Positions 1-64,000 of a stretch of 64,000 nucleotides of DNA are shown piece by piece. Within the stretch, counting starts at the first letter, position 1, and every line of letters begins with the position of its first letter. The stretch spans positions 1-64,000 of the forward strand of contig NZ_JAODOR010000006.1 of NCBI RefSeq assembly GCF_025398275.1, given 5' to 3'. Under the pieces are notes generated by a model, which was not told where the DNA came from, did no database searches, and saw nothing but the letters and a program-made list of their open reading frames with translations. The DNA comes from Microbacterium memoriense. GTDB lineage: Bacteria; Actinomycetota; Actinomycetes; Actinomycetales; Microbacteriaceae. A program made the translations under genes and the position numbers.

Positions 1-102
1 GGCAACAACCCGTTCGCGTCGGCACAGGGCATGGGTCAGCGTCCCGCCGGCCCCCGCCCCGGCAACAACCCGTTCGCGTCGGCGCAGGGCATGGGCCAGC
101 GC
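1..102 (+). repeat. 60-bp tandem duplication inside infB linker
   Basis: Bases 1-41 recur at 61-101 with three mismatches. The repeat encodes the peptide unit [15 protein letters not shown] twice in the low-complexity N-terminal linker of IF-2. The array may extend left of the window. Such linkers vary in length between strains. Confidence 0.85.
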
Positions 103-2319
103 CCGAGCCCGACTCCCGGCAACATCCCGCGTCCCCAGGCCCCGCGCCCCGGCGCCCCTCGTCCCGGCGCTCCGCGTCCGGGTGGTCCGGGCCGTCCCGG
201 TGGCGCCGGTCGCCCCGGCGCTCCGTTCCAGCAGCGTCCCGGCGGCCCCGGTCGTCCCGGCGGTGCCGGTGGCTTCCAGCGTCCCGGTGGTGCACCCGGT
301 GCAGCTCCGGCCGGCGGTTTCGCCGGTCGTCCCGGCGGTGGCGGTGGCCGTGGCCGCGGCCCCGGCGGTGGTACGGCAGGTGCCTTCGGTAAGGGTGGCG
401 GCAAGTCCAAGCAGCGCAAGTCGCGTCGGGCGAAGCGGCAAGAATTCGAGATGCGGGATGCCCCGACGGTCGGTGGCGTCAACGTCTCGCGCGGTAACGG
501 CGAGATCATCCGCATGCGCCGCGGCGCATCCATCTCGGACTTCGCCGACAAGATCGAGAACATCACCGGCTACACGGTGCAGCCCGGAACGCTCGTCACC
601 ATCCTGTTCAACCTGGGTGAGATGGCGACCGCGACCGAGTCGCTCGATGAGGCGACCTTCGAGGTCTTGGGCGCCGAACTCGGCTACAAGATCCAGATGG
701 TCTCTCCCGAGGACGAGGACAAGGAACTCCTCGAGACCTTCGGTCTGGACCTCGACCAGGAGCTCGAGGACGAGAGCGAAGACGACCTCGAGATCCGTCC
801 GCCGGTCGTGACCGTCATGGGTCACGTCGACCACGGTAAGACGCGCCTTCTCGATGCGATCCGCAACGCGAACGTCGTCGCCGGTGAAGCCGGTGGCATC
901 ACGCAGCACATCGGTGCGTACCAGGTGTGGACCGAGCACGAGGGCATCGAGCGTGCCATCACGTTCATCGACACCCCGGGCCACGAGGCCTTCACGGCCA
1001 TGCGTGCCCGTGGCGCGCAGGTCACCGACCTCGCGATCCTCGTGGTCGCCGCCGACGACGGCATCATGCCGCAGACGGTCGAGGCGCTCAACCACGCTCA
1101 GGCCGCGAACGTGCCGATCGTGGTCGCGGTCAACAAGGTCGACAAGCCCGACGCCAACCCGGCCAAGGTCCGTCAGCAGCTGACCGAATACGGCCTGGTC
1201 GCCGAGGAGTACGGCGGAGATGTGATCTTCGTGGATGTCTCGGCCCGCGATGGCCTCAACATCCAGGGTCTGCTCGACGCGGTCCTCCTGACGGCGGACG
1301 CCGGGCTCGACCTCACGGCCAACCCGAACAAGGCTGCCCGCGGTGTCGCGATCGAAGCGAAGCTCGACAAGGGTCGCGGTTCGGTTGCCACCGTCCTCAT
1401 CCAGTCCGGAACGCTGCGCGTCGGCGACTCGATCGTCGCGGGCACCGCCTATGGGCGAGTGCGTGCGATGGCGGACGAGAACGGCGACGCTGTTCTGGAG
1501 GCGTACCCGTCGCGTCCGGTGCAGGTGCAGGGTCTGAACTCTGTGCCGCGCGCCGGTGACACCTTCATCGTCACGGAAGAGGATCGCCTCGCCCGTCAGA
1601 TCGCGGAGAAGCGTGAAGCCGCCGAGCGCAATGCCCAGCTGGCCAAGGCCCGCAAGCGCATCTCGCTGGAAGACTTCACGCGTGCTCTCGAGGACGGCAA
1701 GGTCGAGTCGCTCAACCTCATCATCAAGGGTGACGTGTCGGGTGCCGTCGAGGCGCTCGAAGAGTCGCTCCTCAAGATCGAGGTCGACGATTCCGTGCAG
1801 CTGCGGATCATCCACCGTGGTGTGGGTGCTGTCACCGAGTCCGACATCAACCTGGCGACGATCGACAACGCGATCGTCATCGGCTTCAACGTCCGCCCCG
1901 ATCCCAAGGCCCGCGAGCGCGCGGCGCGCGAGGGTGTGGATGTCCGGTTCTACTCGGTCATCTACAACGCGATCGACGACGTCGAGCAGTCGCTGAAGGG
2001 CCTGCTCAAGCCGGAGTACGAAGAGATCCAGTCCGGTGTCGCCGAGATCCGCGAGGTGTTCCGCTCCTCCAAGTTCGGCAACATCGCCGGTGTCATCGTG
2101 CGGTCGGGAACGATCACGCGCAACGCCAAGGCGCGCGTCATCCGCGACGGTGTCGTGCTGGCCGATGGCCTCGCCATCGAGTCGCTGCGCCGCTTCAAGG
2201 ATGACGTCACCGAGGTCCGCACGGACTTCGAGGCCGGTATCGGACTCGGTAAGTTCAACGACATCCAGATCGGCGACGAGATCGAGACCACGGAAATGAT
2301 CGAGAAGCCTCGCGGCTGA
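1..2319 (+). CDS. infB: Translation initiation factor IF-2, 5'-truncated by the window edge
   Basis: This is the GTPase that places initiator fMet-tRNA on the 30S subunit and promotes 70S joining in the cytoplasm. The frame is open from base 1 with no start in view, so the true start lies upstream; 772 codons are present against roughly 900 or more in actinobacterial IF-2. The first ~130 codons are Pro/Gly/Arg-rich linker. The G domain follows: P-loop GHVDHGKT at about nt 819-842, the DTPGHEAF motif near nt 973, and NKVDKP near nt 1131. Domains II to IV complete the protein. It heads the infB-rbfA pair and is separated from rbfA by a perfect hairpin. Identity is certain; only the N-terminus is missing. 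Confidence 0.98.
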
Positions 2320-2327
2320 CTCGCATG

Positions 2328-2359
2328 ACGTGAGGGGTGCCTACGGGCACCCCTCACGT
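2328..2359 (+). terminator. Perfect 14-bp hairpin with UACG tetraloop between infB and rbfA
   Basis: ACGTGAGGGGTGCC (2328-2341) pairs perfectly with 2346-2359 around the loop TACG closed by C-G, an extra-stable UNCG-class tetraloop. No T-run follows. rbfA begins only 16 nt after the stem, so it may be a partial terminator, an RNase processing site or an mRNA stabiliser rather than a full stop. Confidence 0.7.
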
Positions 2360-2375
2360 GTCGAAAGGAACAGTC

Positions 2376-2846
2376 ATGGGTAATGAACGTCAGGCACGCC
2401 TCGGCGACCGCATCCGCGTGATCCTCGCCGAACGCCTCGAGAAGGGCCTTCGCGACCCGCGTTTGGGCTTCGTGACGATCACGGACGTCCGCGTCACGGG
2501 CGATCTGCAGCACGCCTCGGTCTTCTACACCGTGTACGGCACCGACGAAGAGCGCCTCTCCTCGGCGCAGGCGCTCGCCTCCGCGACCGGGATGCTGCGC
2601 AGCGAAGTCGGCAAGCACCTGAACATCCGACTGACCCCGTCGTTGGAGTTCATTCCAGATGCGCTGCCCGACAACGCCGGTCACATCGCCGACCTGTTGC
2701 GCGAAGCGCGGGAGCGCGACGCTGCCGTGGCCGGTCTCGCGACCGGTGCATCGTACGCCGGCGACGCAGACCCCTACCTGAAGCCCCGTGAAGAGGGAGC
2801 TGCTGCTCCTGCTCCCGCCGCTTCGGTGAGCGACGACGAGGCCTGA
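2376..2846 (+). CDS. rbfA: 30S ribosome-binding factor A
   Basis: RbfA binds immature 30S subunits and helps mature the 5' end of 16S rRNA, and is linked to cold adaptation. The 156-aa product starts at the ATG preceded by AAAGGAA; an upstream in-frame ATG at 2337 lies inside the hairpin arm and is unlikely. The KH-like fold is recognisable from the N-terminal 'LGDRIRVILAE' and the 'LGFVTITDVRVTGDL' strand-turn-strand. The C-terminal ~35 residues are an Ala/Pro-rich tail common in actinobacteria. It follows infB as in most bacteria. Confidence 0.95.
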   Translation: MGNERQARLGDRIRVILAERLEKGLRDPRLGFVTITDVRVTGDLQHASVFYTVYGTDEERLSSAQALASATGMLRSEVGKHLNIRLTPSLEFIPDALPDNAGHIADLLREARERDAAVAGLATGASYAGDADPYLKPREEGAAAPAPAASVSDDEA

Positions 2847-2851
2847 GCGGA

Positions 2852-3724
2852 CTACACCTCCCGCGGCAAGCGGAGGTGTCCGCCCGAGGCTTCGAGAAGT
2901 CCGTCGGCGATGAGGGAATCGATCGCGCGATCGCGCTGAGCCGCGTCCGGCCAGTCGGGGATCACGGCATCCTGCGGCACGTCGTGGGTGGATGCGTCGC
3001 GCAGCGTCTTCAGGACGGCCCCGCGTGTCTGGCGGTCGCTGCCCTCGTATCGGGCCTGGCGGCGACGGTCGTCGCCCGTGTCCGGATAGCCGGCCGCGCG
3101 CCACGCGCACATCGACGCGACCGGGCATGCCTCGCACTTCGGTGCCCTCGCCGTGCAGACGACCGCACCGAGCTCCATCGTCGCCGCGTTGAAGACCGCG
3201 GCATCCGTGTCGTCGGCCGGTAGGAGAGCATTCATCGCGACGAGGTCGGCCTTGGCCGGCGACCCCGGCTGCGAGCGTCCGGCGACGGCGCGGGCGATCA
3301 CGCGCCGAGTGTTGGTGTCGACGACCGGATGACGATCTCCGTAAGCGAAGACGGCCACGGCGCGCGCCGTGTAGTCGCCGATCCCCGTCAACGCCAGCAG
3401 GGCCTCGACATCGCGCGGGACGACGCCGTCGTGCCGATCACGGATTTCGACCGCCGCGCGGTGGAGCCACAGGGCACGCCGCGGGTACCCGAGGTTCGCC
3501 CACTGCCGCACCGCCTCGGCCGGAGGATCACCGGCGAGGGTCGCGGGTGTCGGCCACCGGCCGAGCCACGCCTCCAGGTGGGGGACCACGCGCGCGACCG
3601 GCGTCTGCTGCAGCATGAATTCGCTCACGAGCGTTCCCCACGCGCCGAAGCTCGGTGCCCGCCACGGCAGTTCGCGCGCGTTGCGTCGGTACCACGCGAT
3701 CAGCGGGGCGGCGAGATCGGGCAT
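2852..3724 (-). CDS. mutY: A/G-specific adenine glycosylase
   Basis: This base-excision repair enzyme removes adenine mispaired with 8-oxoguanine or guanine. The 290-aa protein has the HhH-GPD fold: catalytic Glu35 in SEFMLQQT, the hairpin GIGDYTA at 114-120, and catalytic Asp136 in VVDTN. The 4Fe-4S ligands are Cys190, Cys197, Cys200 and Cys206, with C-X6-C-X2-C-X5-C spacing. It stops soon after the cluster, so it is the short form and lacks most or all of the C-terminal NUDIX-like 8-oxoG recognition domain of E. coli MutY, as seen in other actinobacteria. It converges on rbfA with only 5 bp between stops and interrupts the usual rbfA-truB order. Confidence 0.93.
   Translation of the reverse strand: MPDLAAPLIAWYRRNARELPWRAPSFGAWGTLVSEFMLQQTPVARVVPHLEAWLGRWPTPATLAGDPPAEAVRQWANLGYPRRALWLHRAAVEIRDRHDGVVPRDVEALLALTGIGDYTARAVAVFAYGDRHPVVDTNTRRVIARAVAGRSQPGSPAKADLVAMNALLPADDTDAAVFNAATMELGAVVCTARAPKCEACPVASMCAWRAAGYPDTGDDRRRQARYEGSDRQTRGAVLKTLRDASTHDVPQDAVIPDWPDAAQRDRAIDSLIADGLLEASGGHLRLPREV
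2854..2879 (+). terminator. Hairpin ending rbfA, inside the 3' end of mutY
   Basis: ACACCTCC (2854-2861) pairs with GGAGGTGT (2872-2879). It lies directly after the rbfA stop and overlaps the last codons of the convergent mutY, so it can serve as the end of either transcript. Confidence 0.5.
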
Positions 3725-3752
3725 CCGGACAGCCTACGTCCCACGCCACGTC

Positions 3753-3844
3753 CCGTATTCAGTCCGCACGCGCGGGAGTCGGCGACTCCGCTGCGGAAAT
3801 CCGCGCGCGACCCGGGAGTCCCGCGCCCGGGAGACTGAATACGG
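3753..3844. repeat. 92-bp imperfect palindrome upstream of truB
   Basis: CCGTATTCAGTC (3753-3764) is the exact reverse complement of 3833-3844. Inside, CGCGGGAGTC and GGGAGTCCCGCG continue the symmetry imperfectly, and GGAGTC-GGC-GACTCC (3774-3788) forms a small hairpin. The element fills most of the mutY-truB divergent intergenic region. It could be an extragenic palindromic element or a cruciform; no function can be read from it. Confidence 0.65.
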
Positions 3845-3875
3845 TCCGTGATGGCCGCGACATCGGCGGCCGGAT

Positions 3876-3881
3876 TAGGCT
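3876..3881 (+). promoter_or_regulatory. Leaderless -10 box of truB
   Basis: TAGGCT is followed by 7 nt and the ATG at 3889, matching the actinobacterial TANNNT-N6/7-start pattern in which transcription begins at the start codon. Confidence 0.6.
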
Positions 3882-3888
3882 GGAAGGC

Positions 3889-4785
3889 ATGCCCGAGCCC
3901 CGACCGCAGCCCCGCGGGATCCTCTTGGTGGACAAGCCGCAGGGCATCACGAGCCACGACGTCGTCTCCCGTGCCCGCCGCGCCCTGAACACCCGCAAGA
4001 TCGGCCATGCCGGCACGCTGGACCCCATGGCCACCGGTCTGCTCGTGCTCGGGATCGGCCCGGCGACGCGCCTGCTGACCTTCATCGTGGGCCTCGGGAA
4101 GACCTACGAGGCGACCATCCGGCTCGGCGTCGCGACCGACTCGGATGATGCGGACGGCGTCGAGACGAGCCGTACGGATGCGACCGCGGTCACCGACGAT
4201 CAGATCCGCGCCGGGATCACCCCGTTGACGGGCGACATCTCGCAAGTGCCCAGCACCGTCTCGGCGATCAAGATCGGCGGCAAGCGTGCGTACGACCTCG
4301 CCCGGGCGGGGGAGCACGTGGAACTGCGCGCGCGTGCCGTCACCGTCAGCCGCTTCGACATCGTTGCCGTGCGCCGGGAGGCGGGTGTGGTCGACGTGGA
4401 TGTCGTCGTCGACTGCTCGAGCGGCACCTACATCCGGGCGCTGGCCCGCGATCTCGGCGCGGACCTCGGTGTCGGAGGGCACCTGACGGCGCTCCGCCGC
4501 ACGCGCATCGGGCCGTTCGACGTGGCCGATACCGTCGCCGAGATCGTCCCCGAGGTGGAGTTGCGCGCCGATGCGAGCGTCGCCGCCGACGTGCTCGGTG
4601 TCTTCGCGGTATCGGCGGAGGAAGCCCGCGATCTCCGGCACGGAAAGCGGCTCCCCGGGGCCGCGGCGCGGCTGACCCGCACGACACCCGCGGCCATCGC
4701 ACCGGACGGGGAGCTCATCGGAATCGTCGAGCGTCGCGGCGACGACGTCAAAAGTGTCATGAACATGCCGCAGGGTGACGCATGA
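3889..4785 (+). CDS. truB: tRNA pseudouridine(55) synthase
   Basis: TruB makes pseudouridine 55 in the T-psi-C loop of all tRNAs. The 298-aa protein begins at the ATG behind the TAGGCT box; upstream in-frame codons lie in the palindromic spacer and were rejected. The catalytic Asp45 is in GHAGTLDPMATG, and the N-terminal GILLVDKPQGITSHD and the later GKRAYDLAR are family signatures. The remaining C-terminal region matches the actinobacterial TruB layout. Its stop overlaps the next start (ATGA), so it is translationally coupled to a small membrane protein. Confidence 0.96.
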   Translation: MPEPRPQPRGILLVDKPQGITSHDVVSRARRALNTRKIGHAGTLDPMATGLLVLGIGPATRLLTFIVGLGKTYEATIRLGVATDSDDADGVETSRTDATAVTDDQIRAGITPLTGDISQVPSTVSAIKIGGKRAYDLARAGEHVELRARAVTVSRFDIVAVRREAGVVDVDVVVDCSSGTYIRALARDLGADLGVGGHLTALRRTRIGPFDVADTVAEIVPEVELRADASVAADVLGVFAVSAEEARDLRHGKRLPGAAARLTRTTPAAIAPDGELIGIVERRGDDVKSVMNMPQGDA

Positions 4786-5150
4786 TCGAGTGGTTCGCCC
4801 TCGTGCAGGTCGCCGTCGCCGTCGCCGTCGGGCTCGTCTGCGTGTCGCTCGGGCTCGCCGGGCGTCGTCCCAGCGACCTCAGCGTCGGCGGACTCGCGCT
4901 CATATTCCTGCTTCTCGTGGCGCAGATCGTCGTGGCGATCGTTGCCCCGCTGACGGGCAACCCGCCGACCGGCAGTGCCCTGGAGTTCTGGGTCTACCTG
5001 GTCTCGGCCGTTCTCCTGCCGCCCGCTGCTGTCTTCTGGGCGCTCATCGAACGCAGTCGGTGGAGCACCGTGATCATGGGCATCGCTGCTCTGGCCGTCG
5101 CCGTCATGGTGTGGCGGATGCAGGTCATCTGGACCCTGCCGACGCTGTGA
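4782..5150 (+). CDS. Small four-helix membrane protein, unknown function
   Basis: This 122-aa protein overlaps the truB stop by ATGA. It has about four hydrophobic segments (roughly residues 3-25, 36-58, 70-88, 95-115) separated by short polar turns, and no signal peptide or recognisable catalytic motif. It is probably an integral cytoplasmic-membrane protein. Its coupling to truB and position before ribF suggest co-transcription, but nothing in the sequence says what it does. I do not recognise the family. Confidence 0.75.
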   Translation: MIEWFALVQVAVAVAVGLVCVSLGLAGRRPSDLSVGGLALIFLLLVAQIVVAIVAPLTGNPPTGSALEFWVYLVSAVLLPPAAVFWALIERSRWSTVIMGIAALAVAVMVWRMQVIWTLPTL

Positions 5151-5185
5151 AGGCCCGCTCGCTGCGCGATTATCATGGACAGGTC

Positions 5186-5629
5186 ATGTCAACGCCCCGT
5201 CCCCGAATGACCGGCATCGGCCGCGTCCTCGTGATCGTCTACGCGATCATGGCTCTCGCGGCGACCGGTCGCTCGTTCGTGCAGATCGTCGAAGACTTCG
5301 CCGGCGCCCCGATCGCCTACACACTGTCGGCGATCGCTGCGCTGGTCTACATCCTCGCGACCATCGCGCTCGTGCGCTCCGATTCGCACGCGTGGTACCT
5401 CGTGGCGTGGGTGGCGATCTGCTTCGAATTGGCCGGTGTGCTCATCGTCGGGACGCTGAGTCTCACGCATCCCGAGTTCTTCGCGCACGACGCGACGGTG
5501 TGGTCCGGCTACGGCTACGGCTACTTCTGGATTCCGCTGGCGCTGCCGTTCATCGGCATCTGGTGGCTCGTGACGTCCGGGCGAACCGAACCGGCGGCTG
5601 TCCCCGTCGTGGAGGGATCGAGCTGGTGA
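5186..5629 (+). CDS. Small integral membrane protein, unknown function
   Basis: The 147-aa product starts at the ATG 9 nt after TATCAT, a possible -10 box, 35 nt after the previous stop. It has four predicted helices (about residues 12-30, 43-62, 69-92, 107-130), with a conspicuous aromatic patch GYGYGYFW before the last helix. The C-terminal tail is short and polar. Its stop overlaps the ribF GTG (GTGA). It looks like a conserved actinobacterial membrane protein found next to ribF; function unknown. Confidence 0.75.
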   Translation: MSTPRPRMTGIGRVLVIVYAIMALAATGRSFVQIVEDFAGAPIAYTLSAIAALVYILATIALVRSDSHAWYLVAWVAICFELAGVLIVGTLSLTHPEFFAHDATVWSGYGYGYFWIPLALPFIGIWWLVTSGRTEPAAVPVVEGSSW

Positions 5630-6591
5630 TCGTCTTCCGTGATCCGGCAGATGTGCCCGCCGGTTTCGGCCCGAGCGTCGTGGCCATCGGCAAATTCGAC
5701 GGCGTGCACTCCGGGCACCGTGCGGTGATCGATCGCGCCCGCGTGGCGGCCGCCGATGCCGGTGCGCGCGTCGTGGCCGTGACCTTCGACCGCAACCCGC
5801 TGAGCTTCCTGCGTCCCGAGCTGTGCCCGGAACCACTCGCGAGTCTCGATCAGAAACTGCGGCTTCTCTCCGCCGAGGGGATCGACGCCGTCCTCGTCCT
5901 CCGCTTCGACGCGGCGCTCGCCGATCTCGAGCCGCGCGCCTTCGTCGAGCACGTCCTCGTGGAGTCCCTCGGGGTGAAGACCCTCATGGTGGGCGACGAC
6001 TTCCGTTTCGGTCGGGGCGGCGTGGGGGATCCCGATCTGCTGATCGCCCTGGGCGGCGAGTTCGGCTTCGCGGTCGATGTCGTCGGGGACGTGCACGGTG
6101 GGGGGCGGCGCGTGTCGTCGACCTGGGTACGTGATCTGCTGGATGCCGGCGACGTCGAGGGTGCTGCGCGCTTGCTCGGCCGGCCGCACGCCGTTCAGGG
6201 CGAGGTCGTGCACGGGCTCAAGCGCGGGCGTGAGCTGGGGTTTCCGACCGCGAACCTGTCGACGGACGCGGAGGGCTTCATCCCGGCGGACGGCGTGTAC
6301 GCCGGCTGGTTGATCGACGAAGGCCCGGCAGCGGAGGGCACGCAGCCGATCGGCGCCGTGACCCGGTACCCGGCGGCGATCTCGGTGGGCACGAACCCGA
6401 CCTTCGATGACGTGCATGCGCGCCAGGTCGAGGCCTACGTCCTCGACGAGACGGACCTCGATCTGTACGGACACCGTGTGCAGATCCAGTTCACGTATCG
6501 TGTGCGCGGGATGCTGGCGTTCGACGGCATCGAGGCGCTGATCGATCGCATGGACCAGGACGTCGCGGAGATCCGCCGCGTCCTGGCCTGA
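5626..6591 (+). CDS. ribF: Bifunctional riboflavin kinase / FAD synthetase
   Basis: RibF phosphorylates riboflavin to FMN and adenylylates FMN to FAD. The 321-aa protein starts at a GTG overlapping the previous stop. The N-terminal nucleotidyltransferase domain shows GKFDGVHSGH (about 22-31) and later SSTWVRDLL. The C-terminal kinase domain begins near residue 185 with GEVVHGLKRGRELGFPTANL, followed by the GTNPTFD motif that binds metal and nucleotide. In most actinobacteria truB and ribF are adjacent; here two membrane-protein genes lie between them. A single flavin pathway enzyme at this position fits the translation-factor cluster. Confidence 0.96.
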   Translation: MIVFRDPADVPAGFGPSVVAIGKFDGVHSGHRAVIDRARVAAADAGARVVAVTFDRNPLSFLRPELCPEPLASLDQKLRLLSAEGIDAVLVLRFDAALADLEPRAFVEHVLVESLGVKTLMVGDDFRFGRGGVGDPDLLIALGGEFGFAVDVVGDVHGGGRRVSSTWVRDLLDAGDVEGAARLLGRPHAVQGEVVHGLKRGRELGFPTANLSTDAEGFIPADGVYAGWLIDEGPAAEGTQPIGAVTRYPAAISVGTNPTFDDVHARQVEAYVLDETDLDLYGHRVQIQFTYRVRGMLAFDGIEALIDRMDQDVAEIRRVLA

Positions 6592-6601
6592 CGCGCGGAA
6601 C

Positions 6602-7318
6602 TCAGTACGACGCGGCGTCGACCGCGCCGGTGGCCTGCTCGCCGGCATCCACTCGGCGTGCCTCACCGAGGATGACGGCGCTTCCGCTCGTGCCGAGCCG
6701 TGTCGCGCCGGCGGCGAGCATGGCGAGAGCATCCGCGTAGCTGCGGACCCCGCCGGAGGCCTTCACTTCGACATCCGCGCCGACGTTCGCGCGCATGAGT
6801 TCGACATGGGGGACGGTCGCGCCGCCACCGGCGAACCCGGTCGAGGTCTTGACGAAGTTCGCCCCGCCCGCCTCGGTCAAACGGCTCCCGCGTGCGATCT
6901 GCTCGTCGTCGAGCAACGCGGTTTCCAGGATGACTTTGGTGATGTGTCCGGATGCCGCCGCCACGACCGCGCGGATGTCGTCCGTGACGACATCGTCGAA
7001 GCCGGACCGCAGTGCGCCGATGTTCACAACCATGTCGAATTCGGTCGCCCCGTCGGCCAGAGCCTGCCGGACTTCGGCGACCTTGGCGGCGGTCGATGTG
7101 GTGCCGTGCGGGAATCCGATGACGGTGCCGACGGCGACGCCGGTACCCGTGAGACGCGCAACGGCGTAGGAGATATCGCTCGGGCGCACGCAGACGCTGA
7201 AGACGCCCCATTCCGCCGCGATGTCGAGTTCGGCGTCCACGTCGGCGCGGGTCAATTCGGGCTTGAGGATCGCGTGGTCAAGGGTGGCGGCGAGTGCGCG
7301 TTCGGTGATGGTGGCCAT
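6602..7318 (-). CDS. deoC: Deoxyribose-phosphate aldolase
   Basis: DeoC cleaves 2-deoxyribose 5-phosphate to acetaldehyde and glyceraldehyde 3-phosphate in deoxynucleoside catabolism. The 238-aa protein has the class I aldolase active site: Asp95 in EFDMVVN, Schiff-base Lys157 in FVKTSTGF and Lys186 in VKASGG. The start ATG sits 6 nt behind TACGCT, and an overlapping GGAGGA could also act as a ribosome-binding site. No other deo gene is nearby. It converges on ribF with 10 bp between stops. Confidence 0.95.
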   Translation of the reverse strand: MATITERALAATLDHAILKPELTRADVDAELDIAAEWGVFSVCVRPSDISYAVARLTGTGVAVGTVIGFPHGTTSTAAKVAEVRQALADGATEFDMVVNIGALRSGFDDVVTDDIRAVVAAASGHITKVILETALLDDEQIARGSRLTEAGGANFVKTSTGFAGGGATVPHVELMRANVGADVEVKASGGVRSYADALAMLAAGATRLGTSGSAVILGEARRVDAGEQATGAVDAASY

Positions 7319-7324
7319 TCCTCC

Positions 7325-7330
7325 AGCGTA
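7325..7330 (-). promoter_or_regulatory. Leaderless -10 box of deoC
   Basis: On the minus strand TACGCT is followed by 6 nt and the ATG at 7318. Confidence 0.55.
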
Positions 7331-7414
7331 CGCGCGTGGGCCTGTCGGGAGGACAGCGTGCGGCGACGTGGACCGCGGGTGAACAAAAGATAACGAATGG
7401 GTAACGTGACCCGC

Positions 7415-7420
7415 TAGGGT
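7415..7420 (+). promoter_or_regulatory. -10 box for the phosphodiesterase gene
   Basis: TAGGGT lies 37 nt before the ATG at 7458 and predicts a leader of about 30 nt that contains the GAAGGAA ribosome-binding site. Confidence 0.45.
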
Positions 7421-7457
7421 GGTCGAGACGACGTCGTCACAGCGTGAAGGAACCTCA

Positions 7458-8342
7458 ATGACCGCACCGCCGCGGACCGATGGACTGCCGGCCCTGTTGA
7501 TCGTGTGCGTGTTGGCCGTGGCCAGTGTGGTGATCGGGGCCATGGGGGTCGCGCCCAGCCGGGTCACGGCGGAAGAACTGCTCGGCGCGGCACGTGATCC
7601 GGGGGAGACGGCCTTCGTCGCCGGTCACCGTGGGGGCACGACCGCCGCACCGGAGAACACCCTGCCGGCTGTCCGCGAAGCCCTGCGCGCCGGCTTCGAG
7701 TACGTCGAAGTCGACCTCGTGCTGACCGCCGATGGTCATGCCGTCCTGATGCACGACAGAACCGTGGATCGCACGACCGACGGGCAGGGGTCGGTCGCGG
7801 CTCTGACACTCGACGAGGTGCGCGATCTCGACGCCGGTTCGTGGTTCTCGCCGGCCTTCGCCGGCACCCAGGTACCGACCGCGGAGGAGTTCCTCGATGT
7901 CCTGGCCGGCTCGCACGCCCGAGCGATTCTGGATCTCAAGGGCACCTGGACTCCGGAGGCGGCGGCGACACTGGTGGGCAGTCTGGTCGAGCGTGATCTC
8001 GAGCGGGTCGTGGCTGTCGCGAGCTTCGACGCGCGGACTCTGGCGTACGTGCAGGCACGTTCCGAGGTCGTCGCTCGCCTGATCAGCCTCAAGAAGCTGC
8101 CGAGCGACATCGCGCACGCGGTGCGACAGGTGGGAGCGCGCGGCATCCTGATCGGGAGGAAGGCCCTGGAAGCGCAACCCGAGGTGATCGACGAGTTGCA
8201 CGCCGCAGGGCTGCGGGTGATCGTCTACACGCTCAATTCCGACACCCAGTGGGGGAGGGTCACCGATCTCGGCGTCGACGGGATCGTGACGGACGACGCG
8301 GGGCTGTTGTACTCGTGGCAGCAGGGTCTGGCCGACGGGTAG
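7458..8342 (+). CDS. Glycerophosphodiester phosphodiesterase, membrane-anchored
   Basis: This hydrolyses glycerophosphodiesters to glycerol 3-phosphate and an alcohol. The 294-aa protein has one N-terminal hydrophobic helix (about 11-31), so the catalytic domain is probably outside the membrane. The GDPD motifs are intact: His57-Arg58 in HRGG, Glu66 in PENT, Glu84 and Asp86 in VEVD, and His99 in MHDRTVDRTTDG. I chose the ATG with GAAGGAA 7 nt upstream over an in-frame ATG at 7419. It stands alone, just upstream of the copper operon, with no linker to it. Confidence 0.92.
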   Translation: MTAPPRTDGLPALLIVCVLAVASVVIGAMGVAPSRVTAEELLGAARDPGETAFVAGHRGGTTAAPENTLPAVREALRAGFEYVEVDLVLTADGHAVLMHDRTVDRTTDGQGSVAALTLDEVRDLDAGSWFSPAFAGTQVPTAEEFLDVLAGSHARAILDLKGTWTPEAAATLVGSLVERDLERVVAVASFDARTLAYVQARSEVVARLISLKKLPSDIAHAVRQVGARGILIGRKALEAQPEVIDELHAAGLRVIVYTLNSDTQWGRVTDLGVDGIVTDDAGLLYSWQQGLADG

Positions 8343-8344
8343 GG

Positions 8345-8363
8345 AATACCCCCGGGGGGTATT
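8345..8363 (+). promoter_or_regulatory. CsoR-type copper operator overlapping the copZ -10 box
   Basis: AATACCCCC-G-GGGGGTATT is a 9+1+9 palindrome matching the GC-rich TACCCC...GGGGTA boxes bound by CsoR-family copper repressors. It overlaps TATTAT (8360-8365), a good -10 hexamer, so a bound repressor would block RNA polymerase. The next gene is a copper chaperone, which supports the assignment. No csoR gene is present in the window. Confidence 0.8.
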
Positions 8364-8413
8364 ATTGTTGTCACCGAGGCGAGCGGTATCCGTTCCCGAG
8401 CACAGGAGATGAC

Positions 8414-8623
8414 ATGACGACTCAGACCTTCACGATCGACGGCATGACCTGTGGCCACTGCAGTGCAGCGGTCACGCGCGAGGTGCGAGGTGTCGCGGGT
8501 GTCGATGACGTCGCCGTCGATGTGGCGGCGGGAACCCTCACCGTCACGATGGATGGGGTGGCCGATGCGCAGATCGCCGCGGCGGTCAGCGAGGCGGGGT
8601 ACACGCTCGTCGGCCGGAAGTGA
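8414..8623 (+). CDS. copZ: Copper chaperone, heavy-metal-associated domain
   Basis: The 69-aa protein is a single HMA domain that carries Cu(I) in the cytoplasm and hands it to the CopA pump. The metal-binding motif is MTCGHC, with Cys13 and Cys16, and the beta-alpha-beta-beta-alpha-beta pattern fills the whole length. The start is the ATG after GGAG. It lies 1 nt upstream of copA and behind the copper operator, so copper-induced co-expression is expected. The symbol copZ is by function; some genomes call it copper ion-binding protein. Confidence 0.9.
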   Translation: MTTQTFTIDGMTCGHCSAAVTREVRGVAGVDDVAVDVAAGTLTVTMDGVADAQIAAAVSEAGYTLVGRK

Positions 8624-8624
8624 C

Positions 8625-10874
8625 ATGACTCCCACAGATGCCCGCTCCGACGCGGTCCTCGATATCGAGGGAATGACCTGCGCCAGTTGCGTTGCGCGGG
8701 TGGAAAAGCGTCTCACCCGTGTCGAAGGCGTCGACGCCACGGTGAACCTCGCGACCGAAACGGCGCGCGTGAGCTTCCCGGCCGCCCTCGATCCCGACGA
8801 ACTCGTCCAGGCTGTCCGTGCCGCCGGCTACGACGCCGTCGTGCGCCCTCGCACTGTTCCTGCCGAGGGCCACGTCGCCGGGGCTGACCACGCGCACGAT
8901 CACGGCGACGTCGCCGGGCGCACGTCACTGCGAACCCGGCTGATCGTCAGCGCGGCACTCGCGGTCCCCGTGATCGCCGTCAGCATGGTGCCCGCGTGGC
9001 AGTTCCCGGGCTGGCAGTGGCTCTGCCTCGTGCTCACCACGCCGATCGTGCTGTGGGGCGGATGGCCGTTCCACCGCGCGACGTTCGCCGCCGGGCGTCA
9101 CGGCGCGTTGACCATGGACACGCTGATCACCCTCGGTACCGGAGCTGCGTTCCTGTGGAGTCTCTGGGCGATGCTGTTCGGCACGGCCGGGCGGATCGGG
9201 CTCACCCACGATGCGGACCTGTTCGGCCCCGTCCACGACCCGAGCGCGCTCGTCTACTTCGAGGTGAGCGCGGCCGTCACGGTGTTCCTGTTGTTGGGGC
9301 GCGTTGTCGAGCAACGTTCCAAGCGCCGCGCCGGCGCAGCCGTTCAGGCGCTGCTCGCGCTGTCCGCTGCCGAGGTCGAGCTCGTCGACGGGTCCCGGAT
9401 CCCGGTCGAGGATCTGCAGGTCGGGGACGACTTCCTCACGCGACCCGGCGAGAAGGTCGCGTCGGATGGCCGGGTCGCCCAGGGGCGCGCATCGGTCGAC
9501 CAGAGCATGCTGACCGGTGAATCGGCCCCCGTGGAGGTCGGCCCGGGCGATGTCGTCACCGGTGGCACCCTCGCCGTCGACGGCCGATTGATCGTCACCG
9601 CCACGTCGGTGGGCGCCGATACGCGACTCGCGCACATGGCGCGCCTCGTCGAAGACGCTCAGGCGGGGAAGAGTCATGTCCAGCGCCTCGCCGATCGCAT
9701 CTCGGCGGTATTCGTGCCGATCGTGATCGCGCTCTCGATCCTCACTCTGGTCGTCTGGGTCGCGCTCGGGGGTGGGATCGCAGCCGGATTCACCGCTGCT
9801 GTCGCGGTCCTCATCATCGCCTGCCCGTGCGCGCTCGGGCTCGCCACGCCGATCGCGATCCTGGTGGGTACGGGCCGGGGCGCGCAGCTGGGTGTCCTGA
9901 TCACGGGACCCGAAGCGCTGGAGAGTGCCGACCGCATCGACACCGTCATCCTTGACAAGACGGGGACCGTGACGACCGGCGAGATGAGTGTGCGCGGCAT
10001 CGACGTGCTCGATGCTGACACGCATGCCGACACGGTCGCCCACCTGGTGGCGTCGCTCGAGCACGCGTCCGAGCATCCCGTCGCGCGTGCGCTTGCCGCA
10101 CTGAGCGCGACCCCGGCATCCGTCGAAGAGTTCACCGGCCACGCCGGCCGGGGCGTCACCGGCACCGTCGACGGACACGCCGTCTTCGCCGGTCGTCCCG
10201 CCTTCGCCGAAACGCACACCGGGGCGTTGCCCGACGTCGTGACAGCGGCCGTCCGCCGTGCGGAAGAGGCCGGTGCGACCGCCGTCGTGGCCGGATGGGA
10301 CGGGCGTGTGCGCGCCGTCGTGACGGTCGCCGACACCGTCCGACCCGATAGTGCCGCGGCCGTCTCGTCCCTGCAGGGCATGGGGTTGCACGTTCTCCTC
10401 CTCACCGGAGACAACGCCGGCGCGGCCGCGACAGCGGCGCGCGCCGCCGGGATCGACGACGTGATCTCCGGGGTCTTGCCCGAAGGCAAGGTCGCCGAGA
10501 TCCGCCGACTGCAGGCGGCGGGCCGCCGCGTCGCGATGGTCGGTGACGGCATCAACGACGCCGCGGCGCTGGCCACCGCCGACCTCGGGATCGCGATGGG
10601 CGGCGGGACGGATGCCGCGGTCCACGCGAGCGACATCGCGGTGACCGGCGTCGGGCTCGCCCCCGTCGTCACCGCGATCCGGCTCAGTCGGCGCACGATG
10701 GCGATCATCCGCGGCAACCTGTTCTGGGCGTTCGCGTACAACGTCGCCGCCCTCCCCCTCGCGGCGTTCGGATTGCTGAACCCGATGATCGCGGGAGCGG
10801 CGATGGCGTTCTCGAGCGTGTTCGTCGTGCTCAACAGCCTGCGCCTGCGGGCGGCGCCAGGTCGAGCGCGCTAG
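8625..10874 (+). CDS. copA: Copper-translocating P1B-type ATPase
   Basis: CopA exports Cu(I) across the cytoplasmic membrane using ATP. The 749-aa protein has one N-terminal HMA domain (Cys19 and Cys22 in MTCASC), a His-rich stretch near residue 90 (HAHDHGD), and about eight membrane helices. It also has TGES in the actuator domain, the transmembrane CPC at about 400, DKTGT (phosphorylated Asp at about 443), SEHP in the nucleotide domain and GDGIND near 640. CPC with the HMA domain points to monovalent copper or silver. It starts 1 nt after copZ. The TAG stop forms part of the TAGACT -10 box of the next gene. Confidence 0.95.
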   Translation: MTPTDARSDAVLDIEGMTCASCVARVEKRLTRVEGVDATVNLATETARVSFPAALDPDELVQAVRAAGYDAVVRPRTVPAEGHVAGADHAHDHGDVAGRTSLRTRLIVSAALAVPVIAVSMVPAWQFPGWQWLCLVLTTPIVLWGGWPFHRATFAAGRHGALTMDTLITLGTGAAFLWSLWAMLFGTAGRIGLTHDADLFGPVHDPSALVYFEVSAAVTVFLLLGRVVEQRSKRRAGAAVQALLALSAAEVELVDGSRIPVEDLQVGDDFLTRPGEKVASDGRVAQGRASVDQSMLTGESAPVEVGPGDVVTGGTLAVDGRLIVTATSVGADTRLAHMARLVEDAQAGKSHVQRLADRISAVFVPIVIALSILTLVVWVALGGGIAAGFTAAVAVLIIACPCALGLATPIAILVGTGRGAQLGVLITGPEALESADRIDTVILDKTGTVTTGEMSVRGIDVLDADTHADTVAHLVASLEHASEHPVARALAALSATPASVEEFTGHAGRGVTGTVDGHAVFAGRPAFAETHTGALPDVVTAAVRRAEEAGATAVVAGWDGRVRAVVTVADTVRPDSAAAVSSLQGMGLHVLLLTGDNAGAAATAARAAGIDDVISGVLPEGKVAEIRRLQAAGRRVAMVGDGINDAAALATADLGIAMGGGTDAAVHASDIAVTGVGLAPVVTAIRLSRRTMAIIRGNLFWAFAYNVAALPLAAFGLLNPMIAGAAMAFSSVFVVLNSLRLRAAPGRAR

Positions 10875-11047
10875 ACTGGCGCCGAGGGCCTGTCCCATCT
10901 GTCGCCGCAGCTCGCAGAAGTGAGTACCCGCAGCCGGGTGGATCGGACCTCGTGCATTTCCCCCGCGGCGACAGTCGCGGACTCCGACCGACCGGTCATT
11001 CCGACCGGTTCCGCCGGCTCTCACCGGCATCCACGCTCAGGAGGAGC
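10872..11047 (+). promoter_or_regulatory. Promoter and structured ~165-nt leader of the SNF2 gene
   Basis: TAGACT (10872-10877) overlaps the copA stop. The leader that follows holds CTGTCGCCGC (10899-10908), the exact reverse complement of 10965-10974. Nested inside that pair is ACCCG-CAGC-CGGGT. A second stem, GCCGG-CTCTCA-CCGGC, lies near 11020. The leader ends in AGGAGGAG next to the ATG. This is much longer than most leaders here and could fold into a regulatory RNA; no known riboswitch consensus is recognised. Confidence 0.45.
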
Positions 11048-13210
11048 ATGCCGCCCACGGCATCCACCGCATCTGCTCAGCGCGCGTCCAACAGACGGCG
11101 CAAGAGCTCTCCGGCGCGACGCGACGACGACGCGCCGCTCATCCCGATCCTCGCGCGCAAAGTGCGCGAGGTCGAGGCCAAGGCCCAGCGCGGCAAGCTC
11201 GGCCCGACCAACCGCGTCAAGTTCCAGGTGATCGCCTTCCTCGTCCGCGAGGAGCGCGCCCGCGTCAAATCCGATGAGTCCGTGCCCGCCGGCGCGCGTG
11301 CCGAGCTTCTCAAGCGCCTCGACGGTGTTGCCACGATCCTCGCCAAGACCGCCGCCCGCGATACGTCGCTGATCCAGCTGCTGGAAGTCGACCAGGCCAC
11401 GACACCGGTCGCCAAGCGCATGCGGCGCGATTGGCTGCTGGAATCCGGCGCCGAACTCGCCGAAGACGAGCTGATCATCACCGACGTGGCCCCCGTGCAG
11501 ACCCAGGTCGTGCCTGCGGCGCTCGCCGAACGGCAGGTCATCCCCGTCCAGATCGAGGCCCGACGCGAGTCGAACCCGTTCCTCGCGCCCGACGTGGCGC
11601 TGCGCGCTCCGTCCTCCACCGCCCGCCGTCGCCTCGACGGCTGGGAGCTGATGGGTCCGCTCTACAAGGCGTTCGAGACGGGCGCCGGTGGGTCTGCGGC
11701 TTCCATGGAGTTGCCGCCTGTGCCCGAGTTCGATCGCCTGTCGCCCAAGGGCCTGGAGATCATGCCGCACCAGTCGCGGTTCCTCGAGGCCGTCCGGGCC
11801 GGGCACCGCTCGTTCCTGCTGGCCGATGAACCGGGCCTCGGCAAGACCGCGCAGTCGGTCGTGGCAGCATCCATCGCGAATGCGTACCCGCTGCTGGCCG
11901 TCGTGCCCAACGTCGTGAAGATGAACTGGGCACGTGAGGTCGAACGATGGACGCCGCAGCGGCGCGCCACGGTGATCTCCGGGGACGGTGGCGACATCGA
12001 CGCGTTCGCGGACGTGTTCATCGTCAACTACGAGGTCCTCGACCGGCATCTGGCGTGGCTCAGCTCGATCGGGCTGAAGGGGATGGTCGTCGACGAGGCG
12101 CACTTCATCAAGAACCTCACCTCGCAGCGGTCGCAGAACGTTCTCGGTCTCGCCGCCCGCATCCGTGAGCAGGTGCGCGACCCGCTCATGCTCGCTCTGA
12201 CGGGCACGCCACTGATCAACGACGTCGAGGACTTCGATGCGATCTGGCGTTTCCTCGGCTGGACCAACGGCGAGAAGCCGGGGCCGGAGCTCATGGAGCG
12301 CCTCGACGCGACGGGCCTGACCCCCGCCGACAAGGCGTTCTACCCCGAGGCTCGCGACGCCGTCATCTCGCTCGGCATCGTCCGACGCAAGAAGAAGGAC
12401 GTCGCGGCCGACCTGCCCGACAAGCTCGTGGCCGATCTCCCCGTGGAACTCGACGACGACTTCGGACGTTCGATCCGCGCGGCCGAGCGCGAACTCGGCG
12501 ATCGCATGGCGGCGAAGTACCGCCGGATCATCGAGGCGCGCGGCGACAAGGTCTTCCGTGGCGAATTCGATGAGGACATCGTGCGGCTCGTCGCGCACGG
12601 AGAACTCGAGGATTCCAAGGCTGCCGGCAACGGTGGCGACAATGTCTTCACGATGGTGCGCAAGATCGGTCAGGCCAAGGCGTTGCTGGCGGCGGACTAC
12701 GCGGTGCAGCTGCAGCGATCGGTCGGCAAGGTCGTCTTCTTCGCGAAGCACATCGACGTGATGGATGCCGCCGAGGCGCATTTCGCATCGGCGGGGTTGC
12801 GGACGATCTCGATCCGCGGCGACCAGACGACCCCGGCCCGACAGCTCGCGATCGATGCCTTCAACAACGATCCCGACGTCGCGATCGCGGTGTGTTCGCT
12901 GACGGCGGCCGGCGTCGGTCTCAACATGCAGGCGGCGTCCAACGTCGTGCTCGCGGAGCTCAGCTGGACCGCCGCCGAGCAGACGCAGGCGATCGACCGC
13001 GTGCACCGCATCGGTCAGGACGAGCCCGTCACGGCGTGGCGGATCATCGCGGCGCACACGATCGACACGAAGATCGCCGAGCTGATCGATTCGAAGCAGG
13101 GCCTCGCGGCTCGCGCCCTCGACGGCGAACAGCTCGATCCGACCTCGAGCGACTCGGTCCAGATGTCTGCGCTCATGCACCTGCTGCGGCAGGCTCTCGG
13201 CACGCGTTGA
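11048..13210 (+). CDS. SNF2-family DEAD/H helicase-like ATPase
   Basis: This is a 720-aa superfamily 2 ATPase of the SNF2/SMARCAL type, which translocates on double-stranded DNA and remodels protein-DNA or branched structures. Residues 1-235 are a charged region without a known domain. The helicase core follows: Walker A DEPGLGKT at about 259, the DEAH box VVDEAHFIKN at about 347, TGTPLIND (motif III), and the C-terminal lobe with VHRIGQDEP at about 651. The start is the ATG beside AGGAGGAG. It has no nuclease domain and no restriction or defence partner next to it, so a housekeeping repair or replication-fork role is as likely as any other. Confidence 0.85.
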   Translation: MPPTASTASAQRASNRRRKSSPARRDDDAPLIPILARKVREVEAKAQRGKLGPTNRVKFQVIAFLVREERARVKSDESVPAGARAELLKRLDGVATILAKTAARDTSLIQLLEVDQATTPVAKRMRRDWLLESGAELAEDELIITDVAPVQTQVVPAALAERQVIPVQIEARRESNPFLAPDVALRAPSSTARRRLDGWELMGPLYKAFETGAGGSAASMELPPVPEFDRLSPKGLEIMPHQSRFLEAVRAGHRSFLLADEPGLGKTAQSVVAASIANAYPLLAVVPNVVKMNWAREVERWTPQRRATVISGDGGDIDAFADVFIVNYEVLDRHLAWLSSIGLKGMVVDEAHFIKNLTSQRSQNVLGLAARIREQVRDPLMLALTGTPLINDVEDFDAIWRFLGWTNGEKPGPELMERLDATGLTPADKAFYPEARDAVISLGIVRRKKKDVAADLPDKLVADLPVELDDDFGRSIRAAERELGDRMAAKYRRIIEARGDKVFRGEFDEDIVRLVAHGELEDSKAAGNGGDNVFTMVRKIGQAKALLAADYAVQLQRSVGKVVFFAKHIDVMDAAEAHFASAGLRTISIRGDQTTPARQLAIDAFNNDPDVAIAVCSLTAAGVGLNMQAASNVVLAELSWTAAEQTQAIDRVHRIGQDEPVTAWRIIAAHTIDTKIAELIDSKQGLAARALDGEQLDPTSSDSVQMSALMHLLRQALGTR

Positions 13211-13215
13211 CGCAG

Positions 13216-13253
13216 CATCCGCACGATCGGGTTTTTGCCCGGTCGTGCGGATG
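13216..13253 (+). terminator. Strong hairpin after the SNF2 gene
   Basis: CATCCGCACGATCGGG pairs with CCCGGTCGTGCGGATG across the loop TTTTTG (16 bp including one G-U). It sits 5 nt past the SNF2 stop and before the pfkA promoter region. Confidence 0.75.
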
Positions 13254-13332
13254 GCCGTGCGGTGCCCCGGAGCGATAGTGTCGGGGGAGGCAGCGACGCC
13301 GTACGCAGATCACTGAAACAAAGGGTCCCCAC

Positions 13333-14361
13333 ATGAAGATCGGCATCCTCACCAGCGGCGGCGATTGCCCCGGACTGAACGCCGTCATCCGCGGTCTCGT
13401 GCTCAAGGGCACGACCAACTACAACGTCGAGTTCGTCGGCATCCGTGATGGATGGCGTGGCGTCGTCGACGGCGACTTCTTCCCGCTCACGCGGCACGAG
13501 GTCAAGGGCCTCTCCAAGGTCGGCGGCACGATCCTCGGCACGAGCCGCACGAATCCCTATGAGGGTCCGCGCGGCGGCGCCGAGAACATCAAGGCGACGA
13601 TGTACGGTCACCGCCTCGACGGCATCGTGGCGATCGGCGGCGAGGGCACTCTTGCCGCGGCGAACCGCCTGTACAACGACGGCATCAACGTCATGGGTGT
13701 GCCCAAGACGATCGACAACGACCTCCGCGCGACCGACTACTCGTTCGGTTTCGACACGGCCGTCAACATCGCGACCGAGGCGATGGATCGCCTCCGCACC
13801 ACGGGCGATTCGCACCAGCGATGCATGGTCGCCGAAGTCATGGGACGCCACGTCGGCTGGATCGCTCTGCACTCCGGGATCGCCGCCGGCGCCCACGTCA
13901 TCTGCATCCCCGAGGTGCCGATGTCGATCGACGAGATCACCGCGCAGGTGCAGAAGGCCCACGACCGCGGCCGCGCGCCGCTGATCGTCGTCTCGGAGGG
14001 GTTCACTCTCCAGGGCATGGATGAGGCGTACAGCGACAAGGGCCTGGACGCGTTCAACCGCCCGCGCCTCGGTGGCATCAGCGAGATCCTCGCGCCCGAG
14101 ATCGAGCGCATCACGGGCATCGAGACCCGTGCAACGGTTCTCGGCCACATCCAGCGGGGCGGTTCGCCGTCGGCCTTCGACCGCGTGCTGGCGACTCGGC
14201 TCGGCCTGCACGCCGCGGACGCGGTCGTCGAGGGCGCGTGGGGCCAGATGGTGTCGATGAAGGGCACCGACATCGTCCGTGTCCCCTTCGAGGAGGCCCT
14301 GGGCGAACTGAACACCGTCCCGATCTACCGCTACGAAGAGGCCGCCGCTCTCTTCGGCTGA
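13333..14361 (+). CDS. pfkA: 6-phosphofructokinase
   Basis: PfkA phosphorylates fructose 6-phosphate to fructose 1,6-bisphosphate, the committed step of glycolysis. The 342-aa protein shows TSGGDCPGLNAVIRG at the N-terminus, GGEGT near 102-106, PKTIDND near 124-130 and the substrate loop MGRHVGW. Gly in GGEGT, rather than the Asp of pyrophosphate-dependent enzymes, predicts ATP as donor; the Lys of PKTIDND places it in the mixed-substrate group III common in actinobacteria. A TAGTGT -10 box lies near 13276. The ribosome-binding site AAAGGG precedes the ATG. Confidence 0.95.
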   Translation: MKIGILTSGGDCPGLNAVIRGLVLKGTTNYNVEFVGIRDGWRGVVDGDFFPLTRHEVKGLSKVGGTILGTSRTNPYEGPRGGAENIKATMYGHRLDGIVAIGGEGTLAAANRLYNDGINVMGVPKTIDNDLRATDYSFGFDTAVNIATEAMDRLRTTGDSHQRCMVAEVMGRHVGWIALHSGIAAGAHVICIPEVPMSIDEITAQVQKAHDRGRAPLIVVSEGFTLQGMDEAYSDKGLDAFNRPRLGGISEILAPEIERITGIETRATVLGHIQRGGSPSAFDRVLATRLGLHAADAVVEGAWGQMVSMKGTDIVRVPFEEALGELNTVPIYRYEEAAALFG

Positions 14362-14373
14362 CCCCCACCCGTC

Positions 14374-14465
14374 GTCCCACTTGGGGCGGCCCTTGTCCCA
14401 CTTTCGGCATACTTTGTCCCACTTGTGGTCGATTCTGACGCCAGAAACCAGCCACAAGTGGGACA
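14374..14465. repeat. Left 92-bp element flanking the DUF559 gene
   Basis: GTCCCACTT occurs at 14374, 14395 and 14416, an exact 21-bp period. The third copy extends to TTGTCCCACTTGTGG (14414-14428), which is a perfect 15-bp inverted repeat with 14452-14466. The whole 92-bp element aligns without gaps to the reverse complement of 15634-15725, with 68 of 92 positions identical by my hand count. A 22-bp segment (14444-14465) is also an exact direct repeat of 15663-15684. Confidence 0.9.
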
Positions 14466-14575
14466 AGGGTCGGTTGTGGACCGGAGCTTCCTCCACAATG
14501 TGAGGCTTCGCCGCGTCATCCACCGATCGCACCGCAGGGTGCCCGCTCGCGGGGCGCGCGGACGACGATGGGCGG

Positions 14576-15490
14576 ATGCCGGCATCCGACGATCCTGCCG
14601 CACTCCTTCCTGCGGCGTTCACTGTTGCGCAAGCGCGCGCGGTCGGCGTTGAGCGAGGACGACTGCGCGGGCTGGCCTACACCACCCCGTTTCATTCCGT
14701 CCGAGTGCGGGGCGCCGTAGAGGCGAACTCGCTGACGGCGTCGTGTCTCGCATTCGTGCCGCGGTTGACGGACGGACAGTTCTTCAGCCATGAGACGGCG
14801 CTCGTCCAGCACGGCGTGCCGATGCCGGAGTGGCCCTATCGGCCTGCCGTGCATGTGTCCGCGTACCGGCCCGCACGCGAGCCACGCACGCGCGGCATCA
14901 TCGGGCATCGGCTGCAGCTTCGTGAACCGGCATTCGCGGTCATCGGCGCCCTTCCGATCGAGAATCCGGTGCGCGCATGGCGGCAGGTGGGGAGGCTATG
15001 GAGCTTCGCCGATCTTGTCGCGGCGGCTGACTTCCTCATTTCCGGGGATCGTCCTCTCGCGGCGGTCGAGGATCTGCGCGCGGAGATCGCCACCATGGGC
15101 GATGTGCGAAGCGGGATCCTCGCCCGTTCGTTGCGCGCCGTGCGTTTCGGGGTGCGGTCGCCGCGTGAAACGCGACTGCGGCTCCTGCTTGGGGATGCAG
15201 GATTCCCCGAGCCGGCCGTGGGGTGGAATCTGTTCGACGACCGCGGCGAGTTCGTCGCTGAACTCGACCTGGCGTTCCCGCGCTATCGCGTGGCGATCGA
15301 GTACGACGGCCGCGTGCACGCGGAGGATGCCGCGCAGTTCGCACGGGATGCGGACCGGTGGGCTGCCATCCGGGACATGGGGTGGGATCACCGGCGTGTG
15401 CTGTCGCATCACATGGGCAGCGGTGGACGTGCTGCCGTGGCGATTGTTCGTGATGCGCTGACGCGGGCGGGGTGGACGCCAGGCCGGTGA
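14576..15490 (+). CDS. wHTH plus DUF559 (Vsr-like nuclease fold) protein
   Basis: The 304-aa protein has an N-terminal ~45-residue segment resembling the winged-helix of AbiEi-type antitoxins (VAQARAVGVERGRLRG). A middle region of unknown fold follows, then a C-terminal DUF559 domain. The PD-(D/E)XK-like residues are Glu198 in SPRETRL, Asp231 in AELDLAFP, and Glu242 and Asp244 in AIEYDG. Such proteins are common, often multi-copy and poorly characterised in actinobacteria; nuclease activity is inferred from the Vsr-like fold only. No toxin partner is adjacent. The start has no clear ribosome-binding site or TANNNT box. It is bracketed by paired inverted repeats and has a paralogue at 42324-43211. 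Confidence 0.75.
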   Translation: MPASDDPAALLPAAFTVAQARAVGVERGRLRGLAYTTPFHSVRVRGAVEANSLTASCLAFVPRLTDGQFFSHETALVQHGVPMPEWPYRPAVHVSAYRPAREPRTRGIIGHRLQLREPAFAVIGALPIENPVRAWRQVGRLWSFADLVAAADFLISGDRPLAAVEDLRAEIATMGDVRSGILARSLRAVRFGVRSPRETRLRLLLGDAGFPEPAVGWNLFDDRGEFVAELDLAFPRYRVAIEYDGRVHAEDAAQFARDADRWAAIRDMGWDHRRVLSHHMGSGGRAAVAIVRDALTRAGWTPGR

Positions 15491-15594
15491 CCGCCGATCG
15501 CTGGCCTCGCTGACCGGGCGTTGCGCGCTGCCGACCGGGCGTCGTCCCCCGCATCCTTCACCCTGCCGTCGCGTGCGCCGCCGCATCCTGCCGC

Positions 15595-15624
15595 CTCGCC
15601 CTCGCCCTCGCCCTCGCCCTCGCC
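15595..15624 (+). repeat. Hexanucleotide microsatellite (CTCGCC)x5
   Basis: Five perfect tandem copies of CTCGCC lie between the DUF559 stop and the right 92-bp element. They are non-coding here and may vary in number between strains. Confidence 0.9.
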
Positions 15625-15633
15625 GAGACAGCA

Positions 15634-15725
15634 TGTCCCAAAAGTGGCTGAAATTCCGCGCCGAAACCAGCCACAAGTGGGACACCGGTTGCCCAAAGTG
15701 GGACACAGGCTGCCCAAAGTGGGAC
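15634..15725. repeat. Right 92-bp element flanking the DUF559 gene
   Basis: This mirrors the left element. AAGTGGGAC occurs at 15675, 15696 and 15717, again an exact 21-bp period, and TGTCCCA (15634-15640) supplies the opposite arm. It lies between the convergent DUF559 and oligopeptidase genes. No target-site duplication is visible outside the two elements. Confidence 0.9.
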
Positions 15726-15760
15726 ACGCGCGGCAGCCGCAGGGGCGGCAGCTGCGGGGA

Positions 15761-17863
15761 TCAGTCGGCGAGGTCGAGGACGTCCAGCAGCCAGGCGAGT
15801 TCGAACGCCCGCTGGCGCCACGCGTTGTACCGGCCGCTGACACCACCGTGCCCGGCGACCATCTCGCACTTCAGCAGCGCGTCGGCGCCGACGGCGCGCA
15901 GACGCGCCACCCACTTGGCCGGCTCGACGTAGAACACGCGGGTGTCGTTGAGCGACGTCGCGGCCAGGATGCGCGGATACGCCACATCCGTCCGGACGTT
16001 CTCGTACGGCGTGTAGGACTTCATGTACGCGTAGACCTCGGGATCGTGCAGCGGGTCACCCCACTCATCCCACTCGATCACGGTCAACGGCAGCGACGGG
16101 TCCAAGATCGTCGTCAGCGCGTCGACGAACGGCACGTCAGCCAGGATGCCGGCGAACATCTCGGGAGCGATGTTCGCGACCGCGCCCATCAGAAGTCCCC
16201 CCGCCGAGCCGCCTTCGGCGACCATGCGATCGGGTGTGGTGACGCCCGAAGCCACCAACTCGTGCGCGCAAGCCACGAAGTCGGTGAACGTGTTGCGCTT
16301 GTGCCCGAGCTTCCCGTCCTCGTACCACTGCCGACCCATCTCGCCGCCACCGCGGACGTGCGCGACGGCGAAGATCACACCACGGTCGAGCATCGACAGT
16401 CGCGCGACCGAGAAGCCGGGTTCGATCGAGTGTTCGTACGAACCGTAGCCGTACAGGTGCACGGGCCGCGGACCGTCCCCGGGCGTGCCGAAGGACGTCT
16501 TCCACACGAGTGAGATCGGTACCCGCACGCCGTCGGATGCCGTCGCCCACACCCGCGATTGCGCGTAGTCGTCGGCGTCATAGCCGCCGAGCACCGGCTG
16601 GCGCTTGCGCAACAGGAACTCACCCGTCGCGACGACATAGTCGTACACGGTGCCCGGGGTCACGAACGACCCGTAGCCGAGGCGCACGAGCGGCGGCGCC
16701 CATTCCGGGTTACCTGCGGCGCCGGCCGAATACAGCTCCTCGGCGAAGTCGAGTTCGTCGACGCGGTCCGTCGCATAGTCGAGCATGCCCATGCGGGCGA
16801 GGCCCTCGCGCCGGTAGGACACCACGCCCCAGTCGCGGAACGCCGAGACGTCCAGCAGCCTGCGGCCGGGCTCGTGGGCGAGCACGACCGCGCGTGGGCC
16901 GGTCGGATTGGCCGCCGAGACCCGAACGAGCTCGAAGTCGAGAGCGTCGTGGTTGTGCAGGATGTACAGCACGTCCTCGCCGTCCACGACCGCGTGGGTC
17001 GCGGAGTACTCGACCCCCTCGCGCCGCGGCCAGATCGAGCGCGGCTCGGAGCGGAGGTCGGCGGCATCCACGAGGTACTCCTCGGAGGTGATCGACGACC
17101 CCACTTCGATCACGAGGTAGCGCTGGCTCCGCGTGAAACCGGCTCCCACCCAGTACCGCTCGTCAGACTCGTGGAACAGCGTCACATCGTCGGATGCCGG
17201 CGTTCCCACTTCATGCAGCCACACGGTGTCGGGCCGCCAGGCATCGTCGACCGTCGTGTAGACGACGAAGCGCCCGTCGGGGGAGAACATGGCTCCGGAC
17301 GAGGTCTGCTCGATCACATCGGGCAGGTCCTTCCCGGTGCCGAGATCGCGGATGCGCAGCGTGTAGCGCTCATCGCCCTCGCTGTCGACGCCGTAGAGCA
17401 GGAGCGTGCCGTCGACGGAGACGTCGAAGCTGCCGAGCGAGAAGAACTCCAACCCGTCGGCCTCGATGTTGCCGTCCAGGAGCACCTGCTCGCCCGGCAC
17501 ATCGACTCCGGGGGAGAGGACCGGCGGTGTCCAGTCGGCGGGGTCGGTCAGTGGCGCGCGACAGTGGATGCCGTACTGCTGTCCTTCGACGGAGCGACCG
17601 TAGTACCACCAGTCACCCTCTCGCGTCGGTACCGAGAGGTCGCTTTCGAGCGTCCGCGACTTGATTTCCTGGAAGATGCGTTCCCGCAGGGGTTCCAGCG
17701 CCGCGGTGCGCGCCTCCGTGTAGGCGTTCTCCGCTTCGAGGTGAGCGATGACTTCGGGGTCATCCTTCGCGCGCAACCATTCGTACTCGTCGACGACCTC
17801 ATCGCCGTGGTGGATGCGGGTGATCGGGCGGACGGGGGCGACGGGCGGGAGAAGCGTGGTCAC
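15761..17863 (-). CDS. ptrB: Oligopeptidase B-like S9 family serine peptidase
   Basis: This prolyl-oligopeptidase-family enzyme cleaves short peptides, in oligopeptidase B after Arg or Lys. The 700-aa protein has the N-terminal beta-propeller and a C-terminal alpha/beta-hydrolase domain. The triad is Ser553 in EGGSAGGLL, Asp640 in NDTRV and His672 in GHGGVSGR. No signal peptide is visible, so it is likely cytoplasmic. The start is a GTG 6 nt after TACCGT on the minus strand; this fits the leaderless pattern and matches the usual family length better than the ~50-residue upstream extension. Substrate class is inferred from overall similarity. Confidence 0.9.
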   Translation of the reverse strand: MTTLLPPVAPVRPITRIHHGDEVVDEYEWLRAKDDPEVIAHLEAENAYTEARTAALEPLRERIFQEIKSRTLESDLSVPTREGDWWYYGRSVEGQQYGIHCRAPLTDPADWTPPVLSPGVDVPGEQVLLDGNIEADGLEFFSLGSFDVSVDGTLLLYGVDSEGDERYTLRIRDLGTGKDLPDVIEQTSSGAMFSPDGRFVVYTTVDDAWRPDTVWLHEVGTPASDDVTLFHESDERYWVGAGFTRSQRYLVIEVGSSITSEEYLVDAADLRSEPRSIWPRREGVEYSATHAVVDGEDVLYILHNHDALDFELVRVSAANPTGPRAVVLAHEPGRRLLDVSAFRDWGVVSYRREGLARMGMLDYATDRVDELDFAEELYSAGAAGNPEWAPPLVRLGYGSFVTPGTVYDYVVATGEFLLRKRQPVLGGYDADDYAQSRVWATASDGVRVPISLVWKTSFGTPGDGPRPVHLYGYGSYEHSIEPGFSVARLSMLDRGVIFAVAHVRGGGEMGRQWYEDGKLGHKRNTFTDFVACAHELVASGVTTPDRMVAEGGSAGGLLMGAVANIAPEMFAGILADVPFVDALTTILDPSLPLTVIEWDEWGDPLHDPEVYAYMKSYTPYENVRTDVAYPRILAATSLNDTRVFYVEPAKWVARLRAVGADALLKCEMVAGHGGVSGRYNAWRQRAFELAWLLDVLDLAD

Positions 17864-17869
17864 TCTGCA

Positions 17870-17875
17870 ACGGTA
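17870..17875 (-). promoter_or_regulatory. Leaderless -10 box of the oligopeptidase gene
   Basis: On the minus strand TACCGT is followed by 6 nt and the GTG at 17863. Confidence 0.55.
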
Positions 17876-18033
17876 GCCGACGCCCAGATCCGACGGCCCG
17901 GGTTCTGTGATCGAGCGCGGGTATGGGAGTATTTTCCTCGTCCGGTTGCCGGAACATGAACCCACGGTGAACTCTTCGTTCGCACTCGCCGATCGCCTCG
18001 GCATTTCCCACATCCTCTGACGGAAAGCGAACT

Positions 18034-19236
18034 GTGGAAACGGCTGTACTGATCGTCGTGCTGGTGATCGCCCTGGCGCTGTTCTTCGACTTCACGAACG
18101 GCTTCCACGACACCGCGAACGCGATGGCCACGCCCATCGCCACCGGAGCCCTCAAGCCCAAGGTCGCGGTGCTGTTGGCGGCCATCCTGAACCTCGTCGG
18201 AGCGTTCCTGTCGACCGAGGTGTCCAAAACGATCTCGCACGGCATGATCAACGAAGAGGGGATCGACGCGGGTACGTTCTTGCCGATCATCTTCGCGGGT
18301 CTGGTCGGTGCGATCACCTGGAACATGCTCACGTGGTTGCTGGGACTGCCGTCCAGCTCGTCGCACGCGCTGTTCGGCGGTCTCATCGGGGCGACGGTGG
18401 TCGGCGCGAGCGCCGCGGCGATCGACTTCGGCGTCGTGCTCAGCAAGGTCGTCCTCCCCGCGTTGATCGCACCCTTCACGGCCGGGGTCATCGCGTTCCT
18501 CGTGACCCGTCTCGCCTACGCGATCACGCGCCGCTACGACGGCAAGCCCGACGGTCGCGACGGTTTCCGCTGGGGACAGATCTTCACCTCCTCGCTCGTC
18601 GCGCTCGCGCACGGAACGAACGACGCACAGAAGACGATGGGCGTCATCACGCTCGCTCTCATCACGGCAGGGCTCCAGGACGGTGACCACAGCGACCCGC
18701 AAACGTGGGTCATCTTCGCCTGCGCATTCACGATCGCCCTCGGCACCTACATGGGTGGCTGGCGCATCATCCGCACGCTCGGCAAGGGACTCACCGACGT
18801 CAAGCCGGCGCAGGGTTTCTCAGCCGAGTCCTCGACGGCCGCCACGATCCTCGCCTCGAGCTTCTTCGGCTTCGCCCTGTCGACGACGCAGGTGGCATCG
18901 GGGTCGGTGATCGGCTCGGGTCTCGGCCGCCGCGGTTCCGTCGTCCGGTGGCGCACCGTCGGGCGCATCGCCGTCGGCTGGGTGCTGACGTTGCCGGCGG
19001 CCGGCGCGGTCGGCGCGGCGGCGGCCCTGATCGTCGTCTGGCTGGGGCCGCTGTGGGGAGTGCTCGTCGGGACCGTCATCGCGGTCACGATCATCCTCGC
19101 GATCTTTGCGCGGTCGCGCCGCAACGCGGTGGATGCCGGCAACGCCATGAGCGAAGTCGCGGATTCGGGCCTGGCCGTCAAGGTCAAGCGCAATCCGCCG
19201 CCGACCCGCAAGCAGCGACGGAAGGACCAGAAGTGA
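18034..19236 (+). CDS. pit: PiT-family inorganic phosphate transporter
   Basis: This low-affinity, ion-coupled phosphate permease sits in the cytoplasmic membrane. The 400-aa protein has about ten helices and the two inverted PiT signatures: FDFTNGFHDTANAMATPI near residues 13-30 and LAHGTNDAQKTMGVI near 190-204. The C-terminal tail is basic and cytoplasmic. The start is a GTG preceded by GGAAAG. No PhoU-like DUF47 partner precedes it; instead it overlaps (GTGA) a 107-aa membrane protein. It is divergent from the oligopeptidase. Confidence 0.94.
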   Translation: METAVLIVVLVIALALFFDFTNGFHDTANAMATPIATGALKPKVAVLLAAILNLVGAFLSTEVSKTISHGMINEEGIDAGTFLPIIFAGLVGAITWNMLTWLLGLPSSSSHALFGGLIGATVVGASAAAIDFGVVLSKVVLPALIAPFTAGVIAFLVTRLAYAITRRYDGKPDGRDGFRWGQIFTSSLVALAHGTNDAQKTMGVITLALITAGLQDGDHSDPQTWVIFACAFTIALGTYMGGWRIIRTLGKGLTDVKPAQGFSAESSTAATILASSFFGFALSTTQVASGSVIGSGLGRRGSVVRWRTVGRIAVGWVLTLPAAGAVGAAAALIVVWLGPLWGVLVGTVIAVTIILAIFARSRRNAVDAGNAMSEVADSGLAVKVKRNPPPTRKQRRKDQK

Positions 19237-19556
19237 TCGATTGGCTCGCCTTCCTCCAGGTGTTCGCGGCGGCGCTCGCCGGCGCCATGGTCATCGTCGG
19301 CTTCTACGCGACGGGCTTGCGGCTGCTCGTCCGCGCGGGGCGCTCGCCGGTCGTCGCCCCGGCGGAGTTCACCGATGCGATCACCGTGATCACCGAGAAG
19401 GAAGCTCGTCGCGCAGCGAAAGCGTCCGCGAAAGCTGCGAAGAAGAGCCCGCTCACCGCGGGGCAGAAGCAGATCGCCCTGGTCGGTGCCTACGCGTCGT
19501 TCGCTGTCTGCGCACTTACCGTGCTCGGCGGATTGACGCTCATCGTCATCCACTGA
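19233..19556 (+). CDS. Small membrane protein coupled to the phosphate transporter
   Basis: The 107-aa product starts at a GTG overlapping the pit stop. It has two hydrophobic helices (about 5-28 and 82-104) joined by an Ala/Lys-rich cytoplasmic stretch (EARRAAKASAKAAKK). The family is not recognised. The strict coupling suggests an accessory subunit or regulator of the transporter; that is inference. Confidence 0.75.
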   Translation: MIDWLAFLQVFAAALAGAMVIVGFYATGLRLLVRAGRSPVVAPAEFTDAITVITEKEARRAAKASAKAAKKSPLTAGQKQIALVGAYASFAVCALTVLGGLTLIVIH

Positions 19557-19573
19557 GCGTCGGAGGACGGTTC

Positions 19574-19579
19574 TAGGCT
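19574..19579 (+). promoter_or_regulatory. Leaderless -10 box of the metallophosphoesterase gene
   Basis: TAGGCT is followed by 6 nt and the ATG at 19586. Confidence 0.6.
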
Positions 19580-19585
19580 GACCGC

Positions 19586-20518
19586 ATGGTCGATACGCCC
19601 ACCGATGCCGTCGCCGCGACACCCGTGCAGTTCGGGCGCTACGCCCCGGCGCAGCGCACGATCCTCCATCTGTCCGACACGCACCTGCTCGACGGTGGGC
19701 GCTTGCTCGGCGGACGCTATGACACCGCGGCGAACCTTGCGCGCACGCTCGGTGCGCTCGAGCGGCTGAGTATCCGGCCGGACGCGATCGTGTTCACGGG
19801 TGATCTCACCGACCTCGGCGAACCCGGGGCGTATACGGCCCTCCGGGCGGCCGTCGAGCCGGTCGCGGCGCGGCTGGGCGCCCCGGTGATCTGGGTGGCG
19901 GGCAACCACGACGAGCGCTCCGCGCTGCGCGCGGGATTGCTCGATGCGCCGCCGACCGATGAGCCGGTCATGGGCGTGTGGGATCTCGGCGGTCTCCGCC
20001 TGGTCGCACTGGATTCCACGGTCCCGGGCTGGCATCACGGCGATCTCGACCCGGCTCAGCTCGACTGGCTGCGCGCGGTCCTGTCCGAGCCCGCGCCTCT
20101 CGGGACGATCCTCGCGCTGCATCACCCCCCGCTTCCCAGCCACATCCCGTTCTTCGACATCCTCGAACTGCGGCATCAGGACGAATTCGCCGCGGGGATC
20201 GCGGGATCGGATGTCCGCGCGATCATCGCCGGCCACCTCCACTACTCCACGGCAGGCACGTTCGCGGGGATCCCCGTGAGTGTCGCCTCGGCCACCTGCT
20301 ACACGATGAACCTGCAGCGGCCGCCCGCCGAGGTCAACGGGATGGATGCCGGGCAGTCCTTCCATCTCGTCCACGTGTACGACGACACCATCACGCATGC
20401 CGTGGTGCCGGTGGTCGAGGAGGCGACCGCCGACTACTTCTCGGCGGAGTGGATCGAACGGATGGCCGCGCTCAGCCCTCAGGAGCGGCTGGAGGCCTTC
20501 TCGCGAAAACCGGTCTAG
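19586..20518 (+). CDS. Calcineurin-like metallophosphoesterase (CpdA-like)
   Basis: This dinuclear-metal phosphoesterase resembles the cyclic-nucleotide phosphodiesterase CpdA and mycobacterial Rv0805. The 310-aa protein carries the full metal-ligand set in order: Asp31 and His33 in LSDTHLL, GDLTD at about 72, GNHDE at about 107, LHHPP near 180 and GHLHYS at about 216. A C-terminal extension of about 60 residues follows. No signal peptide is visible. Substrate cannot be decided from sequence; 3',5'-cAMP is a family guess. Confidence 0.88.
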   Translation: MVDTPTDAVAATPVQFGRYAPAQRTILHLSDTHLLDGGRLLGGRYDTAANLARTLGALERLSIRPDAIVFTGDLTDLGEPGAYTALRAAVEPVAARLGAPVIWVAGNHDERSALRAGLLDAPPTDEPVMGVWDLGGLRLVALDSTVPGWHHGDLDPAQLDWLRAVLSEPAPLGTILALHHPPLPSHIPFFDILELRHQDEFAAGIAGSDVRAIIAGHLHYSTAGTFAGIPVSVASATCYTMNLQRPPAEVNGMDAGQSFHLVHVYDDTITHAVVPVVEEATADYFSAEWIERMAALSPQERLEAFSRKPV

Positions 20519-20589
20519 CACCCACCGCGGCGTATGGCGGGCAGTCGCGGATATACACACCGTCTATCGGCTCGTGCCGGGTGCGCGGC

Positions 20590-20595
20590 TAGGCT
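20590..20595 (+). promoter_or_regulatory. -10 box of aspA
   Basis: TAGGCT lies 43 nt before the aspA ATG and predicts a leader of roughly 35-40 nt. Confidence 0.45.
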
Positions 20596-20638
20596 CGACA
20601 GCATCCGATCCGCAGACGTGACCCACAAGGACACCACC

Positions 20639-22096
20639 ATGGCACTGGACGCAACGACGCGTACCGAAACAGATTCCCTCGGCTCCCTCGAGATCCCCGC
20701 CGATGCCTATTGGGGCATCCACACCGCGCGGGCGCTGGAGAACTTCCCGATCTCGATGCGGCCGATCTCGGTCTACCGCGATCTCGTGAAGGCTCTCGCG
20801 ATGGTCAAGCAGGCATCCGCCCGAGCCAACCTCGAGATCGGGGTCCTCGACGCCGACAAGGCCGATCTGATCGACCGGGCGGCGCAACGGGTCATCGATG
20901 GGGAGTTCCACGACCAGTTCGTCGTCGGCGTCGTCCAGGGGGGCGCCGGCACATCCACGAACATGAACGCGAACGAGGTCATCACCAATATCGCGCTCGA
21001 GATGGCCGGCCGCCCGAAGGGCGACTACGCGTTCCTCTCGCCGATCGACCACACCAACCGTTCGCAGTCGACCAACGACGTCTACCCGACGGCCGTCAAG
21101 GTCGGACTGAGCCTCGACCTCAAATCGCTCCTCGAAGAGCTCGACCTGTTGCGTCGGTCCTTCCTCGCCAAGGCGGTGGAGTTCCACGACATCCTGAAGA
21201 TCGGCCGCACGCAACTTCAGGATGCCGTCCCCATGACCCTCGGTCAGGAGTTCCACGGGTTTGCGACCACCCTCGGGTACGACCATCAGAGACTCACCGA
21301 GAACGCGAATCTGCTGTACGAGATCAATATGGGAGCGACCGCGATCGGCACCGGCATCACGACGCATCCCGCGTACGCCACGGCGGTGCTGCGACACCTG
21401 CGCGAGATCACCGGGCTCGATCTCGCGACCGCCGACGACCTCGTCGAAGCCACCAGCGACACCGGATCGTTCATGTCGTTCTCCTCGACCCTCAAGCGCA
21501 ACGCGATCAAGCTGTCGAAGATCGCCAACGACCTGCGCCTGCTTTCGAGCGGTCCGCAGGCCGGATTCGGCGAGATCAACCTCCCCGCACGCCAGGCGGG
21601 ATCCAGCATCATGCCTGGCAAGGTCAACCCGGTCGTCCCGGAGGTCGTCAATCAGGTGGCATTCGCGGTAGCCGGTGCCGATCTGACCGTCACGATGGCC
21701 GTCGAGGGCGGGCAACTTCAGCTCAACGCGTTCGAGCCGATCATCGCGCACTCCATCTTCCAGTCGATCACCTGGATGCGGCGGGCCATGCGCACGTTCC
21801 GGGTGAACTGCGTCGACGGGATCACCGCGAACCGTGAACGGCTCGGCGCCATGGTCGGCTCATCGGTGGGAGTCGTGACGGCGCTCACCCCCTTCCTCGG
21901 GTACGCCGCGTCGGCGGCTCTCGCCAAGACGGCCCTGCTCACTCATCGCAACGTCGGCGACCTCGTGGTGGAGGCAGGGCTCATGTCGCGCGAAGACGTC
22001 GACAAGCAGCTCTCGCCGGCACGGTTGTCGGGTCTCGAGGCGATCACGCAGGCGATTCCGATCATCCAGCCTGTCGAGAATCTCGTCGAAGGCTAA
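20639..22096 (+). CDS. aspA: Aspartate ammonia-lyase
   Basis: AspA deaminates L-aspartate to fumarate and ammonia. The 485-aa protein belongs to the fumarase/aspartase superfamily. It shows TSTNMNANEVI near 105, the substrate-binding THPAYAT region, and the signature GSSIMPGKVNP at about 320-330 that carries the catalytic serine. Length and the N-terminal 'DSLGSLEIPADAYWGIHT' favour aspartase over FumC. The ATG follows a weak AAGGA. An upstream GTG in the same frame would add 7 residues and cannot be excluded. Confidence 0.92.
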   Translation: MALDATTRTETDSLGSLEIPADAYWGIHTARALENFPISMRPISVYRDLVKALAMVKQASARANLEIGVLDADKADLIDRAAQRVIDGEFHDQFVVGVVQGGAGTSTNMNANEVITNIALEMAGRPKGDYAFLSPIDHTNRSQSTNDVYPTAVKVGLSLDLKSLLEELDLLRRSFLAKAVEFHDILKIGRTQLQDAVPMTLGQEFHGFATTLGYDHQRLTENANLLYEINMGATAIGTGITTHPAYATAVLRHLREITGLDLATADDLVEATSDTGSFMSFSSTLKRNAIKLSKIANDLRLLSSGPQAGFGEINLPARQAGSSIMPGKVNPVVPEVVNQVAFAVAGADLTVTMAVEGGQLQLNAFEPIIAHSIFQSITWMRRAMRTFRVNCVDGITANRERLGAMVGSSVGVVTALTPFLGYAASAALAKTALLTHRNVGDLVVEAGLMSREDVDKQLSPARLSGLEAITQAIPIIQPVENLVEG

Positions 22097-22183
22097 CGGC
22101 GCGGTTGCTGGTGTCCGCGGCGCGGTCCGGCTAGCGTCGGAGGGCAGCGCGACGAGCGTTCGCCCATCGACACGGAGGCTCTC

Positions 22184-22741
22184 ATGACCGATCCGAACCA
22201 CCCCGCTCCCGACGCGCAGCCGCCGGTGGAGCCGCCCGTCTACACGGCTCCCGCCGCAGACCCGACGTACGCACCGCCCGCACCGCCCGCCGCACCGCAG
22301 GCTCCTGCGTACGGTGAGTATGCCGCGGCGCCGCCCTCCGCGCCTGCCTACGCCGACAACGGCTACGCTGCGGCTCCCGCCTACTCGGCCGGGTACCCGG
22401 CCGCGCCCACGCCCGGCCGCACGATGGGCATCGTCGCCCTCGTCCTCGCGATCGTGCCGATCGGCCTGCAGCTCGTCGGTCTCATCCTCGGCATCGTCGC
22501 GCTCGTCCAGAGTCGCAAGGCGGGGCAGAAGAACGGCATCGCGCTGGCAGCGATCATCGTCAGTTCGGTGTTGATCGTGCTCGGCATCATCGCGACGATC
22601 GCGGTCGTCGCGTGGTTCGCAACGCAGGGCACCGATCTCGTGAACCAGGTCACCCAGTGCCAGGCTGACCCGTCGGGTTCGGTCGTCTTCAACGGTGTGA
22701 CCATCAGCTGCCAGGAGCTCCTGGAGCAGTCGAACCGCTGA
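22184..22741 (+). CDS. Proline-rich membrane protein with DUF4190 domain
   Basis: The 185-aa protein has an N-terminal ~85-residue Pro/Ala/Tyr-rich disordered segment with repeated APAY and PPAP motifs. Two membrane helices follow (about 83-107 and 118-145) with the DUF4190 pattern ALVLAIVPIG and GLILGIVALVQSRK, then a ~40-residue outer tail with two cysteines (CQADPSG, ISCQELL) that may form a disulfide. This class is common and uncharacterised in actinobacteria. The ribosome-binding site ACGGAGG precedes the ATG. Confidence 0.82.
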   Translation: MTDPNHPAPDAQPPVEPPVYTAPAADPTYAPPAPPAAPQAPAYGEYAAAPPSAPAYADNGYAAAPAYSAGYPAAPTPGRTMGIVALVLAIVPIGLQLVGLILGIVALVQSRKAGQKNGIALAAIIVSSVLIVLGIIATIAVVAWFATQGTDLVNQVTQCQADPSGSVVFNGVTISCQELLEQSNR

Positions 22742-22745
22742 GACC

Positions 22746-23609
22746 TCAGTCGAGGATGCGGCAGTGCGTCGTGAGGCTGCCGATTCCATCGACGCCGACT
22801 GTGACGGTCGAGCGATCGCGGAGGAAGATCTGGGGGTCGCGGGAGTACCCCGCGCCCCCCGGACTTCCGGTGGAGATGAGCGTCCCCGGGAGCATCGTCG
22901 CCGAGCGCGAGAGGTGCGAGATGAGGGTCGCAACCGAGCGCACCATCTGCCCGGTGGAGGCATCCTGAACGGTCTGCCCGTCCACGACGGCCCAGATGTG
23001 CAGATCCTGCGGGTCGTCGATCTCGTCGGCGGTGACGACGAACGGCCCATTCGGGGTGAAGCCGTCGAACGACTTGCAGCGTGACCACTGGGCCTCGGAG
23101 AACTGGATGTCGCGCGCGGTGATGTCGTTGACGACCGTGTACCCCCACACGTGCGACAGCGCGTCTGCCTCGCTGACATCCTTGGCCGCACGCCCCATCA
23201 CGACTCCGAGCTCGGATTCGTAGTCGATCGACTCGCTGAGGCTCCGCGGCCAGGTGGTTGTGTTCTCGTGTGCCGCGAGAGAGTTCGGCCAGAGCACGAA
23301 GACCGTCGGCGCCGAGTCCGTTTTGAGCCCCAGTTCGCTGGAGTGCGCCGCGTAGTTCAACCCGATCGCGAGAACGACCGGAGGCGCGTCGACAGCCGGG
23401 CCGAAGCGAAGGCCCTCCACGGGGATGCCGGCAACCTCGGTGGCTGCCTTCTCGACGCGGCGGCGCAGGTCGTCGCCGCCGTCGATGAGCTGCTGTAATC
23501 GGCTCGGTGCTCCGGCGAACAGCGGGGCGACCAGGACGGCTTCGTCGCTGCGCACGACCGCCAGCTGGTGATCCGAATCCCCGGGGACGATCACATGAGC
23601 CACACGCAT
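22746..23609 (-). CDS. Fumarylacetoacetate hydrolase family protein
   Basis: Enzymes of this fold hydrolyse or decarboxylate beta-diketo acids using a divalent metal. The 287-aa protein has an N-terminal cap domain and the C-terminal FAH domain with metal ligands Glu131 and Glu133 in YESELG and Asp162 in VNDITARD, preceded by IGLNYAAHSSE. No aromatic-catabolism genes lie nearby, so substrate is unknown; acylpyruvase or oxaloacetate decarboxylase-type activity is equally possible. It converges on the DUF4190 gene with 4 bp between stops. Confidence 0.88.
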   Translation of the reverse strand: MRVAHVIVPGDSDHQLAVVRSDEAVLVAPLFAGAPSRLQQLIDGGDDLRRRVEKAATEVAGIPVEGLRFGPAVDAPPVVLAIGLNYAAHSSELGLKTDSAPTVFVLWPNSLAAHENTTTWPRSLSESIDYESELGVVMGRAAKDVSEADALSHVWGYTVVNDITARDIQFSEAQWSRCKSFDGFTPNGPFVVTADEIDDPQDLHIWAVVDGQTVQDASTGQMVRSVATLISHLSRSATMLPGTLISTGSPGGAGYSRDPQIFLRDRSTVTVGVDGIGSLTTHCRILD

Positions 23610-23615
23610 CCCGCC

Positions 23616-23621
23616 AGACTA
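23616..23621 (-). promoter_or_regulatory. Leaderless -10 box of the FAH-family gene
   Basis: On the minus strand TAGTCT is followed by 6 nt and the ATG at 23609. Confidence 0.55.
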
Positions 23622-23763
23622 CGCGAGCGAAAAGACTCAGCGCCCGGTGCCGCGGCGATGCCTGCGTGTCTCCCGGGCGCTGAGTTGGCCTGGTTCATTC
23701 TCTGCGCGCCCTGGAGACCCTGTCAAGGGTGCCCCGCGCGGCGTCTCGTGCTTGGATGGAGGT

Positions 23764-24132
23764 ATGACTGATGACCGCACCAAGCCTGAATTCGACGCTC
23801 CCGCCGGCCCTGCGCCCACCGCGCTCGTCATCCGCGACCTGATCGTCGGAGACGGGGCCGAGGCCAAGCCCGGCGACACCGTCACCGTTCACTACGCCGG
23901 TGTCGAGTACGACTCCGGCGAAGAGTTCGACTCGTCGTGGGGACGCGGAGAGTCCATCCAGTTCCCGCTGCGCGGCCTCATCCAGGGGTGGCAGGACGGT
24001 ATTCCGGGGATGAAGGTCGGCGGACGCCGTGAACTCGTCATCCCGCCGCACCTGGCCTACGGCCCGGCCGGTGGACACTTCCTCGGCGGAAAGACACTGA
24101 TCTTCATCATCGATCTGCTCCAGGTCGGCTGA
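23764..24132 (+). CDS. FKBP-type peptidyl-prolyl cis-trans isomerase
   Basis: This 122-aa single-domain FKBP catalyses proline isomerisation during protein folding. The active-site pattern VHYAGVEYDSGEEFDSSW, then GWQDGIPGMKVGGRR and the terminal LIFIIDLLQV, is intact. It has no signal peptide and no extension, so it is probably cytoplasmic. The ATG follows GGAGG by one base, an unusually tight spacing. A strong terminator follows. Confidence 0.94.
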   Translation: MTDDRTKPEFDAPAGPAPTALVIRDLIVGDGAEAKPGDTVTVHYAGVEYDSGEEFDSSWGRGESIQFPLRGLIQGWQDGIPGMKVGGRRELVIPPHLAYGPAGGHFLGGKTLIFIIDLLQVG

Positions 24133-24146
24133 CCCGACCAGAACCC

Positions 24147-24188
24147 GAAGAAGCGGATGCCGGACGTCGTCCGGTCATCCGCTTCTTC
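24147..24188 (+). terminator. Intrinsic terminator after the FKBP gene
   Basis: GAAGAAGCGGATG (24147-24159) pairs with CATCCGCTTCTTC (24176-24188), with a second stem CCGGAC/GTCCGG nested inside. Confidence 0.85.
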
Positions 24189-24294
24189 GCGTCCGGACGT
24201 CGTTCACAAGAATTTTTCCATTCGAGGGAATGGAATCCGTGCGCGCGCGTTACACCCCAGCAGTACTTCCCCGTCACTTTCCGAAAGGGCCACC

Positions 24295-24855
24295 ATGACC
24301 AACTCCACGCTTCTCGAGATCCCCGGCTACAAGGCCGGTACCTGGGTGCTGGACCCCGCTCACAGCGAGGTCACCTTCTCCGTCCGTCACATGATGATCT
24401 CGAAGGTGCGCGGCTCCTTCGGCCTGAAGAGCGCGACGATCGTCGCACCCGAAAACCCCCTCGAGGCGAGCGTGACGGCATCGGCCGAGACCGCATCCAT
24501 CAACACCAAGGATGAGGGACGCGACACGCACCTCCGCTCCGCCGACTTCTTCGACGTCGAGCAGTACCCGACGATCGATTTCGTCTCGACCGGCGTCCGC
24601 GTCTCGGGCGGCGACTTCCTCGTCGACGGTGACCTGACGATGCACGGCGTCACCCAGCCCGTCACCTTCGAGGTCGAGTTCGGCGGCTTCGGCACCGACC
24701 CGTGGGGCAACTACAAGGCCGGCGCGACCGCCAAGACGGTCGTCAACCGTGAAGACTTCGGCCTCACCTGGAACGCCGCACTCGAGACCGGTGGCGTTCT
24801 CGTCGGCAAGGACGTGACCATCACGCTCGACCTGCAGGGCTCCGTCCAGGCGTGA
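24295..24855 (+). CDS. YceI-family lipocalin-like protein
   Basis: The 186-aa protein has the YceI beta-barrel that binds isoprenoid-type amphiphiles. Typical motifs are WVLDPAHSEVTFSVRHMMISKVRG, DEGRDTHLRSADFFDVEQYP, and GDLTMHGVTQPVTF. Unlike E. coli YceI it has no signal peptide, so it is predicted cytoplasmic. GAAAGGG provides the ribosome-binding site. Its 3' end overlaps the convergent EamA gene by 35 bp. The natural ligand is unknown; stress or polyprenoid binding is family knowledge. Confidence 0.92.
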   Translation: MTNSTLLEIPGYKAGTWVLDPAHSEVTFSVRHMMISKVRGSFGLKSATIVAPENPLEASVTASAETASINTKDEGRDTHLRSADFFDVEQYPTIDFVSTGVRVSGGDFLVDGDLTMHGVTQPVTFEVEFGGFGTDPWGNYKAGATAKTVVNREDFGLTWNAALETGGVLVGKDVTITLDLQGSVQA

Positions 24856-25831
24856 CCTGACGATTCGACGCGGGGGTGGATGCTGCGGCATCCGCCCCCG
24901 CTTTCGTGCGCGCGCCGAACCGCAGACGGTCCTGTGCGAGCAGAATGCCGAGGAAAACGATCACGGCACCGATGGGTTCATTCCACGTGAGCGTCTCGCC
25001 CAGGATCACGACGCCGAGAAGCACACCGACGACCGGGGTGATGTAGGTCACGGTCGATGCGCGGGTCGGCCCCCACGCGCGCAACGTGTTCTGGTTCCAG
25101 ATGTACGCGACGCCGGTGCCCAGGCAACCCAGGAGCACGACGCTTCCCACGATCCACGGATCGAGCCGCACCGGCGAGAGCACCAGTACCGGGGTGAGGA
25201 GCAGCATGATCGCTGCGCCGAGACCGATGTTGAGGAATGAGAACACCAGCGCACTCATCCCGGTGTTCGAGACGAATCGGCGCATGTACGCGAGGCTGAA
25301 GCCGTAGCAGGCGGTGGCGCCGAGGATTGCGAGTTGTGCCACCACGCTCTGCGAGAGGTCCCATCCCTGCCACGGGGCGATGATCACCATCACCCCGAGA
25401 ATCCCGACGAGGATGCCGGCGATCTGCATCGGCTTCAACTTCTCGACCCGGAACACCGCCCATGCCATGAGCGCTGTCATGATCGGCGTCGTCGCGTTGT
25501 AGATGCTCGCGAGGCCGCTCGTCACGTGCTGCTGCGCCCACGAGAACAGCAGGAAGGGGACGACGCAGAACGACACGGCCAGCACGCTCATGTGAATCCA
25601 GACGACGAGACGGCGGGGGAGCCGGTCGCGGCGCAGCACAACGAAGATCCCGAGCGTGAGCGCGCCGAGGATCAGGCGCGACCAGGCGACCTGGGCGGGG
25701 GAAATGCCGGTCAGCGCGACCTTCATGAACAGGAAGCTCGACCCCCAGACGATTCCGCACAGGACGAACTGGACGGCGATCGACAGTGGCGAGCCGGTCA
25801 CGGCGTCGCGGGTCGGGGAAGAGGTGTTCAC
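24821..25831 (-). CDS. EamA/DMT-superfamily membrane transporter
   Basis: The 336-aa protein has ten hydrophobic helices in two EamA repeats (about residues 17-150 and 162-300), as in drug/metabolite exporters. Motifs typical of the family are GIVWGSSFLFMKVAL in helix 1 and AYIWNQNTLRAWGPTRAS plus TYITPVVGVLLGVVILGE in repeat 2. The ~35-residue C-terminal tail is disordered and is encoded across the yceI terminator and the yceI 3' end. The start is a GTG 6 nt after TAGAGT. Substrate unknown. Confidence 0.88.
   Translation of the reverse strand: MNTSSPTRDAVTGSPLSIAVQFVLCGIVWGSSFLFMKVALTGISPAQVAWSRLILGALTLGIFVVLRRDRLPRRLVVWIHMSVLAVSFCVVPFLLFSWAQQHVTSGLASIYNATTPIMTALMAWAVFRVEKLKPMQIAGILVGILGVMVIIAPWQGWDLSQSVVAQLAILGATACYGFSLAYMRRFVSNTGMSALVFSFLNIGLGAAIMLLLTPVLVLSPVRLDPWIVGSVVLLGCLGTGVAYIWNQNTLRAWGPTRASTVTYITPVVGVLLGVVILGETLTWNEPIGAVIVFLGILLAQDRLRFGARTKAGADAAASTPASNRQVTPGRSPAGRA
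24870..24901. terminator. yceI terminator embedded in the EamA coding region
   Basis: GCGGGGGTGGATGC pairs with GCATCCGCCCCCGC around TGCG (14 bp, one G-U), followed by TTTCG on the plus strand. It lies 14 nt beyond the yceI stop and is read through as codons by the opposite gene. Confidence 0.8.
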
Positions 25832-25837
25832 GCGCCG

Positions 25838-25843
25838 ACTCTA
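25838..25843 (-). promoter_or_regulatory. Leaderless -10 box of the EamA gene
   Basis: On the minus strand TAGAGT is followed by 6 nt and the GTG at 25831. Confidence 0.55.
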
Positions 25844-25914
25844 TGGCGCTTCGCCGTCGCCCGATGCCCGTGCCGAACGCGACGACCGAAAACCGCCGGT
25901 GTCCGGCAGTCCGG

Positions 25915-26089
25915 CTACGGCGCCGCATGCTCGGCGTCGTACGAGCGGAATCGTGGGCTGAGGCGCACGAGTGTCGCCGTCAGGGCCACGATGATCATCC
26001 CGCCCAGCGCGGGGGAACCACAGCGCCGTGCTCCACACGCGGGCGAATGCCGGGCTGGCCGAGAAGGGTCGCAGATCGATGAAGGTATC
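25915..26089 (-). pseudogene. Possible remnant of an MFS-type transporter with a frameshift
   Basis: In the 391-bp gap between the EamA gene and rpsO, minus-strand translation gives DTFIDLRPFSASPAFARVW and then STALWFP. A run of five C (26011-26015, read as G on the plus strand) then shifts the frame. The shifted frame continues ALGGMIIVALTATLVRL and SPRFRSYDAEHAAP before a TAG. The first part resembles the N-terminus and the second the C-terminus of EntS-like MFS exporters, as if an internal deletion joined the ends. No start codon with a ribosome-binding site is visible. It could instead be a small membrane protein with a homopolymer error. Family assignment is inference. Confidence 0.4.
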
Positions 26090-26127
26090 GCGACTCAGGC
26101 GGGGCGTCGTTCGAGCCTCTGGGCTGG

Positions 26128-26133
26128 TAGACT
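26128..26133 (+). promoter_or_regulatory. -10 box of rpsO
   Basis: TAGACT predicts a start near 26140 and an ~83-nt leader before rpsO, long enough for the S15 autoregulatory site known in other bacteria; I see no recognisable consensus. Confidence 0.45.
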
Positions 26134-26222
26134 CTCCAGGTTGCCGTTGGATCGGCCGCGGATAAAGAGAGCCCCCACATCAGGTGTCGGGCGCCGCGCA
26201 ACAAAGAGGAAGGGGATCACCT

Positions 26223-26492
26223 ATGGCACTGGAAGCAGACGTCAAGAAGGCGATCATCGAAGAGTACGCGACGCACCCCGGTGACACCGGATCCCCCGAG
26301 GTGCAGGTCGCGATGCTGACGCAGCGTATCAAGGACCTCACCGAGCACCTCAAGGAGCACAAGCACGACCACCACTCGCGTCGTGGTCTGTTCCTCATGG
26401 TCGGCCAGCGGCGTCGCCTGTTGGGTTACCTCCAGGACATCGACATCACGCGCTACCGTTCGCTCATCGAGCGTCTGGGCCTGCGTCGCTGA
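26223..26492 (+). CDS. rpsO: 30S ribosomal protein S15
   Basis: S15 binds 16S rRNA early in 30S platform assembly. The 89-aa protein is full length, with the typical [31 protein letters not shown] and [10 protein letters not shown] segments. The ribosome-binding site is GAGGAAGGGG. In many bacteria rpsO precedes pnp; here pnp lies about 6 kb downstream with unrelated genes between. It ends at a strong bidirectional terminator. Confidence 0.98.
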
Positions 26493-26532
26493 GCATCAGC
26501 GTCTAGCGTTCAATCGCGCAGAACATTCTTGA

Positions 26533-26563
26533 GAGAGCCGCCCTACGGTGTAGGGCGGCTCTC
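26533..26563. terminator. Bidirectional terminator between rpsO and the acyltransferase gene
   Basis: GAGAGCCGCCCTAC pairs perfectly with GTAGGGCGGCTCTC around the loop GGT (14 bp), serving two convergent genes. Confidence 0.85.
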
Positions 26564-26579
26564 GTCGTTCCCGCCCGGA

Positions 26580-27728
26580 TCAGCCGGGTGGGAACGGGCG
26601 CGGGGATTCGCGCGGGCGACGGGATCCGGTGGGGTCGTTGCGGTGGCCTTCGCGGCCGGCGAGAGTCGGGTCGTCGAAGAGCCACGCCGGACGCGGTTCG
26701 ATCAGCGGCCGCAAGATGCGGCGCACCGGCGCCGTCGCGAGCGCCAGCGCGATCAGCACCGACAAGACGATGACCGCCGGCAACCACAGCCAGGTGGGCT
26801 CGGCGTCGCGGAGGATGCCTGTTTCACGGAACGGGTACAGGACGAACGAGTGCAACAGGTAGACGTACATCGTGTACTGGCCGAGGTGCGTCCACCGGTG
26901 CTGGCCCCGCGGCACGAGGGCCAGGAAGGCGACGCTCAGCGCGAGCGCGATCACGATGAGACCGAGACGCACACCGCCCGCCCACCACTCGGTGCCGCCG
27001 AGCGCGGCGTAGCCGGCGTCGTAGAAGAGCCATTCGCGGAGGTTCACCGCGCGCCACACGTCGACGAAGAACCAGGCGACGAAGCCGGCGACGGCGAACG
27101 TGCCGAGCGCCGCGATGCGCACCCACCACCGTTGGCGGCGCAGCAGGTCGAGTTTCTCCAGGATGCTGTGATGGCGCAGCCACCATCCGAGCGTGAAGAA
27201 GGGGAGTAGTCCCAGCGTGCGCGAAAGCGACAGGGTTGAGTCGATGTTCGGCCAGTAGCCGACCAGGATCGAGATCCCGACCGTCCAGACGAGAGGCCAG
27301 CGAAGGAGGGCGAGGTAGGGAAGGACCAGCCGGAAGATCGCCAGTGCCAGCAAGAACCAGAGCGTCCACGACGGTTGGGTGGGATTCGGATTGGCCTGGC
27401 CTTCCACGATCCACTTCGTGAGAGTCCAGAGGCCTTCGAAGATCACGTAGGGCACGACGATGTCGGTGAGCACGCGCGCCATCTGGCGGCGGTTCGGGGA
27501 GTCCGACTTGGAGAAGTATCCCGAGATGATCGCGAACGCGGGCATGTGGAATGCGTAGACGAGCAGGTACAGCGCCAGGGCGAAATCACTGTCGTACGTG
27601 AGGCGCTGGGTCGCGTGGCCGAGGACCACGAGCACGATGCAGGCGAACCGCGCGTTGTCCCACAGCGGTACGCGGCGACGCGGGCGGGTGATCGCGCCGG
27701 TGCTCGTGCCGACCGCGCCAGTCGTCAT
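26580..27728 (-). CDS. Acyltransferase 3 family membrane protein
   Basis: This 382-aa integral membrane protein belongs to the acyltransferase 3 group that O-acylates cell-surface sugars or lipids. It has about ten helices. The N-terminal DNARFACIVLVVLGHATQRL carries the conserved His of this family in place of the usual HxxR arrangement, and the helix-3 region AFHMPAFAIISGYFSK is typical. The C-terminal ~40 residues are polar and cytoplasmic. A TAGGCT box at 27756-27761 (minus strand) gives a leader of about 20 nt with GGAG before the ATG. Substrate unknown; no glycosyltransferase neighbours. Confidence 0.85.
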   Translation of the reverse strand: MTTGAVGTSTGAITRPRRRVPLWDNARFACIVLVVLGHATQRLTYDSDFALALYLLVYAFHMPAFAIISGYFSKSDSPNRRQMARVLTDIVVPYVIFEGLWTLTKWIVEGQANPNPTQPSWTLWFLLALAIFRLVLPYLALLRWPLVWTVGISILVGYWPNIDSTLSLSRTLGLLPFFTLGWWLRHHSILEKLDLLRRQRWWVRIAALGTFAVAGFVAWFFVDVWRAVNLREWLFYDAGYAALGGTEWWAGGVRLGLIVIALALSVAFLALVPRGQHRWTHLGQYTMYVYLLHSFVLYPFRETGILRDAEPTWLWLPAVIVLSVLIALALATAPVRRILRPLIEPRPAWLFDDPTLAGREGHRNDPTGSRRPRESPRPFPPG

Positions 27729-27802
27729 GTCGCTCCGTCTGTCTGGGGAGGTCTCAGCCTACCGAGCCTGCGCCGGCGTGGGTTCGGCGCCCCGGCGGCG
27801 TG

Positions 27803-27808
27803 TAGCGT
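27803..27808 (+). promoter_or_regulatory. -10 box of the CEOS-like gene
   Basis: TAGCGT lies 48 nt before the ATG at 27856; a GAGG ribosome-binding site precedes the ATG. Confidence 0.4.
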
Positions 27809-27855
27809 CGGGTCTCCCGCGGGTGATCGCACTCCGGCACAGGAATCGAGGAACG

Positions 27856-29004
27856 ATGACCGCCGCAGAGCTGACCCTCGGAGTGATCGGGACATCCCGA
27901 AAGCCCGACGAACGACGCGTGCCGATCCACCCCGGTCATCTCGAGCGGATCCCCGCAGATCTCCGGGCTCGGATGATTCTGGAGGAAGGGTACGGTGAGC
28001 GGTTCGGGGTGTCCGATGACGACCTGCGTGTGCTCGTCGGAGAGCTCGCGCCGCGCGCGGCCGTGCTCGCCGCCGCCGAGGTGGTGCTCCTCCCCAAGCC
28101 GCAGCACGCGGATCTCCTCGAGATGCGTGACGGCCAAACCTTGTGGGGCTGGCCGCATCTGGTCCAGGATGCCCGCATGACGCAGCTCGCGATCGACAAG
28201 CGACTGACGGTCATCGCATTCGAAGCCATGCAGCTCTGGGGCCCGGATGGGTCGTTCGGATTGCACGTCTTCCACATCAACAACGAGATCGCCGGGTACG
28301 CCTCGGTGTTGCACGCCTTGCAGTTGTGCGGCACTACGGGCGATTACGGTCGGCGCCTCACGGCGACCGTGATCGGTTTCGGCGCGACGGCGCGCGGCGC
28401 GGTCACGGCGCTGCGTGCCCACGGGGTGCATGACATCCGCGTTCTGACCAATCGCCGCACCGCCGCGGTCGCCGCGCCCATCCACGCTGCGCAGATGATC
28501 CAGTTCGACCATGACGACGGCCCGTACCTCAGCGAGGTCATCACGGATGATGGGCGGGTGGATCTCGCGCCCTTCCTGGCCGAGACCGACATCGTCGTCA
28601 ACTGCACGCTGCAGGATCCGAACCGGCCGCTTTTGTATCTGCGCGAATCCGACCTCGGCGCTTTCCGGCCGGGGAGTCTGATCGTCGACGTGTCGTGCGA
28701 TGAAGGCATGGCCTTCGAATGGGCCCGTCCGACGAGCTTTACCGACCCGATGTTCACCGTCGGGGGCACGATCGACTACTACGGCGTCGATCACAGTCCG
28801 TCCTACCTCTGGAACTCCGCGAGTTGGGAAATCAGTGAGGCGCTCCGCAGGTTCGTGCCGATCGTGATGGCCGGCCCCGCGGCGTGGGCGTCGAGCGAGA
28901 CGATTCGGCGTGCGATCGAGATTCGCGACGGAGTGGTCGAGAATGGGGCGATCCTCGACTTCCAGAACCGCGGCGTCGACTACCCGCATCCGCTCAGCGA
29001 CTGA
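27856..29004 (+). CDS. N5-(carboxyethyl)ornithine synthase-like / alanine dehydrogenase family
   Basis: The 382-aa protein is an AlaDH/PNT-fold oxidoreductase. N-terminal GVIGTSRKPDERRVPIHP aligns with the substrate domain (Lys and Arg of K-x-x-E-x-R). The NAD(P)-binding motif VIGFGATARGAV lies near residue 174, with downstream FHINNEIAGYASVLHAL. The family includes N5-(1-carboxyethyl)ornithine synthase, which reductively couples pyruvate to the side-chain amine of ornithine to make an opine-like amino acid. The closest functional label is CEOS, but substrate is not provable here. It lies 72 bp upstream of a flavin monooxygenase/reductase pair on the same strand. Confidence 0.8.
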   Translation: MTAAELTLGVIGTSRKPDERRVPIHPGHLERIPADLRARMILEEGYGERFGVSDDDLRVLVGELAPRAAVLAAAEVVLLPKPQHADLLEMRDGQTLWGWPHLVQDARMTQLAIDKRLTVIAFEAMQLWGPDGSFGLHVFHINNEIAGYASVLHALQLCGTTGDYGRRLTATVIGFGATARGAVTALRAHGVHDIRVLTNRRTAAVAAPIHAAQMIQFDHDDGPYLSEVITDDGRVDLAPFLAETDIVVNCTLQDPNRPLLYLRESDLGAFRPGSLIVDVSCDEGMAFEWARPTSFTDPMFTVGGTIDYYGVDHSPSYLWNSASWEISEALRRFVPIVMAGPAAWASSETIRRAIEIRDGVVENGAILDFQNRGVDYPHPLSD

Positions 29005-29036
29005 CGGGGAATATTCGGCCGAGCACGACGCTTGAG

Positions 29037-29042
29037 TAGGGT
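29037..29042 (+). promoter_or_regulatory. -10 box of the LLM oxidoreductase gene
   Basis: TAGGGT predicts a leader of ~28 nt containing GCGAGGGG ahead of the GTG at 29077. Confidence 0.45.
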
Positions 29043-29076
29043 GTATGCAAATGCATGGAAAAGGCGAGGGGACATC

Positions 29077-30303
29077 GTGAACGAGATCACGCATCAGATG
29101 CACTTCGGCATCTTCACTGTCAGCGACATCACCGAGGACCCGACCACCGGGCGGACTCCGAGCGAGGCGGAGCGCATTCGGGCGACGGTCCAGATCGCGA
29201 AGCATGCCGAAGACGTCGGCCTCGACGTCTTCGCGCTCGGCGAACACCACAATCCGCCGTTCTGGTCGTCCTCTCCGACGACGACGCTGGCCTACATCGC
29301 TGCCCAGACCGAGCACCTCGTGCTGTCGACGGCAACGACGCTCATCACGACGAACGACCCCGTGAAGATCGCCGAGGATTACGCGATGCTCCAGCACCTG
29401 TCGGGCGGCCGCATGGACCTCATGCTCGGGCGGGGCAACACCGGCCCGGTCTACCCGTGGTTCGGCAAGGATATCCGCCAGGGTCTGCCGCTCTCGATCG
29501 AGAACTACGCACTCCTGCAGAAGCTCTGGCAGGAGGATGTCGTCGACTGGGAGGGGAAGTTCCGCACACCGTTGCAGGGCTTCACCTCGACGCCCCGCCC
29601 GCTCGACGGCATCGCGCCGTTCGTCTGGCACGGCTCGATCCGTACGCCCGAAATCGCCGAGCAGGCGGCCTTCTACGGTGACGGCTTCTTCGCGAACAAC
29701 ATCTTCTGGCCCGCGGAGCACTATCAGCGCCTGATCGGCCTCTACCGTCAGCGCTGGGAGCACTACGGTCACGGCGCGCCCGAGACGGCGATCGTCGGTC
29801 TCGGCGGCCAGGCGTTCATGGCCAAGAACTCGCAGGATGCCGTGACACAATTCCGGCCGTACTTCGACAACGCGCCGGTCTACGGGCACGGACCGTCGCT
29901 CGAGGACTTCTCCGAGATGACCCCGTTGACCGTGGGTTCGCCGCAGCAGGTGATCGACCGCTACGCGGGGATGCGTGAGCTCTACGGCGACTACCAGCGC
30001 CAATTGTTCCTGATGGACCACGCGGGTCTGCCGCTGAAGACGGTGCTCGAGCAGCTCGATCTGCTCGGCGGCGAAGTCGTGCCCGTTCTCCGCAAGGAAT
30101 TCGCGAAGGATCGCCCGGCGGCAGTCCCCGACGCTCCGACACACGCTGCGCGCGTGGCGGCGACGTACGGCGACGGCCCGGCCCGGCAGGCCACCCCGCG
30201 TGCGAACCGCGGCGACAATCTCAGCGGCCCGTCGCCCTACGCCGATATCCCGACACCGGCCGGCGCCGCGTTCGGCGCCGCAGCGACCGGCGGTGCGCGA
30301 TGA
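29077..30303 (+). CDS. LLM-class FMN-dependent oxidoreductase, CE1758 family
   Basis: This 408-aa luciferase-like monooxygenase has the TIM-barrel pattern of flavin-dependent oxidoreductases: DVFALGEHHNPPFWSSSP, LSTATTLITTNDPVKIAEDYAMLQHLSGGRMDLMLGRGN, and a nitropyrrole/alkanal-type C-terminal half. The GTG start with GAGGGG 6 nt upstream is preferred; the ATG 21 nt later (MHFGIF) is the alternative. It overlaps the next gene by ATGA. Families CE1758 and CE1759 are named for always occurring as neighbours, with the reductase supplying FMNH2. Substrate is unknown. Confidence 0.87.
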   Translation: MNEITHQMHFGIFTVSDITEDPTTGRTPSEAERIRATVQIAKHAEDVGLDVFALGEHHNPPFWSSSPTTTLAYIAAQTEHLVLSTATTLITTNDPVKIAEDYAMLQHLSGGRMDLMLGRGNTGPVYPWFGKDIRQGLPLSIENYALLQKLWQEDVVDWEGKFRTPLQGFTSTPRPLDGIAPFVWHGSIRTPEIAEQAAFYGDGFFANNIFWPAEHYQRLIGLYRQRWEHYGHGAPETAIVGLGGQAFMAKNSQDAVTQFRPYFDNAPVYGHGPSLEDFSEMTPLTVGSPQQVIDRYAGMRELYGDYQRQLFLMDHAGLPLKTVLEQLDLLGGEVVPVLRKEFAKDRPAAVPDAPTHAARVAATYGDGPARQATPRANRGDNLSGPSPYADIPTPAGAAFGAAATGGAR

Positions 30304-30962
30304 CCGCGCGCCGGATCGCGGTCATCTCGGCGGGCTTGTCCAATCCGTCGTCGACCCGGATGCTGGCCGACCGCCTGGCCGCCGCCACTCTGGCGCGGCT
30401 GGCGGAAGACGCCATCGAGGCGACGGTCGACACGGTGGAGCTTCGCGACCTCGCGCACGACATCACGAACAATCTGCTGACCGGATTCGCCCCACCCGCA
30501 CTCGAGTCGGCCATCAACACGGTGGTCTCCGCTGACGCGCTGATCGCGGTGACGCCGATTTTCTCGACGAGCTACTCGGGACTGTTCAAGTCGTTCATCG
30601 ACGTGCTCGATCCCGATGCTCTCACCGGAATGCCGGTCCTGCTGGGCGCGAACGCCGGCACCGCACGGCACTCCCTGGCCGTGGACTACGCGATCCGGCC
30701 GCTGTTCACCTATCTCCACGCCGAGCCCGTGCCCACCGGGGTCTTCGCGGCATCCAGTGACTGGGGGAGCGCAGCCGACGAGGTCGCGCCGCTCAGCGCG
30801 CGCGTCGAGCGCGGTGCTCGTGAGCTCGCGGCGGCGATCGCGCAACGTGACCCGGCCGTCGGCGGCGACCCGCTCGACCCGGCAAACTACCTCGACAACT
30901 TCACCCGGATGCTGGGGTCCTCCGGAGGCGGCCACCTCCTCGGGGGCCTTGCGGGCGAGTAG
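30300..30962 (+). CDS. NAD(P)H:FMN reductase, CE1759 family
   Basis: The 220-aa flavodoxin-like protein is the reductase partner of the upstream monooxygenase. It has the NADPH-dependent FMN reductase fold: IAVISAGLSNPSSTRMLADRL at the phosphate-binding loop, and the TPIFSTSYSGLFKSFIDVL segment that contacts flavin. ATGA overlap ensures coupled translation. It converges on the amidotransferase gene with 18 bp between stops. Function as FMNH2 supplier is family knowledge. Confidence 0.88.
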   Translation: MTARRIAVISAGLSNPSSTRMLADRLAAATLARLAEDAIEATVDTVELRDLAHDITNNLLTGFAPPALESAINTVVSADALIAVTPIFSTSYSGLFKSFIDVLDPDALTGMPVLLGANAGTARHSLAVDYAIRPLFTYLHAEPVPTGVFAASSDWGSAADEVAPLSARVERGARELAAAIAQRDPAVGGDPLDPANYLDNFTRMLGSSGGGHLLGGLAGE

Positions 30963-30980
30963 CCGCGTCAGTCTGCACTC

Positions 30981-31700
30981 TCAGCGCGAGCGGAGGGCAG
31001 GCGAGCGCACCATGTCGGCGAATGCGGCGAAGGGTGCTGATGCCAAGTCCGGGGGTGTGCCTTCGGCCTCGGGATGCCATTGGACGGCGATGATCGGCGC
31101 ATCCACGTGCTCGATGGCCTCGATCACGCCGTCGTGCGCGACCGCCGTCGCCACGAGACCGTCACCCAGTTGCCCGATCGCCTGGTGGTGGCCGGACGCG
31201 ACGGCGATCTCATCGGCGTCGATCTCCGCGCGCAGGCGTGAGTCGGCCGCCACCTGCACCGGGTGCCAGGTCCACTCCAGGCAGCCGCACCCGTCGGAAC
31301 CCGGAGTGTGGCGGACGGAGCCCGCCGGAAGGTCTTCGATGAGCGTGCCGCCGAAAGCGACGTTGAGTACCTGGAGGCCGCGACAGACACCGAGGATCGG
31401 GATGCCGAGGGCGTGCGCCGCGAGCGCGATCTCGAGGTCGAGGCTGTCTTGCGCCGGATTGACGTCGTAACACGGCGCAGCGGCGTCGCCGCCGTAGCGC
31501 GCCGGGTCGACGTCTCCGCCGCCCGGGAGCACGAGCCCATCGAAACCGGTCAGATCGGCGTCGCGCACCACGACGACATCGAGGTCTTCGGCGCGGACCA
31601 GCGCCGCGACATCGTCGAAGATCGCGTTGGCGAGACCGACGCGGGCATCCGCGCCGTCCGGGTCGGAGAGGCGCGCGGGCATGGCGATTCGAGGAGGCAT
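30981..31700 (-). CDS. Class I glutamine amidotransferase, gamma-Glu-GABA hydrolase (PuuD) type
   Basis: The 239-aa protein is a peptidase C26-type amidotransferase that hydrolyses gamma-glutamyl amides. The triad is Cys106 in LGVCRGLQ, His209 and Glu211 in VQWHPEAE. VLPGGGDVDPARYG near 58-69 is the diagnostic PuuD segment. The start ATG (31700) is preferred over upstream in-frame codons that would run through the neighbouring small gene. It is last in a minus-strand operon after DUF5302 and a 44-aa protein, 28 nt downstream of the latter. No other putrescine-catabolism gene is nearby. Confidence 0.87.
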   Translation of the reverse strand: MPPRIAMPARLSDPDGADARVGLANAIFDDVAALVRAEDLDVVVVRDADLTGFDGLVLPGGGDVDPARYGGDAAAPCYDVNPAQDSLDLEIALAAHALGIPILGVCRGLQVLNVAFGGTLIEDLPAGSVRHTPGSDGCGCLEWTWHPVQVAADSRLRAEIDADEIAVASGHHQAIGQLGDGLVATAVAHDGVIEAIEHVDAPIIAVQWHPEAEGTPPDLASAPFAAFADMVRSPALRSR

Positions 31701-31728
31701 GCTCCCATCATCGTGCGTCGGCGCGGGC

Positions 31729-31863
31729 TCAGCCCTCGATGCCGCTCTCGAACTGTTCGACTTCGAAAGCCAGCTGGCGCTGGATCTCGAGCTTCGCCGC
31801 CTCATCCATCTCGGTGCCCTCTTCGGGCTCGGGGCTCGTTGCCCGTCCGGCTGCATCGCTCAT
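31729..31863 (-). CDS. 44-residue acidic small protein
   Basis: A short reading frame with a good ribosome-binding site (AAAGGAG, 11 nt before the ATG). The first ~20 residues are Pro/Glu-rich and probably disordered; the rest (DEAAKLEIQRQLAFEVEQFE) is an amphipathic helix. It sits between the DUF5302 gene (27 nt away) and the amidotransferase gene (28 nt away), consistent with a three-gene operon. No known family recognised. Support is position, start signal and codon pattern. Confidence 0.6.
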   Translation of the reverse strand: MSDAAGRATSPEPEEGTEMDEAAKLEIQRQLAFEVEQFESGIEG

Positions 31864-31890
31864 GGTGGTGGCGTCTCCTTTCGTGCGGGC

Positions 31891-32067
31891 TCAGCCGCTC
31901 TTGCGGCGGAACTCTCGACGGGTCACGGCGCCGTGCGCGCCCTGAATCGCGGACTCGCCGTCGAGGTGCGCTTCGCCGTTGCGGTGCTGGGCGTTCTTCT
32001 TGTCGAGCGCTTCCTTGAACTTGCGCTTCATCTCGTCCGAGGCCGAGGTGTTCTCTTCAGTGCTCAT
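31891..32067 (-). CDS. DUF5302 small protein
   Basis: A 58-aa basic protein typical of actinobacteria. The conserved DEMKRKFKEALDKKN helix is followed by GEAHLDG, GAHGAVTRREF and the terminal RRKSG, matching DUF5302. The ATG lies 6 nt behind TATCCT on the minus strand, a leaderless start. It heads the operon with the 44-aa protein and the amidotransferase. Function unknown; the basic helix suggests nucleic acid or ribosome binding, which is inference. Confidence 0.85.
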   Translation of the reverse strand: MSTEENTSASDEMKRKFKEALDKKNAQHRNGEAHLDGESAIQGAHGAVTRREFRRKSG

Positions 32068-32073
32068 GTCGCA

Positions 32074-32079
32074 AGGATA
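32074..32079 (-). promoter_or_regulatory. Leaderless -10 box of the DUF5302 operon
   Basis: On the minus strand TATCCT is followed by 6 nt and the ATG at 32067. Confidence 0.6.
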
Positions 32080-32115
32080 CGCGGTCGGGAGATCCGCAGG
32101 TCAGAGGCCGACTGG

Positions 32116-32378
32116 TAGGCTTGTGCGGGTTGCCTCCACGGCATCCACAACTACACACCGAGCTCATCTGAGCTCATGGAGCAGGCCGGCAGAAAGCTGG
32201 TCTCCTGTGGTGGGTTCCCATTCGATGTCGGCGAATGGTGGCTTTTCACTGGTGACCAGCGCAAGCGGACTTCGCGGAGTACCTCCGCGCGCTCATAACT
32301 GTCTGTTCCTGCTTCTTCGCAGGAACCTCGGCCGCCACACGGGCGGACACCGAGGCTAAACAAAGAAGGAGTGACCTC
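32116..32378 (+). promoter_or_regulatory. pnp promoter and structured ~250-nt leader
   Basis: TAGGCT (32116-32121) is the likely -10 box. The leader holds at least four hairpins: CCATTCG/CGAATGG (32218-32238), CGCGGAG-TAC-CTCCGCG (32273-32289), GTTCCTGC/GCAGGAAC (32305-32326) and CCTCGG...CCGAGG (32326-32355). The last ends 8 nt before the AGAAGGAG ribosome-binding site. In E. coli the pnp leader is cut by RNase III and degraded by PNPase itself; a similar autoregulatory role is plausible but not shown. No other gene is seen in this gap. Confidence 0.6.
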
Positions 32379-34661
32379 TTGGAAGGTCCTGAAATCACCG
32401 CCGCCGAAGCCGTCCTCGACAACGGCCGCTTCGGTACCCGCACTGTCCGGTTCGAAACCGGCCGACTCGCGCAGCAGGCACAGGGTGCCGTCGCCGCGTA
32501 CCTCGACGAGGAGACGATGCTCCTCTCGGCCACCAGCGCCGGAAAGCACCCGCGTGAAGGCTTCGACTTCTTCCCGCTGACCGTCGACGTCGAAGAGCGT
32601 TCGTATGCCGCGGGCAAGATCCCCGGTTCGTTCTTCCGCCGTGAGGGCCGTCCCTCCACCGAGGCGATCCTCGTCTGCCGTCTGATCGACCGCCCGCTGC
32701 GCCCGTCGTTCGTCGCCGGCCTCCGCAACGAGGTCCAGATCGTCATCACCGTGCTCTCCATCGCACCGGGCGAGTTCTACGACGCGCTCGCGATCAACGC
32801 CGCATCGCTGTCGACGCAGATCTCCGGTCTGCCGTTCTCCGGCCCGATCGCCGGTGTGCGCCTCGCGCTCATCCCCGGCCAGGGCGAGAACGCCGACCAG
32901 TGGGTCGCGTTCCCGACCGTCACCCAGCTCGAAGACGCCGTCTTCGACCTGATCGTCGCGGGACGCGTGCTCGACGATGGTGACGTCGCGATCATGATGG
33001 TCGAAGCTGAAGCCACCGAGCACAGCTGGAACCTGATCAAGGCCGGTGCCGTCAAGCCGAGCGAAGAGATCGTCGCGCAGGGTCTGGAAGCATCCAAGCC
33101 CTTCATCAAGCAGCTCGTCGAGGCGCAGAGCGCCGTGGCACGGACCGCTGCCAAGGAGATCCAGGACTACCCGGTCTTCCCGCCGTACGCGCAGCAGACC
33201 TACGACTTCGTCGCCGGTCGCGCGTACGACAAGCTCGTGCCGGTCTACCAGATCGCCGACAAGGTCGAGCGTCAGAACGCCGACGACGCGATCAAGGACG
33301 CCGTCAAGGCTGAACTGCTCGCCGCCGTCGAGTCGGGCGAGCTGCCCGCCGTCGCGACTCTGGAGTTCTCCGCCGCGTACAAGTCGGTCACCAAGACCAT
33401 CGTCCGCGGCCGGATCCTCTCCGAGGGTGTCCGTATCGACGGTCGCGGTCTGGCGGACATCCGTCCGCTGGATGCCGAGGTCCAGGTCATCCCGCGCGTG
33501 CATGGCTCGGCGATCTTCCAGCGGGGCGAGACTCAGATCCTGGGTGTCACGACGCTGAACATGCTCAAGATGGAGCAGCAGATCGACTCGCTGTCGCCCG
33601 TGACGCACAAGCGCTACATGCACCACTACAACTTCCCGCCGTACTCGACCGGTGAGACCGGCCGAGTCGGTTCGCCGAAGCGTCGCGAGATCGGGCACGG
33701 CTTCCTGGCCGAGCGCGCACTCGTGCCGGTGCTGCCGAGCCGCGAAGAGTTCCCCTACGCGATCCGTCAGGTGTCCGAGGCTCTCGGCTCCAACGGTTCG
33801 ACGTCGATGGGCTCGGTCTGCGCCTCGACGCTGTCGCTGCTGAACGCGGGTGTGCCGCTGCGCGCTCCCGTCGCCGGTATCGCGATGGGCCTCGTCTCCG
33901 ACCAGGTCGACGGCCAGACGCGCTACGCCGCGCTGACCGACATCCTGGGCGCCGAGGACGCGCTCGGCGACATGGACTTCAAGGTCGCCGGTACGAGCGA
34001 GTTCGTCACGGCGATCCAGCTCGACACCAAGCTCGACGGCATCCCGACGGCGGTGCTCACCGCGGCGCTCACGCAGGCCAAGGAAGCACGCCTGACGATC
34101 CTGAACGTCCTCAATGCCGCGATCGATGGTCCGGACGAGATGGCGCCGACGGCTCCGCGCGTGATCAGCGTGCAGATCCCCGTCGACAAGATCGGTGAGC
34201 TCATCGGGCCCAAGGGCAAGACGATCAACTCGATCCAGGACGAGACCGGCGCGCAGATCTCCATCGAGGAGGACGGCACCGTCTACATCGGCGCGACCGA
34301 TGGTCCTTCCGCCGAGGCGGCCCGTGCGCAGGTCAACGCGATCGCGAACCCCACCAACCCGGAGGTCGGCGAACAGTTCCTCGGAACCGTCGTCAAGCTC
34401 GCGGCATTCGGTGCGTTCGTCTCGCTCCTGCCCGGCAAGGACGGCCTCCTTCACATCAGCGAGGTGCGCAAGCTCGCCGGTGGCAAGCGCGTCGAGAACG
34501 TCGATGACGTGCTCTCGGTCGGCCAGAAGATCCTCGTGAAGATCACGAAGATCGACGACCGCGGCAAGCTGTCGCTCGAGCCCGTGCTCGAGGAAGCTGC
34601 CGACCAGGAAGGCTCGGCTGCGGCCAGCGAGGGTCCCGGAGACGCTCCCGCCGAAGGCTGA
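32379..34661 (+). CDS. pnp: Polyribonucleotide nucleotidyltransferase (PNPase)
   Basis: PNPase degrades RNA 3' to 5' with phosphate and can add tails; in actinobacteria it is also called guanosine pentaphosphate synthetase. The 760-aa protein has two RNase PH domains (about 15-240 and 330-560) separated by an all-alpha linker, a KH domain at about 600-665 ([16 protein letters not shown]) and an S1 domain (about 670-745). It starts with TTG, which is supported by AGAAGGAG 7 nt upstream and by the family N-terminus; no ATG fits. A terminator follows. Confidence 0.97.
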
Positions 34662-34696
34662 ACAGCCTCGTCAGGCTCAGGAATCATCTGAGACTG

Positions 34697-34737
34697 CGGA
34701 TGCCCGCTTCCTCCCGTTTCGGAGGGGCGGGCATCCG
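34697..34737 (+). terminator. pnp terminator
   Basis: CGGATGCCCGC (34697-34707) pairs with GCGGGCATCCG (34727-34737); CCTCC/GGAGG is nested inside. Confidence 0.8.
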
Positions 34738-34749
34738 TGCGTTCACCCG

Positions 34750-34836
34750 TGTCCCCCCAATGGGGGACAAGAACGCGGCCTGACCTGCCATTGACCCAAA
34801 GCGTTATGGAATGTTTACCGCGTGTTCGGGTCAATG
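34750..34836. promoter_or_regulatory. Two palindromes upstream of the aldo-keto reductase-like gene
   Basis: TGTCCCCC-CAAT-GGGGGACA (34750-34769) is a perfect hairpin or operator. CATTGACCC (34789-34797) is the exact reverse complement of 34828-34836 and includes a -35-like TTGACC. A TACCCT -10 candidate lies at 34861-34866. The layout suggests a regulated promoter; no regulator gene is adjacent. Confidence 0.45.
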
Positions 34837-34927
34837 CACGTCTGTGTCCCCACCCTGCTCTACCCTCGGAATTACGCATCGGGGGGTGTTCAGAAATGCC
34901 ACATTCCTCAGCATCAAGGGGTGTGGA

Positions 34928-35959
34928 ATGGGATTCTTCGGCGTCGGGACGTCAGCCCCCGCAGAGCGCGCGGAACTCGCGTCCGATGCGGTCCACCCCT
35001 CGGCCCCCATCCCGGTGCAGGGAGCGCCTCTCGGCGCCGGAATCCGTGTGCCGCTGGGTGAGACCGGACTCGAGGTCTTCCCGCTCATCCTGGGCGCAGC
35101 CGAGTTCGGCTGGCACGTCGACTCGGGCGCGGCCCACGCGATCCTCGACGTGTACCGCAGCCGCGGGGGCAACGCGATCCACACGTCCGACGGCTATTCG
35201 GCCGGCCGCAGCGAACACATCGTCGGGCAGTGGATGCAGACCCGTGGCGTGCGCGACGAGACCGTCGTCGCGGTACGCGTGGGGACCCACATGGATCACC
35301 CCGGGCTCGGGTCGGTCAACCTCATCCGCTCGGTCGAAGCATCCCTCACGCGGTTGCAGACCGACCGCATCGACGTGTTGTACCTCGATGCCGCCGCAGA
35401 TTCGGTCACTGCTCTGGAGGACACCCTCGCGACGGCCGAGTGGCTCGTCGAAGCAGGAAAGGTGCGCGCGCTCGGTGGCCACGGTCACACGGCGGCACAG
35501 CTCGTCGAGGCGCGCATCCTCGCCTCCGCCGGGTACCCGCGCATCACGGTGCTGGATGTCCCCTACAACGTTCTGCGTCGTGACGAGTTCGACGGCGACC
35601 TGAAGCTCGTCGCCGGAGCGCAGGGGATCGCGGTGACCCCGTCGCAGGCTCTCGAGCACGGCTATCTCGCCGGAGCGCACCGGTCTCGTGCCGGAGTCGC
35701 GCTGTCTGTGCGCGGAACGCAGTTGGCTGCCGCCATGAACCGGCGCGGCACACGTACGCTCCGAGCCCTCGACAAGGTCGGGGCCGAGTTGTCCGTTCCG
35801 ACGGCCGCCGTCGCCATCGCGTGGTTGCTGGCGCAGCGCGCCGTGGCAGCGCCGATCGTGAATGCCTACGCCGTCAGTCACATCGAGGAACTCGTCCAGG
35901 GTGTCGGCGCGCGGCTGAGTAGAGCACACCTCGCGGACATCGCGCGCGCCGCGCAGTAG
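34928..35959 (+). CDS. Aldo-keto reductase-like protein with altered catalytic tetrad
   Basis: The 343-aa protein has the AKR TIM-barrel outline (LGETGLEVFPLILGAAEFGW, RSVEASLTRLQTDRIDVLYL). Of the usual Asp-Tyr-Lys-His tetrad only Tyr90 remains: aligned positions are His85 (in IHTSDGY, normally FDTAxxY), Arg117 (in VAVRVG, normally TK) and Asp154 (in LYLDAA, normally His). It may be non-catalytic or bind NADPH for another role. I chose the ATG after AAGGGGTGTGG; an in-frame ATG at 34811 would add 39 residues across the palindromic region. Alignment was by eye. Confidence 0.8.
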   Translation: MGFFGVGTSAPAERAELASDAVHPSAPIPVQGAPLGAGIRVPLGETGLEVFPLILGAAEFGWHVDSGAAHAILDVYRSRGGNAIHTSDGYSAGRSEHIVGQWMQTRGVRDETVVAVRVGTHMDHPGLGSVNLIRSVEASLTRLQTDRIDVLYLDAAADSVTALEDTLATAEWLVEAGKVRALGGHGHTAAQLVEARILASAGYPRITVLDVPYNVLRRDEFDGDLKLVAGAQGIAVTPSQALEHGYLAGAHRSRAGVALSVRGTQLAAAMNRRGTRTLRALDKVGAELSVPTAAVAIAWLLAQRAVAAPIVNAYAVSHIEELVQGVGARLSRAHLADIARAAQ

Positions 35960-35987
35960 CGCTGGGCTCTCCGTCGGGGGCCTGACG

Positions 35988-35993
35988 TAGGGT
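35988..35993 (+). promoter_or_regulatory. -10 box of the histidine phosphatase gene
   Basis: TAGGGT lies 48 nt before the GTG at 36042. Confidence 0.4.
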
Positions 35994-36041
35994 GGGAGGT
36001 ACCCGCCCCCACACCCCCGGCTGCGACGAGACGAGCGTGAC

Positions 36042-36641
36042 GTGACGCATTATCTGTACCTTGTGCGGCATGGGGAGCACCTCGATGCGGAGCACGGACT
36101 CGAGGATGGGCCGCTCTCGCCGCGCGGACGTCGACAGGCAGAACTCCTGTCCGACCGGTTGTCCGGTGTGGCGCTGGATGCCGTGTGGCATTCTCCGTTG
36201 GAGCGGGCGGCCGAAACGGCGCGCGCGGTGGCCGATCGCCTGCCCTCCGTCGATCCGCAACCGTCGCCGTTGCTGTTCGACTGCATCCCGACCGGGAAGA
36301 CGCCGGATACGCCCGCAGTGTACGAGTCGTTCTTCGGGTCGTTCACCGAAGCCGACATCGCCGCCGGCAGCGCGCAGATGGCCGATGCCGTCTCGGAGTT
36401 CCTCGCTCGCAAGCCTGATTCCCACGAGCTCCTGATCACCCACAACTTCGTGATCGCGTGGTTCGTCCGCGAGGTGTTGGACGCACCGGAGTGGCGCTGG
36501 ATGACGATCAACCAGGCGCACTGCGGACTCACGGTCCTCGCTCAGCGGACCGGTCGGCCGTGGACGCTCGTGTCGCACAACGACCTCGCCCACTTGCCGT
36601 TCGAGCTGCGGACGGGCCTTCCTGAACTCCCGCCGGTCTGA
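36042..36641 (+). CDS. Histidine phosphatase family protein
   Basis: The 199-aa protein belongs to the phosphoglycerate mutase-like superfamily, which transfers phosphate through a histidine. The RHG motif LVRHGEH has Arg9 and nucleophile His10. The second Arg-containing segment is WHSPLERAAETA, and the second His is in LITHNFVIAW near 143. The start is a GTG. It may act on sugar phosphates, nucleotides or phosphoproteins; the sequence does not decide. Confidence 0.87.
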   Translation: MTHYLYLVRHGEHLDAEHGLEDGPLSPRGRRQAELLSDRLSGVALDAVWHSPLERAAETARAVADRLPSVDPQPSPLLFDCIPTGKTPDTPAVYESFFGSFTEADIAAGSAQMADAVSEFLARKPDSHELLITHNFVIAWFVREVLDAPEWRWMTINQAHCGLTVLAQRTGRPWTLVSHNDLAHLPFELRTGLPELPPV

Positions 36642-36706
36642 CCTTCAGGCCAGGGACTTCCCGTACCAACGCGTCGCGTTCGCCTGTGGGTTATGCGGAT
36701 TTTCAG

Positions 36707-36997
36707 CTAGGCGGGGATCGCGGCGACGAGTATCGCGGTGACCCATAGGCCCGATAGAGCCACAAGACCCAACGAGATGGCGATGGTTGCCGTTAGCCTT
36801 CGCACGCGGTTTGTGTCTTGACGCGCGAGGAGTACCCCCCATGTGCCAATGGCTATCGTGAGGGTTCCCAGGACTCCAACCGTGATCATCCCAGGGACGC
36901 CCGGAACACCCCACGACAGGATTGCGGCTACGCCCATGATCACGGCGACCAGGGGTATGCCTGTGATAAATCGAAAGCTCGAAGGAGCGGTAGTCAT
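36707..36997 (-). CDS. Small membrane protein in a low-GC islet
   Basis: The 96-aa protein has three hydrophobic helices (about 12-28, 35-54, 70-93) with a basic turn RQDTNRVRRL. Its DNA is visibly less GC-rich than the neighbours and uses more A/T-ending codons, suggesting transfer. The upstream minus-strand DNA contains TATAGATA and no Shine-Dalgarno sequence. No family is recognised. It lies between the histidine phosphatase (convergent) and a GNAT gene on the same strand. Confidence 0.65.
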   Translation of the reverse strand: MTTAPSSFRFITGIPLVAVIMGVAAILSWGVPGVPGMITVGVLGTLTIAIGTWGVLLARQDTNRVRRLTATIAISLGLVALSGLWVTAILVAAIPA

Positions 36998-37043
36998 GGG
37001 ACAGAAGCTATCTATATCGTACCGGTGGCGCAATAATCGCTGC

Positions 37044-37514
37044 TCAGAGAACCTTACGTAACCACACAGTCGCGTTCGGGTTGTCGTTGTACGGCTCGAT
37101 CGCGGTGAAACCGCTGCGCGCGTACAGGCTGCCGGCCGCTTCCAGAGTGTGGTGGGTGTCGAGCACGAGGTCGACGGCATCCCACTCTTCCGCGCGGGCC
37201 TCGAGGCTTTCCAGCAGCGCCCGACCCCACCCGCGGCCGCGGGTCTCCGGTGCCAGATAGAGGTGCTTGACCTCATATCGGGCGCCGTCCGGCCCATCGG
37301 CGATTCGGCGGATGCCGCCGCATCCGACGTCGTGACCCTCGTCGTCGACGGCGATCAGGAAGACACCAGCGGGCGGATCGAAGACGGACGCATCCGGAAA
37401 CACCGGCTGGTAGGTCTGCCCCTTCGGGAACGCTTCACCGCGCATCTCGAAGTACTCCGCGAGCAGTGCGCGGGCGCGGGGGTCATCGGCGGGGATCGAC
37501 AGCAGGCTCACCAT
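37044..37514 (-). CDS. GNAT-family N-acetyltransferase
   Basis: The 156-aa protein has the acetyl-CoA fold: GCGGIRRIAD (strand 4), KHLYLAPETRGRGWGRALLESLEA (motif A with R-G-R-G-W-G pyrophosphate loop) and SLYARSGFTAIEPYNDNP at the end. The last segment resembles small-molecule acetyltransferases with a P-Y-N-D-N-P loop. The start ATG lies 7 nt behind TACGCT. It is divergent from dapB with only 44 bp between starts, so both promoters overlap. Confidence 0.87.
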   Translation of the reverse strand: MVSLLSIPADDPRARALLAEYFEMRGEAFPKGQTYQPVFPDASVFDPPAGVFLIAVDDEGHDVGCGGIRRIADGPDGARYEVKHLYLAPETRGRGWGRALLESLEARAEEWDAVDLVLDTHHTLEAAGSLYARSGFTAIEPYNDNPNATVWLRKVL

Positions 37515-37521
37515 GCGATCG

Positions 37522-37552
37522 AGCGTAACGCGAGGCGCCCGCCGCGTAGGCT
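37522..37552. promoter_or_regulatory. Divergent leaderless promoters of the GNAT gene and dapB
   Basis: TACGCT on the minus strand (37522-37527) serves the GNAT gene (7-nt spacing); TAGGCT on the plus strand (37547-37552) serves dapB (6-nt spacing). The two -10 boxes are only 19 bp apart. Confidence 0.6.
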
Positions 37553-37558
37553 GAGAGC

Positions 37559-38374
37559 ATGACGACGACGCGCGTGGCCCTCGTGGGCGGAACCGGCAAG
37601 CTGGGGGCGATCATCGCTGCCGTCATCGATGCGAGCGAGGATTTCGAGACAGTGGCCATCCTCGGCTCCTCGAGCGACCTCGCCGAGATCGATGGAGCCG
37701 ACCTCGTCGTCGACGCGTCCACTCCCGCCGTCTCGATCGACGTCGTGCGCGCCGCGATCGAGCGCGGACTGAACATCCTGGTGGGCACGTCTGGCTGGTC
37801 TGCCGAGCGGATCGCCCTCGTTCGGCCGCTCGCGGAGGCCGCCGGCACGGGCGCCGTGTTCATCCCCAACTTCTCGCTCGGCTCGGTCATCGGCTCAGCC
37901 CTCGCCGCCGCCGCCGCGCCCTTTTTCCCGTCTATCGAGATCGTCGAGACGCACCGCGAGACCAAGGTCGATTCGCCGAGCGGCACGGCCGTGCGGACGG
38001 CGGAGCTCATCGCCGCCGCACGTCAGGAGGCGGGTCCGGTCGAGTCGCCGTACGCCGACCAGCGTGCCCGCGGCCAGCAAGTGGCGAGCGTGCCGGTGCA
38101 CTCCCTGCGCCGGCCCGGTGTCATCGCACGACAGGAGACGATCCTCTCCGGTCCCGGCGAGGCACTCACCCTCGTCCACGACACCGTGGATCCGGCCGCT
38201 GCCTACGGCCCCGGCATCCGCGTGGCGCTCGCGGCCGCACGCGACGCCCGGGGCGTGACCGTCGGGCTCGACGCGCTCATCGACATCGGACTTCGCGCAC
38301 CCGTCCCACGCTCGTCGGCGCCGATCGACGAAGGCGGCGTACCGGGGCAGGTCGCGCGCACCACGGGAGCATGA
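37559..38374 (+). CDS. dapB: 4-hydroxy-tetrahydrodipicolinate reductase
   Basis: DapB reduces the DapA product toward lysine and meso-diaminopimelate. The 271-aa protein has the N-terminal dinucleotide-binding loop VALVGGTGKLG, VDASTPAV near 51-58, GTSGWS near 76-81 and the catalytic segment ETHRETKVDSPSGTA with His132 and Lys136. The usual second His of HHxxK is Arg133 here. It overlaps the next gene by ATGA. dapA and dapF lie at 43.3 and 56 kb. Confidence 0.94.
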   Translation: MTTTRVALVGGTGKLGAIIAAVIDASEDFETVAILGSSSDLAEIDGADLVVDASTPAVSIDVVRAAIERGLNILVGTSGWSAERIALVRPLAEAAGTGAVFIPNFSLGSVIGSALAAAAAPFFPSIEIVETHRETKVDSPSGTAVRTAELIAAARQEAGPVESPYADQRARGQQVASVPVHSLRRPGVIARQETILSGPGEALTLVHDTVDPAAAYGPGIRVALAAARDARGVTVGLDALIDIGLRAPVPRSSAPIDEGGVPGQVARTTGA

Positions 38375-38811
38375 GCGCCCGGATCGGCGTCGCCGTCATG
38401 GCGGTGCTGCTCGCCCTCTACGTCGTCCTCGTCGGACAGCGCGCCTGGCTCCTGTTGACGTCGGAGGAGCCTGTCGGGATCGTCATGGGCATCGCGCTCG
38501 TCGTGCTGCCGCTCGTCGCCGTCTGGGCGATCTGGCGCGAAATCCGCTTCGGCATGCGCGCCTCCGCGCTGGCGGCGAGGCTCGAGACGGAAGGCGGTCT
38601 GCCCGCCGAAGAGCTCGACGTCCGACCGAGTGGCCGACCCGAGCGGGAGCAGGCGGACGAGTTGTTCCCGGCATACCGCGCCGACGTCGAGGCTCATCCG
38701 GACGACTGGCGCGCGTGGTTCCGTCTGGGCCTCGCCTACGACGGTGCGGGCGATCGCCGCCGCGCGCGGCAGGCCATTCGCACCGCCATCACTCTCGAGC
38801 GCGGTCGCTAA
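38371..38811 (+). CDS. Membrane protein with TPR-like tail
   Basis: The 146-aa protein has two N-terminal helices (about 6-29 and 37-58), then a cytoplasmic region ending in a single TPR-like unit (DDWRAWFRLGLAYDGAGDRRRARQAI). Coupled to dapB by ATGA. Found downstream of dapB in related actinobacteria as far as I recall; function unknown. Its stop overlaps the convergent TIGR01777 gene. Confidence 0.75.
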   Translation: MSARIGVAVMAVLLALYVVLVGQRAWLLLTSEEPVGIVMGIALVVLPLVAVWAIWREIRFGMRASALAARLETEGGLPAEELDVRPSGRPEREQADELFPAYRADVEAHPDDWRAWFRLGLAYDGAGDRRRARQAIRTAITLERGR

Positions 38812-39719
38812 GCCGGGACAGCGGCGGCGACGGCATCCTCGACCGTCGTATGCGTGAACGTGAAGCCGGATGCTTCCAGCACCGCCGGGACGACGTAGGA
38901 GTCGCTCGCGAGGAGCGATTGCGTCGCATCGCGGCCCAGGACGAGAGAAATCGCCCAGAGCGGAGCGCGCAAGAGATACGGGCGATTCATCCGGCGCGCG
39001 AGCGCGAAGCCGAGGTCGTTGGCGGTCGCCCGGGTCGGGCCGGTGAGGTTCACCGACCCCGCCACGTCGCCGTCGATGATGTGGCGGATAGCCCGCACTT
39101 CGTCTTCGAGCGAGATCCAGGGCCACACCTGTGTGCCGCGGCCGATCGGCCCGGACACGCCGAGCTTCGTGAGGAGCAGGAGCGGCTTCAGGACGCCCGC
39201 GCGGTGGATGATCGGCGCGGTGCGCAGGAGTACCACTCGTCCCGGGGCGCGGCCTGCCGCGGCTTCCCATTCGCCGCAGACATCCGCGAGGAACGTGTCG
39301 CCCCGTGGTGACGTCTCGGTCAGGACGACCCCCGGCGCTGAGGGGTAGTAGCCGGCTCCGGACGCCGACACGAAGGCCGGAGCATCCGTCCCGAGCGCGG
39401 TGAGTGCGGTCGCGAGCGTCTGGGTGGGCAGGAGCCGCGACCACAGCAACTCGTGTTTGTAGCGGGGAGTCCACGGGAAGCGCCCGATGCTCGCGCCGTT
39501 CAGATTCACGACGGCGCGCGCACCACGCAGCACCTCCGGGTCGAGCGGAGTGTGGCCCGGGTCCCAGGAACGTTCATCCGGCGCGTCGACCGGGCGGCGC
39601 ACGAGCCGCGTGACGGCGATCCCATCGGCGCGCAACGCGTCGACGAGAGCGCGACCGATCAGGCCGGATGCTCCCGCAACGACGACCCGACCGGTCACCT
39701 CCGTGGGGGTGTCAGGCAA
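38808..39719 (-). CDS. TIGR01777-family NAD(P)-dependent epimerase-like protein
   Basis: The 303-aa protein is an extended SDR related to human SDR39U1. It has the Rossmann loop VVAGASGLIGRALVDAL, LNGASIG near 73-79, SASGAGYYP in place of a classical YxxxK, and the C-terminal DUF1731 segment (RAPLWAISLVLG). The start at 39719 is a TTG with GAGG six bases upstream and lies inside the osmC stop region (8-bp overlap); a GTG at 39698 is the alternative. Cofactor is predicted as NADP(H); role unknown, sometimes linked to cell division in other bacteria. Confidence 0.85.
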   Translation of the reverse strand: MPDTPTEVTGRVVVAGASGLIGRALVDALRADGIAVTRLVRRPVDAPDERSWDPGHTPLDPEVLRGARAVVNLNGASIGRFPWTPRYKHELLWSRLLPTQTLATALTALGTDAPAFVSASGAGYYPSAPGVVLTETSPRGDTFLADVCGEWEAAAGRAPGRVVLLRTAPIIHRAGVLKPLLLLTKLGVSGPIGRGTQVWPWISLEDEVRAIRHIIDGDVAGSVNLTGPTRATANDLGFALARRMNRPYLLRAPLWAISLVLGRDATQSLLASDSYVVPAVLEASGFTFTHTTVEDAVAAAVPA

Positions 39720-40137
39720 GCGTCGCCTCGAGAGTGATCTCGATGCCGCTGAGCGCGGCCGAGACCGGGCATCCGGTCTTGGCTTCCGCGGCGATCCGCG
39801 CGAAGTCCTCGGCCGACAGGCCCGGCACGACCGCGTTGACGTTGAGGTGCGATCCGGTGATTCCGGTGCCGGGGATGAACGTCACCGACGCCGTCGTTTC
39901 GACGCTCTCCGGAGGAGTGCCGTTGCCCGCGAGCGCGTGGGAGAGCGCCATGCTGAAACATGCCGAGTGCGCGGCCGCCAGAAGTTCTTCGGGTGTCGTG
40001 ACGGAGGTCGATCCCTCGCTGCGCGCCTTCCAGTTCACCGGCAACGGTCCCTGGTTGGAGCTTTCCAGAGCAACTTCCCCGGAGCCGTCGGTGAGGCTCC
40101 CTTTCCAGCTGGTGCTCGCTTCGCTCGTGACGCTCAT
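39712..40137 (-). CDS. osmC: OsmC-family peroxiredoxin-like protein
   Basis: OsmC proteins reduce organic hydroperoxides with two cysteines. The 141-aa protein has Cys60 in AAHSACFSMALS and Cys123 in AKTGCPVSAAL, plus the N-terminal SWKGSLTDGSGEV. Length and the GxLPVNW segment favour OsmC over Ohr. The ribosome-binding site GGAGG precedes the ATG. It is first in a two-gene operon with the TIGR01777 gene. Confidence 0.9.
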   Translation of the reverse strand: MSVTSEASTSWKGSLTDGSGEVALESSNQGPLPVNWKARSEGSTSVTTPEELLAAAHSACFSMALSHALAGNGTPPESVETTASVTFIPGTGITGSHLNVNAVVPGLSAEDFARIAAEAKTGCPVSAALSGIEITLEATLA

Positions 40138-40249
40138 GCTGTCCTCCTGATGGATCGACGGGGTGGATGCCGGCGCAGGCGCGCCTGTCGTCGAGCCTAG
40201 ACCGGAGCTTCCGGCAGGGGAACCGTCTGGCGTGCCGACGGGAGCGGGA

Positions 40250-40687
40250 TCAGACCGCGGCGCCCACCGCGGTCACCCGCGCGAGCTCGAGCTCGATCAC
40301 GTCGCGCCGGGGGGTGCCGCCGAAGCGGGTCTGGATGACGCCATCGCCGTCGAGGATGAGCGTCGTCGGTGTCTGCAACACGTGGAAGTGCGTGGCGATG
40401 TCGGGTCGGTGTGTCAGATCGATGTCGAGATGAACGACGCCGTCGCGGTCGTCAGCGATCTCGGCGAGGGTCCGGTGGACCCCGGGGCACCGTGCGCACA
40501 TCTCGGTGCTGAACTGCAACAGTGTCGCGCGCTCGCCGAGTGCCTCGGCGCCGAGGCGTTGCGGGTCGACGACCTCGCTCGGGTCCTGTCGACGGGGACG
40601 ATTCTGCTGCCAGCGCAGGTAGAGGCCGATGCCGAGCGTCGCCGCGAGCAACGCGGCGAGAACGAGGGCGGCATCCGTCAGATTCAC
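40250..40687 (-). CDS. Membrane-anchored thioredoxin-like protein
   Basis: The 145-aa protein has one N-terminal helix (about 5-25) and a thioredoxin fold with active site Cys64-Ala-Arg-Cys67 (MCARCPGV) and the cis-Pro loop [13 protein letters not shown]. The domain is probably on the cytoplasmic or extracytoplasmic face; orientation is uncertain. The start is a GTG 8 nt behind TAGACT on the minus strand. CARC differs from the classical CGPC, so redox potential may differ. Confidence 0.85.
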
Positions 40688-40782
40688 AACTCCGCAGTCT
40701 ATCCGCTCGAATGCTCCTCATCCTGGTATCGATCACAAATGATGTCGTGTCCTTCCCCGAACCGGTCGGTGATCGGCGCGGG

Positions 40783-40788
40783 TAGTCT
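40783..40788 (+). promoter_or_regulatory. Leaderless -10 box of thyA
   Basis: TAGTCT is followed by 7 nt and the GTG at 40796. Confidence 0.6.
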
Positions 40789-40795
40789 GGCCTGC

Positions 40796-41611
40796 GTGAG
40801 CGCTGTCGAGGTCATCCCCACTCCCTATGAAGATCTGCTGGCGGAGGTGCTCGCCGATGGCGTGCACAAGGACGACCGCACCGGTACCGGGACGACGAGC
40901 GTCTTCGGTCGCCAGATCCGGTTCGATCTGGCCGACGGCTTTCCGCTCATCACCACCAAGCGCGTGCACATGAAGTCGATCGCATACGAGCTCCTGTGGT
41001 TCCTTCGGGGTGAGTCGAACGTGGGATGGCTCCGGGATCACGGCGTGACGATCTGGGACGAGTGGGCGGACGCGGACGGGGAGCTCGGACCGGTCTACGG
41101 CGTGCAGTGGCGTTCGTGGCCCACGCCCTCCGGCGAGCAGATCGATCAGATCAGCGAGGTGATCGCGCAGATCCGCGCGAATCCCGACTCCCGCCGTCTC
41201 ATCGTGTCGGCGTGGAATCCGGCCGACATCCCGGACATGGCGCTCGCGCCCTGCCACGCGCTCTTCCAGTTCTACGTCGCCGACGGCAAGCTCTCGTGCC
41301 AGCTGTATCAGCGCAGCGCCGACATGTTCCTCGGAGTCCCGTTCAACATCGCCTCCTACGCCCTTTTGACGCTCATGATCGCTCAGCAGACCGGGCTCGA
41401 GCCGGGCGAGTTCGTCTGGACCGGCGGTGACTGCCACATCTATGACAACCATGTCGCGCAGGTGCGAGAGCAGTTGTCCCGCGATCCGTATCCGTACCCG
41501 AAGCTCAGCTTCGCGCGCACGCCCGACTCGATCTTCGACTACACCTTCGAGGACATCGTCGTGGAGGATTATCAGCACCACCCCGCCATCCGCGGGGCGG
41601 TCGCGGTATGA
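40796..41611 (+). CDS. thyA: Thymidylate synthase
   Basis: ThyA methylates dUMP to dTMP using methylene-tetrahydrofolate. The 271-aa protein has the family pattern [19 protein letters not shown] at the N-terminus, nucleophile Cys153 in [32 protein letters not shown] and GDCHIYDNH. The GTG start fits the leaderless -10 box. It overlaps folA by ATGA, so dihydrofolate made here is recycled by the coupled gene. Confidence 0.97.
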
Positions 41612-42096
41612 CCCGCATCGGGCTCATCTGGGCCGAAGCCCGGGGCGGTGTCATCGGCGCGGCCGGCGGGATGCCCTGGCACGTGCCGGAAGACATGGCC
41701 CACTTCAAGGCGGTGACCACCGGGCATCCGGTGATCATGGGGCGGCGCACGTGGGAGTCGTTCCCGCCGCGCTTTCGCCCCTTGCCCGACCGCCGCAACA
41801 TCGTCGTGACCGGCACGGAGTCGTGGACGGCCGATGGTGCGGAGCGCGCGGCATCGCTCGAGGCGGCCCTCGCGATCGTCGCCGATGACGAGGCGGCGTG
41901 GGTGATCGGCGGCGGCCGCCTGTACGCCGCAGCGATCGACGGCGCCGACGTGTTGGAGGTCACCGAACTCGATCTCGAGGTCGACGGCGACACGTATGCC
42001 CCGGTTCGTGAGGGGTGGGAACTCGCGGATGCGGGGGAGTGGCAGGTCTCACGGACCGGAGTGCCGTACCGCTTCCTCACCCTGATCCGCCCCTGA
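41608..42096 (+). CDS. folA: Dihydrofolate reductase
   Basis: DHFR reduces dihydrofolate to tetrahydrofolate with NADPH. The 162-aa protein shows [27 protein letters not shown] with the catalytic acidic residue in [24 protein letters not shown] and [12 protein letters not shown]. Coupled to thyA. Followed by a 227-bp gap with palindromic repeats before the second DUF559 gene. Confidence 0.96.
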
Positions 42097-42149
42097 CGAC
42101 CTGCGGGACTCCGGGACGAGCGGCCGCTGACGTCTCCCGACGTGCTGAG

Positions 42150-42220
42150 TCGTATGGCCCGCTCCGGTCAGGGGGCCTCATCAGCCCCAGCCGGCTCCAC
42201 GTGCACCACGGACCATACGG
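42150..42220. repeat. Left palindromic element of the second DUF559 locus
   Basis: TCGTATGGCC (42150-42159) and GACCATACGG (42211-42220) form an imperfect palindrome with 63 bp between the equivalent half-site starts (42150 and 42213). TCGTATGGCC recurs at 43187-43196 on the other side of the gene. A separate hairpin, TCCCCGAT/ATCGGGGA, lies at 42248-42281. Confidence 0.65.
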
Positions 42221-42323
42221 CTGGTGACGCATCGCCTCCTCCCCAGGTCCCCGATGTGCGGGACTCTCCACTGATCGGGGAGCGGGCGCCCGCGGCGGAC
42301 CGGCGGCGAGCTGAAATGTGCTC

Positions 42324-43211
42324 ATGTACACGGCGGATCTCACCGATGCCATTGCGCTGCGCGGCGGCGTGGTCCGAACGTCGGCTCTGCGGGGGCTGGG
42401 GGCCACCGCATCCGACATCAGACGGGCGCATCGCGCCGGCGAGATCATGCGACTTAGAGAAGGCGTGCTCGCGCTCCCGTCCGCCGATCCAGACGTGCGG
42501 GATGCCGCCCGCCACCGCGGAGAGGTCGCCTGTGTCAGCGCGCTGCGTCGCGCGGGTGTCTGGATCTTCGACCCACTTAACCCGACGCGCGCGGTGCACG
42601 CGCTCCATGTGTGGGTGGGGGGATCCGGCCGTCGGCACCGCCATGGTCCCTGCGCCTGCATCACCCACAATGACGCCGGTACCTCAGGGTTCGGAAGCAC
42701 GTCGATCGTGCTGGCGCTCGTCCAGGTCGCGCGCTGTCAGGGTGCTGAGTGCTTCTTCGCGGCATTCGAGTCGGCCTGGCATCGCGGACTTCTGACCCGC
42801 CGGATGCGCAAAGAGGTCCGGGCCGGTCTGCCGGCGTCGATGCGGTACCTCGTCGATCTCGCGCGGCCCGACGCAGACAGCGGGCTCGAGTCTCTGCTCC
42901 GGCTGCGCCTGCACCGGATCGGCATCACGCTGCAGACACAGGTGTGGATCGCCGAGATAGCTGGGCGGGTGGACTTTCTCCTCGACGGGATCCTGATCCT
43001 CGAAACCGACGGCCGCGAGAATCACGACGGTCCCTCTCGGCGTCACCAGGATCTCCTCCGGGATGCGCGGACGGCGGCGCTCGGTTTCGACACCCTCCGC
43101 TTTGACTACGCCATGGTGATCCACGACTGGCCGGTGGTGGAAGCAGCGATCCTCGCCCGGCGACGTGTGCTCGGCTCGCGGCTCGGTCGTATGGCCGGTG
43201 TTCTTCGCTGA
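42324..43211 (+). CDS. wHTH (AbiEi-like) plus DUF559 protein, second copy
   Basis: The 295-aa protein has an N-terminal winged-helix region (LRGGVVRTSALRGLG... RAHRAGEIMRLREGVL) like AbiEi antitoxins, and a C-terminal DUF559/Vsr-like domain. Key residues are Glu189 in SGLESLLRL, Asp217 in GRVDFLLDG, and Glu227 and Asp229 in ILETDGREN. It is a diverged paralogue of 14576-15490. TGAAAT lies 6 nt before the ATG, a weak leaderless-like box; GTG at 42318 is an alternative start. No toxin, methylase or mut gene is adjacent. The last codons lie inside the right palindromic element. Confidence 0.75.
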   Translation: MYTADLTDAIALRGGVVRTSALRGLGATASDIRRAHRAGEIMRLREGVLALPSADPDVRDAARHRGEVACVSALRRAGVWIFDPLNPTRAVHALHVWVGGSGRRHRHGPCACITHNDAGTSGFGSTSIVLALVQVARCQGAECFFAAFESAWHRGLLTRRMRKEVRAGLPASMRYLVDLARPDADSGLESLLRLRLHRIGITLQTQVWIAEIAGRVDFLLDGILILETDGRENHDGPSRRHQDLLRDARTAALGFDTLRFDYAMVIHDWPVVEAAILARRRVLGSRLGRMAGVLR

Positions 43212-43262
43212 GGCGCATGCGACCCACGAGTGGGCTTCCGCACCACCGGCCATGCGACCGAG
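43182..43262. repeat. Right palindromic element of the second DUF559 locus
   Basis: CTCGGTCGTATGGCCGGTG (43182-43200) pairs with 43244-43262 with one G-U. Equivalent half-sites start at 43187 and 43250, again 63 bp apart. CATGCGACC occurs at 43216 and 43251, and CCCAC-GA-GTGGG is nested in the loop. It may also terminate the DUF559 transcript. Confidence 0.7.
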
Positions 43263-43322
43263 CCACCCGTCGAGCCGACGCGGCGCCGGCTGCCGGAGGA
43301 AGCACCAGGCGGCGCTGACCGA

Positions 43323-43328
43323 TACCCT
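43323..43328 (+). promoter_or_regulatory. Leaderless -10 box of dapA
   Basis: TACCCT is followed by 6 nt and the ATG at 43335. Confidence 0.6.
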
Positions 43329-43334
43329 GGGAGC

Positions 43335-44312
43335 ATGACGCACACGGGCAACCCCTTCGGTCAGGTCCTCGTCGCGCTCGTCACTCCGATGACGGCCGAC
43401 GGCGAGGTCGATTGGGCCGCCGTCGAGAAGCACATGGACGACGTCATCACCGCCGGCGCCGACGGCATCGTCGTCACGGGGACGACGGGGGAGACGAGCA
43501 CGCTCACCGACCCGGAGAAGCTCAAGCTCGTCGAAATCGGCAAGTCGGTCGCGGCCGGCCGCGCCAAGATCATCACCGGCGGTGGCTCCAACGAGACCGC
43601 CCACGCGATCGAGCTCTACAAGGCGAGCGAGAAGGCCGGCGCCGACGGCATCATGATCGTCACGCCGTACTACAACAAGCCCACGCAAGCGGGCATCCTC
43701 ACGCACTTCCGCCTCGTCGCCGATGCGACCGATCTCCCGGTCATCCTCTACGACATCCCCGGCCGCACCGGCGTGCCCATCATGTACGAGACGATCCTCC
43801 GCCTCGCCAAGCACCCCAACATCCTCGCGATCAAAGACGCCAAAGGCGACTTCAGCGAGGTGAGCCGGGTGCTGAACCAGACCGATCTGATGTACTTCTC
43901 CGGCGATGATGCGAACGCGCTTCCGCACATGGCGATCGGCGCGACGGGACTCATCGGCGTGACCGCCAACGTCGCCGCAGCGCCCTACCGCGTGATGGTG
44001 GATGCCGTGAACCGCGGCGACCTGGCGGCCGCGACCGCGGCGCACCAGAGCCTCGAACCGCTCGTCCGCGCCGTCATGACCCACGTGCCCGGCACCGTGA
44101 GCGCGAAGTACATCCTGCACGGCCTCGGTCGCATCTCGAGCCCCCGCGTCCGCCTGCCCCTGGTGGGGCCGGAGGAGTGGGAGGCCGCGCTCATCGAGGA
44201 CGAGCTGGCGCTCGTCACCGGCGTCGCTGGCGCCGACTTCTCCAACTTCCGCCCCGACCGCAATGCGGCCGCCGGTGGAGCACTACCCAAGGTGCACGGC
44301 ACGACCCGCTGA
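43335..44312 (+). CDS. dapA: 4-hydroxy-tetrahydrodipicolinate synthase
   Basis: DapA condenses pyruvate with aspartate semialdehyde, the first step of the diaminopimelate/lysine branch. The 325-aa TIM-barrel protein has VTGTTGETSTL, the catalytic Tyr in VTPYYNKPTQ, LYDIPGRTG and Schiff-base Lys167 in AIKDAKGD. The C-terminus is about 25 residues longer than E. coli DapA. rnj follows 49 nt later, as in most actinobacteria. Confidence 0.96.
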   Translation: MTHTGNPFGQVLVALVTPMTADGEVDWAAVEKHMDDVITAGADGIVVTGTTGETSTLTDPEKLKLVEIGKSVAAGRAKIITGGGSNETAHAIELYKASEKAGADGIMIVTPYYNKPTQAGILTHFRLVADATDLPVILYDIPGRTGVPIMYETILRLAKHPNILAIKDAKGDFSEVSRVLNQTDLMYFSGDDANALPHMAIGATGLIGVTANVAAAPYRVMVDAVNRGDLAAATAAHQSLEPLVRAVMTHVPGTVSAKYILHGLGRISSPRVRLPLVGPEEWEAALIEDELALVTGVAGADFSNFRPDRNAAAGGALPKVHGTTR

Positions 44313-44361
44313 CACCGCAACATCTGAACGCGGATGCCGAGGCATCCGAAGGAGGCACCTG

Positions 44362-46038
44362 ATGCCCACGAACGTCTACGACCCGCCCGCCCTCGAAAAG
44401 GGCACCCTGCGCGTCATCCCCCTCGGCGGTCTCGCCGAAATCGGTCGTAACATGACCGTCTTCGAGTTCGGCGGCAAGCTGCTGATCGTCGACTGCGGCG
44501 TGCTGTTCCCGGAGGAGCACCAGCCCGGGGTCGACCTGATCCTGCCCGACTTCGAGCCCATCAAGACCCGGCTCGACGACATCGTCGGGGTCGTCCTGAC
44601 GCACGGCCACGAAGACCACATCGGCGCGGTTCCGTACCTCCTCAAGCTCAAGAACGACATCCCCCTCATCGGCTCGAAGCTGACCCTCGCGCTCGTCGAG
44701 GCGAAGCTCAAGGAACACCGCATCAAGCCGTACACGCTCACGGTCGCGGAAGGTCAGGAAGAGCTGATCGGTCCGTTCGACCTCGAGTTCATCGCCGTGA
44801 ACCACTCCATCCCCGACGCGCTCGCTGTCGCGATCCACACGGATGCCGGCACCGTGCTCGCGACCGGCGACTTCAAGATGGACCAGTTGCCCCTCGACGG
44901 CCGACTGACGGACCTCCGCGCGTTCGCCAGCCTCGGCGAGGAAGGAGTCGACCTCTTCATGGTCGACTCGACGAACGCCGATGTTCCGGGCTTCACGCCG
45001 CTCGAGCGGGCGATCGGCCCTGTGCTCGACCAGGTGATCGCGAAGGCCCCGCGCCGCGTGATCGTCGCGAGCTTCTCGAGCCATGTGCACCGCGTACAGC
45101 AGGTCATCGACGCCGCCGCGGCCAACGGTCGCCGCGTGGCGTTCCTCGGGCGCAGCATGGTGCGCAACATGACGATCGCCGAGGACCTCGGCTACCTGAC
45201 GGTGCCCCAGGGCGTGCTGATCGACTACAAGAAGGCCAAGGACCTCCCCGACGACAAGATCGTCTACATGTCGACGGGCTCCCAGGGTGAGCCGATGGCT
45301 GTCCTCTCGCGCATGGCCAACATGGACCACGCGATCGAGATCGGCGCAGGAGACACCGTGATCCTCGCATCCAGCCTCATCCCGGGCAACGAGAACGCCG
45401 TCTACCGCGTGATCGACGGCCTGACGAAGCTCGGCGCCAACGTCGTCCACAAGGGCAACGCGAAGGTCCATGTCTCCGGTCACGCGGCCGCGGGTGAGTT
45501 GCTCTACTGCTACAACATCCTGAAGCCGCGCAACGTCATGCCCATCCACGGCGAATACCGTCACCTGATCGCGAACGCCAAGCTCGCTCAGGACACCGGT
45601 ATCCCGGAGGAGAACACGATCATCGCCGAGAACGGCACCGTCGTCGACCTCAGGGACGGCGTGGCGAAGATCGTGGGCCAACTCGACCTCGGCTTCGTCT
45701 ACGTCGACGGGTCGACGGTCGGTGAGATCACGGATGCCGACCTCAAAGACCGTCGCACGCTCGGTGAAGAGGGCTTCATCTCGATCATCGTCGTGGTCGA
45801 TTCGGCGACCGGCAAGATCATCACGGGCCCCGAGATCCACGCCCGCGGCTTCGCCGAGGACGACAAGGTGTTCGACGACGTCAAGCCGAAGATCGCCGCG
45901 GCCCTCACCGAAGCGGCGCAGTCCGGCGTCCGCGATTCGCACGCTCTCTCGCAGGTCGTCCGCCGCACCATCGGCCGTTGGGTCAACCAGCGCCTGCGTC
46001 GTCGGCCGATGATCGTGCCTCTCGTTATCGAGGCGTAA
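44362..46038 (+). CDS. rnj: Ribonuclease J
   Basis: RNase J is a metallo-beta-lactamase nuclease with endonuclease and 5'-3' exonuclease activity, central to actinobacterial RNA decay and rRNA maturation. The 558-aa protein has the zinc motif THGHEDHIGA near residue 80-89, the second-sphere GDFKMDQ, SFSSHVHRVQQ in the beta-CASP domain, and SGHAAAGELL followed by PIHGEYRHL. The strong ribosome-binding site GAAGGAGG precedes the ATG. It is probably co-transcribed with dapA. Confidence 0.95.
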   Translation: MPTNVYDPPALEKGTLRVIPLGGLAEIGRNMTVFEFGGKLLIVDCGVLFPEEHQPGVDLILPDFEPIKTRLDDIVGVVLTHGHEDHIGAVPYLLKLKNDIPLIGSKLTLALVEAKLKEHRIKPYTLTVAEGQEELIGPFDLEFIAVNHSIPDALAVAIHTDAGTVLATGDFKMDQLPLDGRLTDLRAFASLGEEGVDLFMVDSTNADVPGFTPLERAIGPVLDQVIAKAPRRVIVASFSSHVHRVQQVIDAAAANGRRVAFLGRSMVRNMTIAEDLGYLTVPQGVLIDYKKAKDLPDDKIVYMSTGSQGEPMAVLSRMANMDHAIEIGAGDTVILASSLIPGNENAVYRVIDGLTKLGANVVHKGNAKVHVSGHAAAGELLYCYNILKPRNVMPIHGEYRHLIANAKLAQDTGIPEENTIIAENGTVVDLRDGVAKIVGQLDLGFVYVDGSTVGEITDADLKDRRTLGEEGFISIIVVVDSATGKIITGPEIHARGFAEDDKVFDDVKPKIAAALTEAAQSGVRDSHALSQVVRRTIGRWVNQRLRRRPMIVPLVIEA

Positions 46039-46049
46039 CACCGGCACGC

Positions 46050-46055
46050 TACTGT
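46050..46055 (+). promoter_or_regulatory. Leaderless -10 box of the GNAT gene
   Basis: TACTGT is followed by 6 nt and the ATG at 46062. Confidence 0.6.
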
Positions 46056-46061
46056 CTGGAC

Positions 46062-46556
46062 ATGCCCGCTTCGTTCAGCGTTCGCCCCGCCGCCCAGGCG
46101 GACGGCGGGTTCTTGGCAGACATGATCGTCGAAGCGGCCAACTGGCGTCAGGGTGGAGCTCGTCCCCGCCACGACATCATCGCCCATCCGGACCACAGCC
46201 GGTATATCGCGGGGTGGATGCGGCCGGGTGATGCCGGATTCGTCGCCGTCGACGGCCAGGGCGAGGCCGTGGGCGCCGCCTGGTACCGGATGTTGCCGCG
46301 CACCGACCCCGGATTCGGATACGTCGGCACGGGAGTACCGGAGCTCATCATCGGCGTGCGTCCGATCTGGCGCGCGCACGGTGTCGGGCGTGCGCTTCTG
46401 CGACACCTGTGCGCGCACGCGCGGGCGCAGGGCTTTGGCCGCATCAGCCTGTCGGTCGAGCGCGGCAACTTCGCACACACGCTGTACCGCAGCGAGGGAT
46501 TCGCCATCACCGCGCCCGGCGTCGGGCGCGACACGATGGTCAAGCGCCTGCGCTGA
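46062..46556 (+). CDS. GNAT-family N-acetyltransferase
   Basis: The 164-aa protein carries the acetyl-CoA loop in GVRPIWRAHGVGRALLRHLC (R-A-H-G-V-G) and the C-terminal LSVERGNFAHTLYRSEGF. The N-terminal half has VEAANWRQGGARP, a pattern seen in putative ribosomal or small-molecule acetyltransferases of actinobacteria. No neighbour points to a substrate. Confidence 0.87.
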   Translation: MPASFSVRPAAQADGGFLADMIVEAANWRQGGARPRHDIIAHPDHSRYIAGWMRPGDAGFVAVDGQGEAVGAAWYRMLPRTDPGFGYVGTGVPELIIGVRPIWRAHGVGRALLRHLCAHARAQGFGRISLSVERGNFAHTLYRSEGFAITAPGVGRDTMVKRLR

Positions 46557-46647
46557 CGGCAACGTTTCCGCCCGGGCGCTGTCGGAGGGTCGTTCCTGAG
46601 CCTGCCGAATAGCCGCGTCAATCCGCGCGTTTCCCGCGTTCGGCGCC

Positions 46648-46653
46648 TACCGT
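46648..46653 (+). promoter_or_regulatory. Leaderless -10 box of ftsK
   Basis: TACCGT is followed by 6 nt and the ATG at 46660. Confidence 0.6.
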
Positions 46654-46659
46654 GGGGTA

Positions 46660-49362
46660 ATGGCCAGGAGCACCAGTACGCCCACGAACGCCCGCGCGTC
46701 CGCGAAGGGCTCCTCTCCGCGCGCCCGCAAGAGCGAACCGACCCCGAAGCGTTACGTCGACCAGATCGAGAAGCCTCCCGTCATCGTCCGCTCCTGGATG
46801 GGCCTGGCTCACATGACCGGGGGGATGTTCCGTGCGTTCGGGCCGGAGACCCTCGACAAGGACCAGCGCCGCGACGGGTTCCCGTTCCTGTTGGTTCTGC
46901 TCGCTGTCGCCGGAGCGGTCACCGAGTGGTTCCTGATCGGTACCGATGTCGGCACGAACATCAGCGCCTACACCGTGGGTGCGTTGATCGGCCGCGTCGC
47001 TTTCATCATGCCGGTCCTGCTCCTGATGCTCGCGGGCTGGCTGTTCCGGCATCCGTCTTCCGTGCACGACAACGGCCGGATCGGGATCGGTTTCGGTCTG
47101 TTCGTCCTCTCGATCGCCGGGTTCTGCCACGTCGCCGGCAACCGTCCGCAACCGAAGGAGGGCCTGCCTTCGCTGAGCGAGGCCGGCGGTCTCTTCGGGT
47201 GGATGATCGGCGAGCCGCTCAGCCTCCTCACGAGCATCGGCGCCTACGTCGTGCTCGGCATTCTTACGGTGCTGAGCGTCCTGATCCTCACCAAAACCCC
47301 GCCGAACCGCATCGGGCGACGACTCGGTGACTTGTACGCCTGGATGTTCGGCGCCGAACGACCCGAGCCCGCCGACCCGTCCGGGACCGCGCCGACGGTG
47401 GCGTTCACGAGCGCCGACGAGGATGAGAAGGATGCCGGCACCCCCTGGTGGCGGCGTAACAAGACGGGCCGTGAAGAGGACGTCGACGGCCACCTCGGCT
47501 CCGATGATCTGACGGCTTTGCTCACACCATCGGGCGCGGGCGGATTCGAGCAGGCCATCGCGACCCCGGTGGTTGCGGCCGTGCCCCCGATTCCGCCGAT
47601 GCCCGACGCGGCAACCGAGATCATCGATCCCGCCGTCATCGCGCACGCGAAACGGGCGCGGAAGACCGACACCGGCATCCGGGAGGACAGCGGCGAGATC
47701 ATCCTCGACGACGGAATCCTCCCCGGGATCTCCGGACTCGGCGACGACCACGACGGCCGCCCTCCGGTTCCGCCCTACCGGCTCCCGTCGGTCGGGGCCC
47801 TCGCCGAGGGCACGCCGCACAAGGCCCGCTCCGAAGCCAACGACATCATCGTCCGGGCGATCATGGGTGTCTTCGAGCAGTTCTCGATCGACGCGCGCGT
47901 GACCGGCTTCTCGCGTGGCCCGACCGTGACGCAGTATGAGATCTCGCTCGGCCTCGGTGTGAAGGTCGAGCGCATCACGGCGCTCACGAACAACATCTCG
48001 TACGCGGTCGCCTCCAACGAAGTGCGCATCCTCGCGCCGATTCCCGGCAAGAGTGCGATCGGTGTCGAGATCCCGAACACCGACCGCGAAATCGTGACGC
48101 TCGGCGACGTCCTGCGTTCGAACGCTGCGGTGAGCCAGACGCACCCCATGACGATCGGCGTCGGCAAGGATGTCGGCGGCGGTTACGTCGTCGCGAACCT
48201 CGCGAAAATGCCCCATCTGTTGGTGGCCGGTTCGACCGGGTCGGGCAAGTCGAGTTTCGTGAACTCGATGATCACGAGCCTGCTGATGCGCGCCAAGCCC
48301 TCCGAAGTGCGGATGGTCCTGATCGACCCGAAGCGCGTCGAGCTCACGAGCTACGCCGGCGTCCCGCACCTGATCACGCCCATCATCACCAACCCCAAGA
48401 AGGCCGCCGAAGCGCTCCAGTGGGTCGTGAAGGAAATGGACATGCGGTATGACGACCTCGCGTCGTTCGGATTCCGCCACATCGACGACTTCAACAAGGC
48501 CGTTGTCGCGGGTGAGATCAACCTTCCGGTGGGCAGCGAGCGCGTGCTCAAGCCGTACCCGTACCTCTTGGTCGTCGTCGATGAGCTCGCCGACCTCATG
48601 ATGGTCGCGCCGCGGGACGTCGAAGACTCGATCGTCCGCATCACGCAGCTCGCCCGCGCCAGCGGCATCCATCTGGTCCTCGCGACCCAGCGACCGTCGG
48701 TCGACGTCGTCACCGGCCTCATCAAGGCGAACGTCCCGTCGCGGCTCGCCTTTGCCGTGACGAGCGTCACCGATTCGCGTGTCATCCTCGACCAGCCCGG
48801 CGCCGACCGCCTGATCGGCCAGGGCGACGCGCTCTTCCTCCCCATGGGCGCGTCGAAGTCCGTGCGTGTGCAGGGCGCGTGGGTCGCGGAGAGCGAAATC
48901 GAAAAGGTCGTCGAGCACGTCAAAAAGCAAGCACGCCCGGACTATCGGGCCGATGTCGCGGTGGTCGCCGAGAAGAAGGAGATCGACGCCGATATCGGCG
49001 ACGACCTCGAGCTCCTCCTGGCCGCGGCCGAACAGATCATCTCGACCCAGTTCGGATCGACGTCGATGCTGCAGCGCAAGCTCCGCGTCGGTTTCGCCAA
49101 GGCCGGGCGCCTGATGGATCTGCTTGAGTCGCGCGAGATCGTGGGGCCCTCCGAGGGCTCGAAGGCGCGCGACGTCCTCGTCACGCCCGAGCAGCTTCCG
49201 GAGGTGCTCGCTCGTCTGCGTGGCGTCGCTCCGGCGGCTCCAGTGGCAACCGCCCCCGACGGGTACGGTCCGGATGCCGTGGACACCCAGTTCGATGGGT
49301 ACGAGGTCGTCGAGGGTGACGACGGGTCCGAGGATGCGTGGGGCCTGACGGGGCGGGATTGA
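46660..49362 (+). CDS. ftsK: DNA translocase FtsK
   Basis: FtsK pumps chromosomal DNA across the closing septum and helps resolve dimers. The 900-aa protein has an N-terminal basic tail, about four membrane helices (roughly 75-95, 105-128, 140-160, 185-212), a ~170-residue linker, and the RecA-like motor. The motor has Walker [10 protein letters not shown] near 524-532, Walker [12 protein letters not shown] near 635, and [15 protein letters not shown]. The C-terminal winged-helix gamma domain (about 790-855, [21 protein letters not shown]) reads the KOPS orientation sites. Length is typical of actinobacterial FtsK. Confidence 0.96.
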
Positions 49363-49387
49363 CCGGGGATCGGGCACTGCTGTTCGG

Positions 49388-49393
49388 TAGGCT
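49388..49393 (+). promoter_or_regulatory. Leaderless -10 box of pgsA
   Basis: TAGGCT is followed by 6 nt and the GTG at 49400. Confidence 0.6.
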
Positions 49394-49399
49394 CGGCGC

Positions 49400-49981
49400 G
49401 TGAGCATCCCTCGGCAATTGCCCAACGCGATCACGATCGTGCGTATCCTGTGCGCGCCGGTCTTCCTCTGGATGCTCCTGGCAGACGGAGGGTCCGACGG
49501 TCCGCTGCGCTGGTGGGCCGCGGTGCTGTTCATCGTCGCGATCGCGACCGACGGCATCGACGGGTATCTCGCGCGCAAGTACGAGATCGTCACCGATCTC
49601 GGCAAGCTCCTCGATCCGATCGCCGACAAGGTGCTGACCGGTTTCGCGTTCATCGGACTGTCGATTCTCGTGGAGCTGCCCTGGTGGGTCACGATCCTCG
49701 TGCTCGTACGCGAAGTGGGCATCACGGTCCACCGCCTGCTGGTCGCGAGTACGCACGTCGTCGCCGCCGCCTGGATGGGCAAGCTCAAGACTGTCGCCCA
49801 AGCTGTCGCGCTCTCGCTCGCGCTGCTGCCGCTGTGGACGATCGTGGGGGAGTGGATCCACGTGGTCAACACCGTCACGATGTGGATCGCCGTCATCCTG
49901 ACGGTCGCCAGTGGGATCGACTACGTCCTCACCGAGGTACGCGGATCGCGCGCCACGCGGTCGAAGGGGCGCGCGTCGTGA
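49400..49981 (+). CDS. pgsA: CDP-diacylglycerol-glycerol-3-phosphate 3-phosphatidyltransferase
   Basis: PgsA makes phosphatidylglycerol phosphate, the precursor of phosphatidylglycerol and cardiolipin. The 193-aa membrane protein has about five helices and the CDP-alcohol phosphotransferase signature DGIDGYLARKYEIVTDLGKLLDPIAD in pattern (D-G-x-D-G-x-x-A-R-x8-G-x3-D-x3-D) near 51-76. The GTG start fits the -10 box. It overlaps cinA (GTGA), the same order as the actinobacterial pgsA-cinA-clgR cluster. Confidence 0.94.
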   Translation: MSIPRQLPNAITIVRILCAPVFLWMLLADGGSDGPLRWWAAVLFIVAIATDGIDGYLARKYEIVTDLGKLLDPIADKVLTGFAFIGLSILVELPWWVTILVLVREVGITVHRLLVASTHVVAAAWMGKLKTVAQAVALSLALLPLWTIVGEWIHVVNTVTMWIAVILTVASGIDYVLTEVRGSRATRSKGRAS

Positions 49982-50523
49982 GTGGCATCTCGGGCCTGCC
50001 CGATTTGCCCGACGAGTTGGAGAACACCCTGGTGTCCTTCGGTCGTCGCAACGAATCCGAACGACTGATCGATCGCCTGAAGGATCTGGGCTGGACGATC
50101 GCGATCGCGGAGTCGCTCACGGGGGGACTGGTCACGGCATCCCTCATCGCCGTCTCCGGCGCCTCTCAGGTCGTCCGCGGCGGTGTCGTCGCGTACGCGA
50201 CGGATGTGAAGGCGAGCGTCCTCGGGGTCGACCCGACGCTCCTCGAGGCGCACGGCCCGGTACATCCGCGCGTGGCGCGGCAGATGGCCGATGGCGTGCG
50301 TCGTGCGCTGGGGAACGACGGCGTGACGGCGGACGTCGGGATTGCGACGACCGGTATCGCCGGCCCCCTGTCACCGGACGGGCAGCCGGTGGGCACGGTG
50401 CATCTGGCCGTGTCGACACCGCTGGGCTCGCGCGTCGAGTCTCTCGAGCTCAGCGGGGATCGCGATTCGATCCGAGCCGAAGCCACTGCTCGCGCCATCC
50501 GCTTGGCGCTGGATGCGCTCTGA
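49978..50523 (+). CDS. CinA C-terminal domain protein, nicotinamide-nucleotide amidohydrolase
   Basis: The 181-aa protein is the stand-alone CinA/PncC domain that deamidates NMN to nicotinate mononucleotide for NAD recycling. Motifs are IAESLTGGLVTASLI (catalytic Ser), GGVVAYATDVKASVLGV and TTGIAGPLSPDGQPVGTVHLAV. The competence-related N-terminal domain is absent. A ~35-residue N-terminal extension precedes the domain. It overlaps pgsA. Confidence 0.93.
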   Translation: MSGISGLPDLPDELENTLVSFGRRNESERLIDRLKDLGWTIAIAESLTGGLVTASLIAVSGASQVVRGGVVAYATDVKASVLGVDPTLLEAHGPVHPRVARQMADGVRRALGNDGVTADVGIATTGIAGPLSPDGQPVGTVHLAVSTPLGSRVESLELSGDRDSIRAEATARAIRLALDAL

Positions 50524-50536
50524 TCGTCGATGTCGG

Positions 50537-50632
50537 TGGGAATACCCGCTGTGACATCTGGGTTACGTATGAGCGATTCCCAACCATTCCACAGCGCACG
50601 AGGGATACTGTGACCAGCAAGTCCGGTACTGT
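50537..50632 (+). promoter_or_regulatory. clgR upstream region: palindrome and tandem -10 boxes
   Basis: TGGGAAT (50537-50543) and ATTCCCA (50576-50582) form an inverted repeat. TACTGT occurs twice (50606-50611, 50627-50632), 21 bp apart, each a good -10 hexamer. This suggests two start sites and a regulated promoter. Confidence 0.45.
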
Positions 50633-50677
50633 TGTCCACCCGGGGCGCGCAATGACTGTCAGAGGAGGGGGCCCGAC

Positions 50678-50998
50678 ATGATCCTGGTTCGTCAAGAGAT
50701 CGGCGAAGTCCTGCGCGACTTCCGCCTGCAGAAGGGACGCACCCTCCGCCAGGTTGCCGGCCGCGCGAGCGTGGCTCTCGGCTATCTGAGCGAGGTAGAA
50801 CGCGGTCAGAAGGAGGCCTCGAGCGAAATCCTCGCTTCGGTCGCCGACGCGTTGGATGTGCCCATTTCGATCATCATGCGCGAAGTCGGCGATCGACTTT
50901 CCGTACTCGAGGGTCTTCAGGTGTTTCCGGATGTCGTTCCCGACGACCTGGCAGCACTGGAAGACGACCTCATCCAGTCTGAACTCTCGTTGCGCTGA
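50678..50998 (+). CDS. clgR: XRE-family regulator, ClgR-like
   Basis: The 106-aa protein has a Cro/CI helix-turn-helix (about 10-65) with RTLRQVAGRASVALGYLSEVERGQKEASSE, closely following the pattern of actinobacterial ClgR, the activator of clp protease genes and stress functions. Position after pgsA and cinA and before recA matches clgR in mycobacteria and corynebacteria. The ribosome-binding site AGAGGAGGGG is strong. Function in this organism is inferred from motif and synteny. Confidence 0.85.
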   Translation: MILVRQEIGEVLRDFRLQKGRTLRQVAGRASVALGYLSEVERGQKEASSEILASVADALDVPISIIMREVGDRLSVLEGLQVFPDVVPDDLAALEDDLIQSELSLR

Positions 50999-50999
50999 C

Positions 51000-51230
51000 G
51001 TGCGGCTGAGCGAATTCGGCCGAGCGGTCGAGGACGAGTTCGGCGCGCGCGGCGACTCGCTCGTCGCAGATCTGGCTCTCGCTCCGCTGGCGTATCGCAC
51101 CGCTGAGCAGGCGCTCCGCGACGGCGTGCCACCGCGTGAGGTGTGGACGGCACTCTGCGCCGCGACCGACGTCCCGGTCTCGCGGCGTCACGGTGTCGGC
51201 CTTCTCGACGCGAACAAGAAAACCCGCTGA
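51000..51230 (+). CDS. DUF3046 protein
   Basis: The 76-aa protein starts at a GTG 1 nt after the clgR stop. It shows the DUF3046 pattern VRLSEFGRAVEDEFG at the N-terminus, LAPLAYRTAEQAL in the middle, and the C-terminal SRRHG motif. DUF3046 genes sit just upstream of recA in many actinobacteria. Function unknown. Confidence 0.88.
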   Translation: MRLSEFGRAVEDEFGARGDSLVADLALAPLAYRTAEQALRDGVPPREVWTALCAATDVPVSRRHGVGLLDANKKTR

Positions 51231-51254
51231 CGTCATCACGCGGCGTGTCGCTTT

Positions 51255-51283
51255 CGTACTTCTGTTCGATTCGCACGTAGTCT
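51255..51283 (+). promoter_or_regulatory. Candidate SOS (LexA) box and -10 of recA
   Basis: CGTACTTCTGTTCG (51255-51268) matches the actinobacterial LexA half-sites CGAAC-N4-GTTCG with one mismatch. TAGTCT (51278-51283) lies 10 bp further and is a plausible -10, so a bound LexA would cover the -35 region. Downstream, CTCCGACA/TGTCGGAG (51300-51349) forms an inverted repeat in the ~178-nt leader. Confidence 0.55.
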
Positions 51284-51467
51284 CCTGCACAACAGGTGTC
51301 TCCGACACGTTTTCCACCGTTTCACCGGGAACCCCGACGAATGTCGGAGCCCCTTCGTAACGTGGACAGCGTCAACAGACATCCCACGTCTTGTCGCAGA
51401 ACCTTCCCGTCGGGGCGGGTCGCGACAGCCTACAGGCGGCAGAACCACGAGCACGAAGGAGCACGTC

Positions 51468-52517
51468 ATGCCCTCACCCGCAGACCGCGAAAAGGCCCTC
51501 GAGTCGGCCCTCGCCCAGATCGACCGGCAATTCGGAAAGGGCTCGGTCATGCGACTGGGCAGCGATGAGCGCGCACCGGTCGCCGTCATTCCTACCGGCT
51601 CGATCGCCCTCGACGTCGCCCTCGGCGTGGGCGGACTGCCCCGCGGACGCATCATCGAGATCTACGGCCCGGAGTCCTCGGGTAAGACCACGCTCACGCT
51701 GCACGCGATCGCCAACGTCCAGCGAGCCGGCGGGATCGCCGCCTTCATCGACGCGGAGCACGCGCTCGACCCCGACTATGCACAGAAGCTCGGTGTCGAC
51801 ATCGACCAGCTGCTGGTCTCTCAGCCCGACACGGGAGAGCAAGCCCTCGAGATCGCCGACATGCTGGTGCGCTCCGGCGCGATCGACCTCGTCGTGATCG
51901 ACTCGGTCGCCGCCCTCGTCCCCAAGGCCGAGATCGAAGGCGAGATGGGTGATACCCACGTCGGTCTGCAGGCGCGGCTCATGTCGCAGGCGCTTCGCAA
52001 GCTCACCGGCGGGCTCAGCCAGACGGGCACCACGATGATCTTCATCAACCAGCTGCGCGAGAAGATCGGTGTGTTCTTCGGCTCGCCCGAGACGACCGCC
52101 GGTGGCAAGGCGCTGAAGTTCTACGCGTCGGTGCGCCTCGACATTCGCCGAATCGAGACGCTGAAGGACGGGACCGAGGCAGTCGGTAACCGTACCCGCG
52201 TCAAGGTCGTCAAGAACAAGATGGCCCCGCCCTTCAAGCAGGCGGAATTCGACATCCTCTATGGCATCGGGATCTCCCGCGAGGGCAGTCTCATCGACTT
52301 CGGTGTGGAACACGGCATCGTCAAGAAGTCGGGTGCCTGGTACACCTATGACGGCGAGCAACTCGGTCAGGGCAAGGAGAATGCCCGCAACTTCCTGCTG
52401 AAGAACGTCGACATGGCAGCGGACATCGAGACCAAGATCAAGCAGAAGCTCGGCATCGGCCAGCCCAAGCAGGTGGCTGATCCCGCCGATGATCTGGCCG
52501 CCCGCCGTCCCGCGTGA
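51468..52517 (+). CDS. recA: Recombinase RecA
   Basis: RecA forms filaments on single-stranded DNA for homologous recombination and triggers LexA self-cleavage. The 349-aa protein is canonical: [20 protein letters not shown], Walker [10 protein letters not shown] at about 67-75, Walker [13 protein letters not shown], and loop L2 around [19 protein letters not shown]. No intein. The ribosome-binding site AGGAG precedes the ATG. recX overlaps by GTGA. Confidence 0.99.
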
Positions 52518-53287
52518 GCGTGAATGCTGACGATCACCTCGCCCCGGTGATCCCGCTGTTCGGCGGACCGGCTCCGGCCGCGCCCGCCGAACACGGGGTC
52601 GCCGGCGGGGACGGAACACCGGCGCGGCGCCCTGTCTCCGCTGATCGAGTGCCCGCGCGCGCGCCGGAATCCGCTGATCGAGTGCCCGCGCGAGGCCCTG
52701 TCTCGACGTCCTCACCCGGAATCGGCGACGGCTCGTGGCATACGACGTGGACCGAGCCCGATCCGCGGTTCGAGCAGTCGGTCCGCCCGGATGAGTCGGA
52801 CGCGCGCGACTTGGCCGAGAAGCGACTGCTGAAGAAGCTGCGCGTGCGTTCCCTCTCGGAACGCGAGGCGCGCTCGTTCCTGCGCGAGCAGGATGTGGCC
52901 CCCGATGCGGTCGAGCACGTCATCGACGCGTTCGTTCGCCATGGCTATCTGGACGATGCGCGGCTGGCGGAGCAGCTCATCCATGCCGGGACGACACGCA
53001 AAGGGCAGGGGCGTCAGGCGATCTCGCTCGCGCTCGGGCAGCGGGGCATTCCCCGTGACGTGGCCGATGCAGCGCTCGCGGAGGTGGCCGACGACGACGC
53101 CGAGCGCGCGCTCGAGTTCGCACGGCAGAAGGCGCGCGCCATGCGCGGTCTTGATCGCGAGGTCGCTGTCCGTCGTCTGGTCGGGCAATTGTCCCGTCGC
53201 GGCTACGGAGGGCTCGCACTCAGCACCGCGCGACAGGCTCTGGACGAGCTGGAACGACCCGCTGCGCGCGGCGTTCGTTTCGAGTGA
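52514..53287 (+). CDS. recX: Regulatory protein RecX
   Basis: RecX restrains RecA filaments. The 257-aa protein has an unusually long N-terminal low-complexity segment (about 90 residues) with an imperfect repeat [22 protein letters not shown]. The three-repeat helical RecX core follows: [57 protein letters not shown] and [17 protein letters not shown] start overlapping recA. A GTGAGTG/CACTCAC hairpin (53284-53306) ends the transcript. Confidence 0.93.
52636..52691 (+). repeat. 33-bp-period direct repeat in recX
   Basis: A 23-bp sequence beginning TCCGCTGATCGAGTGCCC occurs at 52636-52658 and again at 52669-52691, encoding SADRVPAR twice in the disordered N-terminus. Confidence 0.9.
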
Positions 53288-53317
53288 GTGCCCGGCATCC
53301 ACTCACGCAGGGCCTCG

Positions 53318-53323
53318 TAGAAT
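53318..53323 (+). promoter_or_regulatory. -10 box of miaB
   Basis: TAGAAT lies 9 nt before the ATG at 53333, predicting a leader of 0-3 nt. Confidence 0.5.
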
Positions 53324-53332
53324 GAGGGCATC

Positions 53333-54883
53333 ATGACTTCGCCGTCCGCCGTCCCCACGCTCATCGCACCGTCCTCGGCAGCCCGCGCTGCCGACGGCAC
53401 CGCTCGGACATACGAAGTGCGTACGTTCGGGTGTCAGATGAACGTGCACGATTCCGAGCGCCTCTCCGGGTCGATGGAGAGCGCCGGTTACGTGCGGGCG
53501 GATGCCGGCGACGAGCCGGACGTGGTCGTCATCAACACATGTGCCGTTCGCGACAACGCCGCCGGCAAGCTCTACGGCACCCTGGGATATCTGAAAAGCC
53601 GGAAAGATCAGCGCGCGGGCATGCAGATCGCCGTCGGCGGTTGCCTCGCGCAGATGGATAAGGACGCCGTCCTCGACAAGGCACCCTGGGTCGACGTCGT
53701 GTTCGGGACGCACAACATGGGGTCTCTTCCCCGGCTGCTCGAACGCGCGCGCCACAACGGCGACGCGGAACTCGAGATCCTCGAATCGCTCGATGTCTTC
53801 CCCTCCACGCTGCCGACCAAGCGCGACGCGGTGCACAGCGGATGGGTCTCGATCTCGGTCGGGTGCAACAACACCTGCACGTTCTGCATCGTCCCGAGCC
53901 TTCGCGGCAAGGAGAAGGACCGTCGCCCCGGTGACATCCTCAGCGAGATCAGGCTCCTCGTCGACGACGGCGCGATCGAAGTGACGCTCCTCGGACAGAA
54001 CGTCAACAGCTACGGCGTGGAATTCGGCGACCGGCATGCGTTCGGCAAGCTTCTGCGCGCGGCGGGCGAGATTCCCGGGCTCGAACGCATCCGGTTCACG
54101 AGTCCCCATCCGGCAGCGTTCACCGACGACGTGATCGATGCAATGGCCGAGACGCCGCAGGTCATGCCTCAGCTGCACATGCCGCTGCAGTCCGGTTCGG
54201 ATCGCGTCCTCAAGGCGATGCGGCGGTCGTACCGCAGCGACAAGTTCCTCGGAATCCTCGACCGCGTGCGGGACCGCATGCCGAACGCGGCGATCACGAC
54301 CGACATCATCGTCGGGTTCCCGGGCGAAACCGACGAGGACTTCGAGGACACCATGCGTGTCGTCGAGCAGGCACGCTTCGCCAGCGCCTTCACGTTCCAG
54401 TACTCCATCCGAGAAGGCACGCCGGCTGCGACGATGCCCGACCAGGTGCCGAAGGCGATCGTGCAGGAGCGCTTCGAGCGCCTCGCCGCCCTGCAGGATC
54501 GCATCAGCCTCGAGGAGAACGAGAAGCAGGTCGGGCGCGAGGTCCACGTGCTGGTCTCGACGGGTGAAGGCAAGAAGGATGCCGCGACCCATCGCCTCAC
54601 CGGGCGGGCGGAGGACAATCGCCTGGTGCACTTCGAGCTGCCGGAGTCGAGCCCTCGGCCCCGTCCGGGAGACGTCGTTTCGGTCGTCATCTCGCACGCG
54701 GCGCCCTTCTATCTGCTCGCCGACAGCCCCGATGGCGCACCCCTGCGGGTGCGCCGCACGCGCGCGGGAGACGCATGGGACCGCACGCAGGCGGAGTCGT
54801 GCGGCGTGCCTGCTCCGGCGTCCGGCGATGGCGGACCCCGGGCAGTGGGCCTCGGCATCCCCACCCTCCGCGCAACCGAGTGA
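53333..54883 (+). CDS. miaB: tRNA-2-methylthio-N6-dimethylallyladenosine synthase
   Basis: MiaB is a radical-SAM methylthiotransferase that adds a methylthio group at tRNA A37 after MiaA acts. The 516-aa protein has the N-terminal UPF0004 cluster cysteines Cys34, Cys70 and Cys104, the radical-SAM motif Cys178-x3-Cys182-x2-Cys185 in [17 protein letters not shown], and a C-terminal TRAM domain (about 440-500). An extra ~40-residue Pro/Gly tail follows. miaA comes 31 nt later; the two enzymes act in sequence on the same base. Confidence 0.96.
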
Positions 54884-54914
54884 CCGCGCTCCGCGGACAG
54901 GGGAGCAGGAGATC

Positions 54915-55841
54915 GTGAGCGGTGGGCGGCTGTGGGTCGTCGTCGGAGCGACCGGGACGGGTAAAACGGATCTGTCGCTGCGGCTCGCGGAAGCCCTGAT
55001 CGCGCGAGGACGACCGGCGGAGATCGTCAACGCGGATGCCATGCAGCTGTACCGCGGGATGGACATCGGCACGGCGAAGCTGCCCGAGGTGGAGCGGCGC
55101 GGCATTCGACACCACCTCTTCGACACTCTCGAGGTCACCGATGAAGCCGCCGTCGCCTGGTACCAGACGCTCGCGCGCGAGCACATTGCGGCGATCTTCG
55201 ATCGCGGCGGTGATGCGATCCTCGTCGGGGGGTCGGGGCTCTATGTCTCCAGCGTCGTCTACGACTTCCGCTTCCCGCCGCACGACGATGCACTGCGAGC
55301 GAAGCTGGAGGGCGAACTCGAGCGCGTCGGTGCCGGCGCGCTCTACGCGCGTCTCCGCGCGGCAGATCCCGTCACCGCCGAGCGAATCGATCCGCGCAAC
55401 GCTCGCCGAGTCGTCCGCGCGCTGGAGGTGCTCGGCCAAGGTGGCCCGACCCACGGTGCGTCGCTGCCGAGTGAGCCGGTGTTGTGGCACGTGCCGACGA
55501 CGGTGATCGGGGTGAAGGTCGAGCGCGAGGAGCTCGTCACACGACTCGACGCGCGTGTCGAACGGATGTGGGCGCTGGGTCTGATCGAGGAAGTGCGCGG
55601 CTTGCGTGCGCACGGGCTGGAGTCGGGCGTCACGGCACCGCGCGCGATCGGTTACGCACAAGCGCTCGCGCAACTCGACGGCGCCCTGTCTGAGCCCGAG
55701 GCGATCGCCGAGACGCAGACGCTGACGCGCCGCTATGCCCGCCGACAGGTGTCGTGGTTCCGGCGTTACCCCGACCTGGTGTGGATCGATCCGACGGCCG
55801 ATGCGGGTGCGCTGGCAGACTCGCCGACACGACCCTCGTGA
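54915..55841 (+). CDS. miaA: tRNA dimethylallyltransferase
   Basis: MiaA prenylates A37 of tRNAs that read UNN codons, making the MiaB substrate. The 308-aa protein has the P-loop GATGTGKT at 11-18, [35 protein letters not shown] and the C-terminal [13 protein letters not shown]...[14 protein letters not shown] tRNA-binding segment. The start is a GTG preceded by GCAGGAG. Confidence 0.95.
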
Positions 55842-55955
55842 TCCCGTCCGGGCCCACCCGTCCATGGAACAACCCCTACCAGGACATCAACCGCACGCTG
55901 ACGGTCCATCCCGCGTCGTTCCTCGTCGCCGCTGACGAGGGTGCGGGCGCCGCCC

Positions 55956-55961
55956 TAAACT
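55956..55961 (+). promoter_or_regulatory. Leaderless -10 box of dapF
   Basis: TAAACT is followed by 6 nt and the ATG at 55968. Confidence 0.6.
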
Positions 55962-55967
55962 GGGGGG

Positions 55968-56837
55968 ATGCCGCAAACGATCGCGTTCACCAAAGGCCAG
56001 GGCACGGGCAACGATTTCGTCATCGTGCCCGATGCGAACGGCGAACTCGATCTGAGCGATGCGCAGGTGTCGGCGCTCTGCGACCGACGCTTCGGGATCG
56101 GCGGCGACGGCATTTTGCGTGTCGTCCGCTCGGCAGCCCTCTCGGAGGGTGCCGCGACGGCGGATGCCGAGTGGTTCATGGACTACCGCAATGCAGACGG
56201 CTCGGCCGCGGAGATGTGCGGCAACGGCATCCGCGTCTTCGTCCGGTACCTCGTGAGCGCCGGTCTGATCGCCCTCAAGGGAGCCGCGCAGGTGCGTATC
56301 GGGACTCGCGCCGGGGTGAAGACCGTCACGCGCGCGGATGACGGCTTCGAGGTCGATCTCGGCGTTTGGCGTCCCGAATCAGACGAGGTCCTCGTGCGCG
56401 CGAAGGGGCTACCCGTCGCGCGACCCGCGCAGGGGATCGACGTCGGCAATCCGCACGTCGTCGTGGCGCTGTCCAGCATCGCCGAACTCGACGGGCTCGA
56501 CCTGACCGTCCTTCCGGTGCTGGACCCGGTACAGCCGGCCGGAGCAAACGTCGAGTTCGTCGTCCCCGCCGATCCGCTCGTGCAGGCCGGTGTCGGTGCG
56601 ATCCGGATGCGGGTGTTCGAGCGCGGCGTGGGGGAGACGCTGTCGTGCGGAACGGGTGTCGCTGCCGCGGCACTGGCGGTGCGCTTGTGGGCAGGTTCCG
56701 CCGCGCCGGACCGCTGGAGCGTCGACGTGCCCGGCGGACGATTGGGAGTGCGGGTCGTGCGTCAGGACGACGGCGAGCACGTGCTGCTGTCGGGACCGGC
56801 ATCCCTTCCGTTCTCAGGAGAGATCACGCTCGCCTGA
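55968..56837 (+). CDS. dapF: Diaminopimelate epimerase
   Basis: DapF interconverts LL- and meso-diaminopimelate, needed for cell wall and lysine. The 289-aa protein shows [22 protein letters not shown], catalytic Cys84 in [16 protein letters not shown] and catalytic Cys227 in [12 protein letters not shown]. Both cysteines of the two-base mechanism are present. The 126-bp gap after miaA holds the promoter only. Followed by a GCCCT/AGGGC hairpin shared with the convergent methyltransferase gene. Confidence 0.96.
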
Positions 56838-56843
56838 GCCCTG

Positions 56844-57485
56844 TCAGGGCAAGGGGATGGTACCGGTCACCGGCGTGCCGTGCCGGCGCACCTTCAACAC
56901 GCGGAAACCGCGGCCGGTCGCCGCGCGGGTCACGCTGTACCCGTGCCCGAATGTCGCCGCCAGCCAGCGCTGCAGCGAATCAGAGCCGAGGTTGCGCTGC
57001 ACGACCAGCCACGCATCGCTGCGCTCATCGAGGCGCGGAATCCAGGTGTCGAGGAGGCCGTGGAGTTCGTTCTTACCCACCCGGATCGGAGGGTTCGAGC
57101 GGATACCGCGGAACACCACGTCGCTCGGGACATCGGCGGGCAGGACAGCACGGATGTTCGACAACCCCCACTCTTCCGCGTTGCGGCGGACGAGGTCGAG
57201 TGCGCGCTCGTTGACGTCGACGGCCCACACGGTCGCGTGCGGCGACTCGGTCGCCATGCTCAGGGCGATGGGCCCCCACCCGCAGCCGAGGTCGAGCAGA
57301 TGACCACCCGGTGGGGCGGGCGGAGTGTTCGCCAACAGCACCGCCGTCCCTGCGTCGACGTGATCGGGACTGAAGATCCCGCCCGCGGTCGTGACCTCGC
57401 CGACGCGACCGGCAAGGGTCACGCGGATGCGGCGGAGATTCTCGGCGCTGGACGGGGACGCGGTGAAGTAGTGGTCGCTCCCCAT
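56844..57485 (-). CDS. RsmC-like class I methyltransferase
   Basis: The 213-aa protein matches the catalytic half of 16S rRNA m2G1207 methyltransferase RsmC. It has HYFTASPSS at the N-terminus, TAGGIFSPDHVDAGTAVLL, SAM loop LLDLGCGWGPIAL near 66-78, and the amino-methyltransferase motif SNPPIRVGK near 130. The regulatory N-terminal half of E. coli RsmC is absent, as is usual in Gram-positives. The start ATG is 6 nt behind TACGCT on the minus strand; longer upstream reading on this strand runs antisense to hflX and is rejected. Confidence 0.88.
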   Translation of the reverse strand: MGSDHYFTASPSSAENLRRIRVTLAGRVGEVTTAGGIFSPDHVDAGTAVLLANTPPAPPGGHLLDLGCGWGPIALSMATESPHATVWAVDVNERALDLVRRNAEEWGLSNIRAVLPADVPSDVVFRGIRSNPPIRVGKNELHGLLDTWIPRLDERSDAWLVVQRNLGSDSLQRWLAATFGHGYSVTRAATGRGFRVLKVRRHGTPVTGTIPLP

Positions 57486-57491
57486 CCTGCG

Positions 57492-57497
57492 AGCGTA
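57492..57497 (-). promoter_or_regulatory. Leaderless -10 box of the rsmC-like gene
   Basis: On the minus strand TACGCT is followed by 6 nt and the ATG at 57485. Confidence 0.6.
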
Positions 57498-57523
57498 CCG
57501 GGTCCGGCGACGTGTGCGGGAGG

Positions 57524-57529
57524 TAGACT
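57524..57529 (+). promoter_or_regulatory. -10 box of hflX
   Basis: TAGACT predicts a ~19-nt leader containing GAAAGGA before the ATG at 57555. Confidence 0.5.
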
Positions 57530-57554
57530 GCAAGGCTGACCGCGAAAGGACCGC

Positions 57555-59072
57555 ATGACCGACACGACGCACACCGAGAACGCCGACGAGACCCCGGTAG
57601 ATCCGGTGGAACGCGTGCTGGCACACGCGGAGTCGCGGTCGGGAGTGCACGTGTTCGGCGCAGCTCAAGCCCTGCAGTCGCAGTCCACCGTTTCCTACGG
57701 TGACAGCGATGGCGACCAGTGGGATCGCGAAGAGCGTGCAGCGCTCCGCCGCGTCCCCGGACTCTCCACCGAACTCGAAGACGTCACCGAGGTCGAGTAC
57801 CGCCAGCTGCGGCTCGAGAACGTCGTCCTCGTCGGTGTCTACCCGCAGGGCTCGCAGAGCGATGCGGAGAACTCGATTCGTGAGCTCGCCGCGCTCGCCG
57901 AGACCGCCGGAGCCGTCGTGCTCGACGGTGTGCTGCAGCGGCGCCCGCATCCGGATCCGGCCACGTACATCGGCCGGGGAAAAGCCGCGGAGCTGCGCGA
58001 TCTCGTCGCGGCCGTCGGTGCCGACACGGTGATCGCCGACACCGAACTCGCCCCCAGCCAGCGTCGTGCGCTGGAAGACGTCGTCAAGGTCAAGGTCATC
58101 GATCGCACGACCGTCATCCTCGACATCTTCAGCCAGCACGCGAAGAGCCGTGAGGGCAAAGCCCAGGTCGAACTCGCCCAGCTCGAATACCTGCTGCCCC
58201 GCTTGCGTGGGTGGGGTGACTCGATGAGCCGTCAGGCCGGTGGCCAGGTCGGTGCCGGCGGCGCGGGCATGGGGTCGCGCGGTCCGGGTGAGACGAAGAT
58301 CGAGCTGGATCGTCGTCGCATCCGCACGAAGATGGCGCAGCTCCGTCGTCAACTGCGCGATTTCGCACCCGCACGTGAAGCCAAGCGCTCCGAGCGCAAG
58401 CGCAACACGATCCCCTCGGTCGCGATCGCGGGGTACACGAACGCCGGAAAGTCCAGTCTGCTGAATCGGCTGACGAGCGCCGGCGTGCTCGTCGAGAATG
58501 CCCTGTTCGCGACTCTCGATGCGACCGTGCGCCGGGCCGAGGCAGCCGTCGGACGTGTCTACACGCTGACCGACACCGTCGGATTCGTGCGCAACCTTCC
58601 GCACCAGCTGGTCGAGGCGTTCCGCTCGACGCTGGAAGAAGTCGGTCAGGCGGACGTGCTCGTGCACGTCGTCGATGCGTCGCATCCCGATCCTGCGGCG
58701 CAGCTGGCAACCGTCCGCGACGTCATGGGAGACGTCGGTGCGCGGTCGACCCGTGAGATCGTCGTGTTCAACAAAGCGGACCTCGTCGATGACGACGACC
58801 GTCTGGTACTGCGCGGTCTCGAACCGGATGCCCTGTTCGTCTCATCGCGCAGCGGCGAGGGGGTGGACGAGCTCCGTGCCGTCATCGAACAGGCGTTGCC
58901 GTTGCCGGCGATCGAAGTGCGTGCGCTCGTGCCGTACGACCGCGGTGACCTCGTGAACGCCGTCCACGAGAGCGGGCACATCGTCTCGACCTCACACGAG
59001 GAAGGCGGCACCGCCGTCCACGCGCACGTCGGAGAGAAACTCGCTGCCGAACTCGCGCCCTTCGCGCTCTGA
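57555..59072 (+). CDS. hflX: Ribosome-splitting GTPase HflX
   Basis: HflX binds stalled or hibernating 70S ribosomes and splits them; in mycobacteria it is linked to hypoxia and macrolide tolerance. The 505-aa protein has the HflX N-terminal domain (DPATYIGRGKAAEL, DRTTVILDIFSQHAKSREGKAQVELAQLEYLLPRL), a glycine-rich linker GAGGAGMGSRGPGE, then the GTPase domain with G1 AGYTNAGKSS near 294-303, DTVGFV and FNKADL. The ~60-residue N-terminal extension is typical of actinobacteria. Confidence 0.96.
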   Translation: MTDTTHTENADETPVDPVERVLAHAESRSGVHVFGAAQALQSQSTVSYGDSDGDQWDREERAALRRVPGLSTELEDVTEVEYRQLRLENVVLVGVYPQGSQSDAENSIRELAALAETAGAVVLDGVLQRRPHPDPATYIGRGKAAELRDLVAAVGADTVIADTELAPSQRRALEDVVKVKVIDRTTVILDIFSQHAKSREGKAQVELAQLEYLLPRLRGWGDSMSRQAGGQVGAGGAGMGSRGPGETKIELDRRRIRTKMAQLRRQLRDFAPAREAKRSERKRNTIPSVAIAGYTNAGKSSLLNRLTSAGVLVENALFATLDATVRRAEAAVGRVYTLTDTVGFVRNLPHQLVEAFRSTLEEVGQADVLVHVVDASHPDPAAQLATVRDVMGDVGARSTREIVVFNKADLVDDDDRLVLRGLEPDALFVSSRSGEGVDELRAVIEQALPLPAIEVRALVPYDRGDLVNAVHESGHIVSTSHEEGGTAVHAHVGEKLAAELAPFAL

Positions 59073-59078
59073 GGCGTG

Positions 59079-59101
59079 CCCGGGCGCGCTCAGCGCCCGG
59101 G
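59079..59101. terminator. Bidirectional hairpin between hflX and the S9 peptidase gene
   Basis: CCCGGGCGC pairs with GCGCCCGGG around GCTCA, overlapping the S9 peptidase stop codon. Confidence 0.75.
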
Positions 59102-61003
59102 GGTGAGCTCGATGGCCGGGACACCCGGGGTCTCGAAACCGAAGACTCGGCCGAGGAAAGCCACCTCGCTTTCGAGAGCATGCACGATCGTGTCTGCCCG
59201 CCGGAATCCGTGGCCTTCGCCCTCGTAGAGCACGTACGCGTGCGGCACCCCGTGCGCTGTGAGGGCCCCGCGGATGGCTTCGGCCTGCGCCGGAGGGACG
59301 ACGGCATCCTCCGCGCCCTGCAGGAGCAGCAGCGGCACGCGGAAGCGTTCCGGTCGGCTGAGCGGGGAACGGGCAACGTACAGCGCTTCGGCTTCGGGGA
59401 GCGGCCCGATGAGGCCATCGAGGTAGCGCGCTTCGAAATCGTGCGTGTCGGCAGCCAACGCGCGGGCATCGCCCACGCCATAGCGCGAAATCCCGGCGCT
59501 GAAGACATCTGTGCCGACGAGCGCAGCGAGCACCGTCCAGCCGCCTGCGGACCCACCCTCGATCGCGATCCGGGCCGGGTCTGCGCGACCTTCCGCGGCC
59601 AGACCGGTCGCGGCGGCCGCCACATCGTCGACGTCGACGACGCCCCACTGTCCGCGCAGTCGTTCGCGGTAGGCGCGCCCGTAGCCGGTGGAGCCGCCGT
59701 AGTTCACGTCGAGCACGCCGATACCTCGGCTCGTCAAGTACGCGGTCTTCCCGTCGGCGACTCCCGCCACATGCGCCGTCGGTCCGCCGTGCACGAGCAC
59801 CACGTAGGGAGCTCGCTCGCCCTCCGGCCCGCGCACCTCGGGGTGCGTCGGCGGGTAGTCGAACGCGTGCACCGGCCCGTGCACACCCTCGAAGCTCACG
59901 GCGCGACTGGAAGGGAGGAACGGCAGGATGCCGGCGTCGACGGACTCCCCGACGACCTGGTGGGCGGTGCCGTCGGCCTCGACGAGCCACAGCCCTGTCG
60001 TTCCCGGCGCGGATCCGGAGACGAGGACCCGGTCGCCGTCGGACGCTTCGACGTTGAGTCGGGATCGCGCCGGAAGCGATATCGGAGTCACCTCGCCCTG
60101 CGCAGAAATGCGGACGAGCGTGTCGTCGCCGTCGGTTCGGACGGCGACCGCCGCGCCGTCCGCGAGCGCGGCGTGCCATCGCGCACCGAGCACCCAGAGC
60201 GGGCCGCCGGTGTCCGCGTCGGCGGGAGCGATGGCGGTGCGGGGGAGATCGGCATCGAGCCGCACTTCCCAGATATTCCACCGTCCGGTCGGATCGTCGA
60301 GATAGCGCACGACGTCGTCGCTGACCCATTCGGGCTGCAGCGCCGCGCTCTCACCGGACGTGATCGTCGACCAGCCCGCGACAACGCCGTTCTCGATGCG
60401 TCCGATCCGCACCTCGGTGCGGTCCCAGGCCATGTGGGGGTGATCCCAGGCGATCCACGCGAGTCGGTCGCCTCCCGGCGACAGGGCCGGATGTGCGACG
60501 AACGCGCTCCCAGCCACGAGCTCGGTGACCTTCGGCGCCGCGCCGGTGCCGATCACGACGATCGCGCGGGCCGGCACGGCGGCCTCGCCGTGACTCTCCT
60601 GCACCGCCAACAGCACGCCGCCCTGCCAGCGGAGGCCCCCATAGCGGACGTCGAGCGCGGGGGGTGTGAGCGCCTGGGGTGACATCCCCGGGCGCAGCAT
60701 CCACACGCGCTGGTCGGACTTCTCGACGAAGAACAGGACGCCGTCCTCGGTCGCTGCCCACGACCCGCCGCCGTACTCATGCACGCGCGAACGCGCACTC
60801 CACGGGTTCGGCAGCATCTCGTCGACGCTGCCGTCGCTACGCCGCCGTCGCACTGTCGTGCGGCCGCCCTCCGCGGGCACAGATTCGCCCCACCAGACCT
60901 CGTCGGCGACGAGTGCCCCGCCCTCCAGGCGAGGAGCGGCGCTCGAGGCCCAGGCGGCGGTGAGGGGAGAGGGCCAGGAGCCGAAAGGCAGGACGGTGAC
61001 CAT
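59090..61003 (-). CDS. S9 family peptidase (acylaminoacyl-peptidase/dipeptidyl-peptidase type)
   Basis: The 637-aa protein has an N-terminal beta-propeller (to about 390) and a C-terminal alpha/beta-hydrolase domain with triad Ser485 in GGSAGGW, Asp566 in GAEDAVVP and His598 in GEGHGFR. VLVHGGPTAH and NYGGSTGYGRAYRERLRGQWG mark the oxyanion and S9C-like features. It differs clearly from the oligopeptidase B at 15.8-17.9 kb, so the window holds two S9 enzymes. No signal peptide. The start ATG follows TAGCGT by 6 nt. Confidence 0.9.
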   Translation of the reverse strand: MVTVLPFGSWPSPLTAAWASSAAPRLEGGALVADEVWWGESVPAEGGRTTVRRRRSDGSVDEMLPNPWSARSRVHEYGGGSWAATEDGVLFFVEKSDQRVWMLRPGMSPQALTPPALDVRYGGLRWQGGVLLAVQESHGEAAVPARAIVVIGTGAAPKVTELVAGSAFVAHPALSPGGDRLAWIAWDHPHMAWDRTEVRIGRIENGVVAGWSTITSGESAALQPEWVSDDVVRYLDDPTGRWNIWEVRLDADLPRTAIAPADADTGGPLWVLGARWHAALADGAAVAVRTDGDDTLVRISAQGEVTPISLPARSRLNVEASDGDRVLVSGSAPGTTGLWLVEADGTAHQVVGESVDAGILPFLPSSRAVSFEGVHGPVHAFDYPPTHPEVRGPEGERAPYVVLVHGGPTAHVAGVADGKTAYLTSRGIGVLDVNYGGSTGYGRAYRERLRGQWGVVDVDDVAAAATGLAAEGRADPARIAIEGGSAGGWTVLAALVGTDVFSAGISRYGVGDARALAADTHDFEARYLDGLIGPLPEAEALYVARSPLSRPERFRVPLLLLQGAEDAVVPPAQAEAIRGALTAHGVPHAYVLYEGEGHGFRRADTIVHALESEVAFLGRVFGFETPGVPAIELTPGR

Positions 61004-61009
61004 ACCTCC

Positions 61010-61015
61010 ACGCTA
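61010..61015 (-). promoter_or_regulatory. Leaderless -10 box of the S9 peptidase gene
   Basis: On the minus strand TAGCGT is followed by 6 nt (GGAGGT) and the ATG at 61003; the spacer could also act as a Shine-Dalgarno sequence. Confidence 0.55.
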
Positions 61016-61085
61016 CGCTCCGGCGGCGACGACGTCACACCGCGTCACACCGCGTCACACAGGCACGGTGGTGCTGTGGCGGTCG

Positions 61086-61258
61086 TAGAGTGATTCCATC
61101 GACGCCCGAAGCTCCGAAAGGGGACTCGAGCAGCCCGTCGGCCTTGCGCCCGGGCAGGAGCGACAGCCGAGCCCGGCACCCGCCCGCGATGACACCGCCT
61201 CCGTGCGCGTGTCCGCGGCCGCCGGCCCACCTGATCCCCCCTGACCCGAAAGCGCACC
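61086..61258 (+). promoter_or_regulatory. metF-metE promoter and ~160-nt leader
   Basis: TAGAGT (61086-61091) is the likely -10 box. The GC-rich leader contains GCCCGGGC (61149 region) able to pair with a later GCCCGGC, and GAAAG before the metF ATG. Methionine genes are often controlled by SAM, SAH or cobalamin riboswitches, but I recognise no such consensus here. Confidence 0.4.
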
Positions 61259-62218
61259 ATGCCTATCGAGACACCCGCACCCGCGGTGCCCTTCTCGTTC
61301 GAGATCTACCCACCGCGTCATCCCGAGGGGATGCCGGCGCTGCGGGAGACGATCGGGCACCTGGCCGCCGCGGGTCCACAGTTCATCTCGGTCACGTTCG
61401 GTGCGGGCGGCTCGACCACGGACCGATCCCTCGAGGTGCTCACGCACATTCTGCGCACGACGAGTGTCCCGCCGCTCGCGCACCTCACGTGCGTCGGATC
61501 CACGTATGCCGATGCGACGCACGTGATCCGCACGTTCCTCGACGCCGGCATCACCCGGTTCCTCGCACTCCGCGGCGACCCGCCGGTGGGCGCGATCGAG
61601 GGCGAACCGTTCCTCGGCGACCTGGAGAGCGCCGCCCAGCTCGTCCAACTGATCGACCGGGTGCAGGCCGAACGCGCGGCATATGCCGAACGCGACATCC
61701 CCGGAGTGCCGGGGGCGGCGAGCGTGGTCGCTCCGACCAAAGTCGAGATCTCGGTCGCGGCGTTCCCGAACGGTCACCCCCGATCCCGTCACCGCTTCGA
61801 GGACATCGACGCACTGCTGGCCAAACAGGCCGCCGGGGCCCGGTCTGCGATCACCCAACTCTTCTTCCGTGCGGAGGAGTACCTCGACTTCGTCGGCCGT
61901 GCGCGCGCGGAAGGCGTCACAATCCCGATCCTCCCGGGCATCATGCCGCTGACATCGCCGTCGCGACTGCGCCGTGTGCTGGAGCTGACGGGAGACCCGC
62001 GGCCGACGGAATTCGCCGACGCGCTCGAGCGCGCATCGGATGCCGCGACCGCCCGCAGGATCGGCATCGCCCACGCCTCGTCGCTCGCGCGAGACGTCGT
62101 CTCCGGCGGCGCCCCCGGCATCCATCTGTACGCCTTCAACAATCACGAAACGGTGTTGGCGGTCCTCCGCGACGCCGACCTTGCCCCGCACCTCACGACT
62201 CAGGAGATCTCCGCATGA
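61259..62218 (+). CDS. metF: Methylenetetrahydrofolate reductase
   Basis: MetF reduces 5,10-methylene-THF to 5-methyl-THF, the methyl donor for methionine synthase. The 319-aa TIM-barrel flavoprotein shows FSFEIYPPRHPEG with the catalytic Glu, SVTFGAGGSTTDRSLEV, LTCVGSTYADATHVI, FLALRGDPPVG and TQLFFRAEEYLDFV. It overlaps metE by ATGA, so methyl donor and acceptor enzymes are coupled. Confidence 0.95.
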   Translation: MPIETPAPAVPFSFEIYPPRHPEGMPALRETIGHLAAAGPQFISVTFGAGGSTTDRSLEVLTHILRTTSVPPLAHLTCVGSTYADATHVIRTFLDAGITRFLALRGDPPVGAIEGEPFLGDLESAAQLVQLIDRVQAERAAYAERDIPGVPGAASVVAPTKVEISVAAFPNGHPRSRHRFEDIDALLAKQAAGARSAITQLFFRAEEYLDFVGRARAEGVTIPILPGIMPLTSPSRLRRVLELTGDPRPTEFADALERASDAATARRIGIAHASSLARDVVSGGAPGIHLYAFNNHETVLAVLRDADLAPHLTTQEISA

Positions 62219-64000
62219 CCGCTGCATTCCCCTCTGGCACGATCCTCGGCTACCCCCGCATCGGGCGCCGCCGCGAACTCAAGCGCGCCGTCGAGCAGTT
62301 CTGGGCCGGCACGATCGATGAAGCTGCGCTCGAGGCGACCACGTCGGACCTGCGTCGCGCGACGCGGGAGCGCCTGGCCGCACTGGGCTTGGGACGGACG
62401 GATTCGTCCATTCCCGAATCGTTCTCGTACTACGACCAGGTCCTCGATGCGGCGCTGGCCGTCGGTGCGCTGCCGGCACGCTTCGCGACGCTCCGCGCCG
62501 AAGACGGGTCGATTCCGCTCGAGGCATATTTCACGGCCGCGCGAGGCGCGGGTGAGGCGGGACCGCTGGAGATGACCAAGTGGTTCGACACGAACTACCA
62601 CTATCTGGTCCCCGAGATCGGTCCCGAGACGGAGTTCGCGCTGTCGAGCGATCGTCTGATCCGACAGGTGGCGGAAGCGAAGGCCGATGGCTTCACGGTG
62701 CGCCCCGTGGTCGTCGGACCGGTGACGTTGCTCGCACTGGCCAAGCCGACGGAGGATGCGCCCGCGGGCTTCCGCCCGCTGGACCGGCTCGAGGACCTCC
62801 TCCCCGTGTACCGCGAGCTCGTCGCGGCTCTCCGCGCGGCTGGCGCGGAGTGGGTGCAGTTGGACGAGCACGCACTGGTGAGCGAGAGCCTCGACGTCGA
62901 TGCGGCGACCCTTGCCGCAGCCGCTGAACGCGCGTACGCCGAGTTGGGCGCGGCGGAAGACCGGCCGGCGATCCTCGTTGCCGCCGGGTACGGGCCGCTC
63001 TCCGCTGAGGGCTGGCGCGTGTTGGCGGCAGCTCCCGTCGAGGCTCTTGCGATCGACCTCCACCGCGGTGCCGTCCCCGCTCGTGTCCGAGGGCTGGAGA
63101 CGAAGACGGTCGTCGGCGGCGTGATCGACGGCCGCAACATCTGGCGCGGCGACCTGGCCGGCGCCGCGGACCGGCTCGAGGACCTGCAGGCGATCGGTGC
63201 GGCCACCATTGCCGTCGGTACGTCGACCTCGCTGCAGCACGTCCCCCACGACGCGACCGAGGAGAGCGCTCTGGACCCACGATTGGTGTCGTGGCTGGCG
63301 TTCGCCGATCAGAAAGTCGAACAGGTCGTGACCCTCGCTCGGGGACGCGCGGAGGGTCGTGCGGCGATCGCCGATGAACTTGCCGCCGCGACCGCCGCGT
63401 GGGCGGACCGTGCCGGTGCGCCGGGTGTGCGGGACGGGGGTGTGCGTTCACGCGCCGCTCGGCTCACCGCCGAGGACGCCGACCGCGGCGATCTTGCGGT
63501 GCGCGAACAGGCACAGGAGACGCTCGGCCTCCCCGTCCTGCCGACGACGACGATCGGATCGTTCCCGCAGACCGGCGAGATCCGTCGGGCTCGGGCACAG
63601 CATGGCCGCGGCGAACTGTCGACCTCGGCGTACGAGGGATTCCTGCGTGAGGAGATCTCGCGCGTCGTGACGCTGCAGGAGGACCTCGGCCTCGACGTGC
63701 TCGTGCACGGTGAAGCTGAGCGCAACGACATGGTGCAGTACTTCGCGGAGAACCTCGATGGGTTCGCCGTCACACAGCACGGGTGGGTGCAGTCCTACGG
63801 TTCGCGTGCGACGCGTCCTTCGATCCTCTGGGGTGATGTGTCCCGCCCCGCGCCCATCACGGTCGAGTGGGCTCGGTTCGCCCAGTCGCTTTCCGACAAG
63901 CACGTGAAGGGCATGCTGACGGGCCCCGTCACCATCCTCGCGTGGTCCTTCGTCCGCGACGATCAGCCTCTGGCCGAGACGGCGGATCAGGTCGCGCTGG
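62215..64000 (+). CDS. metE: Cobalamin-independent methionine synthase, 3'-truncated by the window edge
   Basis: MetE transfers the methyl of 5-methyl-THF (polyglutamate) to homocysteine, using zinc and no B12. The frame from the ATG at 62215 is open to the window end (595 codons; full-length MetE is about 750-780). The N-terminal domain starts ILGYPRIGRRRELKRAVEQFW; the C-terminal barrel begins near residue 440 with TTTIGSFPQTGEIRRAR and contains EDLGLDVLVHGEAERNDMVQYF. The zinc ligands (His, Cys, Glu, Cys) lie beyond the edge and cannot be checked. Confidence 0.95.
   Translation, partial: MTAAFPSGTILGYPRIGRRRELKRAVEQFWAGTIDEAALEATTSDLRRATRERLAALGLGRTDSSIPESFSYYDQVLDAALAVGALPARFATLRAEDGSIPLEAYFTAARGAGEAGPLEMTKWFDTNYHYLVPEIGPETEFALSSDRLIRQVAEAKADGFTVRPVVVGPVTLLALAKPTEDAPAGFRPLDRLEDLLPVYRELVAALRAAGAEWVQLDEHALVSESLDVDAATLAAAAERAYAELGAAEDRPAILVAAGYGPLSAEGWRVLAAAPVEALAIDLHRGAVPARVRGLETKTVVGGVIDGRNIWRGDLAGAADRLEDLQAIGAATIAVGTSTSLQHVPHDATEESALDPRLVSWLAFADQKVEQVVTLARGRAEGRAAIADELAAATAAWADRAGAPGVRDGGVRSRAARLTAEDADRGDLAVREQAQETLGLPVLPTTTIGSFPQTGEIRRARAQHGRGELSTSAYEGFLREEISRVVTLQEDLGLDVLVHGEAERNDMVQYFAENLDGFAVTQHGWVQSYGSRATRPSILWGDVSRPAPITVEWARFAQSLSDKHVKGMLTGPVTILAWSFVRDDQPLAETADQVAL

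Follow-up and report, generated by a model that had tools for sequence, protein, structure and literature searches.

REP-type palindromes are common in bacterial genomes and, to our knowledge, every enzyme linked with them until now is an HUH transposase. REPs of the CGTC type have been described as having no dedicated enzyme (PMC3733652). Two other described proteins bear on the locus presented here: the AbiEi antitoxin, whose operator has a pair of inverted sites, each up to 23 bp long, with 3 bp between them (23-N3-23) (PMC3985639), and I-Bth0305I, an EDxHD homing endonuclease that forms a dimer on target DNA of nearly 60 bp (PMC3943268). In the stretch of Microbacterium DNA that we analysed (64,000 nucleotides, hereafter the window), a gene for a protein with an AbiEi-like fold and a Vsr-type nuclease domain in its structural model is bracketed by palindromes that recur elsewhere in the genome. 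An earlier note on this stretch had drawn attention to the bracketed gene. The best single explanation, to which we give about even odds, is that this is the home locus of a cognate nuclease–palindrome pair that works like a REPtron (a RAYT gene with its REPs) with an unrelated enzyme.

The bracketed gene between pfkA and ptrB

The two arms, at 14374-14465 and 15634-15725, are 92 nt each, lie 1168 nt apart and are complementary at 68 of 92 positions (74%) in inverted, gap-free alignment, so that the inverted repeats described in the earlier note were reproduced by repeat comparison; the 22-bp direct recurrence it reported (14444-14465 and 15663-15684) is also present, as part of a 27-nt match with 93% identity. 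Both arms are compound: 21-nt direct units (GTCCCACTTnCGGCAnnnnnnT) make up the outer part and a 49-bp dyad the part facing the nuclease gene, and the outer direct units start with GTCCCACTT. On the left, direct unit 1 (14374..14394, + strand, GTCCCACTTGGGGCGGCCCTT) and direct unit 2 (14395..14415, +, GTCCCACTTTCGGCATACTTT) are followed by a dyad or hairpin (14416..14464, +) with 15-bp perfect arms, GTCCCACTTGTGG ... CCACAAGTGGGAC. On the right, all on the - strand, a 49-bp dyad (15635..15683) with the internal loop CTTG/CTTT is followed by one direct 21-nt unit (15684..15704) and by an outer one (15705..15725), which lies 35 bp behind the ptrB stop. The left neighbour pfkA (6-phosphofructokinase, 13333..14361, +) stops 12 bp before the left element, and the right neighbour ptrB (S9 family peptidase / oligopeptidase B, 15761..18013, -) is convergent with pfkA.

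Exact GTCCCACTT occurs seven times in the 64-kb window, and all seven copies are inside the two arms. Compared with shuffles, folding stability gave z -6.7 for the left dyad and z -4.2 for the right dyad, in a test of six stretches of which two (L200 and L213) lay off palindromes and were hence uninformative. Confinement of GTCCCACTT to the arms in the window, these z-scores and the dispersed relatives elsewhere in the genome place the bracketing repeats far beyond chance. In elements of this type (family 1), the dyad halves pair at 84%, versus at most 50% when slid against each other. Compensatory double changes were not in excess (13 observed versus 12.0 in column shuffles), and covariation as proof of a single-stranded hairpin was rejected on this count; the lack of an excess speaks more for recognition of double-stranded DNA than for a single-stranded hairpin, in contrast to RAYT. 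The element matches no Rfam family, matches to miRNAs were at chance level only, and 24 element copies set side by side share no conserved GTAG/CGTC end.

As the earlier note had stated, only one gene-like open reading frame (14576..15490, +) lies between the arms. It encodes a 304-aa wHTH plus nuclease protein, the likely cognate partner of the palindromes. In its AlphaFold model (pLDDT 94), residues 4-190 (14585..15145, +), comprising the N-terminal wHTH and the next domain, resemble the AbiEi antitoxin (6y8q, Z 10.9, rmsd 5.7 A over 174 residues), and the PADLOC AbiEi model gave a weak match to the protein (E 1.7e-4). Residues 193-300 (15152..15475, +) of the model resemble the catalytic domain of I-Bth0305I (3r3p, Z 12.8, 2.3 A over 95 residues) and Vsr (1cw0, Z 10.4). 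E198, R202, D231, E242, G245, H248 and D258 do not vary across an alignment of 49 relatives, and this speaks for a working rather than a dead nuclease. Against its label as a DUF559 protein, the match to PF04480 (DUF559) is sub-threshold (12.0 bits, cut-off 20.6, E 0.19); PF18741 (REase_MTES_1575) fits better but also stays below its curated cut-off (24.9 bits, cut-off 38.2, E 2.2e-5), while most relatives match these models (45/49 for PF18741 and 31/49 for PF04480). The family assignment rests on alignment and modelled fold.

Dispersal and co-occurrence in Microbacterium

The window's genome (Microbacterium, 2.76 Mb) holds about 18 element clusters, 16 of them away from the nuclease gene, as counted by exact-motif search and inspection, and some clusters are tandem arrays. 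By home-made gene calls, 15 of the 18 start 4-42 bp past a stop codon, units first and oriented like the gene that ends there; the arms of the home locus likewise lie directly behind the pfkA and ptrB stops. In the related genome G018, 14 of 20 elements are at most 110 bp from a stop, again in the same orientation, and about 6-7 of the 20 sites correspond between the two genomes; with 7 of 20 sites common to two species, turnover is not fast. One element pair of G018 (L294) has an empty counterpart in the window's genome (G000; L042:7158-7381), where the flanks are too diverged for a junction, and neither a clean insertion junction nor a target-site duplication, as a classical insertion sequence or MITE would leave, was obtained at this site.

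Because the repeats are dispersed in the genome, unique terminal repeats of a single mobile unit were rejected as a candidate. The earlier note had also considered that the discrete cassette of about 1.35 kb could be a minimal mobile unit and had named, as speaking against it, the same repeats at many unrelated intergenic sites without the gene; such sites are what the genome contains, so this simple cassette reading fails. RAYT-driven REPs were rejected as well, since no Y1_Tnp protein (PF01797, HUH) was found in the window's genome. As the defining HUH enzyme is absent, the nuclease–palindrome system lies outside the REPtron family. In the same genome, one element copy (L052:9503-9572, G000:C12:28502-28571) lies inside an open frame of about 1311 codons resembling hrpA, and a copy stands at the equivalent position in a related species (L292). 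Another observation is a tandem array with a 103-bp period (L047:4746-5042, G000:C3:200745-201041), similar arrays being present in other genomes.

The main rival to the cognate-pair reading is a binding network without mobilisation. In this view the protein is an AbiEi-type repressor–nuclease fusion, the bracketing palindromes serve as operators for it, and the copies elsewhere are sites to which it binds, whether to regulate 3' ends, to organise the chromosome or to cut its own genome conditionally; their spread would be due to ordinary duplication, recombination and selection. The promoters of AbiEi proteins carry inverted repeats that the proteins themselves bind (PMC3985639, PMC7319586), the geometry of the dyad matches the AbiEi operator, elements are found at gene 3' ends, and a lack of compensatory excess over shuffles is what a double-stranded binding dyad would give. 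Yet an operator is required on the promoter side only, and the brackets stand on both sides; moreover, 20-100 intergenic copies with tandem arrays resemble the spread of a repeat and not evolved operators. We therefore consider this network doubtful, while giving it appreciable weight.

The link between gene and element was surveyed in 119 Microbacterium genomes (drafts, with home-made gene calls), copy numbers being taken from model and pattern searches; counts from the family-1 model level off near 42 in a genome. With a covariance model built on the element, copies were found in 64 of the 119, and a relative of the gene flanked by the same palindrome is present in 26, on both sides in 22. 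Where the gene is flanked (26 genomes), the median number of model matches is 27 (range 1-49); in the 93 others it is 0, and 55 of these have exactly 0 (Mann-Whitney p 9e-15, in a test that ignores species kinship, with which copy number is confounded). Six genomes without a flanked family-1 gene have at least 10 model matches each; in one of them, G107, a 55-aa remnant of a related gene lies at the site. Many family-1 matches without a flanked family-1 gene were seen in G115 (L157, L211-L213), G049 (L110) and G024 (L189), and such genomes may have lost the gene, have another partner or give cross-matches.

Several side observations belong to this survey. The family-1 gene occurs in either orientation between the same brackets (L104, L125, L151, L152, L166, L167 and L177), and the spacing of the family-1 dyad is either 40 nt or, mostly in one clade, 39 nt. 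Paralogues in the window's genome at C4:279549 and C22:24779 of G000 have no significant brackets (IR 20 and 17). A contig labelled Stenotrophomonas maltophilia (L071) carries the pfkA–nuclease arrangement with 84% protein identity, and is probably Microbacterium contamination.

The pfkA-ptrB junction (14362-15760 in the window; L102-L161 across the survey) is a hotspot in Microbacterium, being empty or occupied depending on the species. Empty sites are 3-315 bp long and hold no gene, and some of them (L102, L154 and L140) retain a lone palindrome, so that both the empty sites and the solo elements for which the earlier note had suggested a search exist in the genus. In other species the site carries AbiEi-like nuclease genes of two further types, mostly with their own inverted repeats, which makes at least three types of occupant in all. 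Empty and occupied sites at one hotspot, together with a nuclease domain closest in fold to the homing endonuclease I-Bth0305I, would suit a homing-type selfish cassette, in which the nuclease cuts cassette-free pfkA-ptrB junctions, is copied in by repair, and the palindromes mark or protect occupied sites. This leaves unexplained the dispersed gene-free copies, the different subfamilies at one site and the bracketed genes at unrelated loci, and we regard it as improbable. Alternative AbiEi-like nuclease genes at one site also resemble defence hotspots and, with the weak PADLOC matches to AbiEi, recall an AbiE-like defence or addiction module with palindromic borders. But there is no adjacent toxin partner: the nuclease gene stands alone between pfkA and ptrB, with no AbiEii (DUF1814) nucleotidyltransferase at the locus, and palindromes throughout the genome are not predicted by such a module, which we rate as quite improbable.

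Other subfamilies and their palindromes

To score flanking inverted repeats, the flank upstream of each gene was aligned locally with the reverse complement of its downstream flank. Cross-genome flank pairs were dropped as the null because of shared pfkA-ptrB homology; local shuffles and control genes took their place. The 99% shuffle level was exceeded by 53 of the 73 family genes and by not one of the 88 control genes, an answer to the question raised in the earlier note of whether other genes of the family have paired ends. Similarly, symmetric dyads with a span of at least 45 bp stand on both sides of 53/73 family genes, versus 9/185 controls (p 7e-29), with a median dyad span of 57 bp around family genes; 20 of the 73 have no clear bracket. 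The same counts bear on a reading by coincidence, i.e. that host 3'-end hairpins (terminators) of pfkA and ptrB have caught an unrelated gene between them. Each arm does lie behind a stop codon, with the polarity of the other copies; against this, the arrangement recurs in 26 genomes and with other subfamilies, palindromes and loci, and no control gene was bracketed, so the reading is already contradicted and we give it hardly any credence.

The bracket palindrome differs by subfamily (GTCCCACTT..., GAGTGTCCAAGACACGC..., GCTCGCTGGTCGCGA..., GAGGAGCGATGTTTGCTC..., and more), and the other subfamilies sit mostly at other loci. Four other palindromes were examined for dispersal, of which two were strong, one weak and one apparently none. 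The second family, GAGTGTCCANNRCACGC, has 1-101 sites in 11 of 11 genomes with its gene and none in 9 without it, its reversed control giving 0-0. The third has about 95 sites in G115, the sole genome with its gene, versus a one-mismatch background of 3-16 elsewhere, and the fourth is present only in G115 (11) and G111 (9), one of the G111 copies (C9:13128) lying 150 bp from that genome's own family gene. Around the gene of the G028 subfamily (L145) there are three palindromes, and none elsewhere in the 397 kb sampled (L300-L319). Dispersal of every bracket palindrome was rejected on this case; bracketing is thus possible without evident dispersal.

Ten genomes carry both a family-1 and a family-2 gene, and in these each gene is flanked by its own motif only, with no cross-pairing. 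In the protein tree, a branch with support 100 separates family 2 from the rest, and the family-1 core is one clade (99); with three palindrome labels placed on this tree, 4 changes were needed versus 18 when shuffled. Protein identity and palindrome similarity are correlated (Mantel r 0.46, with 0 of 999 permutations as high). A family profile search found members in 287 of 395 Actinomycetes genomes sampled, and of the members checked in other genera and families many are likewise bracketed by inverted repeats. From these comparisons the pairing of the nuclease family with cognate palindromes is well supported. The suggestion that nuclease and end sequences belong together is strongly supported by co-occurrence, subfamily palindromes, within-genome specificity and tree clades; that of a passenger between REP-like elements came close in arrangement but not in the role of the gene, as the partner looks cognate and not accidental.

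A candidate mechanism and its relation to described systems

For a cognate pair working like a REPtron, we infer binding, cutting and spreading by the nuclease from sequence comparisons. The AbiEi-like N-terminal module would bind one arm of about 20 bp, and a dimer would occupy the dyad of 49-60 bp, since the AbiEi arrangement of 23 + 3 + 23 gives 49 bp, the dyad length here; the extra 21-bp units, two helical turns each, may be further sites on the same DNA face. The Vsr/EDxHD domain would then nick or cut at or near the dyad. With so many cognate sites in the genome, a free double-strand cutter would be lethal, and the enzyme would therefore have to be a nickase, conditional or structure-specific. 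In the weakest step, by analogy with REPtrons (PMC3733652, PMC8266576), cutting and repair might have placed copies of the palindrome, in trans, at the 3' ends of genes, where they would be tolerated or serve as a 3'-end element. The family-1 gene itself mostly stays at one locus.

A broader proposal, which we put forward tentatively and with somewhat less than even confidence, is that Actinomycetes have a second class of palindrome-dispersing enzymes, the AbiEi-Vsr fusion nucleases, which would have evolved independently and in which each subfamily would recognise its own double-stranded dyad of 50-60 bp, cut, and seed copies into gene 3' ends; many orphan intergenic palindrome families in high-GC Gram-positives would thus have a dedicated non-HUH partner. 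In the open-licence literature we found no paper that pairs DUF559 with inverted repeats, those with both DUF559 and palindromic concerning other subjects by title and abstract, and a nuclease–palindrome pairing was likewise not described in papers found for AbiEi, for RAYT or for palindromes of Microbacteriaceae. Our comparisons suggest a nuclease-based counterpart of REP/RAYT, undescribed in the open literature searched. A widespread protein family with its own palindromes by subfamily would give a candidate function for DUF559/MTES_1575-type proteins, such pairs would offer a source for the intergenic palindromes of high-GC Gram-positives, and many natural enzyme-site pairs would make the question of which enzyme made a given repeat directly testable.

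Among described systems, the AbiEi antitoxin of the AbiE type IV toxin-antitoxin system shares the N-terminal fold (6y8q, in the model) and an operator of two inverted sites of about 23 bp that matches the 49-bp dyad (PMC3985639), whereas the protein here is fused to a nuclease, has no AbiEii toxin partner, and has candidate binding-like sites on both sides and genome-wide. EDxHD I-Bth0305I and Vsr share the fold of residues 193-300 (Z 12.8 and 10.4, in the model) and may share the conserved acidic and His residues; the present protein differs in its DNA-binding module, in a gene that lies in no intron, and in its pairing with dispersed palindromes. From REP/RAYT (TnpA-REP) the system differs in its enzyme, modelled as AbiEi-like plus Vsr/EDxHD with no HUH/Y1 protein in the window's genome, in its dyads of 49-66 bp versus the 20-40 bp GTAG/CGTC-tagged hairpins of REPs, and in compensatory changes that are not in excess. 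The likeness to REPtrons and TIRtrons is in the arrangement: the palindromes that bracket the gene belong to a family with dispersed copies (PMC3733652, PMC8266576), repeat abundance tracks the gene (with kinship ignored here and six exceptions with at least 10 matches), and the copies lie mainly behind genes and form cognate pairs with their enzymes (PMC3733652, PMC8266576).
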